From Ectobacillus panaciterrae DSM 19096 (GTDB lineage Bacteria > Bacillota > Bacilli > Bacillales > Bacillaceae_G), in NCBI RefSeq assembly GCF_000430785.1, contig NZ_AUMR01000042.1, positions 1 through 59,238 of the forward strand: DNA of 59,238 nucleotides. The letters are read 5' to 3'. Below are positions 1-59,238 of the stretch, one piece after another. The position numbers were made by a program, and so were the translations under genes. Position 1 is the first letter of the stretch, and each line of letters starts with the position of its first letter. The notes beneath the pieces were generated by a model. The model did no database searches and was not told where the DNA came from. It worked only from the letters and a program-made list of their open reading frames with translations.

Positions 1-95
1 TCCTTTATTTGGCATACTTTCCTTATCCTTTATTTGGCATACTTTCCTTATCCTTTATTTGGCATACTTTCCTTATCCTTTATTTGGCATACTTT
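1..95. repeat. 25-bp tandem repeat, about 3.8 copies, continuing off the left edge
   Basis: A 25-bp unit starts at 1, 26, 51 and 76. The first three copies are identical and the fourth matches for 20 bp before diverging. There is no unique sequence between copies, so it is not a CRISPR. It lies about 75 bp upstream of the glycosyltransferase operon. The array is cut by the window start, so the true copy number is unknown. Confidence 0.9.
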
Positions 96-171
96 TAATG
101 ATATATTAGATAGGGTGAAGTTTGAAGAGGTAGCATAATATACATGATTTCATATAAAGGAAGGTGCAAAT

Positions 172-900
172 ATGCCTGTTGAAGTACCTATTTCTATTCC
201 TAAAACTTTAATTATCATTCCTGCTTATAATGAGGAAGAAGCTATTGGAGATACATTAACAAGACTCCTGCAACTACGAGAACATTTTACACAATTAGAC
301 ATGTGTGTAATTAATGATGGATCTAGAGATAAAACTGCTGAAATTGTAAAACAATTTGGCGTGAAAGTTGTAAGCCTCCCATATAACCTTGGTATTGGTT
401 CTGCTGTGCAAACAGGTTATAAATATGCTTATGAAAATGGATATGATATAGCAATCCAATTTGATGCAGATGGTCAACACAATCCAGAAGACCTATACAA
501 AATTATTAAACCTATTGCGGAAAATGAATGTGATATAGTAGTTGGATCTCGTTTTGCTGAGAAGACAGATTATAAAGGAAGTATTTCGAGAAGAATTGGC
601 ATTTATTATTTTACTGCATTACTGAAATTATTAACAAAACAAACTTTTATGGATCCTACATCTGGATATCGCGCAAAAAATAGAAAAATCATTCAAATTT
701 TCGCCCATAATTATCCAAAAGATTATCCAGAACCAGAGGTTCTCATCTATTTAAAAAAGAAAGGCTTACGCATTAAAGAGATTTCCGTGAATATGCAAGA
801 AAGACAAGGTGGGAAATCTTCTATTACTCCTCTAAAATCTGTGTACTATATGATAAAAGTAAGCTTAGCAATATTCATGCAAAAAATTGTGAAAGGCTGA
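172..900 (+). CDS. Family 2 glycosyltransferase (polyprenyl-phosphate sugar transferase type)
   Basis: 242 aa, ATG start with a strong AAGGAAGG ribosome site. It is a GT-A fold enzyme of the dolichyl-phosphate-mannose synthase type. Visible are the nucleotide-binding start IIIPAYNEEEAI (about 14-25), the NDGSRD motif (48-53) and the metal-binding DAD at 98-100 within FDADGQH. It ends without the paired C-terminal TM helices of GtrB-type enzymes. By family, it moves a sugar from a nucleotide donor onto a polyprenyl phosphate on the inner membrane face. It is first of four closely packed genes (8-bp, 2-bp and about 33-bp gaps) that make up a lipid-linked glycosylation set. The sugar and acceptor cannot be read from sequence. 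Confidence 0.88.
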   Translation: MPVEVPISIPKTLIIIPAYNEEEAIGDTLTRLLQLREHFTQLDMCVINDGSRDKTAEIVKQFGVKVVSLPYNLGIGSAVQTGYKYAYENGYDIAIQFDADGQHNPEDLYKIIKPIAENECDIVVGSRFAEKTDYKGSISRRIGIYYFTALLKLLTKQTFMDPTSGYRAKNRKIIQIFAHNYPKDYPEPEVLIYLKKKGLRIKEISVNMQERQGGKSSITPLKSVYYMIKVSLAIFMQKIVKG

Positions 901-908
901 TTGAAATT

Positions 909-1247
909 ATGAGGATAATTACCTTTTCATTTATATTTATTATCTTATTATTTTTTTTCATTATTAACTCTATCCGTCGAGGAGCACTAGAGACGAAATA
1001 TGCGATCCTTTGGATTTTCGTATGTATTATCATGGCTGTGCTAAGCTCTACTGAAAAAGTTGTGAACTGGATAGGAAAATTATTAAAAGTCGAGTATCCA
1101 CCTTCTATCTTATTTCTATTTGGACTTTTATTTTGCTTTATTTTAATTTTTGATTTGACACGAAGATTATCGAAACTACATCATCAATTTGTTACCCTTA
1201 CACAAGATTATGCCTTGCTGAAACAAAAGCTGGAGAAGGAGAAGTAA
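909..1247 (+). CDS. DUF2304 family small membrane protein
   Basis: 112 aa with three hydrophobic stretches (about 3-20, 30-50, 65-85) and a charged, coiled-coil-like C-terminal tail rich in K and L. Size and topology match DUF2304 proteins, which are routinely encoded just after DPM-type glycosyltransferases. The molecular role of the family is not established; a partner or stabiliser of the GT2 enzyme is an inference from context. It starts 8 bp after the GT2 stop codon. Confidence 0.75.
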   Translation: MRIITFSFIFIILLFFFIINSIRRGALETKYAILWIFVCIIMAVLSSTEKVVNWIGKLLKVEYPPSILFLFGLLFCFILIFDLTRRLSKLHHQFVTLTQDYALLKQKLEKEK

Positions 1248-1249
1248 GC

Positions 1250-1591
1250 ATGTACTATCTCGTTTTACTTTTAAATGTATGCTTATTGATAAGCGGTCAA
1301 ATTTTATGGAAATTTTCACTTCGAGGTGTTACAACATGGAATTTGAACGCTGTTCTTAAAGTTGTTTTCTCTCCTTATTTTATAGGAGGGGGGATTCTTT
1401 ATGTGCTTGCAACAGCTGTATGGATTTTTATTCTTTCAAAAATCCCTTTTAGTGTTGCTTATCCTCTTCAAAGTATGAGTTACATTGTCGGCATGTTAGC
1501 TGCATATTTTTTATTTAAAGAACAAATTGAAATTTCACAATGGTTTGGGGTAGGACTCATTATTTTAGGTGCCTACTTCATAGCAAAATAA
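1250..1591 (+). CDS. Small four-TM EamA/SMR-like transporter, putative lipid-sugar flippase
   Basis: 113 aa, four predicted TM helices, about the size of SMR/EamA half-transporters such as ArnE and ArnF. The motif ending in SVAYPLQS near residues 65-75 is typical of the DMT superfamily. Two bases separate it from the preceding stop, so translation is probably coupled. Between a polyprenyl-sugar synthase and a GT-C enzyme, the simplest role is flipping the lipid-linked sugar to the outer face. The fold is well supported; the substrate is inferred. Confidence 0.75.
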   Translation: MYYLVLLLNVCLLISGQILWKFSLRGVTTWNLNAVLKVVFSPYFIGGGILYVLATAVWIFILSKIPFSVAYPLQSMSYIVGMLAAYFLFKEQIEISQWFGVGLIILGAYFIAK

Positions 1592-1624
1592 AGATAAATT
1601 CTTGAGTTGAAGGGATGTTTCACA

Positions 1625-2905
1625 TTGTCATTAACCAATCTATATAAATGGCTAAAAAGCCCTTTGTTATATATTCTTATCTTTGCATTGTTTATAAATA
1701 TGTATTTTCTCATAAAAAATCCTGGTGATGTTTTTCATAATCCTAAAGTGTATGGAGAAGGAGTTTCTGCTTACGGGTCTGTTGATGCATATAAATATGC
1801 ATCAATGGCTTGGCAATTATTACATGATGGTATATATGGATATGCAGAGACAAAGTCAAATGCTTATGTGACACCTGGACACCCTCTTTACTTAGCTGCA
1901 ATTTTTAAAGTTTCTGAATGGGTACATATGGATCATATACTTCTGACTAGAATTATTAACATGCTTCTAAATATCGGGATAGTCTTCATAATTTATAACA
2001 TATCCCAACTATTATTTAGAAATATATTCGTATCATCTCTTGCCAGCTTAATGTATACAACTTACTTTTCCGGGTATCATTTTTTTAGGACTTTATTAAC
2101 TGAAATACCATCTATGTTTCTGTTCATGCTCACTATTCTAATCTTTATATTGGCATTAAGAAAAGAAACGTTAATGTGGCACATTATATTTGGCATCGTT
2201 GCCTCTATTACATTAATGTTCCGCCCAGCACCTGCTCCTTTACTCCTTATTGGATGGGGAATTATTGTTTATAAATCTGGATGGAAAGAAGCGATTAAAA
2301 TCGGATTTATATGGTGTATTGGTCCTGTTCTAATAATGGGACCATGGGTACTGCGTAACTTACTTGTATTAGGACATGCTTATATTTTTTCTTCTCATTC
2401 TGGCGATCCTTTGCTAGCAGGAACAGATCCATTTTATTTACGTGGATATGACAGTATTACCCAAGATATGGTGAATGCAGGATACACTGTGACAGAAGAA
2501 AATAAAGGTACCTATGCTAAAATACTTATTAAGAATGGCTTTAAAAATGATTTTGCATTATGGTTTTCATGGTTTACTTTAGGAAAAACAATTCATTTAT
2601 TTAACGCAGCAGATGCTTTGAGACCTTTATATGATAGCTATTTTGCATCTTGGGTTATCTCAGCATTTAAACTTCAGCATTTTGCTGTAGTACTAACTGG
2701 ACTTGCATCCATGATTACCTTCAGAAAAAATCCAAAGATATTCCTTTTATCAACCATAGTAATTGGATATGTTGCTCTTTCAAACATATTCTTGGCTATA
2801 ACGAGATACGGATTTTTTATCATTCCTTGTCTATGCATATTAGGTGCATTTTTCATTGTAAACGTCATACACATACTTTACAAAAGACTCGTAACTATCA
2901 AATAG
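1625..2905 (+). CDS. GT39/ArnT-like polytopic glycosyltransferase (GT-C)
   Basis: 426 aa with about ten TM helices. The first extracytoplasmic loop carries an acidic segment (SVDAYKYA region) as in dolichyl-phosphate-mannose-protein mannosyltransferase-like GT-C enzymes, followed by TPGHPLY, typical of the family. By family it uses a polyprenyl-phosphate sugar outside the membrane to decorate a wall polymer or lipid. I chose TTG at 1625, placed about 10 bp after GAAGGGA; an upstream in-frame TTG at 1607 lacks a good ribosome site. It is last in the operon and is followed by an intrinsic terminator. Confidence 0.78.
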   Translation: MSLTNLYKWLKSPLLYILIFALFINMYFLIKNPGDVFHNPKVYGEGVSAYGSVDAYKYASMAWQLLHDGIYGYAETKSNAYVTPGHPLYLAAIFKVSEWVHMDHILLTRIINMLLNIGIVFIIYNISQLLFRNIFVSSLASLMYTTYFSGYHFFRTLLTEIPSMFLFMLTILIFILALRKETLMWHIIFGIVASITLMFRPAPAPLLLIGWGIIVYKSGWKEAIKIGFIWCIGPVLIMGPWVLRNLLVLGHAYIFSSHSGDPLLAGTDPFYLRGYDSITQDMVNAGYTVTEENKGTYAKILIKNGFKNDFALWFSWFTLGKTIHLFNAADALRPLYDSYFASWVISAFKLQHFAVVLTGLASMITFRKNPKIFLLSTIVIGYVALSNIFLAITRYGFFIIPCLCILGAFFIVNVIHILYKRLVTIK

Positions 2906-2980
2906 TTGCTATATACTATACGTCTCTTTCTATGCATTTATCTAAGGAAAGTTTATACTCTCTTATCTTTTAAAAACGAG

Positions 2981-3012
2981 AAAAGGTGCTTTTCAACAAG
3001 CACCTTTTTTTA
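2981..3012 (+). terminator. Intrinsic terminator of the glycosylation operon
   Basis: The arms AAGGTGCTT and AAGCACCTT pair perfectly and are followed by a run of T residues. It lies about 75 bp after the GT-C stop codon. Confidence 0.9.
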
Positions 3013-3084
3013 TCGCTTATAATGAATAGATACTACACTCTTCCATAATACAATTATTAAAGTATCCTATTTATCACGAGTGGT

Positions 3085-3330
3085 TTTGAGACAGGAACGA
3101 AAGCGTGGTCAATTCGTTCTCCTTGCTCAAGCCACCGGTCAAATCCCTGTTTCGCATGGACAAAAGTGGAACTGCAATCGTACCACTCAATAAACGCTTC
3201 TTTCTCAATGTACACGTTCTGTGAATCACAAAAAAATTGTCACTCGACATGTGTGGGAATCCGATAAGGAATGGGTACGCCAAAATCGGCTGAGTGAGGA
3301 AAAGCATTGTATGCAAAACGAATGATAAGG
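3085..3330 (+). pseudogene. Relic of an IS1182-family transposase (C-terminal part)
   Basis: Plus-strand translation of about 3203-3325 gives the segments SQCTRSVNHKKIVTRHVWES and DKEWVRQNRLSE. These match the conserved C-terminal block of IS1182 transposases, in which CTRS, VTRHVWE and RxNRL are typical. A stop codon interrupts the frame near 3195, and a frame change near 3303 precedes the expected GKALYAKR block, which is read in the next frame. The start and end of the element are lost. The long minus-strand open frame here is an artefact. Confidence 0.7.
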
Positions 3331-3339
3331 GAGAATTTT

Positions 3340-3366
3340 GGAAAAAATTTTGTCTATGGTATAATG
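3340..3366 (+). promoter_or_regulatory. Probable sigma-A promoter for the 156-aa gene
   Basis: A perfect TATAAT at 3359-3364 lies about 36 bp before the ATG at 3400. The -35 element is weak and T-rich. The promoter sits just after the IS1182 relic. Confidence 0.5.
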
Positions 3367-3399
3367 GACGAATTAAATCACTACTCATATGGAGGCTAC

Positions 3400-3870
3400 A
3401 TGCTAACTTTTGAAGAAAAACTGGCTATTATTGAATCATTTCCGGAATTGCAAAGAAAAAATGTATCATTAGGACGAATTAATTTTCATTTTGAAGAAAG
3501 CGTCTCAGATAAAAAGAATGTCGTGTATCATTTACATCCAAACGGCAATGGCTTCGTTTATGCTGAATATGTGCACGGTTATAAGACCAATGATAAAGGG
3601 ATGGTTAACATCCGTGATTTTTCAGCGGAGGAGCTCCGTACTGTAATCCAAAAATCTATTCTCTCCCTTTCACAAAGCACAACAGATGAAGTCGTATCTG
3701 TTGCACAAAACGAAGAGGAGCAGTGGATAAACGAGGAGAATCACACTCTTATTCTTGTAGAAGAGGATGATATGTGGAACGTATATGCGGGCTTGAATTT
3801 AGACGGTACATTCAACTCCTATAGAGAAGCTGCGCAGTATTTAGATGAAGAAGGGTTTACTCGTAAATAG
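3400..3870 (+). CDS. Conserved uncharacterised acidic protein
   Basis: 156 aa. The ATG at 3400 follows TGGAGG by 5 bp; the in-frame extension to 3307 would run through IS1182 relic sequence, so I rejected it. No TM segment or signal peptide. The N-terminal half (MLTFEEKLAIIESFPEL) looks like a small mixed alpha/beta domain; a linker rich in E, S and N follows (about 100-125), then a C-terminal alpha/beta segment. I do not recognise a functional family. It resembles short cytosolic proteins annotated as hypothetical in Bacillus. Confidence 0.7.
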   Translation: MLTFEEKLAIIESFPELQRKNVSLGRINFHFEESVSDKKNVVYHLHPNGNGFVYAEYVHGYKTNDKGMVNIRDFSAEELRTVIQKSILSLSQSTTDEVVSVAQNEEEQWINEENHTLILVEEDDMWNVYAGLNLDGTFNSYREAAQYLDEEGFTRK

Positions 3871-3890
3871 AGGAGAGGAAAACCGGCTTT

Positions 3891-4030
3891 TTATAGTGGG
3901 GAGAGATTAAAAGACGTGCAGAAGCGGTCAAACCCTTTAAAACGCTCTTCCCTGTGTCTTTTTACTAAGCGCATAAGCTTGTGTTGCATACTGTGTGTGA
4001 ACAGAAGGACAGAGTGCGTGAAATTTTATA
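3891..4030 (+). repeat. Dispersed repeat, copy 1 (divergent, short)
   Basis: Begins GTGGGGAGAGAT and contains GACGTGCAGAAGCGGTCAAA, shared exactly with copy 3 at about 12.03 kb. The flanks GGGGAGAG and CTCTTCCC can close a stem around it. Similarity to the other copies fades after about 60 bp. It is non-coding, between the 156-aa gene and a terminator. See copies at 9328 and 12016. Confidence 0.6.
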
Positions 4031-4044
4031 AATTCTTATCTTAA

Positions 4045-4084
4045 ATCAAAATGCTCTTCCCTTAAGGGGAGAGCATTTTGATTT
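4045..4084. terminator. Bidirectional terminator
   Basis: The arms CAAAATGCTCTTCCC and GGGGAGAGCATTTTG form a long stem (one G-T pair) with T or A tracts on both sides. It lies downstream of the minus-strand secreted-protein gene and after the plus-strand 156-aa gene. Confidence 0.85.
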
Positions 4085-4239
4085 ATAATTGGTTTTATTT
4101 TATGCCTCTTTCCATGAAGGATAAAGATTTCCTTTGTATCATAATTGTAGTATTGTTGTTCGTCACTTTGCTTTGTTCAGATAGGTAATAGAAAACTTCT
4201 CAGCAATCATCGTACAGGTGTTCATGATACAGCAATACG

Positions 4240-4890
4240 TCATCTGAACTTATTTGGAAACTGCTTCACTATGCCATCTGTAATAGCGTCCGCCAGTACA
4301 ATAATATGATCCTCGCCTTTATCAAAAGCGAGAATATCGGCAGTCCAATCCTTTTTGATTCTGGCAACGGCCTGATCTGTTACGAGCTGCAAGTGCACAT
4401 ACAGCAAATTTTTCAATTTTTGCTTGGACCAATTTGGGTTTGCGCTGCTTAAAAACTGTGCGATATCATCCGCATTCTTATACCATTCCTTATTGTATTT
4501 ATCTAAACTGGCCTTATTTCCGCTTTTGGCAGCTTCTACTACTTTACCGGCAAGTATAATATGTTCTTTTAACAGTTTGGCAAGTTTATTTCCTGCATCA
4601 TTCCCATAATAAGGCTTAATCGCATTTCCGATGTCCTCTTGATTTTTCAACAGTCTGACTAGCACCCTGTCTTGATCCTCAAGTCCTGCCAAGCTGCTTA
4701 CGATGTAACCTCGCGTCCATATCGTATGATCAATCCAGAGCTTTCTTAAATCAAACCTCAATTTTGCTTCAGATTGACTATAGCGCTGGTCCTGCGTTTG
4801 AGTGCTTACTTCTGCGTCCGCATGGAATGGCGTGAACACAAACATAGCAGTTACAAGTAGCAGAATGAATCGTAGCAATTGTTTTTTCAT
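4240..4890 (-). CDS. Secreted helical protein of unknown function
   Basis: 216 aa. The ATG follows AAAGGAG by 9 bp. The N-terminus (MKKQLLRFILLLVTAMFVF) is a signal peptide with a likely cleavage after AHADA-type residues near 26. The mature part is almost entirely helical and amphipathic, with repeated hydrophobic heptads and many K and D residues and no cysteine, suggesting a soluble helical bundle outside the membrane. Related Bacillus proteins are sometimes annotated as glycosyltransferases, but I see no glycosyltransferase motif. Function unknown. Confidence 0.75.
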   Translation of the reverse strand: MKKQLLRFILLLVTAMFVFTPFHADAEVSTQTQDQRYSQSEAKLRFDLRKLWIDHTIWTRGYIVSSLAGLEDQDRVLVRLLKNQEDIGNAIKPYYGNDAGNKLAKLLKEHIILAGKVVEAAKSGNKASLDKYNKEWYKNADDIAQFLSSANPNWSKQKLKNLLYVHLQLVTDQAVARIKKDWTADILAFDKGEDHIIVLADAITDGIVKQFPNKFR

Positions 4891-5032
4891 GCGTATGAAC
4901 TCCTTTTATAAGATTTACATATACGTGATTCTCATTTTTAGTTTTCATTTTTTTCATTTTTCATTCTCTATTTGCCAAATAAATTCATTTATTTGTAAAC
5001 AAAAAGCATCCATTAAATTATGTTGAAATAAC

Positions 5033-5077
5033 AAAAAAAAGAGACGAACCAAAAATAAACAATGGTTCATCTCTTCT
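5033..5077 (-). terminator. Terminator of the methyltransferase gene
   Basis: Minus-strand hairpin AAGAGATGAACCA / TGGTTCGTCTCTT followed by eight T residues, 20 bp after the stop codon. Confidence 0.85.
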
Positions 5078-5099
5078 TTCTATACCGATACATTGGATT

Positions 5100-5720
5100 T
5101 TATTTTGTACAAACTGCTACTCCTATGAAATACCGAACCCCGTCCCGCTTTTTTTCAAAGGTAGGGCCTCTTTGATAATACATCTCCACATTTGAAAAAC
5201 GCACGAAAAGTTCTTCAAATTCTTCCGGCGTAAGCTGATAAACGTGGAAAGGCTCACTTGTCGGCTTTCCGCGGCCTCTTCCAAACGGACTTGATAAAAC
5301 GAGCGTACCGCCGGGCTTCAGCATGCGATATAAATGATCCATGAAGATTTGATCGTCCTCGACATGTTCAATTGTTTCAAAGCTTAGTATAGTGTCGAAT
5401 GTACCGAGCTGCTCAGGCAAATCCGGATCCATCGCATTCTTTTGCATATACGTTACTTTTTGATGATTATATTCACGATTCGCATAGTAAACCGTTTCCG
5501 GGTCAATATCCACCCCGATAATTTCTTCCACTTCGCGTTTGCGCTCTTTTGCCACCATATGGCAGCCATAGCCTGTACCGCATGCGATATCCAGCACTCT
5601 TCCTTTAATGTAAGGAGTAGCGAAGTAATATCTGGCTATATGTTCTAATAACATGCCGTTCGTCGGCTTCAGTAACTTAGGAATAATTCTCTCTCCAGTC
5701 CATTCAAGCAAAGTAATCAC
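5100..5720 (-). CDS. Class I SAM-dependent methyltransferase
   Basis: 206 aa. Motif I is VLDIACGTGYG (about 43-53), the acidic end of strand 2 is GVDIDPE (about 73-79), and post-motif segments include FDTILSFETIEHVED and LKPGGTLVLSSPF. This is the full Rossmann-like methyltransferase fold, of the UbiE/Methyltransf_11 type. Substrate unknown. The start is uncertain: GTG at 5720 has a weak site, while TTG at 5711 is 5 bp after GGTGAT. Monocistronic, with its own terminator. Confidence 0.85.
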   Translation of the reverse strand: MITLLEWTGERIIPKLLKPTNGMLLEHIARYYFATPYIKGRVLDIACGTGYGCHMVAKERKREVEEIIGVDIDPETVYYANREYNHQKVTYMQKNAMDPDLPEQLGTFDTILSFETIEHVEDDQIFMDHLYRMLKPGGTLVLSSPFGRGRGKPTSEPFHVYQLTPEEFEELFVRFSNVEMYYQRGPTFEKKRDGVRYFIGVAVCTK

Positions 5721-6041
5721 CGTTTTCTTAAATTGATAAATTTGTTTTTATACGTAATGCAGATAAGTCATATATATAAGGATTTCCCGTTTATAGCTAT
5801 TGTAGCATAGCTGTACCATTTTCTATTTAAACATTATGCAGAACCAAAAAATAGCCATCCTTTCTAAGAAATATTCTTAGAAAGGATGGCTAAAATTCAG
5901 TAAAAGCATACATTCATTCTAAATTTTTAATGACTTTTTCCCGCAATAATCTTTGATAAATCTCCTACCATTATTTATGATAAAGTTCATTATAGCAGGG
6001 AGAACAGTGCATTTTTTATTTATCAAAATACTAGCTCTCAA
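5721..6041. other. Gene-free interval, AT-rich
   Basis: 321 bp between the methyltransferase and the thiC operon. Apart from the 5846-5892 hairpin I see no coding or structured signal. Confidence 0.6.
5846..5892 (-). terminator. Terminator of the thiC operon (perfect 19-bp stem)
   Basis: 5852-5870 and 5874-5892 are perfect inverted repeats of 19 bp with a 3-nt loop. On the minus strand the hairpin is followed by six T residues. It lies about 150 bp after the microprotein stop codon. Confidence 0.8.
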
Positions 6042-8007
<1,966 letters not shown>

Positions 8008-8093
8008 TTAAAATGGATCGATAGTGCGACCTAGGAGCTGCAGCATAGTTCATTACACGTTGCCTTTATAGTCAAACGAGTAGATGAAGGACA

Positions 8094-8124
8094 ATAAAAA
8101 AAGGTTCTGTATACACAGAACCTG
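8094..8124 (-). terminator. Regulated terminator of the TPP riboswitch
   Basis: On the minus strand AGGTTCTGT pairs with ACAGAACCT across a short loop and is followed by seven T residues. It lies between the aptamer and thiC, as in TPP transcription-attenuation switches. Confidence 0.9.
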
Positions 8125-8178
8125 ATTAATCGTCAAAAAAGTAGCAGCGCGCTGAGAAAACAGACAGCAGACGCCTTC

Positions 8179-8278
8179 GTTACTACTTCCCTACGCTGGT
8201 ATAATCCAGATCAGGTTCAAAGGGTCAAAGAATTCCACGCATTCTTTTCTCAGTCCGGCCATCGGACACCCCTAGTAG
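8179..8278 (-). promoter_or_regulatory. TPP riboswitch aptamer (THI element)
   Basis: The minus strand carries the conserved THI-box sequences: GGGGTG near the 5' side, CTGAGA, then ACCTGATCTGG and AATACC/TATACCAGCGTAGGGAA. The P1 arms CTACTA and TAGTAG close it. It senses thiamine pyrophosphate and controls thiC and the overlapping microprotein. Confidence 0.97.
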
Positions 8279-8498
8279 AGCTTTTGAACTAACATATCAT
8301 GCTTTACTATAGAAAATATCATAGTTTTCAGTATTAAGAAAGCTTTTTCTAATATTTGATAAAAATAAATTTGCGCAGCAATCTATATTAGCATGGGATG
8401 AAACCCAATCACTTCTCTATTGATGAAATAATCTTATTTCAGGTTTATTCGTTTTTTACAAAGAATATTTGTAATAGCCTTTTTCCGTTCGTACTGTA
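8279..8498. other. Gene-free interval
   Basis: About 220 bp between the riboswitch and the sspH promoter. It should hold the divergent thiC promoter, but I could not fix its boxes with confidence. Confidence 0.4.
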
Positions 8499-8528
8499 GA
8501 ATACTTAAATAGTTTGGAGTACATAATA
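8499..8528 (+). promoter_or_regulatory. Sigma-G (forespore) promoter of sspH
   Basis: GAATA at 8499-8503, an 18-bp spacer, and CATAATA at 8522-8528 match the sigma-G consensus (GHATR, N18, CATWHTA) at every position. It lies 40 bp before the sspH start. Confidence 0.85.
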
Positions 8529-8568
8529 TAGCTATTACAATTTATAAGAAGGAAAGGAGGAAAGGAGA

Positions 8569-8748
8569 ATGCACAAACAACGTGCTAAAGAGATTGCTGC
8601 TTCACCTGTTATGGCTAATGTTACTTATGAAGGGGTTCCAATCTATATTCAACAGGTTGATGAAAATAATGAAACGGCTAGAATCTATCCGCTCAATCAA
8701 CCGCAGGACGAACAAAACGTACCTCTAAGCAGCCTAATTGAGCATTAA
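8569..8748 (+). CDS. sspH: Small acid-soluble spore protein SspH
   Basis: 59 aa, starting MHKQRAKEIAASPVM and ending VPLSSLIEH, matching the SspH family over its full length. It is a minor DNA-associated spore-core protein made late in the forespore. The ATG lies 2-3 bp after a purine-rich run, with the AGGAGG core about 10 bp upstream. The perfect sigma-G promoter upstream fits the known forespore expression of the family. Short enough to be missed by length filters. Confidence 0.95.
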   Translation: MHKQRAKEIAASPVMANVTYEGVPIYIQQVDENNETARIYPLNQPQDEQNVPLSSLIEH

Positions 8749-8881
8749 AAACCGGCTCTTATTAGTCTCAAGAATGAAAGGAATACGCTAACTGAATTAG
8801 CTGCATTCTTTCTAAAAATAAACCTTACGTATGAATACACTGCTGTTAAATAGACACAAATAAAAACTAGATGAACCAGGC

Positions 8882-8912
8882 GGCATGAGTTTGTACCGAA
8901 CTCATGCCATAT
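8882..8912 (+). terminator. Probable terminator after sspH
   Basis: GGCATGAGTT and AACTCATGCC pair perfectly, followed by the T-rich ATATTTATTTT. Position fits either sspH (plus) or, less well, the minus-strand HTH gene that ends at 8939. Confidence 0.6.
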
Positions 8913-8938
8913 TTATTTTAAATTCGTTCTTGCGTTTG

Positions 8939-9169
8939 CTAGTCCTCATCCTTCACATCGAAATCTTCCGGAATCGGTTCGCTGTTCCATTCTCCAAGCT
9001 GCTTTTTCGCTTTTTCCAGCTGCTTTAGATGCTCGTTAAACTGCTCTTTATAAACAAGGTACTGCTCCCCGTCATGAATCGCCCGAATCCGTCTTTGCTG
9101 AATCAGGCTGCGGATGGTCGATTCAGGCAGCGATAAGTACTCGGCTGTTTCTTTAATGGTCAAATACAT
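8939..9169 (-). CDS. Excisionase-type (MerR-like) helix-turn-helix protein
   Basis: 76 aa. Residues 1-45 (MYLTIKETAEYLSLPESTIR onward to GEQYLVYKEQF) are a classic HTH_17/excisionase-family winged helix: aromatic residue, ETAEYL, and the recognition helix around STIRSLIQQ. A charged coiled tail and an acidic end (EDFDVKDED) follow. The ATG lies 6 bp after AAAGGCGG. It could be an excision or recombination-directionality factor or a transcription regulator; its place beside the outermost rlmH-type att repeat (9.24 kb) is suggestive but not proof. Confidence 0.75.
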   Translation of the reverse strand: MYLTIKETAEYLSLPESTIRSLIQQRRIRAIHDGEQYLVYKEQFNEHLKQLEKAKKQLGEWNSEPIPEDFDVKDED

Positions 9170-9231
9170 ATATCATTCCGCCTTTTCTTGGAAAATTCTC
9201 AGAATTTATGGTTCTTCTTTTTATAAAACCC

Positions 9232-9252
9232 CATTTACTTATGGTACGGTTT
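9232..9252 (-). repeat. rlmH-type attachment repeat, copy A (outermost)
   Basis: The minus strand reads AAACCGTACCATAAGTAAAT, i.e. the last codons of RlmH (PYHK, stop) plus downstream bases, with two or three differences from the true rlmH end at 20811-20830. It is non-coding here and in the same orientation as rlmH. Interpreted as a remnant att site. Confidence 0.75.
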
Positions 9253-9327
9253 ATTAGCAAAAATAGCAGCATAAAAAGCAGATATATAAATGCAACTAAA
9301 AAAATCGACATAAAACTTTTCTTTTAG

Positions 9328-9457
9328 GTGGGAGAGAGCATCCGACTAAGCGTAGAAACGCTCAAACCCTTTTCGTGGTCCATGCAGGAGTAGACCATAG
9401 AGAGGGAGCGAGCGCAGTTTCCCTTTTGTTCTACGTGGCAAACGACAGATATGTCGG
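9328..9457 (+). repeat. Dispersed structured repeat, copy 2
   Basis: About 130 bp, beginning GTGGGAGAGAG. Hairpins visible: AGCGT/ACGCT (9349-9362), TGGTC/GACCA (9376-9397) and CGACA/TGTCG (near 9442-9456). It aligns along its length with copy 3 at 12016. The pair closing the second hairpin is C-G here and T-A in copy 3, consistent with a conserved RNA or single-strand DNA structure. No coding potential. Confidence 0.65.
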
Positions 9458-9518
9458 AATAACAAAGCGGACTTATATAGGATAATTCCATAGAAGATTC
9501 TGTTACAAAAATAATTTG

Positions 9519-10320
9519 CTAGAAATATAGAACCACCATAAGTGCGTTTTTATGTTCCTCTAGAAAATCCCGAACCATTTGGCTGCGATAAATGGGGGCA
9601 TTGTCTGTCACTAAAATGATAAATTTTCCTGTGTATTCTTGTAAGAGAAGTCGCAAGAAAGCAACGAACTGTTCCTTCTTACTGGAAGAAACTGTGGAAG
9701 TCACAATCTTTCCCGTACCCGCTGTCCCGAACAATGTGACAGAAGCGTGATGACCGTACGTTGGAATTTGCCTCTGTACACCGGATTGTGACCAAGTGGC
9801 GTGCAGACTTTGGTAAGCACGGATATGTGTTTCATCCTGATACAAGAGTACTGTGTTCTCGTTTACAGCGTTTTTTTTATCCACTCGAGCTGGCGTGAAA
9901 AGGCTTGTTGCTTTTTGAGATTCGCTTTCTTCAGCACATATGTGGGACGTGTGTAAGAAAAAGAAAGGCGCCAAAGCATACGTAATACACCTGTTCTGGT
10001 CATGTGAACGTCGTACGCGCGCTTGATATATTCACGAATCATTGGCGTTGTCCAAGACACAGCGGTTCCCAGCCCGTGATTTGCCGGAGAACTGTGTAAG
10101 ATGGTTTCCGTCAGTTCGTTCTGTTGCGCCTCTGTCAGTGAACAAGGACGCCCTTCGCCAAATTTACGATCCAGAAGAAGGTCTAAGCCACCTTCATTAA
10201 AACGACGAACATATTCTGAGACAGATTGGCGATGAAGGTTACAGATTTCAGCTACTTCCTTTCCTAACTTTCCTTCCATGACAAGACGAACCGCAGTCAG
10301 GAATTCTTTTTCCTTAAAAG
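9519..10320 (-). pseudogene. IS630-family transposase relic, two overlapping frames
   Basis: The first frame (to 9863) has the N-terminal HTH (KLGKEVAEICNLHRQSVSEY) and the Ile-rich linker block. The second frame (from about 9890) has the DDE catalytic core with LLYQDETHIR and VTDNAPIYR. The frames join at a run of eight A residues, where a -1 shift restores one protein. The open frame stops at VVLYF, before the expected LPPYSPxLNPIE block with the third catalytic residue, and the N-terminus runs into the neighbouring gene, so the element is truncated at both ends. Confidence 0.8.
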
Positions 10321-11550
10321 TCTCAGCGCGCCAACTTTTTTGCTATCTAGGGCGAACGAGCATGTTCTCAAATAATAACCCCATTGGCCAAGCAGCCCTA
10401 CAGCAAGAAGCGCTGTCTGCGGAGAAAACATTGGATAGTCAAACAGGCCCGTAAGAAGCGTGACCGGAAATAAAAACAAAAACATCTCGAAAAACTCCTT
10501 GTGTGTATGACAGGAAACTAACAATGCTGTTAGTTGATACAACAGGACAGCGAGTAAAAGTAAGAATGCCATCCCACCTAAGGTTCCATAAATGACAAAA
10601 AAGGCAAGAAAAATATTATGGGGATGCGCAATATACTCTCCGGTAAAATTCTGATACATATCTTGAAATCCCTGCATCGTAACGCCAAAACATGGATATT
10701 TCTCCCATATACGTATACTGGTTTCCCAGATGATTTTTCGGGTATCCATTGATTCTCCTAAATATGTAGTGCGCGGCAGCCATTGAATAAGCTCCTGACT
10801 GCAGACTGCAAAAACAATGATCAAAAACGCACCAATCTTCCAGCGAAAGCGGAAAAAAAAGAGCAAAAGCAGCATAGCCATGCAGGCAAATCCAGTACGC
10901 GATCCCGTTTCTATAATCGCTGTCGACACAATAAAAATACATGTAATCAACAAAACGTGAACCCGCCGTCCTGTCCCATGCATTTGATGCAGTAACACCA
11001 TCAGCAGAAGCGCTAATGCATAAAGCAGTAAAAACGAAGCAAAGTTTGGATTGTAAGCACTGCCGAACAAGCGATCCGGCTGATCATAGCCAAACAGCCT
11101 TGTGCCCGTAAGGAAGCTGAACACTCCCCCTGTGCTGTAAGCAGTATGTGTAGTCATCTGAATAAATCCCAATACTGCAACGTACAATCCACCCCCGATA
11201 GTAATCCAAATCCAATGACGGAATGAGGATAAGGAGCCATGCTGTTTCGTATACAAATAAAAGCCAAAATAGCCTAAGATAAGAGCAGGCGAAGCAAAAT
11301 ACGTCCATTTATGAAATTGGATAGATGCCAAAACAGAAGCTAAGAATAAACTCAAAAAGAAAAACGTTTCGATTTTGAGTTCAAATGGCTTTCGTCTTTT
11401 TACGACTCTGTATAAATGCAGCCAACCGGACAATAAAAGTACTGCAATACCAGCGGGTGGAAGAATAAAAAGCAGTATCATGCCCCATTCTGACCAACCA
11501 ATTTTTAATTTTTGAAACCAAGCTAATCCTTTACTGATCATTTCACACAT
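10297..11550 (-). CDS. O-antigen-ligase-like polytopic membrane protein (Wzy/WaaL type)
   Basis: 417 aa, about eleven TM helices, with a large extracytoplasmic loop containing YDQPDRLFGSAYNPNFAS and the typical ETGSRTG and HPHNIFL motifs of the O-antigen ligase/polymerase family (PF04932). Likely links or polymerises lipid-borne sugar chains at the cell surface. The last 10-15 residues are read from sequence shared with the IS630 relic, so the native C-terminus was probably replaced by the insertion. No good ribosome site is visible for the ATG at 11550. No other polysaccharide genes adjoin it. Confidence 0.75.
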   Translation of the reverse strand: MCEMISKGLAWFQKLKIGWSEWGMILLFILPPAGIAVLLLSGWLHLYRVVKRRKPFELKIETFFFLSLFLASVLASIQFHKWTYFASPALILGYFGFYLYTKQHGSLSSFRHWIWITIGGGLYVAVLGFIQMTTHTAYSTGGVFSFLTGTRLFGYDQPDRLFGSAYNPNFASFLLLYALALLLMVLLHQMHGTGRRVHVLLITCIFIVSTAIIETGSRTGFACMAMLLLLFFFRFRWKIGAFLIIVFAVCSQELIQWLPRTTYLGESMDTRKIIWETSIRIWEKYPCFGVTMQGFQDMYQNFTGEYIAHPHNIFLAFFVIYGTLGGMAFLLLLAVLLYQLTALLVSCHTHKEFFEMFLFLFPVTLLTGLFDYPMFSPQTALLAVGLLGQWGYYLRTCSFALDSKKVGALRLLRKKNS

Positions 11551-11937
11551 CCCAAAAATGAAGATTCGTATATCCTACGATTTCTATAAACATACTTGAC
11601 TCGTCCGAGGCTCATTTGAAACCTTATGCAGCGCTAATAGATCTTTCAGCACTTTAAAAACGACTCCTCTTTTTTAAACGCCTCGTTGATTGAAAATCCC
11701 TTGTTATCTGAGAATGCAGCTTTTCATTATCCCCACACACAATTGTTTAATGCAAATAAAATTTTAGACTACAGTATGCTCTTATATCAATAACTTTACA
11801 GCATAATTGAGAATTATTTCTTTTTTTATAAAAATATCTTAACTTTATCATTCACATCATTGTTGAGAATTAAACAATATATCTCTCCACTTTATCGATG
11901 ATCATTCTAATGTTTGCTTCCCTTATTCTTAAATAAT
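11551..11937. other. Gene-free AT-rich interval
   Basis: About 390 bp with no open frame, no convincing promoter and no structure I can support. It may hold decayed cassette sequence. Confidence 0.5.
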
Positions 11938-11969
11938 GAAAAACCTAGCTCCTTGATAAGAACTAGGTT
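11938..11969 (-). terminator. Minus-strand terminator
   Basis: AACCTAG and CTAGGTT pair around a 14-nt loop, followed on the minus strand by TTTTTC. It can end transcripts from the DUF1904 gene after they pass through the dispersed repeat. Confidence 0.65.
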
Positions 11970-12015
11970 AATTGCTTTCACAACTATATACAAGTGAATA
12001 AAAAAACCGTTGATA

Positions 12016-12146
12016 GTGGAGAGAGATCATCCGGCGACGTGCAGAAGCGGTCAAACCTTTGTAGCGGTTCATACAAGGGTAAACCAGAGAGAAGAAGCAT
12101 GCCGTACTCCCTTTTCGTTGCACATAGCACATGGACATGTCGAAAT
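12016..12146 (+). repeat. Dispersed structured repeat, copy 3
   Basis: About 130 bp starting GTGGAGAGAGAT. It shares GACGTGCAGAAGCGGTCAAA with copy 1 and the overall layout with copy 2, including the GGTT/AACC hairpin and the ACTCCCTTTT and ACATGTCG tail. Overlapping short open frames differ between copies, so I regard it as non-coding. Confidence 0.65.
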
Positions 12147-12176
12147 TATCATTCACTCATATATAGTATTGTTCCT

Positions 12177-12509
12177 TTATTCTGCACATCTTTTTCCATT
12201 AATATAATAAGCTGACTCAGAAAAAGGAATAAAGGCAACTTCTACCTCCAAAACATCAGTTGACATCATATGCTTCGTCACAGCTTGTGCGAACTTGTCA
12301 CGAACCTCTTGTCCGCGTTCAAACCATTTTACCTCAATAAAAGGAAAAGCCGGAACTTCCTTCCCATCAAACACAAAAGTAGACTGCATTACTTCCAACG
12401 TAAAGTTATCCGTATCACACTCACAAATTTCTGCAAGCTCCTCTACTAGCGGTTTACTGATTATCTTCATCTGTTCACTGGATATTCCTCGAATAACTAA
12501 ATGCGGCAA
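12177..12509 (-). CDS. DUF1904 family protein (tautomerase-like fold)
   Basis: 110 aa. TTG start 7 bp after GGAGG. The sequence begins M-P-H-L, so a proline becomes the first residue after Met removal, as in tautomerase-superfamily enzymes; the beta-alpha-beta pattern (LVIRGISSEQMKIISKPLVE) also fits. Known DUF1904 proteins are small cytosolic homologues of MIF/4-OT with no assigned substrate. It lies alone in the module between att copies A and B with the O-antigen-ligase-like gene. Confidence 0.75.
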   Translation of the reverse strand: MPHLVIRGISSEQMKIISKPLVEELAEICECDTDNFTLEVMQSTFVFDGKEVPAFPFIEVKWFERGQEVRDKFAQAVTKHMMSTDVLEVEVAFIPFSESAYYINGKRCAE

Positions 12510-12662
12510 TGTATTTCCTCCATTTTGTACTTTTATTATTTACTAACATTATACTAAAGATTCTAAAACGAACAATAAAAGAATACCTCCTCTAAAACCT
12601 TTAATAATTATTTTAAGGTTACCTACATTAGCAAAGGATGTGCTTTTAAAGTTCTTAATCTT

Positions 12663-12685
12663 ATTTACTTATAATACGGTTTACC
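12663..12685 (-). repeat. rlmH-type attachment repeat, copy B
   Basis: Minus strand GGTAAACCGTATTATAAGTA followed by AAT; the core CCGTATxATAAGTAAAT matches the true rlmH end. About 40-85 bp to the plus-strand right it is followed by a flank (GAACA..AAAGTATTTATAT) that also follows copy D. Confidence 0.7.
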
Positions 12686-12750
12686 GTAAGAATACAATGC
12701 ACATAGTTAGTTTCGAACAAAAAGTATTTATATCTATATAATCTTCTTCC

Positions 12751-12773
12751 CCACAACCTAGTGTGGTTTTTTT
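12751..12773 (+). terminator. Terminator in the att-B flank
   Basis: CCACA and TGTGG pair across six bases and are followed by seven T residues. No gene precedes it; the same position beside att copy D also holds a hairpin. Confidence 0.65.
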
Positions 12774-13001
12774 AGGTTTCCTGCTCTAACAAAATAAAAA
12801 GAAATACTCCATTAATGTTTACTAATATCCTTTTTGATGCGGTAAAATAATTTGCGTAAAGGAAACTTTTTAAGAGTAATGCATATAATGCAAGAGTCCA
12901 AAATCAAACATACAAATTTTTTTGTCCTTATTTTTTACCTAAGGCAAAAAAGTTTGTATAAGGAAAAACAACCTAAATATTTAAAGAGGAGGAGTACTCG
13001 A

Positions 13002-13553
13002 ATGGCAATTCAATCAAAAGTAAATAAAAAAAGATGGTTGTTTCCATCTCTTATTATTTTAATGCGTGTTCTCTTTGGAATTGGTTGGCTATTAGCTGGA
13101 GTAACCAAAATTTCCGAAAAACTATGGTTTAAAGAACCTGGGGTGTTTCTGAATGAGTATTTAATCAGTGCATTAGAGAAGCCAAATGTCCCATTGTTTT
13201 ATAAAGTTCTTATTGAAAACGTAGCATTAGAATATGTGATGACTTTAAACTATGTCATTCCTATCGTTCAAATCATTCTTGGTGTACTTATTATAATGGG
13301 ATTACTTACTATACCATCAATCTTAATCTGTCTCTTTATGCACATTAACTTCATACTTTCTGGAAATATGAATTTAATGAGCCTTGTTCTTTATACGAGT
13401 GCGTTTACATTAATCATTTTTAGAACGAAAATTTATCATTTAAGTCTTGATAAGTATTTTAATCTAGATATTCTGTTTACAACCAATGAAAACAAAAGAG
13501 AAAAAAACAACTCCATGCCACCTGAGAAAGAAAGATTGCTGAGTAACACTTAA
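13002..13553 (+). CDS. DoxX/DoxD-like four-TM membrane protein
   Basis: 183 aa. The ATG at 13002 follows GAGGAGG; the 50-residue upstream extension is dropped. Four TM helices, with RVLFGIGWLLAGVTKI in the first, then a loop with WF and FLNEYL, as in the DoxX family (quinol-oxidase-subunit-like). Reported family roles concern membrane redox or thiol stress; the role here is unknown. It is the only gene between att copies B and C and its AT content is clearly higher than that of the core genes. Confidence 0.8.
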   Translation: MAIQSKVNKKRWLFPSLIILMRVLFGIGWLLAGVTKISEKLWFKEPGVFLNEYLISALEKPNVPLFYKVLIENVALEYVMTLNYVIPIVQIILGVLIIMGLLTIPSILICLFMHINFILSGNMNLMSLVLYTSAFTLIIFRTKIYHLSLDKYFNLDILFTTNENKREKNNSMPPEKERLLSNT

Positions 13554-13750
13554 TCTATTACTATTAGTTAAATATGTCTATTAACATTAAAGTAATCCAA
13601 TACAGCAACCCAAGGATATTAAATAACACAAATAAATATAATAAAATTCTAGTAACCTTCAATGTCATTACTTCCTTTACTTATTAATGTTAATAGTAGT
13701 TCATAGCAATTATATTCTAAAATAACCTTAAAATTACATTAAAGCATATA

Positions 13751-13789
13751 ATAAATTACCGTCACTAATTTTTAGTGACGGTAATTTAT
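13751..13789. terminator. Perfect 17-bp hairpin after doxX
   Basis: ATAAATTACCGTCACTA and its exact complement surround a 5-nt loop. The T tract is broken (TTATTATAC), so termination is likely but not certain. It is symmetric enough to act in both directions. Confidence 0.65.
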
Positions 13790-13876
13790 TATACTTACAT
13801 CATTACAATTAATAACAATAAGAAAATTGAATAATTCTTTTATTCTTTTATTCTTTTCTTAAAGGAACTTTGTACT

Positions 13877-13895
13877 ACTTATGATACGGTTCACC
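13877..13895 (-). repeat. rlmH-type attachment repeat, copy C
   Basis: Sixteen bases (ACTTATGATACGGTTC on the plus strand) are identical to the true rlmH 3' end at 20815-20830, i.e. EPYHK plus the start of the stop codon on the minus strand. It is non-coding here. Confidence 0.8.
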
Positions 13896-14232
13896 ACAAC
13901 ATGAAAACCTGTGTTTTTATTTACCCCTTATTTAGCACTGATTCTTCATTGATCAAATTTCTTTATCCTTCATGAACTGACTTTTACGGAATTGAATTAG
14001 CAAAGTATACTATAAATGATTGTCGAACATAAGCTAAACTAAACACTAGACCTTGAATTAAGATGAAATTTGACTAAATATGTAAATCCCCTTATTCGAT
14101 ACTAGTAATCATACTTAGACAAAATCAATCCTATTAAGTAAGCTGCATGTAGATTCTTATCTATATATGAAAGAATTTGATTAATAGTTTTTATAGAAAA
14201 CAAGTTATTTTATGTTAAAATGGAGGCAATTG

Positions 14233-14265
14233 ATGAACGGACTTACTAAAAAAGGAGATGGTTAA
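14233..14265 (+). CDS. Possible 10-residue leader peptide
   Basis: ATG 6 bp after TGGAGG encodes MNGLTKKGDG and stops 1 bp before the TTG of the next gene. It spans that gene's ribosome site, so its translation could open or couple the downstream start. Too short to judge by similarity. Confidence 0.35.
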   Translation: MNGLTKKGDG

Positions 14266-14266
14266 T

Positions 14267-14911
14267 TTGATTAACATTTTAGGTAAAAATAGTTGGAAAG
14301 AATACTCAATCATTCTTTATATCATCCTAAATCTTATCATACCATTTACCATTTTTAATTTTTTCAATATTCATTTATGGAATATAAGTTTTAATCCAGT
14401 TGATTTTATTTTAAAGCCTTTTATGATTATTCCATTTGCGAGCTTGTTACTAGCATTATTCACAGAATGGACAATCTATGCATTTAATTATATGAAAAGG
14501 CTACGCTTAACAATCAAAAAAAGGGAAGGTAGATTATCCCTAAAAGTGGTGGAAAAGAGTTTACCGATCTACGTAATAGATCCAAGTTATTTTAATGAAG
14601 AATTTCAACTCAAAAGCACTATAGTAGTAGATATGCGTATAAAAGATCATGATCATCTATCTTTTAATGATCATTTAGATGTTATTAAACTTTATAATTA
14701 TGATAATCGGTTAAATATCCTCGATTTGATAGAGAAAGCAAATCTCCTTATAAAGAACACTGCCTTAAAAAAACACCCCATTACATTCATTGTCGATAGT
14801 AAAAAAGAAAAGAATAGAACGATATCAAAAATATGGCTCAGATTAATTTGTAACCCTAACTCTAAATCGGCAAAGGCTGATATTCATACGATTTTAGAGT
14901 TAGTGTATTAA
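14267..14911 (+). CDS. Two-TM membrane protein with cytosolic domain, unrecognised
   Basis: 214 aa from a TTG placed 9 bp after AAAGGAG; the ATG at 14258 touches the ribosome site and is unlikely. Two TM helices (about 12-34 and 48-68) are followed by a basic stretch (MKRLRLTIKKREGR) and a soluble alpha/beta domain of about 130 residues (LPIYVIDPSYF, VVDMRIKDHDHLSF). No family recognised. Very AT-rich. It is the only gene between att copies C and D, with its own terminator. Confidence 0.65.
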   Translation: MINILGKNSWKEYSIILYIILNLIIPFTIFNFFNIHLWNISFNPVDFILKPFMIIPFASLLLALFTEWTIYAFNYMKRLRLTIKKREGRLSLKVVEKSLPIYVIDPSYFNEEFQLKSTIVVDMRIKDHDHLSFNDHLDVIKLYNYDNRLNILDLIEKANLLIKNTALKKHPITFIVDSKKEKNRTISKIWLRLICNPNSKSAKADIHTILELVY

Positions 14912-14977
14912 TCGGAAATAGTATCGCCTGAAAAACAAAATATATATCTGTTCACTAACATACAGAGAAAAAGTATC

Positions 14978-15000
14978 AAGAACATTGAACTGTTCTTTTT
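14978..15000 (+). terminator. Terminator of the two-TM protein gene
   Basis: AAGAACA and TGTTCTT pair around TTGAAC, followed by TTTATT. 67 bp after the stop codon. Confidence 0.7.
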
Positions 15001-15073
15001 ATTCATCTAAGGTAATGATACTAATCAAATCTAAACAAGCTCTTTATATAAATCTTAAGACTTTCTTGGTATT

Positions 15074-15097
15074 AAAAAAGCCCGCTTTAAGCGGGCT
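15074..15097 (-). terminator. Orphan minus-strand terminator
   Basis: AGCCCGCTT and AAGCGGGCT pair with a tiny loop and are followed on the minus strand by six T residues. No minus-strand gene now lies upstream, so it may be left from a deleted cassette gene. Confidence 0.65.
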
Positions 15098-15159
15098 AAT
15101 GAAAAATGATCTTATCTTAATAAAATAGACTAGCCCTTCAAAATCATTATAAAGACAAT

Positions 15160-15191
15160 AAAATCGCATCTATTTATGGTACGGTTCACCG
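15160..15191 (-). repeat. rlmH-type attachment repeat, copy D
   Basis: A 32-bp segment identical to copy E (17570-17601) except for one base. The minus strand carries GGTGAACCGTACCATAAATA then GATGCGATTTT. The stretch CATAAATxGATGCGxTTTT closely resembles the staphylococcal SCC att core as I recall it. Confidence 0.82.
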
Positions 15192-15252
15192 AACATCACC
15201 TAAGAACATAGTTGATTTTGAACATAAAGTATTTATATGTATTTAGGCTAAC

Positions 15253-15279
15253 TCCCCATAATATTTTATGGGGGATTTC
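15253..15279. terminator. Hairpin in the att-D flank
   Basis: TCCCCATA and TATGGGGGA pair around ATATT, followed by TTTCT. Same relative place as the terminator beside att copy B. Confidence 0.55.
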
Positions 15280-15330
15280 TACATAAACAACATTTTGGAT
15301 ATCATCGTCATTAAATGTATTTGGCAACTA

Positions 15331-15380
15331 AAAAATGGTTCTTACGCAACTTTAGTGAAAGTTGCGTAAGAACCATTTTT
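15331..15380. repeat. Perfect 23-bp inverted repeat with 4-nt loop
   Basis: 15331-15353 and 15358-15380 are exact inverted complements around AGTG, with A and T tracts at the outer ends. It could act as a bidirectional terminator or a cruciform. An open frame reads through it into the IS66 relic, but that N-terminus is spurious. Confidence 0.9.
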
Positions 15381-15386
15381 AGATTG

Positions 15387-15908
15387 TCACAAACACCAAA
15401 AACGAAGAGTTTACATGAAAAAATAGGCCGTAAGACAGGGGGGCAACCAGGGCATGAAGGTCATACACTCCATCACGTTCCTCATCCTGATTCTGTCATC
15501 CAACATCGTGTGACGACGTATACCTGTTGCGGTGAATCCTTAGAAGATCGGCCAGTTATTCGAGTGAAAACGCGTCAGGTGTTTGATATTCCGCCGATTC
15601 AGCTAGAGGTGACACAACACGAGACCGAAGTGAAATCATGCGCGAGATGTGGCGTAAAAACAGAGTCTGCCTTCTCTGAAGATGTGCGGCATCATGTTCA
15701 ATACGGGACAAATGTGCAAACCATAGTCATGTATATGATGCACTACCAATTGGTTCCCTTTGCCCGGACAAAAGAGTTCTTTCACCATTTTTTCGATCTG
15801 TCCATCAGCGAAGGAACACTTTGGAATATAAATCGGAAATTTGGAACCTATTTGAGTGAAACCTTTGAACCGCAAGCCAGAAACAGACTCATCCAAGCAC
15901 CTGTTTGA
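15387..15908 (+). pseudogene. IS66-family transposase (TnpC) fragment
   Basis: The translation from KTKSLHEKIGRKTGGQPGHE through the Cys-rich zinc-finger region (CCGESLEDRP and CARCG) to YQLVPFARTKEFF and SEGTLWNINRKF is the N-terminal third of an IS66 transposase. It lacks the first coiled part and the whole DDE core, ending at RNRLIQAPV. No partner tnpA or tnpB is present. Truncated at both ends and not functional. Confidence 0.85.
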
Positions 15909-16272
15909 ATCCATGAAACAAGTGATGAAAACAGGAGAAATAGAATTATTTGAAACATAGCTTACGAGGTAATCGTGATACAATTACCTCTATTTGTATT
16001 GATTTTGGATAGGACCTGAGTAGTGACCATAATGATATCTTTTTCAAAATCAATAATCTTCGTATCAGGACTTTTTAATGAAATCAAACAATATTGAAGT
16101 AATTCTTTATGTTCACTACAAATAATTTATTAAAAAATGAACCACACAAAATACCGGGTTCATTTTTTACACCTTTATTGTATTGTAGTAAAGCTTTCTT
16201 TTTATAAATGACGTAACCTGAACAAATGGTTATGCCCTTTTCAAGTCTTTCATCAACATATAAATTTGGAAA
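15909..16272. other. Gene-free interval
   Basis: About 360 bp between the IS66 relic and the acyltransferase gene. It holds one strong hairpin (16132-16168) and nothing else I can support. Confidence 0.5.
16132..16168. terminator. Terminator of the acyltransferase gene, bidirectional
   Basis: AAAAAATGAACC and GGTTCATTTTTT pair perfectly around a 13-nt loop, giving T tracts on both strands. Confidence 0.8.
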
Positions 16273-17298
16273 TTAAGGTACCAATTTGTTTACTATCGGA
16301 ATACGTTTTAAAACTAATATGATAATAGTACTAAGGATTAAAGTAATTGCAATCTTTATTGGAATTACAATAACTGGATGAAAATTCGTCTCAAGATAGG
16401 GGAATATTCTCCATAAATAATTATTTAATAACCAGTAATGAATTATATAAATACCTAGACTTGCTTGATTGATTCCATTGAATAGAAATGATAATGGGCG
16501 CTCATTAAAATTATTACGAAAGAATATAAATAGACCAACAGCGCAAAGTAGAACAGTTGGTGAGAAATAATCGTACCAAAACTGATCGAGCTGTCCTCCA
16601 CCTTTCACTGTGTAATAATAAGTAAATAGAAACGTAGCAATCAAACCAATGATTAATCCAAAATATGAAAGCACTCTCCAACGCTTTTTGATTTCAAATT
16701 GATTAAGATAGTACCCTAAAAGGAAGTAGCCTACATAATCTGTTACAAAAAACAGTTCTAAGGAAAATTTCATACCAAACCAGAAATTTGATACCTTTGT
16801 AACTACAGAAGCATATAGCCAAAGGATTAAAAAGTACTCAATATGATGTTTTTGTGCGTGCCTAACAAATACCTTTAAGAGAGGAGTAATTAGATATAAT
16901 CCTATAATCATATAAAGGAACCAAAAGTGACCGGTTATTCCATTATTAATGAATAGCTTTATACCCTCTTTAATAGATGGAGGGTAATAACCCTTATAAA
17001 CTTCATAAATATAAAACAAAACGCTCCATCCTACAAAAGGAATAATCACCTTACTTGCACGCTTTTTTAAAAATTCCCAATATGGTAGCTCTCTTTGATC
17101 TTTTAACAACAAAGCACCACTAATCATAACAAATCCTGGGACAGCCCAACGTGAAAGTGTCTCAAAAAAGTTTCCTATAAACCAGCTCAATTCTTGACCT
17201 GGATGTAATGTTGATACATAACCAGCTGAAACATGAATGATTACAACGCCAAACGTTGCACAAACACGCAGCCAATCCATATACAGTAGTCGATTCAT
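16273..17298 (-). CDS. Membrane acyltransferase, family 3 (OafA/WecH type)
   Basis: 341 aa. I chose the ATG at 17298, 4 bp after GGAGGG. About ten TM helices. The first holds the family signature (MDWLRVCATFGVVIIHVSAG) with its conserved Arg and His, and the second region has SRWAVPGFVMISGALLL. The family moves acyl (often acetyl) groups onto surface sugars. Alone in the module between att copies D and E, with high AT content. Confidence 0.88.
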   Translation of the reverse strand: MNRLLYMDWLRVCATFGVVIIHVSAGYVSTLHPGQELSWFIGNFFETLSRWAVPGFVMISGALLLKDQRELPYWEFLKKRASKVIIPFVGWSVLFYIYEVYKGYYPPSIKEGIKLFINNGITGHFWFLYMIIGLYLITPLLKVFVRHAQKHHIEYFLILWLYASVVTKVSNFWFGMKFSLELFFVTDYVGYFLLGYYLNQFEIKKRWRVLSYFGLIIGLIATFLFTYYYTVKGGGQLDQFWYDYFSPTVLLCAVGLFIFFRNNFNERPLSFLFNGINQASLGIYIIHYWLLNNYLWRIFPYLETNFHPVIVIPIKIAITLILSTIIILVLKRIPIVNKLVP

Positions 17299-17317
17299 AT
17301 TTCCCTCCATAATTGAA

Positions 17318-17512
17318 TTACTCAACTTTTGCAACTATAAAAGTTTGATGAGTGTAATTAGCAGTAATACTAGTAGCCATTGAAGCATAGTCATTTACAG
17401 GAATAAGCATAAAAAACATATCAATTTTGGTATATTGATTTAGACTAGGAAACACTGCCAACACAGAAGAGATGGCTCCTATATAATAGCGAATAATCGC
17501 CTTAATAAGCAA
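17318..17512 (-). pseudogene. Possible gene fragment upstream of the acyltransferase
   Basis: A 64-codon open frame (TTG start, no clear ribosome site) with one hydrophobic stretch. It ends 19 bp before the acyltransferase start. It could be the tail of a lost membrane protein or chance. I do not recognise it. Confidence 0.25.
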
Positions 17513-17569
17513 ATACCAATTGAACTTAAATCGATATTAATAGTCATAGTTTTGATATTCATTTTTGTG

Positions 17570-17601
17570 AAAATCGCATCTATTTATGGTAGGGTTCACC
17601 G
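17570..17601 (-). repeat. rlmH-type attachment repeat, copy E
   Basis: 32 bp, 31 identical to copy D. It is the repeat nearest to rlmH and bounds the module that carries the carboxynorspermidine genes. Confidence 0.82.
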
Positions 17602-17784
17602 TGATGTATCTATATGAGGGTATTTTAACTAAATCATCTTTATAGTTTGCCGGTTACGCCTTCAGATTTAAAACAAGCATTTGCAGATTGGTTTTTTCGC
17701 AAACCATTTGGGCATCTTTATATATTGTATTTTTAATAAATAATCTAAATTTTGCCTATTGCTATATATATTGTATGTGATAAT

Positions 17785-18215
17785 ATAAAGAGGTGCGTAA
17801 ATTGGAAAGCTGCTATTCAATATATCTGGATCTTTCCAAGCAGATAATTTTGACCACTTCTCTTAAGAATGTTAAGGCCATACGGACAGCCGGGTCAAAT
17901 GCCGATTGGCAACTTTAGTTGCCTTATTGATTGAGTTAAAAGCTCAAATTTTATAAGTTGGTTACTTTACAACCAGTGCATGTGCACATCAACTTGTGAA
18001 ACGGTCAATAAGAGTGGTAAAAGTACTTATTTGCTATATAGACTCTGATCCTTTTATGATATATTCCGAATATTAAAGAGCCTTCTTACAAAAGCCCCAG
18101 TGTATACAAATTGCTTTTGTTATGGAGTTACCTATGCTTTTTTAATATTGATGATTATATCTAAAGCAAGTGTGATGCGCGGTTATGCGTTTTTGCACTT
18201 GCTTTTTTGTTTTGA
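17785..18215 (+). ncRNA. Candidate structured leader RNA upstream of the carboxynorspermidine genes
   Basis: About 730 bp separate att-E from the first gene with no open frame. Visible elements: AAGAGGTG with CACTTCTCTT as an outer stem (about 17789-17870); inside it TTGGAAAG/CTTTCCAA; an alternative ATCTG/CAGAT hairpin; GGCAACT/AGTTGCC near 17916-17932; CAAAAGC/GCTTTTG near 18090-18117; then the terminator at 18163-18214. The layout suggests a riboswitch or attenuator. It starts AGAGGTGCG like a lysine riboswitch, but the other conserved lysine-box parts are missing. Confidence 0.45.
18163..18214 (+). terminator. Leader terminator before the carboxynorspermidine operon
   Basis: AAAGCAAGTG and CACTTGCTTT pair, followed by TTTTGTTTT. 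It precedes the gene start by 120 bp. A second GCAAGTG at about 18250 could pair with the same CACTTGC, giving mutually exclusive structures. Confidence 0.75.
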
Positions 18216-18333
18216 GGAGCTATAACAGTCATCCTTTTCTACAAAAAATCGCAAGTGCCAGATACTCCGCTAGTTGGGCTGTTACGGAATTCCTTTTATT
18301 TTTCAAAACTTTATATAGTTAGGAGCTAGAAGA

Positions 18334-19572
18334 ATGGGAAAAGCACTTATTATAGGTTGTGGTGGAGTGGCATCAGTAGCTATCCACAAATGTGTTCAAA
18401 ACAGTGATGTATTTGAAGAGATTTGTATCGCAAGCCGTACAAAATCTAAATGTGATGAGTTAAAAGCCAAATTAGATGGCGGCAAAACGAAAATTACCAC
18501 TGCACAAGTGGATGCAAATAATGTTGATGAGCTAATCGCTTTAATTGAAGAAGTAAAACCAGATATCGTCATGAACTTAGCATTACCATACCAGGATTTA
18601 ACCATCATGGAGGCTTGTCTTGCAACCAAAACACATTACTTGGATACAGCAAATTATGAGCCGGAAGATACAGCAAAATTTGAATACAAATGGCAGTGGG
18701 AATACCGCGAGCGTTTCGAAAAAGCTGGAATTACAGCTCTTTTAGGCAGCGGCTTTGACCCAGGTGTAACAGGTGTATTTTCTGCTTATGCACTAAAACA
18801 TCACTTTGATGAAATTGAATACATCGACATTCTTGACTGTAATGGCGGGGATCATGGATATCCTTTCGCAACGAATTTCAACCCTGAAATCAATATACGT
18901 GAAGTTTCTGCAAACGGAAGATATTGGGAAAATGGTGAATGGATCGAAACGGAACCAATGGAAATCAAACGCGGCTATAACTTCCCTGAAGTTGGCGAGA
19001 AGGATATGTATTTGCTTTACCATGAAGAGCTTGAATCTCTTGCTGTAAACATCCCAGGACTTAAGCGTATCCGTTTCTTCATGACATTCGGCGAAAGTTA
19101 CCTTACTCACCTAAAGGCCCTTGAAAATGTAGGAATGACTTCCATTGAACCAATTGAGTTCGAAGGAAAACAAATCATTCCACTTCAGTTCTTAAAGGCT
19201 GTATTACCGGATCCAGCAACGCTAGGACCACGTACAGTTGGAAAAACAAACATTGGTTGTATCTTCAAAGGGAAAAAAGACGGCAAAGATAAAACATACT
19301 ATGTATACAATGTTTGTGACCACCAAGAATGCTACACAGAAGTTGGTTCTCAAGCCATCTCTTATACAACAGGTGTTCCTGCCATGATTGGAGCAGCTAT
19401 GATTCTGACTGGAAAGTGGAACAAACCGGGCGTATACAATATTGAAGAATTTGATCCAGATCCATTCATGGAAGCGTTGAACAAATGGGGACTTCCATGG
19501 GTAGAAGACTTTAATCCAGTGCTTGTTAATGATGAGCCTGCAAAAACAAAAGAATCGGAGCTAGTTCGTTAA
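18334..19572 (+). CDS. Carboxynorspermidine synthase (carboxy(nor)spermidine dehydrogenase)
   Basis: 412 aa of the saccharopine-dehydrogenase/Lys1 superfamily. The Rossmann start GKALIIGCGGVASVAIHKC (2-20) binds NADPH, and SGFDPGVTGVFSAYALKHHF, NGGDHGYPFATNFNPEINIR-type segments are typical of the carboxynorspermidine dehydrogenase group. By family it condenses a diamine (putrescine or diaminopropane) with aspartate semialdehyde. ATG 7 bp after TAGGAGC. Followed 1 bp later by the decarboxylase gene. Base composition is nearer to core genes than in the other att-bounded modules. Confidence 0.88.
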   Translation: MGKALIIGCGGVASVAIHKCVQNSDVFEEICIASRTKSKCDELKAKLDGGKTKITTAQVDANNVDELIALIEEVKPDIVMNLALPYQDLTIMEACLATKTHYLDTANYEPEDTAKFEYKWQWEYRERFEKAGITALLGSGFDPGVTGVFSAYALKHHFDEIEYIDILDCNGGDHGYPFATNFNPEINIREVSANGRYWENGEWIETEPMEIKRGYNFPEVGEKDMYLLYHEELESLAVNIPGLKRIRFFMTFGESYLTHLKALENVGMTSIEPIEFEGKQIIPLQFLKAVLPDPATLGPRTVGKTNIGCIFKGKKDGKDKTYYVYNVCDHQECYTEVGSQAISYTTGVPAMIGAAMILTGKWNKPGVYNIEEFDPDPFMEALNKWGLPWVEDFNPVLVNDEPAKTKESELVR

Positions 19573-19573
19573 A

Positions 19574-20701
19574 ATGCGGTTTGAAGAATTACCAACACCT
19601 TGTTACGTAGTCGATGAAGACCTCGTCGAAAAAAATCTAAAAATCCTGAATGGCGTCATGCAGCGTACAGGAGCAAAGATTGTGTTGGCACAAAAAGCTT
19701 TTTCTATGACAACAATGTATCCCCTGATTGGAAAATATTTAAGTGGCACAACAGCGAGTGGCTTATTCGAAGCTCGCCTGGGTTACGAGGAAATGGGCAA
19801 AGAAAATCATGTCTTTGCCCCTGCCTATCGTGAAGACGAAATCGACGAAATTATATCCATTTGCGATCATATTATCTTTAATTCCTTCTCACAGTTGGAA
19901 AAATTCAAAGATAAAGCTCTTCAAGCTGGTAGGAAAGTGGGCTTGCGCATCAACCCTGAATGCTCTACACAAGTTGGACATGAAATCTATGATCCATGTT
20001 CACTAGGTTCCAGATTCGGTGCAAAACAGGAAGATATTCGTCCGGATTTGCTTGAAGGTGTCTCAGGACTGCACTTCCATACCCTTTGCCAGCAAAACTC
20101 AGACGATTTAGAGACAACTCTAAATGCAGTGGAAGAAAAGTTTGGACAATGGCTGCCACAAATGGAATGGATCAACTTTGGCGGTGGTCACCATATCACA
20201 AGAGAAGATTATGATATCCCAACACTAGAAGCTTGTATTAAGAGAATGCAGGATAAATACGGTTTAGAAGTATACCTTGAACCAGGAGAAGCCATTGCGC
20301 TCAATGCAGGCTATCTGATCACATCTGTACTTGATATCCATAAAAACGGAATCGAGATTGCCATTCTTGACACCTCAGCAACTTGTCATATGCCCGATGT
20401 ATTGGAAATGCCATATCGTCCACCTCTTTTTGGTTCAGGCGAAACTGGCGAGAAGCCATTTACATATCGACTTGGCGGGCAAACCTGCCTTACAGGCGAT
20501 GTAATAGGAGATTATTCTTTCGATCAGCCATTAAAGAGCGGCGACAGGTTAGTTTTTGGGGATATGGCGATTTACTCAATGGTGAAAACCAACACATTCA
20601 ACGGCATGCCATTGCCAGCCATTGCAGTACGAGATAAAGATGGTGATTGTCAAGTCGTGCGCGAATTTAGCTATCAAGATTTTAAGATGAGACTAGCTTA
20701 A
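19574..20701 (+). CDS. nspC: Carboxynorspermidine decarboxylase NspC
   Basis: 375 aa, PLP-dependent fold III (alanine-racemase/diaminopimelate-decarboxylase type). The PLP lysine is K41 in VLAQKAF; GVSGLHFHTLCQQNSDDLE, NFGGGHHITREDYD and EPGEA are phosphate-binding and active-site segments; DTSATCHMPDVLEMPYRP is characteristic of the group. It decarboxylates carboxynorspermidine or carboxyspermidine to the triamine. One bp after the dehydrogenase stop, with GGAGCT as ribosome site. Together they make the SpeE-independent polyamine route. Confidence 0.92.
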   Translation: MRFEELPTPCYVVDEDLVEKNLKILNGVMQRTGAKIVLAQKAFSMTTMYPLIGKYLSGTTASGLFEARLGYEEMGKENHVFAPAYREDEIDEIISICDHIIFNSFSQLEKFKDKALQAGRKVGLRINPECSTQVGHEIYDPCSLGSRFGAKQEDIRPDLLEGVSGLHFHTLCQQNSDDLETTLNAVEEKFGQWLPQMEWINFGGGHHITREDYDIPTLEACIKRMQDKYGLEVYLEPGEAIALNAGYLITSVLDIHKNGIEIAILDTSATCHMPDVLEMPYRPPLFGSGETGEKPFTYRLGGQTCLTGDVIGDYSFDQPLKSGDRLVFGDMAIYSMVKTNTFNGMPLPAIAVRDKDGDCQVVREFSYQDFKMRLA

Positions 20702-20755
20702 AAGAGTTGTAACGATTTTTTCTAACGCTTTTATATCATCTATAAAACTACAACC

Positions 20756-20784
20756 CAGCAGCTATTTGCTGCTGGATTTTTTCT
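20756..20784 (+). terminator. Terminator of the carboxynorspermidine operon
   Basis: CCAGCAGC and GCTGCTGG pair around TATTT and are followed by ATTTTTT. It is 55 bp after nspC. Confidence 0.9.
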
Positions 20785-20810
20785 AAATATTTCAGTTACT
20801 AAAAAACCTC

Positions 20811-20830
20811 ATTTACTTATGATACGGTTC
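20811..20830 (-). other. Chromosomal att site at the rlmH 3' end (reference copy F)
   Basis: The last five codons and stop of rlmH (EPYHK-stop). It is the reference for the five non-coding copies A-E to its left. In staphylococci the equivalent rlmH codons form the integration site of SCC elements. Confidence 0.75.
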
Positions 20831-21292
20831 CCCCCGATTAATCCGAAACGCCCGATACACCTGCTCCAGTAAAATCAATCGCATTAGCTGATGTGGAAAC
20901 GTCATTTTTGAGAAGGAAAGAGCATCATTAGCGCGTTTCATCACCTGACTGCTCAACCCGAGCGAGCCACCAATAATAAATGCTACCTTGCTCTTTCCAT
21001 ATGTAGCAAGCCGATCCATATCCTTCGCAAGGTCCTCAGAAGATTTCATTTTCCCTTCAATCGCTAACGCAATAACGTGTGTATCATCTGAAATTTTTTC
21101 AAGAATACGGCTTCCTTCTTTTTCTTTGACGATTTCCATGTCAGCTTCGCTTAAATTTTCTGGTGCTTTTTCGTCTGGCAGCTCTATAATTTCTACCTTT
21201 GCATAGGAAGATAATCTTTTTAAATACTCATCAATTCCTTGTTTTAAGTATTTTTCCTTCAACTTGCCAATTGTTATAATCGTGATATTCAC
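20813..21292 (-). CDS. rlmH: 23S rRNA pseudouridine-1915 N3-methyltransferase RlmH
   Basis: 159 aa, full length. SPOUT methyltransferase with the knot segment [20 protein letters not shown] and the C-terminal tail [19 protein letters not shown]. It modifies the decoding-centre side of 70S ribosomes. The 3' end doubles as a probable integration site, and the reading frame is intact. Confidence 0.97.
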
Positions 21293-21317
21293 AAATATTC
21301 CTCACTTTACAAACATC

Positions 21318-21478
21318 TTATCCACAGAAGTTATCAACATATCCACAACCGTCATCCACATCTTGTATCAGAATCTGCGTTCGATACAACATATATCGCT
21401 TTATTTTGACAATATTCGCATGTTTCTAAAGAGTTATCCACATTGTGTATAACCGGCGGCGTTTCAAACTCATCCACA
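21318..21478. promoter_or_regulatory. DnaA-box cluster
   Basis: Two perfect TTATCCACA boxes (21318-21326, 21434-21442) and three one-mismatch boxes (21339-21347, 21352-21360, 21470-21478), all on the plus strand, within about 160 bp. The cluster spans the rlmH upstream gap and most of the small CxxH gene. Confidence 0.75.
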
Positions 21479-21528
21479 ATAATATCCAATGCAAGTTCTA
21501 CATGCTCAAGACAGCATAAAATGTTCAT
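21352..21528 (-). CDS. CxxH/CxxC protein, BA_5709 family
   Basis: 58 aa: starts MNILCCLEHVELALDIIVDE, with CLEH (CxxH) near the start and CEYC (CxxC) at about 37-40. These four residues can bind a metal, and the protein matches the Bacillus family named for BA_5709, which sits next to rlmH. ATG follows GAGGTG by 5 bp. Function unknown. Short enough to be missed by length filters. Its coding sequence carries several DnaA boxes. Confidence 0.88.
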   Translation of the reverse strand: MNILCCLEHVELALDIIVDEFETPPVIHNVDNSLETCEYCQNKAIYVVSNADSDTRCG

Positions 21529-21586
21529 TGTATCACCTCAAATATATTTTCTGATATACATACTTTTTATCTGCTGATTATCATAA

Positions 21587-21614
21587 GAAAACAGGAGAGA
21601 AGACTCTCCTGTTT
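21587..21614 (-). terminator. Terminator of htrC
   Basis: AAACAGGAGAG and CTCTCCTGTTT pair around a 4-nt loop, 5 bp after the htrC stop. Confidence 0.8.
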
Positions 21615-21618
21615 ATCA

Positions 21619-22806
21619 TTAACCTTCACCAAGTGTCGCGGTTGTTGCTTCTTTCTTCGTTCCGCGATAAAAACCTATCTTCATTTTATCACCGATTTTC
21701 TTTTTGTACAGGATTGTACGGAATTCAATAATATCACGCACTGGCTTCCCGTCCACTTCAACAATGACGTCATATTCTCTCAGTCCTACTTGGGCAGCTG
21801 GAGAAGGGCTTTTTACATCCAGTATGCAAACGCCGTCAACTACATTTGGCGGCAGCTTGAGCGTTTTGTCAAAGTAGTAACTCGGAATTTCGTTGAGTGA
21901 ACGAAGCTCCACACCTAAGTATGGGCGTTTTACTTTTCCTGTTTTCTCAAGTTCATCAATGACTGGAATCGCCCTTGTAATAGGAATTGCAAGGCCAATT
22001 CCTTGTACGTCTTTCGCAGAAATCTTCATGGAGTTGATTCCGACCAATTGCCCCGCTCCATTGACAAGTGCTCCTCCGCTGTTTCCAGGGTTAATGGCCG
22101 CATCCGTCTGCAGCACCTCCACTTGCCAATCATAGTGCTTGTCATTGTCTAAGTCCACTGGTACGATACGCTCAGTGGCAGAGATAATTCCTTGTGTAAC
22201 AGTTCCAGAGAACTCGAGCCCGAGCGGGTTCCCAATTGCAATAACAGGCTCACCGCGCTTCACTGTATTGCTGTCACCGACTTCAATAACCTTCGGCGCA
22301 AATTTTTCATCGATCTGCAGCACTGCCAAATCCATGACCTTGTCTCCCCCCAATATTTGAGCAGGGACTTTCTTTCCATTGGTTAGGCTGACCTCAATTC
22401 GGTTGGCACCTTCGATGACATGATAATTTGTAACAATATTTGCTTTGCCATTGCCCTTTTTATAGATGACACCCGATCCTGTTCCTGCCTCTGCATCCGC
22501 TTCAGAAAAGCTGTCGCGCTGGATGTTGATAACTCCGACAACCGCATCGGATGCCTTATCTACAGCACTGATAAAACCGGAACGAACATCCACATTCACA
22601 ATTTCTTGCTTTGCAGGAGCCGCATAGTTGCGTGTTTCGCTTGCTTCTGTTTTTCCTTCCTCCTGAATCCAGCCAAGCTTGGAGAAGGTAGGTACAGCAA
22701 ATGCAAACAAAGTAGCTCCCACAACAGCGCCGGCCACACCGGAAATTACTACCTTTTTATTAACTTTTCTGTTTCTTTTATACTCGTTATCATCATAGAA
22801 ACCCAT
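21619..22806 (-). CDS. htrC: HtrA-type membrane serine protease HtrC (YyxA)
   Basis: 395 aa. A cytosolic N-terminus with a TM anchor (about 18-40), a trypsin-like domain with the triad in TNYHVIEG (His), MDLAVLQID (Asp) and PGNSGGALVN (Ser), and one C-terminal PDZ domain (about 290-385). It degrades misfolded proteins at the outer membrane face. Last gene of the WalRK cluster, 60 bp after walJ. The gene order matches B. subtilis walRK-yycHI-walJ-yyxA. Confidence 0.95.
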   Translation of the reverse strand: MGFYDDNEYKRNRKVNKKVVISGVAGAVVGATLFAFAVPTFSKLGWIQEEGKTEASETRNYAAPAKQEIVNVDVRSGFISAVDKASDAVVGVINIQRDSFSEADAEAGTGSGVIYKKGNGKANIVTNYHVIEGANRIEVSLTNGKKVPAQILGGDKVMDLAVLQIDEKFAPKVIEVGDSNTVKRGEPVIAIGNPLGLEFSGTVTQGIISATERIVPVDLDNDKHYDWQVEVLQTDAAINPGNSGGALVNGAGQLVGINSMKISAKDVQGIGLAIPITRAIPVIDELEKTGKVKRPYLGVELRSLNEIPSYYFDKTLKLPPNVVDGVCILDVKSPSPAAQVGLREYDVIVEVDGKPVRDIIEFRTILYKKKIGDKMKIGFYRGTKKEATTATLGEG

Positions 22807-22865
22807 ATACGTTCACCTGTCCTTTTGGAAAACATCTCTCTTGTATTGTTCGCCAAAAGGATAAA

Positions 22866-23660
22866 TTATACGTATTGAATTTTCGTCGGTATTTTCGGAT
22901 CCGTATCATGAATAAGAAATGCTTGTCCGACAGGCATTCCTTTGCTTTCCAATACTTGCGATACTGACATATTCGCCAGTTCCTTCATATTGTTATCCTG
23001 GCTTAAATGCGCCAAATAAATATGCTTTGTATTGTCTGTAATCACATCTGTCATAGCGAGAGCGGCGTCTTCATTAGAAACGTGCCCCACATCGCTTAAA
23101 ATTCTTCGTTTTACACTCCACGGGTAGCGGCCCATGCGAAGCATATCTACATCATGATTGCTTTCAAAAATAAAGACGTCAGCTCCCTTAATAACACCTT
23201 TCATTCGGTCGCTTACATAACCCGTATCTGTGATGATAGCTAACTTCTTGCCCTCATGATGAAATACGTAAAACATCGGCTCCGCAGCATCATGAGAAAC
23301 ACCAAAGGATTCTACATCAATATCCCCAAATGTTTTCACAGTTCCGGCAGGGAATATAAATTTTTGATCGGTTGAAACATTGCCGATAAGCGGCTCCATT
23401 GCTCTCCATGTTTTTTCATTCGCATAAATCGGGAGCTTGTATTTGCGAGCCAGAACACCCAATCCTTTAATATGGTCGCTATGCTCATGCGTCACTAAAA
23501 TGCCAGATAGATCTTGCAGATTCGCTCCGACTTGCTGAAAAAGGGCTTCCGCGTTTTTCCCGCTAAGCCCTGCATCCACCAATAGCTTCTGCTTGTCTGT
23601 CCCTACGTACAGCATGTTTCCCGTACTTCCGCTGGCAAGTATACTGAAATGTAAACTCAT
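22866..23660 (-). CDS. walJ: Metallo-beta-lactamase-fold hydrolase WalJ (YycJ)
   Basis: 264 aa. The metal site HEHSDH ([11 protein letters not shown]) is near residue 58, with further ligands around GVSHDA, TDTGY and LAHLS. This is the YycJ/WalJ branch, a 5'-3' exonuclease implicated in mismatch repair and in coordinating wall metabolism with replication. 14 bp after yycI in the walR operon. Confidence 0.95.
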
Positions 23661-23674
23661 CTTTTTTCACTCCA

Positions 23675-24469
23675 TTACTTGTTATCCTTGCCAATCTTGA
23701 TAAATTGTCCTTCTATCGCATTGACATAATAATCATCTTTTCCATTTACGACAAAATGCCATGTCGGCGCAATAACTTGTGCCCCTGATGACGGAATAAC
23801 AATGGCATAGTAGCCCATTTCTACCTTTGTTATCCGGCTTCCCGGCTTAATTTCATTCTTTAGATACAATGTTTCCAATGCTTTTACAGATGTAACAATA
23901 TCTTGCTCCTTATTGCGCCCGCCCATCTCTGAAACAGCTGTCAGCATGGTTTGTGTATAAGAAGTAATTTCATTCTTATCGTTGAAGTTTGCAATAAGCA
24001 TTGCATAATCATTAAGAAAAATATTCTTATTTTTATATTGCTGGAAGAAATAAATCTTTTTCTCTTTCTCGTCTGTTTTCCAATACTTATATTTTGATCC
24101 TTCAAAAATATAAGTTCGTAAAAATTCTTCAAAAAAATAACCCTTGTCGCTTTTCGGAATCAACAAAGGGTCCTTGAGCTTGCTTGTAATCGTATTGCTG
24201 TTTTCTAAAGAAGCGGTTTGATTTTTGAGGGAGTGAATTTCCTCTTCCTTAAATACTTTGCTTTTTCCTGTAATATAAGCTTCTCTTGTCGGTTCTTTCG
24301 GCAGGTCTACATACGTGATTTTATCTTCTGCCAAGCGGTCTTCGAGCGGTGTGACCGCCATAGGCTCAAGCTGATTGCTGTTACGCTTTTGAATAGTCTG
24401 GAAAACAAGGAAGAGATCCAGGATTAAGAACGTAATGATAAAGATATTCTTAATTTTACTCCAATCCAA
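23675..24469 (-). CDS. yycI: WalK-regulating membrane protein YycI
   Basis: 264 aa. A single N-terminal TM (about 7-25: IFIITFLILDLFLVFQTI) and a large extracytoplasmic YycI domain. In B. subtilis it forms a membrane complex with YycH that restrains WalK. Its start overlaps the yycH stop by 14 bp, which suggests balanced synthesis of the pair. Confidence 0.95.
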   Translation of the reverse strand: MDWSKIKNIFIITFLILDLFLVFQTIQKRNSNQLEPMAVTPLEDRLAEDKITYVDLPKEPTREAYITGKSKVFKEEEIHSLKNQTASLENSNTITSKLKDPLLIPKSDKGYFFEEFLRTYIFEGSKYKYWKTDEKEKKIYFFQQYKNKNIFLNDYAMLIANFNDKNEITSYTQTMLTAVSEMGGRNKEQDIVTSVKALETLYLKNEIKPGSRITKVEMGYYAIVIPSSGAQVIAPTWHFVVNGKDDYYVNAIEGQFIKIGKDNK

Positions 24470-25826
24470 TAAGATCCCCTCCTTTTACTGTATCCCAAGA
24501 AATCTTTTTATAAAGCTGACCGTTCTTAGCGGATTCATATGAAATAAACCAAATTGGCTTTAGCTTAATCACATTAATTTTCCCGCCGCTCATCCCGACT
24601 TCCGGAACCATTTCATATCCAAAATCGATGCTCTTAATATTTTTCATATCTGCATTCGGCATCTTTTCCAATAAAGCTATAACTGCTCGCCCGGACGGAA
24701 GCTTGGTGCTTTCTTCTTCCTCTCCTTTTAGGAGCAGCTTAAATAGAGGACGCTTGTAGGTGCTAAGTTCTTCAACACCCCACGTTTGCTTTAACGAAGC
24801 CATTTCTTTTTCACTAAAAACAGGATAGCTATTATCCGCGTAAAGACGGAAGACCGTTTCTCCTTTTTTAGGGCTTACATAATGAAAACGATAGGAATCT
24901 GTCCATCCGCCGTGGCTATTGATGGAATTGATGCTTCTTTGCACAAGCAAGCCGGCTGTTACATATTCATTGCTCGAAACTGAGGAATTTTCATAATTCA
25001 ACATCTGGGTCCCTTTATTGACTTGCAGCAGACGTGTGCCATCCGTATATGTTTCTTCAGTTTCTGTCTCATCTTTTTTTACATAGCGAGGATCTGTAAA
25101 CAGGGCGTTTTTGAACATTTCCTCCGGTAGCTCGCTTGTTACATACGGTATACTTGGGAGTGCAACCTCTGCTTCCGGCAAGAAAACGGCACGTGCATCA
25201 TCAAGCCGATACATGAAGTAGTCTTTTCCGCCTTTTGCCGTAAATTGATTTCGTATATTTTCCAATTGCTTTAGTTTATAGCCTTTTAGCGTCATTTCAT
25301 ATATTTTTCTCTTATCATACGAAATGAAATATGTTTTAATGGCGTCATCATGACTTATACCCGGATCAAAATTAATAACAATACGATCAAAGCTATAGTT
25401 GCTTAAGCCTTTATCTTTAATAGAAAAAACACTTTTCATTGCATCAAATGGGATATCTGTAGTGAACTCAAGCTCTGTTTTGTTGTCGCCATGAACAAAG
25501 GAGAGAAATTCTTTTATGGAAACTTTATAAGATACATCTTTAAAGTCATGAAACTCTCCTTGCTCCAACGCTTTATACATATCATTAATATACACGTTTT
25601 GTTCACTCGCTATATGAGCATTCCCTTTATGAACAATCATGCGTGAGGGAAATATTAAATCAGATACTTCTTTCTTTGCTATAACAGCGTCATCCTGCAC
25701 ATACTTTTGCTGTTGAAATGAATTAGAAGCGGGCTGTGACGTCCATAGGCTATAGGATAAAAATAAGCTGATGGCAACTAGATTGATGAGTAAAATGGTT
25801 TTAAAGTTTTCCATGTTCATTCCCAA
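24456..25826 (-). CDS. yycH: WalK-regulating membrane protein YycH
   Basis: 456 aa. One TM at the N-terminus (about 7-26) and a long extracytoplasmic domain. It partners YycI in modulating WalK activity. Its start overlaps the end of walK by 10 bp. Confidence 0.95.
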   Translation of the reverse strand: MGMNMENFKTILLINLVAISLFLSYSLWTSQPASNSFQQQKYVQDDAVIAKKEVSDLIFPSRMIVHKGNAHIASEQNVYINDMYKALEQGEFHDFKDVSYKVSIKEFLSFVHGDNKTELEFTTDIPFDAMKSVFSIKDKGLSNYSFDRIVINFDPGISHDDAIKTYFISYDKRKIYEMTLKGYKLKQLENIRNQFTAKGGKDYFMYRLDDARAVFLPEAEVALPSIPYVTSELPEEMFKNALFTDPRYVKKDETETEETYTDGTRLLQVNKGTQMLNYENSSVSSNEYVTAGLLVQRSINSINSHGGWTDSYRFHYVSPKKGETVFRLYADNSYPVFSEKEMASLKQTWGVEELSTYKRPLFKLLLKGEEEESTKLPSGRAVIALLEKMPNADMKNIKSIDFGYEMVPEVGMSGGKINVIKLKPIWFISYESAKNGQLYKKISWDTVKGGDLIGLE

Positions 25827-27655
25827 TCATCCTCTTGGTCCTTTTCCATCGGAAGAGTGAAATAAATCGTCGTTCCTTTTCCTTCTTCACTCTTTGCCCA
25901 AATAGATCCGCCATGCGCCTGTATCATTTCCTTGGCAATTGCAAGACCAAGACCCGTTCCGCCCATTTGTCGTGATCTTGCTTTATCTACACGATAAAAG
26001 CGATCAAAAATTTTATCCACATTCTCTTTCGGTATCCCCATTCCTTGGTCGCTGATGCTGATTTCCAGCATTTCGCCCCGCTCGCGCAGTCGATACGTAA
26101 CAGTTCCGCCTTCTGGAGAGTACTTTAATGCATTTGAGATAATATTATAAAGAACCTGTGTAATTTTATCTTCATCAATTTCAATAAACCTGCTTTTCTT
26201 TGAAAAAGCCCGTTTAAAGGAAACATTTTGCTCCTTAGACATTTCCAAACGATCAATGATATGGCTGAAGAACTCAGTAAACTCTACCCAGTCCTTCATT
26301 AGATGATACTCTGTGCTATCCATCTTAGATAGCCGAAGAAGGTCATTCACCAGACGTATCATACGTTCTGTTTCATCTTGCGCTACAGATAAGAAGTTTG
26401 GCGCTATGTTAGGATCTTGCCATGCTCCTTCACTTAATGCCTCAAGGTAGCTTCTCATCGTTGTAAGAGGCGTACGGAGCTCATGAGACACGTTCGCAAC
26501 AAACTCCCTGCGCTCTCTGTCAATACGCTCCTGCTCCGTTACATCATATAGAACTGCAATTAAACCGTTTGCCTTCCCCGTATCCTTTTGAATGACCGAG
26601 AAGCTGGCACGTAAAATATATGGCTCATCGCGTGTACTGAAATCAAGCAGTACAGAATCCGGCTCTTCAAATAAATGATCTAAGGTATATTCACTTTCAA
26701 TGCCCAGAATCTCTAAAATCGGCTGATCAAGCGCTGTTTCACGTGAAACATTCAGCATCTTTTCTGCTGGATCATTTAATAAGATAATACGACCTTTTCG
26801 GTCAGTGGCAATTACGCCGTCCGTCATATGAGAAAGAACCGATGTTAATTTACGGCGCTCGCTCTCTGTGGAAGCACGGGCATGCTGCAGTTTTTTGGCT
26901 AGATTGTTAAATGCCAGCGCCAGTTGCCCAATTTCATCATACCCATATACTTTTACTTTACGAGAGTAATTTCCCTTTGCCATCTCTAACGCTTGTCTGC
27001 GCATATCTGAAATAGGTCTCGTAATCGTTTGCGCCAATAAAATCCCCAGTACTGCTGTTACAATTAACGCAATGACTGTACCTGTAGCAAAGATTTGATT
27101 GATCTCCTTCATTTGCACATACACTTCTTCTATAGAAGCAGTGATATAAATAACGCCTTTTGTCTTTCCTTCTACCACAATCGGTACAACTTTTATCTGC
27201 ATGCGTTTTCCGCTGTCACGAGCTCTTTCTATCTTAAGATTGTCAGGGGCATTACCTGATACAAGTGCCTGTTTTACACGAAGGTCATTTATTTTCTTTC
27301 CGACAATTCCTTGATTATATGGATCGGATGTAGCTACCACGCGGCTGTTTTCATCAATAAACTGCACTTCTTGGACATCATCTTTTGGGGTTGAAATAAA
27401 ACTTTTTAATAAGTTTTCTATGGCTACTTGAATCGGAGGATCACTTTTTTCCCTTTCCTTTGAAAATTCTTCTTTTAAGTTATATGCTAATAGATCTGTA
27501 CGTTTCGTTAACGACGTCTGAAAAGTATCAACAAGCCTTTTTTCTAATTCACGTACGAAATACACACCGATGATTTGCATCGCAAGCAAAATCAAAAGCA
27601 TATAAATTAAAACAAATTTCAAATGAATGGATTGAAAAAATCCAACTTTTTTCAT
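25817..27655 (-). CDS. walK: Sensor histidine kinase WalK (YycG)
   Basis: 612 aa. TM1 (about 13-32), an extracytoplasmic PDC/Cache domain, TM2 (about 184-205), HAMP, a PAS domain with RKGRIILLNDPAEKML, the H-box EFVANVSHELRTPL, and a HATPase domain with NALKYSP (N box), DQGMGIP (G1) and GTGLGLAI (G2). Essential kinase matching wall hydrolase expression to growth. A perfect parS site lies inside the gene. Three bases separate it from walR. Confidence 0.97.
   Translation of the reverse strand: MKKVGFFQSIHLKFVLIYMLLILLAMQIIGVYFVRELEKRLVDTFQTSLTKRTDLLAYNLKEEFSKEREKSDPPIQVAIENLLKSFISTPKDDVQEVQFIDENSRVVATSDPYNQGIVGKKINDLRVKQALVSGNAPDNLKIERARDSGKRMQIKVVPIVVEGKTKGVIYITASIEEVYVQMKEINQIFATGTVIALIVTAVLGILLAQTITRPISDMRRQALEMAKGNYSRKVKVYGYDEIGQLALAFNNLAKKLQHARASTESERRKLTSVLSHMTDGVIATDRKGRIILLNDPAEKMLNVSRETALDQPILEILGIESEYTLDHLFEEPDSVLLDFSTRDEPYILRASFSVIQKDTGKANGLIAVLYDVTEQERIDRERREFVANVSHELRTPLTTMRSYLEALSEGAWQDPNIAPNFLSVAQDETERMIRLVNDLLRLSKMDSTEYHLMKDWVEFTEFFSHIIDRLEMSKEQNVSFKRAFSKKSRFIEIDEDKITQVLYNIISNALKYSPEGGTVTYRLRERGEMLEISISDQGMGIPKENVDKIFDRFYRVDKARSRQMGGTGLGLAIAKEMIQAHGGSIWAKSEEGKGTTIYFTLPMEKDQEDDWE
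26735..26750. promoter_or_regulatory. parS centromere site in walK
   Basis: TGTTTCACGTGAAACA, a perfect 16-bp palindromic ParB-binding site, embedded in the walK coding sequence. Confidence 0.93.
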
Positions 27656-27658
27656 GAA

Positions 27659-28363
27659 TTATTCCTGCTCTGGGTCACGAAGATAATAGCCGACTCCTCT
27701 TCGCGTAACAATTAAAGTTGGATGACTTGGATTGTCTTCAATCTTTTCACGCAAACGACGAACCGTTACATCCACTGTACGAACGTCACCAAAGTAGTCA
27801 TACCCCCATACTGTTTGCAGTAAATGCTCACGCGTCATAACCTGTCCAAGATGTTTTGCCAAGTAATGAAGAAGTTCAAACTCTCGATGCGTTAATTCAA
27901 TATTTTCTTCACGCTTTGCCACGCTGTATGCATTTGGATTAATAACAATCGGGCCCACTTCAATTTCAATGTTTTCTTCTTTTTCGTTTCCTCCGCCTTG
28001 CTGATGACGTCGTAAGTTCGCTTTTACGCGCGCCAATAGTTCACGTGTGCTAAACGGCTTTGTTACATAGTCGTCTGCACCCAGCTCTAAGCCTAATACT
28101 TTATCAATTTCGGAATCCTTTGCTGTAAGCATAATAATTGGCATCTCATATGTTTTTCTTAATTCGCGGCATACTTCTAAACCGTCTTTTCCCGGAAGCA
28201 TAATATCAAGCAAAATCATGTCCGGCTGCTCTGCTTCTACCTTTTCAATCGCTTCTTCCCCGTCGTGAGCTACGACAATTTCAAAGCCTTCTTTTTCAAG
28301 ATTAAACTTCAGGATATCAGCAATTGGTTTTTCATCATCAACGACTAAAATCTTTTTTCCCAT
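27659..28363 (-). CDS. walR: Response regulator WalR (YycF)
   Basis: 234 aa from the second of two tandem ATG codons ([18 protein letters not shown]); GGAGG lies 10-13 bp upstream. The receiver domain has acidic residues in VVDDE, phospho-acceptor Asp in [14 protein letters not shown] and Lys in VTKPFS. The OmpR-type winged helix ends RRGVGYYL. Essential regulator of cell-wall turnover. First gene of the walR-walK-yycH-yycI-walJ-htrC operon. Confidence 0.97.
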
Positions 28364-28403
28364 CATTTGCTCCATTCCTCCCGAAAATTCGTTATTTTTA
28401 CAC

Positions 28404-28428
28404 AAAAACCTCTAGCTGCTGCTAGAGG
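28404..28428 (-). terminator. Terminator-like hairpin in the walR leader
   Basis: CCTCTAGC and GCTAGAGG pair around 4 nt and are followed on the minus strand by TTTTTG. It lies between the walR promoter and ribosome site, so it could attenuate the operon. Confidence 0.75.
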
Positions 28429-28442
28429 CGGTCTTACTTCTT

Positions 28443-28471
28443 ATTTTAAAAGATGTAGGCGTGTTTGTAAA
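28443..28471 (-). promoter_or_regulatory. Sigma-A promoter of the walR operon
   Basis: Minus strand: TTTACA (28471-28466), a 17-bp spacer, TAAAAT (28448-28443). Only about 80 bp from the walR start. Confidence 0.7.
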
Positions 28472-28495
28472 ATATGAGATTTTTTTTCCAAATTG

Positions 28496-28528
28496 AAAAG
28501 GCACTAAGCGGGCCCACTTAGTACCTTT
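28496..28528 (-). terminator. Terminator of the tRNA operon
   Basis: AAAGGTACTAAG and CTTAGTGCCTTT pair with one mismatch, then TTTTC. It follows tRNA-Phe by a few bases. Confidence 0.7.
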
Positions 28529-28532
28529 GAAG

Positions 28533-28605
<73 letters not shown>

Positions 28606-28644
28606 AAACTATCTATGTAAAACCGCATCTGCGGTAAAACAAAA

Positions 28645-28720
28645 TGGCGGTCCCGACGGGGATCGAACCCGCGATCTCCTGCGTGACAGGCAGGCATGTT
28701 AACCGCTACACCACGGAACC
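28645..28720 (-). tRNA. tRNA-Asp (GTC)
   Basis: Acceptor GGTTCCG/CGGGACC, anticodon GTC in CTGTCAC, T-loop GGTTCGATCCC. The 3' CCA is encoded. Confidence 0.97.
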
Positions 28721-28730
28721 ATATATAAAG

Positions 28731-28802
28731 TGACCCGTACGGGATTCGAACCCGTGTTACCGCCGTGAAAGGGCGGTGTCTTAACCGCTTGACCAACGGG
28801 CC
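28731..28802 (-). tRNA. tRNA-Glu (TTC)
   Basis: Acceptor GGCCCGT/ACGGGTC, anticodon TTC in CTTTCAC, T-loop GGTTCGAATCC. CCA not encoded. Confidence 0.97.
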
Positions 28803-28813
28803 ACAAGAAAAAA

Positions 28814-28889
28814 TGGTGAGCCATGAAGGACTCGAACCTTCGACCCTCTGATTAAAAGTCAGATGCTCTACCGACTGAGCTAATGGCTC
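28814..28889 (-). tRNA. tRNA-Lys (TTT)
   Basis: Acceptor GAGCCAT/ATGGCTC, anticodon TTT in CTTTTAA, T-loop GGTTCGAGTCC. CCA encoded. First of the operon Lys-Glu-Asp-Phe. Confidence 0.97.
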
Positions 28890-29018
28890 ATAATAATGAA
28901 AGATTAAACTTAAGGTTATTCCTTGTTCTGGACGTCCTCATCTCAGAGAAGCGTACTCATTATGTATGAGTGTAAACCTATTTCACTTGACGCCCTTTAT
29001 TTCATGACGACAAGATTT

Positions 29019-29048
29019 ATAATACCATAGATAAAACCCATTTTGCAA
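29019..29048 (-). promoter_or_regulatory. Promoter of the tRNA operon
   Basis: Minus strand TTGCAA, 18-bp spacer, TATTAT, about 130 bp upstream of tRNA-Lys. Confidence 0.6.
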
Positions 29049-29073
29049 TACTTTTTTCAAAAAAAGTGACCAC

Positions 29074-29102
29074 AAAAAAGAACCCATGAGGAATGGGTTC
29101 TT
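29074..29102 (-). terminator. Terminator of purA
   Basis: AAGAACCCAT and ATGGGTTCTT pair around a short loop and are followed by TTTT on the minus strand. Confidence 0.9.
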
Positions 29103-29145
29103 CCGTTACTTACTATATCTTATTTGCAATCAGAAAACAACAAAT

Positions 29146-30465
<1,320 letters not shown>

Positions 30466-30478
30466 TTAAACAATTACC

Positions 30479-30506
30479 ATTTTACCAAACTGTTGATAGA
30501 TGTCAA
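30479..30506 (-). promoter_or_regulatory. purA promoter
   Basis: Minus strand TTGACA (30506-30501), 16-bp spacer, TAAAAT (30484-30479). Confidence 0.7.
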
Positions 30507-30508
30507 CG

Positions 30509-30552
30509 GAAAATACGAACGTTTATTTTTTCATTTGTTTTTTTGTTCGTGT
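30509..30552. promoter_or_regulatory. Paired PurBoxes (PurR operator) upstream of purA
   Basis: AAAATACGAACGTTT and the inverted TTTGTTCGTGTC place two CGAAC cores in opposite orientation about 23 bp apart, just upstream of the -35 box, as in PurR-controlled Bacillus operons. Confidence 0.75.
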
Positions 30553-30603
30553 CAATGTTGTATTTTCGAATGAAATTTAAATTGTAACTCCGTTTCTATA
30601 CAG

Positions 30604-30636
30604 AAAAAGAACACATCCTTATCATGTGATGTGTTC
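30604..30636 (-). terminator. Terminator of the rplI-dnaC unit
   Basis: GAACACATC and GATGTGTTC pair, followed by TTTTTC on the minus strand, 12 bp after dnaC. Confidence 0.85.
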
Positions 30637-30648
30637 TCATTTTTATGC

Positions 30649-32004
30649 CTATGATGCACCAGATTCGTCAAAACGGCGTTCTAGGTTCACAAACTTATTG
30701 TATTCTTTTACGAAAGCGAGCTCAACTGTTCCAACTGGACCATTACGTTGCTTCGCAATGATAATTTCAATGATATCTTTTTTCTCGGTTTCTTTGTCAT
30801 AGTAATCGTCACGGTATAAGAACGCTACAATATCAGCATCCTGCTCAATACTTCCTGATTCACGAATATCAGACATCATCGGTCGTTTATCTTGCCGCGA
30901 TTCTACGCCGCGTGATAGCTGCGAAAGAGCGATAACCGGCACTTGCAGCTCACGTGCAAGCGATTTTAAGGAACGTGAAATTTCTGATACTTCCTGCTGA
31001 CGGTTTTCTCCGCCTTTGCCGTTTCCCTGAATAAGCTGCAGATAATCAATTAAAATCATTCCTAAGCCGCTTTCCTGTTTCAATCGACGGCATTTCGCAC
31101 GAATTTCTCCCACACGAATGCCCGGTGTATCATCAATGTAAATACCAGCATTTGAGAGACTTCCCATTGCCATCGTAAGCTTAGCCCAATCCTCAGTGGT
31201 CAAATCTCCTGTACGTAAGCGCTGTGCATTGATATTTCCTTCCGCACACAGCATACGCATTACAAGCTGATCTGCCCCCATCTCTAAACTAAAGATTGCT
31301 ACATTTTCATCTGTTTTGGTTGCTACGTTTTGTGCTATATTCAAAGAGAATGCGGTTTTCCCTACAGAAGGACGGGCAGCGACAATAATCAAGTCATTGC
31401 GCTGAAAGCCCGCAGTCATTCTATCAAGCTCCGTAAACCCTGTTGGAATACCTGTAACATCACCTTTACGATGATGAAGCAGCTCAATTTTATCATACGT
31501 CACTACGAGGACATCTTTAATGTTTTGAAAGCCCTTCGTATTCTTTTGTTGTGACACCTCTAAAATTTTGCGCTCCGCTTCACTCAATAAGCCTTCTACA
31601 TCATCTTCTCGTTCATATCCATCAGAAGCAATAGTTGTTGCTGTCCGAATTAAACGGCGAAGAATCGATTTCTCCTCAATAATGCGAGCATAGTATTCCA
31701 CATTAGCTGCAGTGGGAACAGAATTCGCCAATTCAGCTAAATACGAAACACCGCCGACCTCATCTAACAGATTTTGGTCGGCGAGCTCTGCTGTTACCGT
31801 TACTAAGTCCACCGGCTCTCCTTTGTCTGTAAGAGTAAGGATCGCCTGATAAATCTTTTGATGAGCTGTTCGGTAAAAATCTTCCGGCATCAAAATTTCA
31901 GAAGTTACCGTTAACGCTTCCTGCTCAAGAAAGATAGCTCCTAAAACGGCTTGTTCAGCTTCTATATTTTGCGGAGGAGTACGATCAGTATACACGTCAG
32001 TCAC
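30649..32004 (-). CDS. dnaC: Replicative DNA helicase DnaC (DnaB family)
   Basis: 451 aa from the GTG at 32004 (8 bp after GGAGG), giving MTD- as in B. subtilis DnaC; a TTG two codons upstream is too close to the site. N-terminal domain (IEAEQAVLGAIFLEQEAL), linker, and RecA-like domain with Walker A AARPSVGKTAFSLN, Walker B MILIDYLQLI and the arginine finger region. Ring helicase of the replisome. Downstream of rplI by 25 bp. Confidence 0.98.
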   Translation of the reverse strand: MTDVYTDRTPPQNIEAEQAVLGAIFLEQEALTVTSEILMPEDFYRTAHQKIYQAILTLTDKGEPVDLVTVTAELADQNLLDEVGGVSYLAELANSVPTAANVEYYARIIEEKSILRRLIRTATTIASDGYEREDDVEGLLSEAERKILEVSQQKNTKGFQNIKDVLVVTYDKIELLHHRKGDVTGIPTGFTELDRMTAGFQRNDLIIVAARPSVGKTAFSLNIAQNVATKTDENVAIFSLEMGADQLVMRMLCAEGNINAQRLRTGDLTTEDWAKLTMAMGSLSNAGIYIDDTPGIRVGEIRAKCRRLKQESGLGMILIDYLQLIQGNGKGGENRQQEVSEISRSLKSLARELQVPVIALSQLSRGVESRQDKRPMMSDIRESGSIEQDADIVAFLYRDDYYDKETEKKDIIEIIIAKQRNGPVGTVELAFVKEYNKFVNLERRFDESGAS

Positions 32005-32029
32005 ATTCAATACCTCCTCATACGCAAGT

Positions 32030-32476
32030 TTATTGCTCTGTTACATGTACTTTCACTGTTGCTGTCACTTGCGGGTGAAGTTTAACAGGTACATTTGTAT
32101 GACCTAATGCGCGAATCGCATCTGCCATTTCAAACTTACGCTTATCAATTTTAATGCCATGTGCTTTTTGCAGCACATCTGCGATTTGCTTGCTTGTGAT
32201 TGAACCGAATAAACGGCCGCCTTCGCCAGACTTTGCTTTCAACTCTATTGTCAGCTTTTCTAATGTTTCTTTCAGCTTTTGGCTGTTTTCAAGCTCCAGC
32301 TGTGCATCTTTTTCTTCTTTGCGTTTTTGCGCGTCCAATGTTTTTACATTTGTATTTGTTGCTTCAACTGCAAGTCCTTGTTTCAATAAGAAGTTATGTG
32401 CATAGCCGTCCGCTACGTTTTTTACTTCTCCCTTTTTCCCTTTACCTTTTACATCTTTTAAAAAAATTACCTTCAT
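32030..32476 (-). CDS. rplI: 50S ribosomal protein L9
   Basis: 148 aa. N-terminal [20 protein letters not shown] with the [13 protein letters not shown] signature, a long central helix and a C-terminal rRNA-binding domain. Start overlaps the gdpP stop by 4 bp (ATGA). Confidence 0.98.
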
Positions 32477-34446
32477 GATTTTGTATCCCCCTCTAAATAC
32501 TCGTCAATTACATCTCGAAGCTGCGACTCCGCCTCTTCAAGAGACATATTTTGTAATTGCGTGGCCGCATTTGTTAAATGTCCGCCTCCGCCTAAGTTTT
32601 CCATAATAATTTGGACATTGATGTCGCCTAAGGAACGGCCGCTCATTCCAATCGAGTGTTCCTTCTTTTTAGCGATTACAAAGGAAGCTACTACTCCTGT
32701 CATAGTCAGGAGTGTATCTGCAGCTTGCGCAATCAGAACTTGGTCGTAGTACTCGCCGTCCTCTGCTTTTGCCACTGCAATTCCATTTTTATAAATGTAC
32801 GCATTTTGAATGGTTTTTGCAATCTTTAAGTAGTGATCCATATCTGCTTTAAGAAGCTTCTGAACAAGAACAGTATCTGCCCCGTGCGAACGAAGATAAG
32901 AAGCTGCATCGAAGGTACGGGAGCCTGTTCGGAACGTAAAGCTCTTCGTGTCCACAATAATTCCAGCCAATAATGCTGTAGCTTCCAGCATATTCAGCTT
33001 TAAACGCTTCGGCTGGTACTCTAGGAGCTCTGTTACAAGCTCAGCTGTAGAAGAAGCGTACGGCTCCATATATACGAGAAGCGGGTCTTCAATAAATTCC
33101 TCACCGCGGCGATGATGGTCAATGACGACAACATTCTCGATTTTATTCAGTACCCGCTCTTCAATTACCATTGACGGCTTATGCGTATCCACCACAACAA
33201 GCAATGATTCTTCTGTTGCAATCTCAAGGGCTTGTTCTGTGCTGATAAAACGAGACCAAAGAGCAGCATTTTTCTTAATTTCTTCCATGAGCCTCTTAAT
33301 ACCTGTATCTAGGTCATTTTCATTTAAAACAATATATCCTTCACGCTGATTCAGCTCTGCTACCTTCAAAATTCCAATGGCAGCACCGATTGCATCCATA
33401 TCAGGCGACTTATGCCCCATGATAATCACATTGCTGCTTTCTAGAACAAGATCCTTTAAGGCATGTGAAATCACGCGTGCACGCACTCTTGTGCGCTTTT
33501 CTACCGGATTTGTCTTTCCGCCGTAGAATTTCACCTTGCCTGTCGCCTGTTTAATTGCTACCTGATCGCCGCCTCTTCCTAGAGCTAAGTCAAGGCCGGA
33601 CTGTGCCATCACGCCTAGTTCCGGCAGCATGAGAGCACCTGAGCCGACGCCGATACTTAACGTAAGAGGAATATTTTTCTTCGATGTTTCCTCTCTTACC
33701 TGATCGAGGATATCAAATTTCCCTTTTTCTAATTGAACGAGGATGCTTTCATTTAATACTGCAAAGAAACGCTCAGAAGAAGCACGCTTTAAATAGATGC
33801 CGTGCTTTAAAGCCCATTCGTTCAACAAAGAAGTTACATGACTTGTAATGTTCGTACGGAGTTGATCATCCAATCCTTGCGTCACTTCATCATAGTTATC
33901 GAGATAAATGACTGCCAGCACTGTTCGTTGATCTTCATACATTTTCTCAATTTGCGTCTGTTCCGTGACATCAAAGAAGTAAATTAACTTTTCTTCCCGG
34001 CGCACGAACACCCGGAATTTACGCTTATTGAGCGCAATCACATCATCATCTGTTTCTTGCTTTACAAATAAAAGCAGCGCTTCAGCTAAATCATACAAAT
34101 GCCATCCGGCAAGAGAGTGCTGGCCGAAACAAGAGGATAAATATGGATTTGCCCAATCTACACCGTAATCTTTGTTGTAAAGTAAAATCCCAATCGGCAT
34201 CCGGTTCAATGCTTCATCGCTTACCTTTTTTACTCTTGTAAGCATATCAGATGTGTATTGCTCCAAATGCTTTCGAAACATCAATTCGAACTTCACTAAG
34301 AAAAACACAACGATACAAAAGAAAGCAAAAGTAAGAACCCCGATAACCCAGTCATAATACGTAAGAATCGTAATTGTAACAAGAGTCAAGAACGCCAGGG
34401 AATACATAGGATAAAGAAACTTTTGTTTCTTATAAAACTCAGGCAT
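32473..34446 (-). CDS. gdpP: Cyclic-di-AMP phosphodiesterase GdpP (YybT)
   Basis: 657 aa from the ATG at 34446 (GGAG 8 bp upstream). Two TM helices (about 10-50), a haem-binding-type degenerate PAS, a degenerate GGDEF domain (residues about 170-300), then DHH ([30 protein letters not shown]) and DHHA1 ([10 protein letters not shown]). Hydrolyses c-di-AMP to pApA and so tunes turgor and beta-lactam tolerance. Confidence 0.97.
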
Positions 34447-34521
34447 ACGTTCAACTCCTATAAAGAAAACTTGACTCACGCTGCAGCTTCATCGCATCCA
34501 TACAAGCATCTCTTCACCTGC

Positions 34522-34548
34522 AAAAAAATGTCTTGAGCCAAGACATTT
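34522..34548 (-). terminator. Terminator between yybS and gdpP
   Basis: AAATGTCTTG and CAAGACATTT pair around 3 nt, then TTTTG on the minus strand, 7 bp after yybS. Confidence 0.85.
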
Positions 34549-34554
34549 TCGCAT

Positions 34555-35493
34555 TTATATGCTTTTAAAACGGTTTCGCAACGAAAAACCTAAATCAATT
34601 ATACCTAAGAAACTCACGAGAGAAAATAAAATTGGTATAAAGAACGAAAGGATAAACAAAATGATAGGTACTGCTTTTGGATAGCCTTTTAAATGACAGA
34701 AAAAGGCTACAACAGAGAAACCTTGAATTGCCATAAGCAATGGAAAAATTAAATTTAAGTTTAATAAAGCAATATATAGATAAGAACCTTCTTCTATTTT
34801 AACAAAGGTCGCTATAATTACAAAAATAACGTAATACACCAGAACGCTTTTTGGGAGATTGACGTTCCGAAACGGCGGCCATGGCTGTACATCAAAACGT
34901 AAACGCTTTAATATAGGTGCAGAAATGATGATAGTGAGCCACGACATCATAAGACCGCCCATTACAAGCATGGCAGGTATTGCATACCCTATTAGCGTTG
35001 GAAGCTGCTTTAACTGCTCTAATTGTTTTTTATTTACTTGCACACCTGTAGCTTCAATAATTTGTTCTGCGCTTTGTAAAGACTGCTTTAGCATATCCTG
35101 TATTTCTTGAATGAAGTTGTACTCAAAAAACAGTACACTGACAATATACAGCACGACAAAATTTACAATATAAACTATCGTACCTGCAAGAAGAATGTCT
35201 GTTGGCTTTTTTTGTCTCTTATACATACTTCCTAATACAATACCTGTTGTGCCAAACGTAAGAGAAGTTGCAATATTGAATGGCGAACTTACTACTACTG
35301 TTATGAGCGATGCTGCAATTAGCAAAATCCACGTATATTTTAGCTCATTTCTGATAGCAAAGATGATAAATGGCAGGGGTAAAGCTAAAAGGAAGACAAT
35401 ATTTAAAACAGGTATATACATGGAAGCAAGAAGCAAAATAACGAAAACAGCCAAAAGAACGGCTCCTTCTGTAATCCATCTCGTATTTTTCAT
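34555..35493 (-). CDS. yybS: DUF2232 membrane protein YybS
   Basis: 312 aa, about eight TM helices, starting MKNTRWITEGAVLLAVFVIL. Matches YybS of B. subtilis, always between rpsR and gdpP. It resembles S-component-like membrane proteins; no proven function. Confidence 0.9.
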   Translation of the reverse strand: MKNTRWITEGAVLLAVFVILLLASMYIPVLNIVFLLALPLPFIIFAIRNELKYTWILLIAASLITVVVSSPFNIATSLTFGTTGIVLGSMYKRQKKPTDILLAGTIVYIVNFVVLYIVSVLFFEYNFIQEIQDMLKQSLQSAEQIIEATGVQVNKKQLEQLKQLPTLIGYAIPAMLVMGGLMMSWLTIIISAPILKRLRFDVQPWPPFRNVNLPKSVLVYYVIFVIIATFVKIEEGSYLYIALLNLNLIFPLLMAIQGFSVVAFFCHLKGYPKAVPIILFILSFFIPILFSLVSFLGIIDLGFSLRNRFKSI

Positions 35494-35586
35494 TAAGTTT
35501 CCTCGCTTTTCATTCCTACTTCTCTTATAGAATAGCGAACCCCTTCTGTTTTTTCAAACCGGCTCGGCAAAAACATAAGAGAATAA

Positions 35587-35624
35587 GCAAAATGCACAGT
35601 AGAGAAAATCCCCACTGTGCATTT
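35587..35624 (-). terminator. Terminator of the rpsF-ssb-rpsR operon
   Basis: AAATGCACAGT and ACTGTGCATTT pair around a 13-nt loop, just after rpsR. Confidence 0.85.
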
Positions 35625-35633
35625 GTACAGTTA

Positions 35634-35870
35634 TTATTCTGCAACGTATGGTAAAAGTGCCATTTGACGAGCACGTTTGATTGCAACTGTAAGTTTGCGT
35701 TGGTATCTTGCGCTAGTACCAGTCACACGACGAGGTAAAATCTTGCCGCGTTCAGAAACGAAACGCTTAAGAAGATCTACATCTTTGTAGTCGATGTGAG
35801 TGATAGCATTAGCAGTAAAGAAACATACTTTACGACGTTTTGCACGTCCGCCTTTACGTCCACCAGCCAT
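35634..35870 (-). CDS. rpsR: 30S ribosomal protein S18
   Basis: 78 aa. Typical start [18 protein letters not shown] and core [34 protein letters not shown]. Last gene of rpsF-ssb-rpsR. Confidence 0.98.
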
Positions 35871-35909
35871 TTGAAATTCCCTCCATTCTGTTAGTATCCG
35901 ATCTATAGA

Positions 35910-36413
35910 TTAAAACGGTAAGTCGTCGTCCGAAATATCAATCGGTTGACCTGCATTTGCAAATGGATCATCATTTTTGGTAAACCCAGGTTTTGCGTTT
36001 CCAGAAGATCCAAACGGGTTATTTTGCGGCCCTTGGTCTCCGTAACCAAAGCCGGATGGCTGCGGATTGAATGAGCCACGTTGCTCTCCGCTTGACTTCG
36101 TATCCAAGAATTGTACGTTTTCTGCAACAACTTCTGTTACATAAACACGCTTGCCATCTTGTCCCTCATAATTACGAGTGTTAAGACGACCGTCCACGCC
36201 TGCCAGACTTCCCTTTTTCAAGTAGTTCGCTACATTCTCCGCTTGCTTTCTCCATACAACACAGTTAATAAAATCAGCTTCGCGTTCGCCTTGCTGATTT
36301 GAAAACGTGCGATTTACAGCCAACGTGAAAGTAGCTACTGCGATGCCATTTGGCGTATAACGCAATTCTGGATCTTTAGTTAAACGTCCAACGAGTAAAA
36401 CGCGATTCATCAA
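35910..36413 (-). CDS. ssb: Single-stranded DNA-binding protein SsbA
   Basis: 167 aa from the TTG at 36413 ([19 protein letters not shown]), 10 bp after AGGGGAG; a GTG three codons earlier is too close. OB fold in the first ~110 residues, a Gln/Gly/Pro-rich linker, and the acidic protein-binding tip DISDDDLPF at the C-terminus. 24 bp after rpsF. Confidence 0.97.
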
Positions 36414-36437
36414 CCGAACCACTCTCCCCTATATATC

Positions 36438-36725
36438 TTATTCTTGACCTTTTACGATGATATGACGAATGATATCTTCGCTGATTTTAGCTAAACGATC
36501 AAATTCTTGAACTGCAGCTGCATCAGAATTTACGTTTACAAGCATGTAGATACCATCGCGGAAATCGTTAATTTCATAAGCTAAGCGGCGCTTACCCCAC
36601 TCTTTAACGTTTGCAATTTCTGCACCATTGTCTGTTAACACGTTAGCGAAGCGGTCAACAACTGCTTTTTGAGCTTCCTCTTCCATGTTTGGACGGATGA
36701 TGTACATAATTTCATACTTTTTCAT
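36438..36725 (-). CDS. rpsF: 30S ribosomal protein S6
   Basis: 95 aa from the ATG at 36725, 8 bp after [23 protein letters not shown] and the YMLVNVNSD segment are typical. First gene of the operon. Confidence 0.98.
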
Positions 36726-36744
36726 CACTGTCACCTCCTTTTGG

Positions 36745-36790
36745 ACTAAACGGCCCGATACGGGCAAGGAGCAATTTTTGTAATTACTCA
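36745..36790 (-). promoter_or_regulatory. Candidate S6:S18 autoregulatory leader hairpin
   Basis: The minus strand has GCCCG-TAT-CGGGC followed by CGTTTAG just before the ribosome site. The hairpin with an adjacent CCG resembles the rpsF leader bound by the S6:S18 complex. Match judged by eye only. Confidence 0.45.
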
Positions 36791-36841
36791 CGAGTTTAGA
36801 TTATATCATAGTAAGTTATAGTAATCAACTCATTGAAAAAG

Positions 36842-36876
36842 AAAAAACTTGGCAGATGCATTGAGCAAATGCCAAG
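36842..36876 (-). terminator. Terminator of ychF
   Basis: CTTGGCA and TGCCAAG (extendable by one pair) with TTTTTT following on the minus strand. Confidence 0.85.
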
Positions 36877-36913
36877 CTATTTTAGAATTATTTTCTATAG
36901 AAATCAGACTTTT

Positions 36914-38014
36914 TTATACGTTAAAACGGAAGTGCATAACATCCCCGTCTTGCACGATGTATTCTTTTCCTTCTAAACGTACACGCCCAGCTTCGCGAGC
37001 TGCGTTCATAGATCCATGCTTTAATAGATCTTCATAAGATACAGTTTCAGCACGGATAAACCCGCGTTCAAAGTCTGTGTGGATTACACCGGCACATTGA
37101 GGAGCCTTCATGCCTTTACGGAACGTCCATGCACGCACCTCTTGCACGCCTGCCGTAAAATACGTAGCCAAGCCTAAAAGGTGGTACGCTGCACGAATTA
37201 ATTGGTCCAAACCGGACTCTTCAATACCAAGCTCTTCTAAGAAAGCCTTCTTTTCTTCCTCATCAAGCTCAGAAATTTCCGCTTCAATTTTTGCGCAGAC
37301 TACGATAACTTCTGCGTTATCCTTTGCAGCAAATTCACGAACAAGCTGCACGTACTCATTTCCGGCAGGATCAATCACATCATCTTCTCCTACGTTTGCC
37401 ACATACAACATTGGCTTAATAGTAAGAAGGTGCAGAGACTTTACGACCTTCATTTCTTCTTCTGTAAACTCTACAGTACGAGCCGGCTGGTCATTTTCAA
37501 ATGCATCTTTCAAACGAACTAGGATATCGTGTTCATACGCAGCATCTTTATCCTTTTGTTTTGCAAGCTTTGCAACACGATCGATGCGCTTTTCCACTGA
37601 TTCTAAATCAGCTAGAATAAGCTCCAGGTTAATTGTTTCGATATCTGAAATCGGATCGACTTTCCCTGCTACGTGTGTAATGTTTTCATCTTCAAAGCAG
37701 CGGACAACCTGACAAATCGCATCTACTTGACGAATATGGGAAAGAAACTTATTTCCCAGACCCTCGCCTTTGCTTGCTCCTTTTACAATGCCTGCAATGT
37801 CTGTAAATTCAAACACAGTCGGTACTGTTTTCTTCGGTTGTACAAGCTCTGTAAGTTTATTTAAACGCGCATCCGGAACCTCTACAATCCCTACGTTCGG
37901 GTCAATTGTACAGAATGGATAGTTTGCAGATTCTGCCCCTGCTTGTGTAATTGCATTAAACAGCGTTGATTTACCTACGTTTGGCAAACCGACGATACCA
38001 GCTGTTAATCCCAT
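36914..38014 (-). CDS. ychF: Obg-family ATPase/GTPase YchF (YyaF)
   Basis: 366 aa from the ATG at 38014 (GGAG 8 bp upstream). G1 GLPNVGKSTLFNAIT, G3 DIAGIVKGAS, a coiled insert, and the C-terminal TGS domain ending MHFRFNV. The G4 motif departs from NKxD, consistent with the ATP preference of this family. Ribosome-associated stress factor. Confidence 0.97.
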   Translation of the reverse strand: MGLTAGIVGLPNVGKSTLFNAITQAGAESANYPFCTIDPNVGIVEVPDARLNKLTELVQPKKTVPTVFEFTDIAGIVKGASKGEGLGNKFLSHIRQVDAICQVVRCFEDENITHVAGKVDPISDIETINLELILADLESVEKRIDRVAKLAKQKDKDAAYEHDILVRLKDAFENDQPARTVEFTEEEMKVVKSLHLLTIKPMLYVANVGEDDVIDPAGNEYVQLVREFAAKDNAEVIVVCAKIEAEISELDEEEKKAFLEELGIEESGLDQLIRAAYHLLGLATYFTAGVQEVRAWTFRKGMKAPQCAGVIHTDFERGFIRAETVSYEDLLKHGSMNAAREAGRVRLEGKEYIVQDGDVMHFRFNV

Positions 38015-38195
38015 ATATTTCACTCCTATAGAAAAGCTTTTGCGCCAAAGAAAGCCGTGCCGCCCAAACCGCGCAAACAGCTAGATATTTTTTAACCTTT
38101 CATCATTATAGATAGTAACCAAAAAAATGACAAGCCAAGAAAAGAAATGTAATTTGAAGCAATGATACGCAATTTTCTACTTTCGTATCATTTAA

Positions 38196-38222
38196 GAAAA
38201 GCAGCTGCAAATTTGCAGCTGC
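38196..38222 (-). terminator. Terminator of the DUF951 gene
   Basis: GCAGCTGCAA and TTGCAGCTGC form a near-perfect palindrome followed by TTTTC on the minus strand, directly after the stop. Confidence 0.8.
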
Positions 38223-38423
38223 TTATGCTTCTTCGTGCTTAACGAGCACCTTTTTCATTTTCCGTTCAAATTCGCGGCGCGGAATAAGAACAGAATGAGC
38301 GCATCCTTCGCATTTAATACGAACATCCATTCCCATCCGGATAATCTTCCAGCGGTTTGCTCCGCATGGATGCGACTTCTTCATTTCTACAACATCATGT
38401 AAACCGAATTCCTTCTGTTCCAT
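38223..38423 (-). CDS. yyzM: DUF951 family protein (YyzM)
   Basis: 66 aa. Contains VVEMKKSHPCGANRWKIIR and CEGCAHSVLIPR; three Cys residues suggest metal binding. Conserved between ychF and the mscS-type gene in Bacillales. Function unknown. 20 bp after the MscS stop, so probably co-transcribed. Confidence 0.92.
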   Translation of the reverse strand: MEQKEFGLHDVVEMKKSHPCGANRWKIIRMGMDVRIKCEGCAHSVLIPRREFERKMKKVLVKHEEA

Positions 38424-38443
38424 GCTCCAAACACCTCTTACAT

Positions 38444-39325
38444 TTAATTTACTTGTTTGCTTTCCATTTCTTCGCGGTTGTACAATACCATACGAGGATA
38501 CGGAATTTCAATACCATGTTCATCCAATCGAAGCTTAATTTCTTTTCGCAAAGCTCTGGCAATAACGAAATGCTTCATAGGCTCTACTTCTGCAATGACA
38601 CGCAATACGATTTCTGATGCGCCTAAGCTTTGCACACCAAGAAGCTCTGGACGTTTTACCATTTGCTCATACCTCATTGGAAGTTCATCCAATAAATCTT
38701 CAATTACTCTTTCTGCGTAATCAATATCGCTTTCATACGAAATGCTTATATCTACGAACGATACACTGTTGCTTAAAGAGAAGTTTGTAACTTCCTTAAT
38801 GCTTCCATTTGGGAGGATGTGAATCTCTCCAGTCCAGCTTTTAACTTTTGTTGTACGCAAGCCGATTTCCTGAATGACACCTTCAAATCTTCCAAGGCGT
38901 ACATAATCCCCTACAGAGAATTGGTCCTCCAGCAAAATGAAAAATCCTGTAATAACGTCTCGCACCAAGTTTTGTGCACCAAAACCGACAGCCAGCCCCA
39001 CTACCCCGGCGCCAGCCAGCAAACCTTTTGTTTCAATGCCGAGTACACCTAAAATCATAATGACTACAACAAAAAACACAACATAGGTAATAACATTTTC
39101 TAACAGTTTAGCAACTGTAGCAGTTCTTCTTTCAGAAATTTGAAGCGGTGATTTTGTGTTAATCCGGAAAGCATTACGGATAATAATCCTTCCAACACGT
39201 ACCACAACACTTGCAATTGCAAGAATGAAAATAATCTTCAAAATCCCTAATGAAGTATTAATCCAAACATTAGGATCTGTTATATAATTTACAAACTCAT
39301 TATATTTATCTTGAAACCAACTCAT
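38444..39325 (-). CDS. Small-conductance mechanosensitive channel (MscS family)
   Basis: 293 aa from the ATG at 39325, 7 bp after GGAGAGG. Three TM helices; the pore-lining helix holds Gly/Ala-rich LAGAGVVGLAVGFGAQNLVRD, followed by the beta domain (VGDYVRLGRFEGVIQEIGLR) and the alpha/beta C-terminal cage. Releases solutes on hypo-osmotic shock. Confidence 0.95.
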   Translation of the reverse strand: MSWFQDKYNEFVNYITDPNVWINTSLGILKIIFILAIASVVVRVGRIIIRNAFRINTKSPLQISERRTATVAKLLENVITYVVFFVVVIMILGVLGIETKGLLAGAGVVGLAVGFGAQNLVRDVITGFFILLEDQFSVGDYVRLGRFEGVIQEIGLRTTKVKSWTGEIHILPNGSIKEVTNFSLSNSVSFVDISISYESDIDYAERVIEDLLDELPMRYEQMVKRPELLGVQSLGASEIVLRVIAEVEPMKHFVIARALRKEIKLRLDEHGIEIPYPRMVLYNREEMESKQVN

Positions 39326-39494
39326 TTGCTTACCTCTCCTTAGTTTCATAGAATTCATCCCTTATTGTAACAGAATTTTTTATATCATCCTAAAAAATCT
39401 GTTTACAGTTTCTTTATTTTTTACAACAGCATACAGGTATAAACTGGAAGGTTTTTTTATATACTGATACTATTATGTCAAAGGGTGGATGGCC

Positions 39495-40100
39495 GTGAAC
39501 CGTGGATCGTTTAACTTAAAATATCCTTTTTTTGAAAAAGAGCCGCAGCCTATGTTTTATCATGAAGAAGCAGTATGCGACCGCCTTAGTCATACATTAT
39601 ATGCTTATCTTCCTGAAGAATCTGTACAACCTCTTGTTCTCGTTTGCATTGGAACAGATCGTTCAACAGGTGATGCTCTAGGTCCGCTTGTAGGGTCTAA
39701 ACTATGTGAAAAAGGAATTAGGAATTTTCGTTTATACGGAACTTTAGATGAACCAGTCCATGCCTTGAATTTAGAGGAAACTCTTTCTAATATTCAGCAA
39801 ACGCATGAACGCCCGTTTATTGTCGCTATTGATGCATGTCTTGGAAAGTCGCAGAGTGTAGGCTCTATTTCAGTTGGAAAGGGACCCAGCAAGCCTGGTG
39901 CCGCTATGAATAAAAAGCTTCCGGCTGTAGGAGATATGCACATTCATGGGATTGTAAATATTCATGGATTTATGGAGTTTTTTGTACTGCAAAATACGAG
40001 ATTGAACCTTGTGATGAAAATGGCTGATGTTATTGCGAATGGTATCCAAAAGACAGATTTAGCATTATCTATCCATAAAAAAATAAACCATCTCTCCTAG
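39495..40100 (+). CDS. yyaC: Spore protease YyaC (GPR-related, DUF1256)
   Basis: 201 aa from the GTG at 39495, 6 bp after AAAGGGTGG; the ATG at 39489 touches the ribosome site. GTDRSTGDALGPLVG and AIDACLGKSQSVGSI, with GDMHIHGIVN, match the DUF1256 family, related to the germination protease fold. Sporulation-linked in B. subtilis. The only plus-strand gene between nspC and dnaA. Confidence 0.93.
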   Translation: MNRGSFNLKYPFFEKEPQPMFYHEEAVCDRLSHTLYAYLPEESVQPLVLVCIGTDRSTGDALGPLVGSKLCEKGIRNFRLYGTLDEPVHALNLEETLSNIQQTHERPFIVAIDACLGKSQSVGSISVGKGPSKPGAAMNKKLPAVGDMHIHGIVNIHGFMEFFVLQNTRLNLVMKMADVIANGIQKTDLALSIHKKINHLS

Positions 40101-40111
40101 ATGGTTTATTT
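40081..40111. terminator. Bidirectional terminator shared by yyaC and parB
   Basis: AAATAAACCATCT and AGATGGTTTATTT pair around CTCCT. The TAG of yyaC and the TAA of parB both lie inside the hairpin. Confidence 0.92.
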
Positions 40112-40960
40112 TTCCTGTTCTCCTGTCAGCAGCTCTAAAATACGCTCCAAATCTTCTTCGTTAAAGAATTCAATTTCAATTTTCCCTTTATTGCTCATTT
40201 CTTTAATCTTTACGGATGTACCAAAATGATCTCTTAGGAATGACTCTTGTTCTTCAAAGAAAATATTCTTTTCTTTCTTTGCTTTCTTTGTTTCACGTGA
40301 AACATTCTCATTTAATTGCTGAATCAGTTTTTCAAGCTGACGAACATTTAAGCCTTCTTTTTCAACCTGTTGTACAACTGCTTTTAGCTTCGTTTTATCT
40401 TTTAATCCCAGTAAAGCGCGGCCATGTCCCATTGAAATTGTACTGTTGGAAATTAACTCTTGGATAAACGGGGGAAGGGAGAGGAGACGTACATGATTCG
40501 CAATATGCGGTCTGCTTTTTCCCAATCGTTTTGCCAATTGTTCTTGTGTAAACTTTAATTCATCCATCAGTTTTTGATACGCCGCAGCTTCCTCAATCGG
40601 CGTCAGGTCTTCTCGCTGTAAGTTTTCAAGAAGTGCAAGCTCCATCATCTGCTGGTCAGTCATGTCTCGCACGACAGCTGGAACAGTTTCTAATTTTGCT
40701 TCTTTTGCAGCGCGAAATCTTCGTTCCCCTGCAACAATTTCATAGCCTTTAATGCTTTTTCTTACAATAAGAGGCTGTAAAATGCCATGTTCTAAAATAG
40801 AGGCTTTCAATTCCTGAATAGCTTCTTTCAAGAAATATTTGCGCGGTTGATATGGGTTAGGACGCAGCTGGTTCAATTTAATTTCCTTAATCATTTCTTC
40901 CTCTTGAACCTCTAAATTAGGGAAAAAGGCTTGAATTCCCTTTCCGAGACCTTTAGCCAC
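40106..40960 (-). CDS. parB: Chromosome-partition CTPase ParB (Spo0J)
   Basis: 284 aa from the GTG at 40960 (MAKGLGKGIQAFF), 8 bp inside the parA 3' end. The CTP-binding ParB/Srx motif GERRFRAAK and the LRPNPYQPR box, the HTH with KRLGKSRPHIANHVRLL, and a C-terminal dimer domain. Loads at parS and spreads as a clamp, recruiting SMC. A perfect parS lies inside the gene. Confidence 0.97.
   Translation of the reverse strand: MAKGLGKGIQAFFPNLEVQEEEMIKEIKLNQLRPNPYQPRKYFLKEAIQELKASILEHGILQPLIVRKSIKGYEIVAGERRFRAAKEAKLETVPAVVRDMTDQQMMELALLENLQREDLTPIEEAAAYQKLMDELKFTQEQLAKRLGKSRPHIANHVRLLSLPPFIQELISNSTISMGHGRALLGLKDKTKLKAVVQQVEKEGLNVRQLEKLIQQLNENVSRETKKAKKEKNIFFEEQESFLRDHFGTSVKIKEMSNKGKIEIEFFNEEDLERILELLTGEQEK
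40289..40304. promoter_or_regulatory. parS centromere site in parB
   Basis: TGTTTCACGTGAAACA, perfect palindrome within parB, as in B. subtilis spo0J. Confidence 0.95.
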
Positions 40961-41714
40961 CTGCAATCACTTCCTTCGCTAAATCTAAGTACACTTCTGA
41001 CCCTTTCGACTTAGCATCATACAGCATAATTGGTTTCCCGTGACTTGGCGCTTCGCTTAAACGTACATTTCTTGGAATAATCGAACGATATACTTTATCT
41101 CTAAAGTATTTTTTCACCTCATCAATGACCTGCAGTCCCAGATTTGTACGTGCATCGAGCATTGTCAAAAGCACGCCTTGGATAGCAAGATTTTTATTGA
41201 GATGCTTTTGTACAAGCCGAACCGTATTTAATAGCTGACTCAATCCTTCTAATGCGTAGTATTCACATTGAACGGGAATAATGACGGAATCTGAAGCAGT
41301 TAAAGCATTGATTGTCAGTAAGCCTAGGGATGGCGGGCAATCAATAATAATATAGTCGTATTCATCTTGAATCGGCTGCAGCGCTCTCTTTAAACGTACT
41401 TCTCGTGAAATAGTAGGAACAAGCTCAATTTCTGCTCCAGCCAATTGAATAGTCGCAGGAAGTACATATAAATTTTTCACCGCTGTAGACTTTATAATTT
41501 CACGAATATCTTCATCTTCCACCAGAACATTATAGACGCACTTATCTAATTCTGATTTCTCAATTCCAACTCCTGTCGTTGCATTTCCTTGTGCATCAAT
41601 ATCAACTAATAATACTTTTTCCCCTAAACATGCTAAACCAGCCCCTAAATTAACGGAAGTCGTCGTTTTTCCAACTCCCCCTTTTTGATTAGCAATTGAA
41701 ATGATTTTCCCCAT
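40953..41714 (-). CDS. parA: Chromosome-partition ATPase ParA (Soj)
   Basis: 253 aa. Deviant Walker A KGGVGKTTTSVNL (residues 11-23), Walker A' IIDCPPSLGLLT. DNA-bound sandwich-dimer ATPase that works with ParB in origin positioning and in DnaA control. Confidence 0.97.
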   Translation of the reverse strand: MGKIISIANQKGGVGKTTTSVNLGAGLACLGEKVLLVDIDAQGNATTGVGIEKSELDKCVYNVLVEDEDIREIIKSTAVKNLYVLPATIQLAGAEIELVPTISREVRLKRALQPIQDEYDYIIIDCPPSLGLLTINALTASDSVIIPVQCEYYALEGLSQLLNTVRLVQKHLNKNLAIQGVLLTMLDARTNLGLQVIDEVKKYFRDKVYRSIIPRNVRLSEAPSHGKPIMLYDAKSKGSEVYLDLAKEVIAGG

Positions 41715-41872
41715 GGTGTCACCTACCTTTAAACTTTCTGTCCTGTTTGATTATACAAGTTCAAATAAGCTGTTTTTATTGTAACACGAAACAGCTTATT
41801 TTCAGTTTATTTCTGTATAAAACTTCAAAACTCCCTTTATAATCTCCTGCACGAGTTATGAGAAATGTTCAC

Positions 41873-41903
41873 AAAAAAGAGCCTTTCTGTTAGAAACGGC
41901 TCT
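41873..41903 (-). terminator. Terminator of noc
   Basis: AGAGCCGTTTCT/AGAAAGGCTCT hairpin (one bulge) followed by six T residues on the minus strand. Confidence 0.8.
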
Positions 41904-41915
41904 CATTCTATGAAT

Positions 41916-42761
41916 CTAATGCTTTTTCGGAATTTTAATCGTGATTTGATAATACTCTTCAAATTCTTCTTCTTCAGAATTAATGGAAACACCGCTGCTT
42001 TCAACCATTTGCAGCGACTGACGAATGGTATTCATCGCTATTCTCATATCGCGGCTGACCGCTTTTCGTTTTGGCTTAGGTTTAGGCGCAGATTGTTCCG
42101 TAGCTTTTGCAACTCGTTCTTCCGTTTGCTTTACGTTAAGCTGACGCTCCAAAATCTCCTGCAAGATCCTCAATTGCAATTCAGCATCTTTTAAAGGAAT
42201 AAGTGCTCGGGCGTGACGTTCTGTAATTTTTTTTTCGAGCAGCGCTTGCTTTATTTCTTCTGGAAGCTTAAGAAGTCTCAATTTATTCGCGATCGTAGAC
42301 TGTCCTTTTCCCAGCCTCTGTGCGAGAGCTTCCTGCGTTAAGTTATGCAAATCAAGCAATTTTTGATAGGCAATTGCTTCTTCAACGACAGTAAGTTCTT
42401 CACGCTGCAGATTTTCAATGAGAGCCACAGAAGCGGTTTCTGCATCACTCATATGTTTGACAATAGCTGGGATTGTATCCCATCCCAGCTTGCTGACTGC
42501 ACGAAATCTCCGTTCCCCTGCAATAATCTCATAGCTATCCGTATCATACATTCGCACAACAATCGGCTGAATAATCCCATGTGTGCGAATGGTCAAGGCA
42601 AGCTCATCAATTTTTGCATCATTAAAAACCGTACGCGGCTGATAACGATTTGGAGTAATGCTTGTAACGGGAATTTGTTTTACCTCTTCACGGCTTTCTG
42701 GCTGTTCTGATATAATCTCTTTCTCTCCTAGCCCAAACAGACGAGAAATTGTATTCTTCAT
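41916..42761 (-). CDS. noc: Nucleoid occlusion protein Noc
   Basis: 281 aa. The N-terminal [15 protein letters not shown] is the membrane-targeting amphipathic helix of Noc. ParB-like [10 protein letters not shown] and the [21 protein letters not shown] follow. Shields the nucleoid from division. Paralogue of ParB; a parS, not a Noc site, lies upstream. Confidence 0.95.
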
Positions 42762-42805
42762 TGTACTCCACCACCCTCGAATCCTATTGAATGCTCTATA
42801 CGAAA

Positions 42806-42821
42806 TGTTTCACGTGAAACA
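42806..42821. promoter_or_regulatory. parS site between noc and rsmG
   Basis: TGTTTCACGTGAAACA, perfect palindrome, 45 bp before the noc start. Confidence 0.95.
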
Positions 42822-42864
42822 TGAAGGTTATATTCATACAACTTAATCTTACGTCGAATAAGAT

Positions 42865-43584
42865 TTATTTTTCAATAGGCAATTTATTCGGCATTCCTGG
42901 CTTGCGTGGATACTTCTTTGGGGTTTTTCTTCTTTTTTCAATTATGATAATATTTCGTTCGCTTTCTTCAAAAGGCAGACGGAAGGTAGCTATTTCTCGT
43001 ATCTCTCCGCCTAAAACTTGAACAGCGTGTGTTCCGCTCTCCATTTCCTCTTGTGCGGCTGCACCTTTCATCGCGATAAATGTACCCCCAACCTTTGCTA
43101 ACGGAAGACATAATTCACTTAATACAGAAAGACGCGCTACTGCACGTGCCGTCACGATATCAAAAGACTCTCGTATTCCTTCTTTTTTTCCGAACGTTTC
43201 AGCACGGTCATGATAAAATGCAACATTTTCTAAACGTAATTCTGCTGCTAGATGATTTAAAAATGTAATTCGTTTTTGCAGTGAATCTACAATTGTAACT
43301 TTTAAGTTCGGAAAACAAATTTTTAACGGAATACTAGGAAATCCTGCTCCCGCTCCCACATCACAAACAGAATATGGTTTGGAAAGATCATAGTGGAAGG
43401 CAGCTGTTACAGAGTCAAAAAAGTGCTTTAAATACACTTCGTCTTTCTCTGTAATGGCTGTAAGGTTCATCTTTTCATTCCACTCTACAAGCAGCTCATA
43501 ATATTTTTCGAATTGTTTTAATTGCAGAGGAGAAAGGGAAATTCCCTTTTCCTCCAGCATCATTTGAAATTGCTGTACATTCAT
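42865..43584 (-). CDS. rsmG: 16S rRNA (G527-N7) methyltransferase RsmG
   Basis: 239 aa. SAM motif [28 protein letters not shown] and VTARAVARL. Modifies the 530 loop of 16S rRNA. 21 bp after mnmG. Confidence 0.97.
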
Positions 43585-43605
43585 CGCAATAAATCTCCTA
43601 CTTCT

Positions 43606-45495
43606 TTATTGGTTCGATACTCTTGCAATTTTTCCTTGTTCTAAATATATAAGCAAGATAGAAATATCGGCAGGATTTACACCCGAGATACGTGACGCTT
43701 GCCCTACGGAAAGCGGACGTACTTCTTTCAGTTTCTGGCGCGCTTCCGATGCTAATCCGGTAATTGCATCATAATCGATATCAACTGGAACCTTCTTGCT
43801 TTCCATACGTTTCATACGATCTACCTGTTGAAGGGATTTTTCAATATAGCCTTCATACTTAATTTGAATTTCTACTTGTTCCGCTACATCTTCAGCAACC
43901 GGCTCTTCATTCGGTACAATCGCTTTAATATGCTCATATGTCATTTCCGGTCTGCGCAGTAAGTCGCTCGCACGGATTCCGTCTTTCAGTTCACTTCCGC
44001 CTGCGTTTCGAATCAACTCTTGCACTTCTGCCTTAGGTTTAATAATAATTCCAGCAAGGCGTGCTTTTTCCTTCTCGATGCTCTCTTTCTTCTTAGTAAA
44101 ACGTTCATAACGCTCCTCTGGAATCATACCGATTTCGCGGCCAAGATCCGTAAGTCGGAGATCTGCGTTATCGTGGCGAAGCAACAAACGATACTCCGCA
44201 CGTGATGTCAGGAGACGGTACGGTTCATTTGTGCCTTTTGTTACAAGGTCATCAATTAATACGCCAATGTAGGCTTGAGAACGATCCAAGATGACTTCTT
44301 TTTTATCCAAAGCACGGCATGCAGCGTTAATTCCTGCCATCAACCCTTGACCTGCTGCTTCTTCATAGCCTGACGTTCCGTTAATTTGGCCTGCCGTGTA
44401 CAAGTTTTTGATTTTCTTTGTTTCCAATGTCGGCCACAGCTGCGTCGGAACAACCGCATCATACTCAATTGCATATCCTGTCCGCATCATTTCTACGTTT
44501 TCCAAACCGGGAATCGTTTTTAAAATTTCTCTCTGTACATCTTCCGGTAAACTTGTTGATAATCCTTGGACATACACTTCTTGTGTGTTGCGTCCTTCAG
44601 GCTCTAAGAAGATTTGATGTCTCGGCTTATCGTGGAAACGCACAACTTTATCCTCAATGGATGGACAGTAACGAGGGCCTGTTCCTTTAATCATACCTGA
44701 GTACATGGCGGAACGGTGCAAATTCGCGTCAATCAAGCGATGTGTTTCTTCACTGGTATACGTTAACCAGCAAGGAATTTGATCTATGATAAATTTCGTT
44801 GTTTCAAATGAGAAAGCACGGGGAGTTTCATCTCCCGGTTGAATTTCTGTTTTGCTGTAATCAATCGTATGGCTGTTTACACGAGGCGGCGTACCTGTTT
44901 TAAAGCGCACAAGATCAAGTCCAAGCTCCTCAAGGTGCTGGGATAGTTTTACAGACGGCTGTTGGTTATTCGGACCGCTAGAGTACTTTAAATCGCCCAT
45001 AATAATTTCCCCGCGGAGGAAGGTACCGGTTGTAATAACAACTGTTTTCGCTGTATATTCGGCACCAGTTTGCGTAATAACGCCTTTGCATTCTCCGTCC
45101 TCTACAATTAAGCGCTCTACCATACCTTGGAATAATGTAAGGTTTGGCGTATCTTCGATCGTTTTCTTCATTTCATGTTGATACGCAAATTTATCGGCTT
45201 GCGCGCGCAAAGCACGTACCGCAGGGCCTTTTCCTGTGTTCAGCATGCGCATTTGAATATATGTTTTATCTATGTTACGCCCCATTTCTCCACCCAGAGC
45301 ATCAATTTCACGAACGACAATTCCCTTTGCTGGTCCGCCTACAGACGGATTACATGGCATGAATGCGACCATATCTAAATTAATCGTCAACATCAATGTT
45401 TTGGCCCCCATGCGTGCAGCAGCAAGTCCAGCCTCACAACCTGCATGACCCGCACCGATCACTATTACATCATATGAACCGGCATTATATCCCAT
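43606..45495 (-). CDS. mnmG: tRNA uridine-34 modification enzyme MnmG (GidA)
   Basis: 629 aa. FAD-binding start [21 protein letters not shown], the [11 protein letters not shown] block, and catalytic Cys-containing [11 protein letters not shown]. With MnmE makes the cmnm5 group at the wobble uridine. 18 bp after mnmE. Confidence 0.98.
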
Positions 45496-45513
45496 TATGT
45501 TCTCCTCCTTACA

Positions 45514-46890
45514 CTATTTTCCGAGACAGAACTGAGAAAATAGCTGATCAATTAAGCTTTCATGTACAGTATCTCCTGTAATTTCGCCTAGTATTTCCCA
45601 CGTTCTTGTCAAATCAATTTGCACCATATCAATAGGCATACCATCCCCGATGGCGTCAATTGCATCTGCAATCGTTCTTTCTGCCTGTGTAAGCAATCCA
45701 ATATGACGAGCATTTGAAACGTATGTCATGTCCCCTGCTTCTAAAGAGCCTTCAAAGAATAAGTCAGCAATCGCTTGCTCGAGCTCATCTATGCCTTTTT
45801 CTTCAATCAGAGCCGTTGTAATGATTTTTTCATTTCCTGCCAGCTCTTTCACACGACTCAAATCAATATTTCTTGGCAAATCCATTTTGTTTATGATTAC
45901 AATAAAGTCTTTTCCTTGTACAGCTGCGAACAGCTCTTCATCCTCTGATGTCAGCTGTTCATTGTAATTTAGAACAAGCAAAACAAGATCTGCCTTTTGC
46001 ATCATCTCTTTTGAGCGTTCTACACCAATCTGTTCTACAATATCTTCTGTTTCCCGAATACCTGCTGTATCGATGAGACGAAGAGGGACACCTCTTACAT
46101 TTACATACTCTTCAATAACATCACGCGTCGTTCCTGCGATATCTGTAACAATCGCTTTTTTTTCTTGCACAAGACTATTTAAAAGAGATGATTTTCCCAC
46201 ATTAGGACGCCCGATTATAGCTGTTGCAATGCCCTCCCGCAAAATTTTTCCCTGCTTAGAGGTTTCCAGCAGCTTGCGAATTTCATCACGCACTTTCGTA
46301 GCCTTTTCAATGAGGATGTGGTGCGTCATTTCTTCTACATCATCATACTCTGGATAATCGATGTTTACCTCTACATGAGCCAGCGTCTCCAATAATTCTT
46401 GACGCAAGCGGCCGATAAGCTTAGATAAGCGGCCTTCCATTTGGTTGATTGCCACGTTCATGGCACGATCTGTTTTTGCACGGATTAAGTCCATCACAGC
46501 TTCAGCCTGTGATAAGTCGATACGTCCATTCAAGAAAGCTCTTTTTGTAAACTCTCCAGGCTCTGCAAGCCGAACTCCCTCAGCCAGAACCAATTGCAAT
46601 ACTTTATTTACAGACACTAATCCGCCATGGCAGTTAATTTCCACTATATCTTCGCGTGTAAACGTTCTTGGCGCCCTAAGAACCGAAACCATAACTTCCT
46701 CTATAACACGATTAGTTTCAGAATCTACAATATGCCCATAATGAATGGTATGCGACGGCACTTGTGTAAGATCTTTCCCCTTAAAAACGCGGTTGACCTT
46801 CTCTACCGCGTTTTCTCCGCTCACTCGAACAATTGCAATTGCACCTTCTCCGAGTGCCGTTGAAATTGCTGCAATAGTATCAAGCTCCAT
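45514..46890 (-). CDS. mnmE: tRNA modification GTPase MnmE
   Basis: 458 aa from the ATG at 46890 (GAGG 8 bp upstream). N-terminal folate-binding domain, helical domain, and G domain with [27 protein letters not shown] and NKMD. Ends with the conserved FCLGK; the Cys is catalytic-site conserved. Confidence 0.98.
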
Positions 46891-47314
46891 CTTCTTCACC
46901 TCACTTGCTAGTTTTGTTCTCTATTTAAAAAGTGGATATTTTCCATCACTAAACTATTAGGATACCATAACGTTGTCATCTTAAAAAGAATATTAACTCA
47001 TTTTATTATATCCCCTGTATAAACAGCATAAACTTATCCACAGTGGATAAGTGAAAATAACAATTCACTCTTCATCCACATCATCTAACTTTGTAAAATT
47101 GCGCGAGAAAAATCGGTCAAAAATTGTCCGATCCTTTTTATGGGCATCGTGCTCCTGCTACGTATAGTAGCGATCATCCCCTTTAAGACACCCTCCCCTG
47201 TTTCTTTTTATTCAACATATAGGTTTGTTCTTTTTTGCGTTGTATCCCGCGAACATTCACAAACAGCAGAAAGGAACGGAGTGCATTGGCACGCAACTTT
47301 ATACTTACTTTATC
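46891..47314. other. Gene-free interval upstream of mnmE
   Basis: About 425 bp. Contains the inverted repeat ACTTATCCAC/GTGGATAAGT near 47033-47052, which includes one perfect DnaA box, and a promoter region for mnmE that I cannot fix. No coding frame. Confidence 0.5.
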
Positions 47315-47353
47315 AAAAAAAACCGGCAGCTCTCAAAAGAGTTACCGGTTTTT
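47315..47353 (-). terminator. Terminator of the rpmH-rnpA-spoIIIJ-jag operon
   Basis: AAAACCGG..CTC and GAG..CCGGTTTT with eight T residues on the minus strand, next to the jag stop. Confidence 0.9.
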
Positions 47354-47355
47354 CT

Positions 47356-47973
47356 TTATTTTGGCTCAATTACAACATGGCGGTGCGGATCTGCACCTTC
47401 TGAAGCTGTTGTAACATGCGGATGATTGGAAAGAACTTGGTGAATGACTTTTCTTTCAAATGACGGCATCGGTTCTAAAACGACCTTTTTCTTCGTAGCA
47501 TACACTTGTTTAGCCAATCGATGCGCTAAGGACTCTAATGTTTTTTTACGCTTCTCCCGATAGCTTTCCGCATCGACCAGCACACTAATATACTGCTTCG
47601 TATAACGATTTGCCACGAGCTGTGTCAAATATTGAAGGGCATTCAGTGTTGTTCCGCGTTTGCCAATCATGAGCGCAACTTGCTCGCCCGATAAAGTAAA
47701 GACAATTTCCTTCCCTTTTACCGCCTTTTCGACATCTACGTCTACGTTCATTTCTTTAATAATACTTTTTAAGTACTTTTCTGCTTCTTCCACAGGGTTC
47801 TTTTTCACCACAACATCTACTATAGCCGGTTTACTTCCAATAAATCCCAAAAAACCTTTTTTTCCTTCATCGACTATATGAATTTCCACTTGTTCACGTG
47901 AAACTTGAAGCTGTGTTAACGCTGATTGGACTGCTTCTTCGACAGTTTGTCCTTTAGCAGTTATTCCGTTCAC
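47356..47973 (-). CDS. jag: RNA-binding protein KhpB (Jag/EloR)
   Basis: 205 aa, GTG start overlapping the spoIIIJ stop by 4 bp with GGAGG 9 bp upstream. Jag-N domain (1-50, with [13 protein letters not shown]), KH-II domain with [14 protein letters not shown], and C-terminal R3H domain ([15 protein letters not shown]). Regulates wall synthesis through RNA binding, with KhpA. Confidence 0.95.
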
Positions 47974-48734
47974 TTGCTTGCTCCTCCTGCCTTAGCCTGT
48001 TTCAAATCAGGACCTTTAATAAAGTAAGTTTGAGCAATACTGAAAATATTTCCGACTACCCAGTATAGAGATAGTGCAGCCGGGAATTTGATTGCGAAAA
48101 TAACAATCATAATCGGCATAAGCCATAGCATCATAGCCATTTGCGGATTTTGCGCTGTTCCCGTCATCGCAATTTTTTGCTGGATGAATGTTGTGATCCC
48201 TGCTACAACAGGCAAAATATAAAACGGATCCGGATGTCCTAAGTCAAACCATAAAAAACTATGGTGTTTAATTTCTGCTGTACGCATAATAGCATGATAG
48301 AACGCGAACAGAACTGGCATTTGGATAAAGATTGGCAAGCAGCCGGAAAGCGGGTTTACACCGTGCGTTTTATACAATTGCATCATTTCCTGCTGAAGCT
48401 TTTGCTGTGTCGCCTGGTCTTTAGAACTATACTTTTCACGAAGCTTTACCATCTCTGGCTGCAAAGCTTGCATGGCCTTCGTGCTTCTTGTTTGTTTAAT
48501 CATAAGAGGCAATAATGCACAGCGAATAATAAGTGTAACGACCACGATGGATAACCCATAGTTGTTGCCAAATAGCTCTGCAAAATACGTAATTACTTGA
48601 GAAAGCGGATACACGAAGTACTCATTCCAAATACCCTTGCTTTCTGGTGTAACCGGCTGGTTCACTTGGTTACAGCCGCTGATGATTGCAACGAGAGTCA
48701 TCATCATAACCAGAAAAGTAATTTTCTTTTTCAC
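47970..48734 (-). CDS. spoIIIJ: Membrane protein insertase YidC1 (SpoIIIJ)
   Basis: 254 aa. Lipoprotein signal with lipobox ISGC near residue 21, five TM helices, and the YidC core [20 protein letters not shown] containing the groove arginine. Inserts membrane proteins and is needed for forespore SpoIIIAE/SpoIIIE-linked steps in B. subtilis. Confidence 0.97.
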
Positions 48735-48763
48735 GGACTATTTCCTCCTTTTATGTATAGAAC

Positions 48764-49135
48764 TTACTGCATTTCTTCTCTTTTTCGTTCTTCGCTCGGC
48801 AATTTCATGCCGGACCGGCGCATAACATGAAGCAAACTGCTTTTGACTTGCTCATATGTCATTTCTGCACAAGGCTTCCTTGCTATTATAACAAAATCTT
48901 TTTCGGAATCTATGCATTGTTTTAACTCTGTAAATACTTGGCGAATCATCCTTTTGATATGATTTCGCGTCACCGCGTTTCCTACCTTTTTGCTAACTGA
49001 AAGACCGATACGAAAATCGGATTGACCTGGCTTATCCAAGCAATACAAAACGAATTGACGATTTGCGCTGGACTTTCCCTTTTGGAATACCGCTTGAAAC
49101 TCTGCATTTTTCTTTATACGATTCGTTTTCTTCAT
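48764..49135 (-). CDS. rnpA: Ribonuclease P protein component
   Basis: 123 aa from the ATG at 49135 (AGGAG 11 bp upstream); the upstream 63-codon extension is non-coding intergenic sequence. The RNR-type motif is visible in [12 protein letters not shown]. Binds RNase P RNA for tRNA 5' maturation. Confidence 0.95.
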
Positions 49136-49333
49136 CTGTTTTAACACTCCTGTATTTCGTCCAGTGGCACCTGTTAAGAAAAGCACAATCGGCTCGTCCA
49201 GGTACAGAGACCAAGGTTCTCCGCCTAAGAAAGGCGCTTTCGCCAATACATTGACGGAGGTTCTTGGCCAACAGCACCTAGCCGATAGAGCTAGAGCTGG
49301 ACACGCCGATTTACCCTTCTTCATCTACCTAGA
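49136..49333 (-). other. Structured rpmH-rnpA spacer
   Basis: About 200 bp. On either strand CCAAG-3 nt-CTCCG (49211-49223) pairs with CGGAG-3 nt-CTTGG (49255-49267), with an inner GGCG/CGCC hairpin (49233-49244). It carries an open frame only by chance. It resembles an inserted repeat or an RNA element within the operon. Confidence 0.5.
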
Positions 49334-49360
49334 AAAAAGACCACTGAGCGATCAGTGGTC
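49334..49360 (-). terminator. Terminator-attenuator after rpmH
   Basis: GACCACTGA and TCAGTGGTC pair around 4 nt, then six T residues. It begins at the rpmH stop and should lower rnpA expression relative to rpmH. Confidence 0.88.
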
Positions 49361-49494
49361 TACGCAGATAATACTTTTCTTCCCTTGCGGCGACGAGCTG
49401 CAAGAACCTTGCGGCCGTTTGCTGTGCTCATACGGCTACGGAAACCATGTACTTTGCTGCGCTTACGTTTATTTGGTTGGTAAGTTCTTTTCAT
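49360..49494 (-). CDS. rpmH: 50S ribosomal protein L34
   Basis: 44 aa: [20 protein letters not shown], then the [20 protein letters not shown] block and SA-stop. Universally conserved and adjacent to oriC. Short enough to be missed by length filters. Confidence 0.98.
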
Positions 49495-50067
49495 TATATG
49501 ACACCTCCCTGAGGAATAACTGTTAAAGACAGTCTTATAAATTATAGTTAATACCTTAGTGAAATGTCAATGGTTCTTACAATTTTCATCCAATATGCAA
49601 ATTTATCCTATTCCATCCTATTCACAGCTTTTTTCACACTCGATTTTTTTCTTGTGGATAATAAAATTTCCCCTTTCAAAATATCCACAGCTTAACTGTT
49701 TTCTTTTACACAGTATCTCGTATTGTTGACAACTTTTCTCCACAATAGGTTGATTTTGTGGATAACTTTCCAAAACACATTGATATTACTACTCTTTTTT
49801 GATATTATATTTTTGTTTTCACCTTAGAACAAGTTTTCCACAACAACATCTTATCCACAAACTGTGCATAACTTGTGGACATTTTATTTTCACATGTTTA
49901 TAACTACTTGTCCACATATGTATATTTTGTCGAAAACTACAATCTGCATACACTCGTATTTTTTAGATATTTGTAGGTATTTGTATAAATATTCACCGTT
50001 CGGGTTTTAATGTTATACAAAACTTAAACACCTTTGCTCACTATCCTATGTAAAAGGGGGGACACCT
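49495..50067. other. oriC: oriC, upstream part (rpmH-dnaA intergenic)
   Basis: About 570 AT-rich bp with DnaA boxes: perfect at 49653-49661 (minus), 49757-49765 (minus), 49851-49859 (plus) and 49863-49871 (minus, TTATGCACA), plus near matches at about 49618, 49680, 49833 and 49909. Matches the incA/B part of the bipartite Bacillus origin and holds the dnaA promoter. Confidence 0.92.
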
Positions 50068-51414
50068 TTGGAAAACATTAATGATTTATGGAACCGGACC
50101 TTACAAGAGCTTGAAAAAAAGGTCAGCAAGCCCAGCTTTGAAACATGGCTCAAATCAACAAAAGCTTATTCTCTTAAAAAGCATAATTTGACGATTACAG
50201 CCCCAAATGAGTTTGCCCGTGATTGGCTGGAATCGCATTACTCTGATCTGATATCAGAGACTTTATACCATGTAACAGGCGAAGAGCTTGAAATCCGCTT
50301 CATCATTCCGCAAAGCCAAGCTGAAGAAGAATTTGATTATCCTCCTGCGCAAAAGGCAAAGATGATGAACGATGAACCGAACCACTTTCCTAAAAGTATG
50401 CTGAATCCAAAGTATACTTTTGATACGTTCGTAATTGGATCCGGCAACCGTTTTGCACACGCGGCATCGTTGGCGGTGGCTGAAGCTCCTGCAAAAGCGT
50501 ACAATCCTTTATTTATTTACGGGGGCGTCGGTTTAGGAAAAACGCACTTAATGCACGCAATTGGCCACTATGTAATTGAGCATAATCCAAATGCAAAGGT
50601 TGTATACCTCTCTTCTGAAAAATTTACGAATGAATTTATTAATTCCATTCGTGACAATAAAGCTGTTGATTTTCGCAACAAATATCGAAATGTGGATGTT
50701 CTTCTTATAGACGATATTCAATTTTTAGCTGGAAAAGAACAAACGCAGGAAGAATTTTTCCATACGTTTAACGCTCTTCATGAAGAAAGCAAGCAAATTG
50801 TCATCTCTAGCGACCGTCCTCCAAAGGAGATTCCAACATTGGAAGACCGCTTGCGTTCTCGCTTTGAATGGGGACTCATTACAGATATTACCCCGCCGGA
50901 TTTGGAAACACGTATTGCAATTTTACGAAAAAAAGCAAAAGCGGAAGGTTTGGATATCCCGAATGAAGTGATGTTATATATCGCTAATCAAATTGATTCC
51001 AACATTCGTGAGCTAGAAGGTGCCCTCATTCGTGTTGTTGCGTATTCATCTCTAATTAATAAAGACATTAATGCAGATTTAGCTGCTGAAGCATTAAAGG
51101 ACATTATTCCGAATTCCAAACCGAGGATTATTTCCATTCATGAGATTCAAAAGGCAGTTGGACAGCTGTTTCAGGTAAAACTGGATGATTTCAAAGCAAA
51201 AAAACGGACTAAATCTGTAGCTTTTCCACGTCAAATTGCTATGTATTTATCACGAGAGCTTACAGATTCTTCTCTCCCAAAGATTGGCGAAGAATTTGGC
51301 GGCCGGGATCACACAACAGTTATCCATGCACATGAAAAAATTTCAAAGCTTGTTAAAATAGATACTCAGCTTCAAAAACAACTTGATGAAATCCGTGATA
51401 TACTCAAAAGTTAG
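50068..51414 (+). CDS. dnaA: Replication initiator DnaA
   Basis: 448 aa, TTG start after AAAAGGGGGG. Domain I (1-85), linker, AAA+ domain with Walker [15 protein letters not shown] and Walker B LLIDDIQF, and domain IV with the DnaA signature [15 protein letters not shown]. Melts oriC and autoregulates. Confidence 0.99.
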
Positions 51415-51422
51415 TTGAATTA

Positions 51423-51545
51423 TGTGAATAACCCTTCCTGGTTTACACACAGTCTATCCACATGTTGATAGACTGTTTTTCCTTAGCTCAAATAGGTTAT
51501 CCACATATCCACAAGTATTACTACTATTACTACTAATTTTTTATT
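51423..51545. other. oriC: oriC, unwinding part (dnaA-dnaN intergenic)
   Basis: DnaA boxes at 51423-51431 (minus, TTATTCACA) and 51497-51505 (plus, perfect), a near match at 51505-51513, then the DnaA-trio tract TATTACTACTATTACTACTA (about 51517-51536) and an AT run. This is the basal unwinding layout known from B. subtilis. Confidence 0.92.
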
Positions 51546-51595
51546 CTTACTTAATAAACTAGAATTTATACTGATCAGCAGGAGGTTTTTTTAAA

Positions 51596-52741
51596 ATGCG
51601 CTTTATTATCCAAAAGGATTATCTTGTTCGAAGTGTACAAGATGTCATGAAAGCTGTTTCTTCTCGCACAACAATTCCTATTTTGACGGGAATTAAAATT
51701 GTAGCGAATGGAGAAGGCGTTACGTTAACAGGAAGTGACTCTGATATTTCTATTGAATCCTTCATTCCAACAGAGGAAAACGGAAAAGAAATTGCAGAGG
51801 TAGAGCGCTCAGGCAGCATCGTACTGCAAGCTAAATATTTTAGTGAAATCGTAAAAAAGCTTCCTAAGGATACTGTAGAAATTGAAGTAGAAAACCATTT
51901 CATGACAAAAATTAAATCCGGAAAAGCTGAATTTAATTTAAATGGCTTAGACCCGCAAGAGTATCCGCTGCTTCCACAGTTAGAAGAGCACCATGTTTTT
52001 CAAATTCCGACTGATTTATTAAAACATATGATCCGGCAGACAGTATTCGCGGTCTCTACTTCCGAAACTCGACCAATCTTGACAGGTGTCAACTGGAAGG
52101 TGTATAACAGCGAGCTGGTTTGCATTGCAACAGATAGTCACCGTTTGGCTTTAAGGAAGGCGAAGATTACAGGTAAAAATCTTCCGGCTGAATTTCAAGC
52201 AAATGTTGTCATTCCAGGAAAAAGCTTAAATGAACTAAGTAAAATTCTTGATGAATCAGAGGAAATGGTAGATATCGTGATTACTGATTACCAAGTTCTA
52301 TTCCGTACGAAGCATTTGTTGTTTTTCTCTCGTCTGCTAGAAGGAAATTACCCAGATACGTCTCGATTAATCCCGACAGAGAGCAAAACTGATGTTTTGG
52401 TCAACACGAAAGAATTTTTGCAGGCGATTGACCGCGCCTCATTGTTAGCGCGAGACGGCAGAAATAATGTTGTGAAATTATCGACTCTTGGAAGCGATAT
52501 GCTCGAAATATCCTCTAACTCACCGGAAATTGGCAAGGTTGTAGAAGAAGTGCAATGCGAGCAAATTGAGGGGGAAGAATTAAAGATTTCATTTAGTGCA
52601 AAATATATGATGGATGCTTTAAAAGCTTTGGACAGCACAGAAATTCAAACGAGCTTTACTGGAGCAATGCGTCCATTCTTGATCCGTACTGTGAATGATG
52701 ATTCCATCGTGCAGCTGATTTTACCAGTTCGCACATACTGA
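51596..52741 (+). CDS. dnaN: DNA polymerase III beta clamp
   Basis: 381 aa. Three repeats of the clamp fold; LTGSDSDISIES, TDSHRLALRK and the C-terminal LPVRTY are typical. ATG 8 bp after GGAGG. Confidence 0.98.
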   Translation: MRFIIQKDYLVRSVQDVMKAVSSRTTIPILTGIKIVANGEGVTLTGSDSDISIESFIPTEENGKEIAEVERSGSIVLQAKYFSEIVKKLPKDTVEIEVENHFMTKIKSGKAEFNLNGLDPQEYPLLPQLEEHHVFQIPTDLLKHMIRQTVFAVSTSETRPILTGVNWKVYNSELVCIATDSHRLALRKAKITGKNLPAEFQANVVIPGKSLNELSKILDESEEMVDIVITDYQVLFRTKHLLFFSRLLEGNYPDTSRLIPTESKTDVLVNTKEFLQAIDRASLLARDGRNNVVKLSTLGSDMLEISSNSPEIGKVVEEVQCEQIEGEELKISFSAKYMMDALKALDSTEIQTSFTGAMRPFLIRTVNDDSIVQLILPVRTY

Positions 52742-52752
52742 TATGAGGGAGG

Positions 52753-52789
52753 AAAAAAGCTACTAGTAAAAAGAGCTAGTAGCTTTTTT
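52753..52789 (+). terminator. Terminator after dnaN
   Basis: GCTACTAG and CTAGTAGC pair and are followed by TTTTTT. Separates dnaAN from yaaA-recF. Confidence 0.88.
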
Positions 52790-52866
52790 CAGTCCCAATT
52801 CTTTTCTATTGCGCAATTTTTTAGTACAATGAAAGAATGAACACTTTCGGAAAGTGAGCGAATGTA

Positions 52867-53079
52867 ATGAAAACCATTCAAATTTCGACAGAATATATTA
52901 CATTAGGACAATTTTTAAAGGTCGCTGATCTTATCAATACAGGCGGCGCAGCGAAATGGTTTTTGCAGGAGAACGAAGTGTATGTGAACGGAGAAAAGGA
53001 AGACAGAAGAGGAAGAAAACTTTTCGCTAATGACACAGTAACAGTTCCGGCAATCGGTACGTTTCAAGTGAAAGTTTAA
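52867..53079 (+). CDS. yaaA: S4-domain RNA-binding protein YaaA (RlbA)
   Basis: 70 aa, starts MKTIQISTEYITLGQFLKVA with the S4 core AKWFLQENEVYVNGE, RRGRKL. Linked to large-subunit assembly. 15 bp before recF. Confidence 0.92.
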   Translation: MKTIQISTEYITLGQFLKVADLINTGGAAKWFLQENEVYVNGEKEDRRGRKLFANDTVTVPAIGTFQVKV

Positions 53080-53094
53080 AAGGGGAGGATCCCT

Positions 53095-54207
53095 TTGTAT
53101 ATTCAGGAACTGACATTACAAAATTATCGTAACTACGAGCAGCTGCAGCTCTCTTTTGAAGACAAAGTCAATGTAATTATTGGGGAAAATGCCCAAGGAA
53201 AAACAAATTTAATGGAAGCCATCTATGTGTTGGCAATGGCAAAATCCCATCGTACCTCAAATGATCGCGAACTTATCAATTGGGACTCCGAGTATGGTAA
53301 AATAAAAGGGAAGCTTCAAAAACAACATTCTTCTCTCGCATTGGAGTTAATCATTTCAAAAAAAGGGAAGAAAGCAAAGTTGAATCATTTGGAGCAGTCC
53401 AGGCTCAGCCAGTATATCGGCGAAATGAATGTGGTGATGTTTGCTCCTGAGGATTTGAATCTTGTAAAAGGGAGTCCTCAAGTAAGGAGACGCTTCATCG
53501 ACATGGAGCTTGGGCAAATTGCCCCCGTATATCTATATGAACTCAGCCAATATCAAAAAGTACTTACCCAACGAAATCATTTATTAAAGTCTATGCATGA
53601 AGAAACGCCAAAGAATGAAGCGATGTTAGATATATTTACAATTCAGCTGATTGAGCATGGCGTGAACATCTTGAAAAAACGGTTTGAATTTCTTCATTTG
53701 CTGCAGGAATGGGCTGCCCCCATCCATCGCGGCATCAGCAGAGGGCTGGAAGAGCTTAAGATTGTATATAAACCAAGTATAGATGTATCAGAATCGACGG
53801 ATTTGTCGAAAATGAAAGAAGTATACTATGAAAATTTTCAATCTATTAAGAAGCGCGAAATGTTCCGTGGTACTACTTTAATTGGCCCTCATCGCGACGA
53901 TTTACATTTCTTCGTTAATGACAAAAATGTTCAAGTCTTTGGATCACAAGGACAGCAACGAACGACAGCACTTTCCCTAAAATTAGCTGAAATTGAATTA
54001 ATCCATTCTGAGGTAAAAGAATATCCCATTCTTTTATTAGATGATGTATTGTCTGAATTAGATGATTATCGTCAATCTCATCTTTTAAATACCATTCAAG
54101 GTAAAGTACAAACATTTGTTACAACAACAAGTGTTGAAGGCATTGAGCATGAGACATTAAAGAAAGCAAAAACAATTCGAGTAACAAATGGTACGGTAAA
54201 TAGCTAA
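53095..54207 (+). CDS. recF: Recombination protein RecF
   Basis: 370 aa, TTG start 6-7 bp after GGGGAGG. Walker [14 protein letters not shown], signature [16 protein letters not shown], Walker [14 protein letters not shown]. Loads RecA at gapped DNA. No remB gene follows, unlike B. subtilis. Confidence 0.98.
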
Positions 54208-54239
54208 GCAGGGATTGCTTCTGTTAAATGGAAAAGTAG

Positions 54240-56177
<1,938 letters not shown>

Positions 56178-56258
56178 AGAACGACAGGAATATATATTCC
56201 TGTCTTCTCTTCATATAAAACGAGATGTGTTTGGAAATGTAAGAGGAGGTGCTGGTTG

Positions 56259-58721
56259 ATGTCAGATAACCAACAACAAGCCCGAGTTCGAGAAATTAAT
56301 ATTAGCCAAGAAATGCGCTCTTCTTTCTTAGATTATGCAATGAGCGTTATTGTATCCCGTGCTTTGCCCGATGTGCGTGATGGATTGAAGCCGGTTCACC
56401 GCAGAATTTTATATGCGATGAACGATTTAGGGATTGTCGCTGAAAAACCATATAAAAAATCAGCGCGTATTGTTGGGGAAGTTATCGGTAAGTATCATCC
56501 TCATGGCGACGTGGCAGTGTACGATACAATGGTACGTATGGCGCAGGATTTTAACCAACGTTATATGCTTGTTGACGGTCATGGAAACTTTGGATCTGTT
56601 GACGGTGATGCTGCGGCTGCTATGCGTTACACAGAGGCGAGAATGTCCAAAATTTCTATGGAATTGATACGTGATATTGCTAAAAATACGATTGATTATC
56701 AAGATAACTATGATGGTTCAGAAAGAGAACCGATTGTTCTTCCTGCAAGGTTTCCGAACCTTCTTGTAAACGGCGCTACCGGTATTGCGGTAGGGATGGC
56801 AACAAATATCCCACCCCATCAGCTTGGAGAAATTATTGATGGTGTCTTAGCGCTCAGCGAAAATCCGGAAATCACAATTCCTGAACTGATGGAATTAATT
56901 CCAGGCCCGGACTTTCCAACCGCTGGTCAAATTCTTGGAAGAAGCGGAATCAGACGTGCTTATGAAACCGGAAGAGGAACTGTTATTATCCGTGCCAAGG
57001 TAGAGATTGAAGAACGCGGCAACAACAAGCAATCTATTATTGTAACGGAGCTTCCTTACCAAGTGAATAAAGCGAAGCTCATTGAGAAAATTGCGGAACT
57101 TGTTCGCGATAAGAAAATTGATGGGATTACAGACTTGCGTGATGAGTCTGACCGTAATGGTATGCGTATTGTTATGGAAGTGAGAAGAGACGCAAATGCC
57201 AACGTGCTGTTAAATAACTTATATAAGCACACTGCTTTGCAAACAAGCTTTGGCATTAATCTGCTGTCTCTAGTAGACGGAGAACCGAAAGTATTAGATC
57301 TTAAACAATGCTTGTATTATTATCTGGAGCATCAGAAAGTAGTAATTCGCAGACGTACTGCATACGAGTTAGAGAAAGCGGAGGCACGCGCTCATATTTT
57401 AGAAGGTTTACGTATAGCGCTCGATCACTTGGATGAGGTCATCAGTCTTATTCGCAGCTCTCGTACAGCAGATATTGCACGTCAAGGTTTAATCGAACGT
57501 TTTGGTTTAAGCGATAAGCAAGCGCAGGCGATTCTTGACATGCGCTTACAGCGTCTAACAGGCTTAGAGCGTGATAAGATTGAAGAAGAATATGCAGAGC
57601 TGTTAAGTCTTATTGCTGAGCTAAAAGCGATTTTGGCAGATGAAGAAAAGGTATTAGAGATTATTAGAAACGAACTATCGGAAATTAAAGAGCGTTTTAA
57701 TGATACGCGCAGAACAGAAATTGTTCTAGGCGGTATGGAAGCTATCGAAGATGAAGACTTAATTCCGGAACAAAATATTGTAATTACCCTCACGCATAAC
57801 GGATATGTTAAAAGGTTGCCTGCTTCTACTTATAGAAGCCAAAATAGAGGCGGACGCGGTGTACAGGGAATGGGAACGAATGAAGACGATTTTGTAGAGC
57901 ATTTGCTCACAACTTCTACGCACGACCATATCCTCTTCTTTACGAATAAAGGTAAGGTATATCGTACAAAAGGATACGAAATTCCAGAGTACAGCAGAAC
58001 TGCAAAAGGCATTCCTATTATTAACCTTTTAGAAGTAGAGAAAGGCGAATGGGTAAATGCTATCATTCCGATTCGTGAGTTTAGTGACGACTCTTATTTG
58101 TTCTTTGCGACTAAGGATGGATTGGCAAAGCGCACGCCTTTATCTTCTTTTGCAAATATTCGCAACAACGGTTTAATTGCGATTACATTGCGTGAAGAAG
58201 ATGAACTCATCTCTGTTCGTTTAACAGGGGGAGACAAGGATATTGTTGTCGGGACAAGCGATGGTATGCTGATTCGATTCCATGAGCAAGATGTACGCTC
58301 TATGGGAAGAACGGCAGCCGGCGTTAAAGCTATCAGCTTGAGTGAGGAAGATCAAGTTGTGGGCATGGAAATCGCGGAAGATAATATGGATGTATTAATT
58401 GTTACGAGAAACGGCTACGGCAAACGGACGCCTATTGAGGAATATCGTATTCAAACCCGCGGCGGAAAAGGATTAAAAACGTGTAATATCACTGATAAGA
58501 ACGGTAAATTGATTGCCCTTAAATCAGTTCATGGGGAAGAAGATATCATGCTCATCACAGTTGCTGGTGTGTTAATCCGTATGCCGGTAGATCAAATCTC
58601 ACGGATGGGCCGTAATACGCAGGGAGTCAAGCTGATTCGTCTAGAAGGAGACCAAGAGGTAGCGACTGTCGCTAAGGCACAGCGTGAAGAAGATATAGAG
58701 ATTGAAATGGAAGTGGAATAA
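56259..58721 (+). CDS. gyrA: DNA gyrase subunit A
   Basis: 820 aa, ATG 9 bp after GGAGG. The active-site Tyr is in [11 protein letters not shown]; the quinolone-resistance region reads [15 protein letters not shown] with the usual Ser replaced by Val/Ala-side residues as HGDVAVY. GyrA box [11 protein letters not shown] and six beta-pinwheel repeats at the C-terminus. A 22-bp palindrome (56183-56204) lies between gyrB and gyrA. Confidence 0.97.
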
Positions 58722-58724
58722 AAG

Positions 58725-58755
58725 TGAGGGGGAGAAATCCTCCTCATTTTTTTAT
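58725..58755 (+). terminator. Terminator of gyrA
   Basis: TGAGGGGGA and TCCTCCTCA pair (one G-T) followed by seven T residues. Confidence 0.9.
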
Positions 58756-58841
58756 TTTTAAAATAAGCTTGCATTTCGACAAATAAGCTTATATAATAAC
58801 AAAAGTCAGCAAGTTGCTTATTAAACATTTTTAAAAAGTTG

Positions 58842-58870
58842 TTGACGAAAGAAATGCAGTATGTTATATT
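58842..58870 (+). promoter_or_regulatory. rRNA operon promoter
   Basis: TTGACG, 17-bp spacer, TATATT, about 90 bp before 16S. Confidence 0.75.
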
Positions 58871-58956
58871 ATAAAAGTCGCTTCAAGCGGCAATGAACTT
58901 TGAAAACTAAACAAAACATGAAACGTCAATTTTTATTTTAAAGCTAGACAAACACT

Positions 58957-59238
<282 letters not shown>

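Follow-up and report, generated by a model that had tools for sequence, protein, structure and literature searches.

The question raised by this locus is why the last codons of rlmH recur in the DNA downstream of the gene. In the window, that is, the whole stretch of 59,238 nucleotides that was analysed, five copies of the rlmH 3′ end were found downstream of rlmH, every one in the orientation of the gene, and 11.6 kb is split by these sites into five cassettes of 1.2–3.4 kb. Very probably, five small SCC-like cassettes without ccr (pseudo-SCC-like) lie here in tandem, having entered the rlmH 3′ end through Ccr-type recombination. The sites, their orientation, the breakpoints, other cassettes common to genomes, an empty/occupied pair within the genus and the lack of a detected Ccr homologue in the draft genome were read directly from sequence.

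The rlmH gene is located at 20813–21292 on the minus strand and encodes 159 amino acids ending in EPYHK-stop. Its last codons constitute the attachment site, with the core GAACCGTATCATAAGTAAATG at 20810–20830 (minus) and a right arm, AAATGAGGTTTTTT, that is part of cassette 1. This core is repeated on the minus strand at 9232 with 2/21 mismatches, at 12662 and 15167 with 3/21 each, and at 13872 and 17577 with 4/21 each. Ten Markov-1 shuffles of the window yielded no match at up to 4 mismatches, one at 5 and 23 at 6. A position weight matrix (PWM) built solely from 100 sites of other genomes, with the window held out, scored the sites from 51.7 to 17.9 in the order 17577, 15167, 13872, 20810, 12662 and 9232, the best of 30 shuffles reaching 12.1. 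The shuffles and the held-out PWM thus confirm the five same-orientation direct repeats of a preliminary description made from the sequence; its statements that copies D and E share 31/32 bp and that the core match of copy C is complete were likewise borne out, the former over the stretch read and the latter by an unbroken core match. The repeats it described as short are real, but the sites in the survey consensus are dyads of about 50 bp rather than repeats of 20 bp. Within the window, this dyad with inverted repeats is clear at 17577 only and is weaker or absent at the other four copies. T-rich right arms follow directly after the core.

All the sites are on the minus strand. Site E (17568–17624), a dyad site with a class-1 left arm, ends cassette 1 and starts cassette 2; its E value of 1.2e-12 was obtained with model R1, the training set of which included site E, and the site was also found by the held-out PWM. 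Site D (15158–15214) has a left arm resembling that of a recombinase-bearing element with class-3 ends in locus L165, and site C (13863–13919) matches the site model. The core variant TATCATAA is present at rlmH and at 13872, while TACCATAA occurs at 17577, 15167 and 9232, where a key C is retained. At 12662, in site B (12653–12709), the core is TATTATAA and this C is absent; staphylococcal CcrAB reportedly cannot do without it, according to a statement quoted in PMC6222049. Site A (9223–9279) forms the distal end of the array, its core located 62 bp upstream of an HTH_17 gene with homologues in congeners. That this gene is cargo of the array is unlikely, since the homologue in G003 is 28 kb from rlmH and no site adjoins it in G003, G001 or G002. 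The neighbours of the G003 homologue, which by eye we take to be zwf-gnd, are located on another contig of the window genome. A weak candidate for a seventh site lies beyond thiC at 5968–5988 (minus), with a PWM score of 20.1 but an E value of 0.87 in model R1.

The contents of the five cassettes are diverse. Cassette 1 (17597–20809, 3.2 kb) carries a saccharopine-dehydrogenase-type gene (18334–19572, plus) and a PLP decarboxylase gene (19574–20701, plus), presumably carboxynorspermidine synthase and decarboxylase, with an SpF59/ldcC RNA (RF02440, 71 bits; 17851–17905, plus) upstream of the operon. The operon is also found near rlmH in two other genomes (L156 and L077), where no site could be recognised at either end, so it may represent a long-standing neighbour instead of cargo. 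That cassette 1 was transferred as a unit bounded by sites is unsupported, as the homology in L156 and L077 stops short of any site. Cassette 2 (15187–17576, 2.4 kb) contains an Acyl_transf_3 gene (16273–17334, minus) and an IS66 remnant (15315–15908, plus). A single ORF is present both in cassette 3 (13892–15166, 1.3 kb, 28% GC), where it encodes 217 amino acids without a Pfam match (14258–14911, plus), and in cassette 4 (12682–13871, 1.2 kb, 27% GC), where it is DoxX-like by a weak Pfam match (12852–13553, plus). A site-bounded cassette homologous to cassette 4 was observed in L108, with the match confined to the inside of the sites. Cassette 5 (9252–12661, 3.4 kb) comprises a DUF1904 gene (12177–12509, minus), a Wzy_C ligase-like gene (10297–11550, minus) and transposase-like pieces (9519–10279, minus), one recognised by Pfam HTH domains and one by eye. 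When site-bounded segments were compared, no window cassette was found to be shared site to site with another genome.

The sites were then surveyed at 161 rlmH loci of Bacillus relatives. This set derives from 80 of 99 relative genomes, 19 having been left out; it includes three duplicates (L192, L200, L205), the rlmH region of G096 is not part of it, and the site threshold was set from shuffles. In rlmH orientation, 112 sites were located downstream of rlmH, at 68 of the 161 loci, and none upstream (0.9 Mb). The copies are sites of about 50 bp of the serine-recombinase type, and 19 of the 21 opposite-strand matches coincide with the same dyads. No large serine recombinase was detected in 81 of 92 site-bounded cassettes (59 loci), which have a median length of 2.8 kb; 28 of the 81 contain a single ORF of at least 100 amino acids. 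Sites with PWM scores below 20 and the three duplicates were left out of the cassette count and of the end-matching, HSP-boundary and within-locus tests described below. The weak site at 5968 was retained in the end-matching and within-locus tests and left out of the cassette count and the segment-pair comparison.

It should be noted that rlmH is present in 100/100 genomes searched, the window genome included. In these whole genomes, with 56 candidates scored per genome under strict filters, 52 sites other than rlmH itself were found on other contigs. The preliminary description had named repeats scattered genome-wide, at sites unrelated to rlmH, as a refutation of its reading. Of the 12 sites at E ≤ 1e-4 in the window genome, six are indeed on other contigs (three adjoin mqo paralogues), in partial agreement with such scatter; the count is favoured by model R1, in which 5 of the 42 training sites are from the window. 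However, 49 of 53 non-rlmH sites on rlmH contigs are downstream of the gene, within 50 kb and in its orientation. rlmH is the main target of the sites; the remainder may reflect breaks in the draft, or copies that are secondary or have been relocated.

Evidence of movement was obtained from homology that stops at sites. A recombinase-less cassette in L062 and L151 is common site to site, with 97.3% identity over 2.9 kb and an internal indel, while the rlmH DNA of the two is 72.7% identical, and it occupies different array positions in the two genomes. Shared stretches that stop at a site on one side in both members of the pair were observed for L236/L247 (95.8%, the G010 copy retaining one end site only), L199/L250 (97.3%) and L051/L239 (90%). 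Among 580 HSPs, 74 ended at a site in both genomes, whereas randomly placed positions gave 0.085 (maximum 2) in a control covering all 74 together. A site other than rlmH is involved in 16 of these HSPs, and the rest end at rlmH itself. For none of the 74 did both ends coincide with sites in the two genomes. Of 15 segment pairs that are bounded by sites and carry related cargo, two showed homology reaching both ends of both segments, and one of these two bears the recombinase. Furthermore, G003 and G001, congeners of the window strain, form an empty/occupied pair that breaks at the core; it concerns another cassette than those of the window, and its occupied half is split across two contigs. 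The empty site in related genomes for which the preliminary description had called is thus represented, for this other cassette. The two ends of one cassette agree at 8.01 of 16 positions, compared with 6.67 after re-pairing, the observed agreement being reached in 0 of 2000 re-pairings; the halves of one site show no match beyond re-pairing, the observed value being reached in 613 of 2000. The within-locus test gave 0/2000, and 4/2000 with the window removed. Within the window, end matching is poor: cassettes 2, 4 and 5 agree at 4, 4 and 5 of 16, a good match being confined to cassettes 1 and 3. Because of this, and because site B lacks the key base, the window array is read as partly decayed.

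Regarding the enzyme, no ccr-type ORF is present among the listed or Pfam-matched ORFs of the array, no ccrAB-Ent-type gene was found in the window genome with Pfam and CcrB models as queries, and no Ccr homologue was detected there at E ≤ 1e-60, in a draft of 189 contigs with 4% contamination, so that this absence is no proof. The sole large serine recombinase found in the window genome, L010, is XisF-like, scores 71 bits to CcrB and adjoins what we take, by reading, to be the C-terminus of kamA; it was rejected as an unlikely enzyme for the array. CcrB-like recombinases were detected in 21/100 genomes, with 17 of 26 matches within 50 kb downstream of rlmH. Seven of ten recombinases scanned, all seven from rlmH regions, score 314–412 bits to CcrB, and every CcrB-like protein falls well short of the 900 bits set as the curated cut-off for CcrB. 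At E ≤ 1e-60, relatives of the CcrB-like recombinase L185, which goes with class-1 ends, were absent from phages; on plasmids they were found in 4 of 72,556 records. These results agree with the earlier suggestion that, with no ccr visible, the elements are probably relics or mobilised in trans.

According to the mechanism proposed here, a site-specific enzyme of the Ccr type, a large serine recombinase, would insert each cassette at the last codons of rlmH, the cassette probably arriving as a circle with a symmetric site about 50 bp long. Crossover within the core GAACCGTAYCATAA would join the right arm of the cassette to rlmH, restoring the EPYHK-stop codons, and its left arm to the former downstream DNA; repeated insertion would therefore build an array of one orientation. 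The enzyme could be a CcrB-like recombinase supplied in trans from SCC-like islands such as those beside rlmH in related genomes.

Three other explanations were weighed. The least improbable of them, though still unlikely, is that the stretch was once one larger SCC-like island with its own ccr, which internal deletions and transposon insertions removed to leave an immobile fossil with several sites. The missing ccr, the IS66 and transposase-like pieces of cassettes 2 and 5, the mismatched ends of cassettes 2, 4 and 5, the base loss at site B and the lack of site-to-site sharing of window cassettes would all fit such a fossil. Against it, small cassettes without a detected recombinase, 28 of the 81 with a single ORF, predominate in the survey, end matching belongs to the single cassette, and the L062/L151 cassette is shared without a recombinase at different array positions. 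Considerably less probable is a hotspot at which homologous recombination between the rlmH-end repeats shuffles segments with no site-specific recombinase. Direct repeats could recombine, and natural transformation could carry whole arrays with rlmH as anchor, but in diverged genomes the breakpoints are located inside a core that spans about 20 bp, a length too short for efficient homologous exchange. A hotspot also gives dyad left arms and matched cassette ends no role, and the clustering of CcrB-like genes beside rlmH speaks against it.

If the repeats were regulatory motifs, terminators or a common sequence copied by chance, they would have no history of mobility; this reading is suggested by the T-rich right arms and was rejected as highly improbable in view of the shuffles, the placement downstream of rlmH only and the held-out PWM; homology breaks at the sites, and the G003/G001 pair contradicts it. 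An array of SCC-like cassettes or remnants inserted serially, as the preliminary description proposed, is supported by the site anatomy, the orientation bias, the cassettes common to genomes and the empty/occupied pair in the genus.

Integron gene cassettes are small gene units of one orientation with a recombination site at each end and an enzyme supplied separately; the hallmarks of their arrays are the IntI tyrosine recombinase and attC hairpin sites. The window array resembles them in its small one-orientation units, its site at each end and, probably, its separate enzyme supply. It differs in that its sites are serine-type, double-stranded dyads at rlmH with no resident integrase seen, the gene orientation varies within its cassettes, and an RNA leader of its own belongs to cassette 1. 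With the SCC family, the array has in common integration at the 3′ codons of rlmH, for which the empty/occupied evidence comes from another cassette in the genus, and flanking direct repeats with a TATCATAA-type core, whereas SCC elements, which excise as circles, bear ccr and no ccr ORF was seen in the array. The MRSA resistance cassette is likewise bounded by an rlmH-end copy, but the window cassettes carry no moving enzyme. As a repeat-bounded rlmH segment without ccr, the array corresponds to pseudo-SCC (psiSCC) in the sense applied in PMC4723332. According to that paper, segments downstream of rlmH in the psiSCCmec region of S. stepanovicii are split by direct rlmH-end repeats and no ccr homologue was identified. 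That case, as presented there, is an 8.9-kb mec-bearing segment in Staphylococcus, whereas the window, from a relative of Bacillus, holds five cassettes of 1.2–3.4 kb whose genes are metabolic or unknown, as one instance of a pattern at many rlmH loci.

SCC-like sites outside the staphylococci, to which the preliminary description drew attention, are already in print. According to PMC6222049, the Enterococcus cassette chromosome (ECC) inserts at the rlmH 3′ end through sites of about 50 bp with TATCATAA and inverted repeats in attR and attECC, and multiple attR sites are given for 16/32; these elements are 21–78 kb and were found via ccrAB genes, in contrast to the window units of 1.2–3.4 kb, for which ccr was not found. 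PMC10061031 describes Pol-SSB islands with a large serine recombinase downstream of rlmH in Bacillus, Planococcus, Paraliobacillus and others, some as tandem composites with rlmH-end repeats, and with empty sites for three islands. As described there, they encode recombinase, polymerase-like and helicase proteins, none of which was recognised in the five window cassettes by ORF list and Pfam. rlmH islands outside the staphylococci are hence published, and recombinase-less arrays of small cassettes look like a new variant; no account of such arrays at rlmH in Bacillaceae was found in the PMC open literature, subscription papers and preprints being outside the scope.

A broader view is put forward tentatively, with chances slightly below even: the Bacillales may draw on a common stock of small recombinase-less cassettes, many with one or two genes, that CcrB-like enzymes supplied in trans insert serially at rlmH and occasionally in other places. 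This would be an integron-like exchange based on serine recombination, in which paired cassette ends would form symmetric serine-recombinase sites and SCC would be the large, self-mobile and clinically prominent branch. The site model can be used by annotators to find such rlmH cassettes. If this view is true, which recombinase moves which end class, how a gene becomes a cassette and how cassettes pass between families could be tested, and harmless soil bacteria would allow a direct test of where SCC cargo and ccr-less pseudo-SCC come from. Staphylococcal SCC would then sit inside a wider rlmH cassette system of the Bacillales, the units of which are often small and recombinase-free.

The window genome is a draft assembly (5.4 Mb, 189 contigs, 100% complete, 4% contamination), in which the window forms contig C29 and rlmH occupies 20813-21292 on the minus strand of the window. 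Downstream of rlmH, five copies of its 3' end were located, all oriented as rlmH, as the preliminary description had proposed. Each has 2-4 mismatches over 21 positions, and no copy at that mismatch level appeared in 10 Markov-1 shuffles of the window. A position-weight model built from 100 sites of other genomes, the window being held out, scored the six window sites at 17.9 to 51.7, compared with a best score of 12.1 in 30 shuffles. The array is thereby cut into five cassettes of 3.2, 2.4, 1.3, 1.2 and 3.4 kb, numbered outward from rlmH. Cassette 1 contains saccharopine-dehydrogenase-type and PLP decarboxylase genes, which we take to be a carboxynorspermidine synthase/decarboxylase pair. Upstream of this polyamine-type operon lies an SpF59/ldcC RNA (RF02440; 17851-17905, plus strand), described from Streptococcus, which may here regulate in cis instead of acting as an sRNA. 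Cassette 2 carries an acyltransferase together with an IS66 remnant. Cassettes 3 and 4 have a single ORF each, without a Pfam match in cassette 3 and DoxX-like (weak Pfam match) in cassette 4, and cassette 5 combines a Wzy_C ligase-like gene with DUF1904 and transposase-like pieces. No recombinase gene was seen among the array ORFs, in keeping with the earlier remark that no ccr gene is visible. Cassettes 3 and 4 have a GC content of 27-28% and cassettes 1, 2 and 5 one of 34-40%, the flanks having 37% (thiC side) and 40% (rlmH side). Beyond thiC there is a weak site at 5968-5988 which, if real, would make thiC and its neighbors a sixth unit; the TPP riboswitch upstream of thiC (8171-8283, minus strand) is ordinary.

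The survey comprised 161 loci, namely 80 rlmH loci (up to 10 kb downstream), 80 loci of relatives (up to 18 kb downstream) and the window, including 3 duplicates and possibly others of the same species. When each locus was searched with its own rlmH end at up to 4 mismatches, 38 downstream copies in rlmH orientation were found, spread over 27 loci, compared with 2 in the opposite orientation, none upstream and 4 in three shuffle sets. An iterated 74-bp site model, its threshold set from shuffles, gave 112 sites oriented as rlmH, distributed over 68 of the 161 loci, and none upstream. Because many sites are dyads, 19 of its 21 opposite-strand matches coincide with these sites, one of the 19 scoring higher in reverse. 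The consensus, approximately AACCTCATTTAGATNNGTTACGGTGAACCGTATCATAAGTAAATGAGGTT, spans 50 bp with GA at its center, and its left inverted-repeat arm is absent from the copy of the site belonging to rlmH itself. A comparison of empty and occupied sites was possible within the window's genus. One genome (G003) reads rlmH-core-chromosome. In another (G001) the order is rlmH-core-cassette on a first contig, and a second contig has left arm-core-chromosome. The rlmH sides are 89% identical as far as the end of the core, and the chromosome flanks from the core are 88% and then 93% identical with an indel between. As judged from sequence, these are an empty and an occupied site with the break at the core, the occupied one split by a contig gap.

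Scattering of the repeats across the genome, regarded in the preliminary description as contrary to insertion at rlmH, was observed in part. Among 146 matches in 100 genomes, 41 lie at rlmH itself, 49 within 50 kb downstream in rlmH orientation, 1 in the opposite orientation and 3 elsewhere on the contig. A further 52 lie on other contigs, a group whose interpretation is limited by draft assembly and contamination. The window genome heads the 100 with 12 matches (E ≤ 1e-4), twice as many as either of the next two genomes (6 each), although the model favors it, five window sites being in its training set. Half of the 12 fall within the window; of the other six, on different contigs, three adjoin mqo paralogues. 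Two mqo paralogues on other contigs, L034 (C25:1334) and L035 (C89:1402), are preceded by a site with a degenerate look-alike of the rlmH 3' end of approximately 40 bp (the C89 site has E = 0.005). Since in several other genomes Mqo-like genes follow rlmH at a distance of a few hundred bases, the mqo-side sites may be relocated rlmH-mqo junctions, as if duplicated and moved. In G058, a one-gene cassette (L237; C33:9724 and 11174) occupies a place other than rlmH, with outer halves that suggest a secondary target similar to GGTGAAACGT/TCCATAAGTC.

Cassettes common to different genomes were also identified. The first cassette after rlmH in Peribacillus glennii (L062) is the second in the G020 array (L151), with 97.3% identity over 2.9 kb from the core onward, compared with 72.7% for the rlmH DNA of the two loci; the homology extends to both end sites in both genomes, and an internal indel gives lengths of 4.2 and 3.1 kb. 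In the G058 rlmH array, sites bound a LysR-transporter cassette that is 95.8% identical over its full length to a copy in G010; this copy lies on a contig other than that of rlmH and has the same left arm and no right-arm site. Of 580 HSPs between loci, 74 terminate at a site in each of the two genomes, compared with 0.085 (maximum 2) for random site positions. For 58 of them the site is that of rlmH itself in both genomes, 16 involve a non-rlmH site, and at the cut-offs used no HSP is bounded by sites on both sides in both genomes. Among 92 site-to-site segments (each up to 9 kb), 15 pairs from different loci have common cargo (at least 45% amino acid identity), and in two of these pairs, L062/L151 and the recombinase-bearing L065/L174, the DNA homology extends to the two ends of each segment. 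In Alkalihalobacillus deserti, a homologue of the DoxX-like window cassette also lies between sites; DNA identity is 76% over 670 bp, the homology stopping short of the sites.

A large serine recombinase was found in 11 of the 92 cassettes, some of these genes being fragments, and was not detected in the other 81 (59 loci), which have a median length of 2.8 kb; 60 are no longer than 4 kb and 28 have one ORF of at least 100 aa. The proposed search for ccr-like genes yielded CcrB-like proteins (NF047343, E ≤ 1e-60) in 21 of 100 genomes, a set that includes the window genome; the 19 genomes belonging to the window's family gave none. Of the 26 matches, 17 are downstream of rlmH at up to 50 kb, 1 shares its contig but is far away, and 8 are on different contigs. 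All ten recombinases scanned fall below the curated CcrB cut-off of 900 bits: scores were 314-412 for the seven taken from rlmH regions, 176 and 191 for two second copies, and 71 for L010, an XisF-like protein. L010 (G000 C8:40673-41464) is the single PF07508 protein of the window genome; it adjoins an apparent C-terminal part of kamA, and the locus is possibly a skin-like element. CcrB-like genes just after rlmH (L064, L075, L081, L089, L102, L112, L118 and others) point towards rlmH, and their reading frames stop inside the rlmH 3' end, so that the coding sequence for the C-terminus runs across the attachment site. The end types of the window also occur on recombinase-bearing elements, class 1 in L185 and class 3 in L165 (class names are our own), and we therefore infer that a recombinase would act in trans on cassettes of the window type.

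Islands of related kind are described in three reports: ECC, an SCC-like rlmH island in Enterococcus (PMC6222049); Pol-SSB islands at rlmH in Bacillus and others, some of them composites with rlmH-end repeats (PMC10061031); and a region of S. stepanovicii which, like the window array, is partitioned by repeats and lacks ccr (PMC4723332). Thus rlmH islands outside the staphylococci are already known. Serial arrays of small, recombinase-less cassettes at rlmH across Bacillaceae were not described in the open-access PMC literature searched, and on this ground they appear to be a new form of such islands; exchange of these cassettes between families and their matched ends were likewise absent from it.

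If single cassettes circulated as circles, the right arm at the start and the left arm at the end would form one site, and the two should accordingly match. Over the outer 16 positions, the ends of one cassette share a mean of 8.01 matches (n = 93), compared with 6.67 (sd 0.19) for random re-pairing, in which none of 2000 trials reached 8.01. Within a single chromosomal site, the two halves share 6.76, not above random (613 of 2000 re-pairings). Re-pairing limited to within loci, which removes kinship, gave 0 of 2000 (22 loci, 56 cassettes), and 4 of 2000 with the window left out. In the window, the ends match well in cassettes 1 and 3 (11 and 10 of 16) and poorly in cassettes 2, 4 and 5 (4, 4 and 5 of 16), so that the array is probably intact in part and in part decayed or hybrid.
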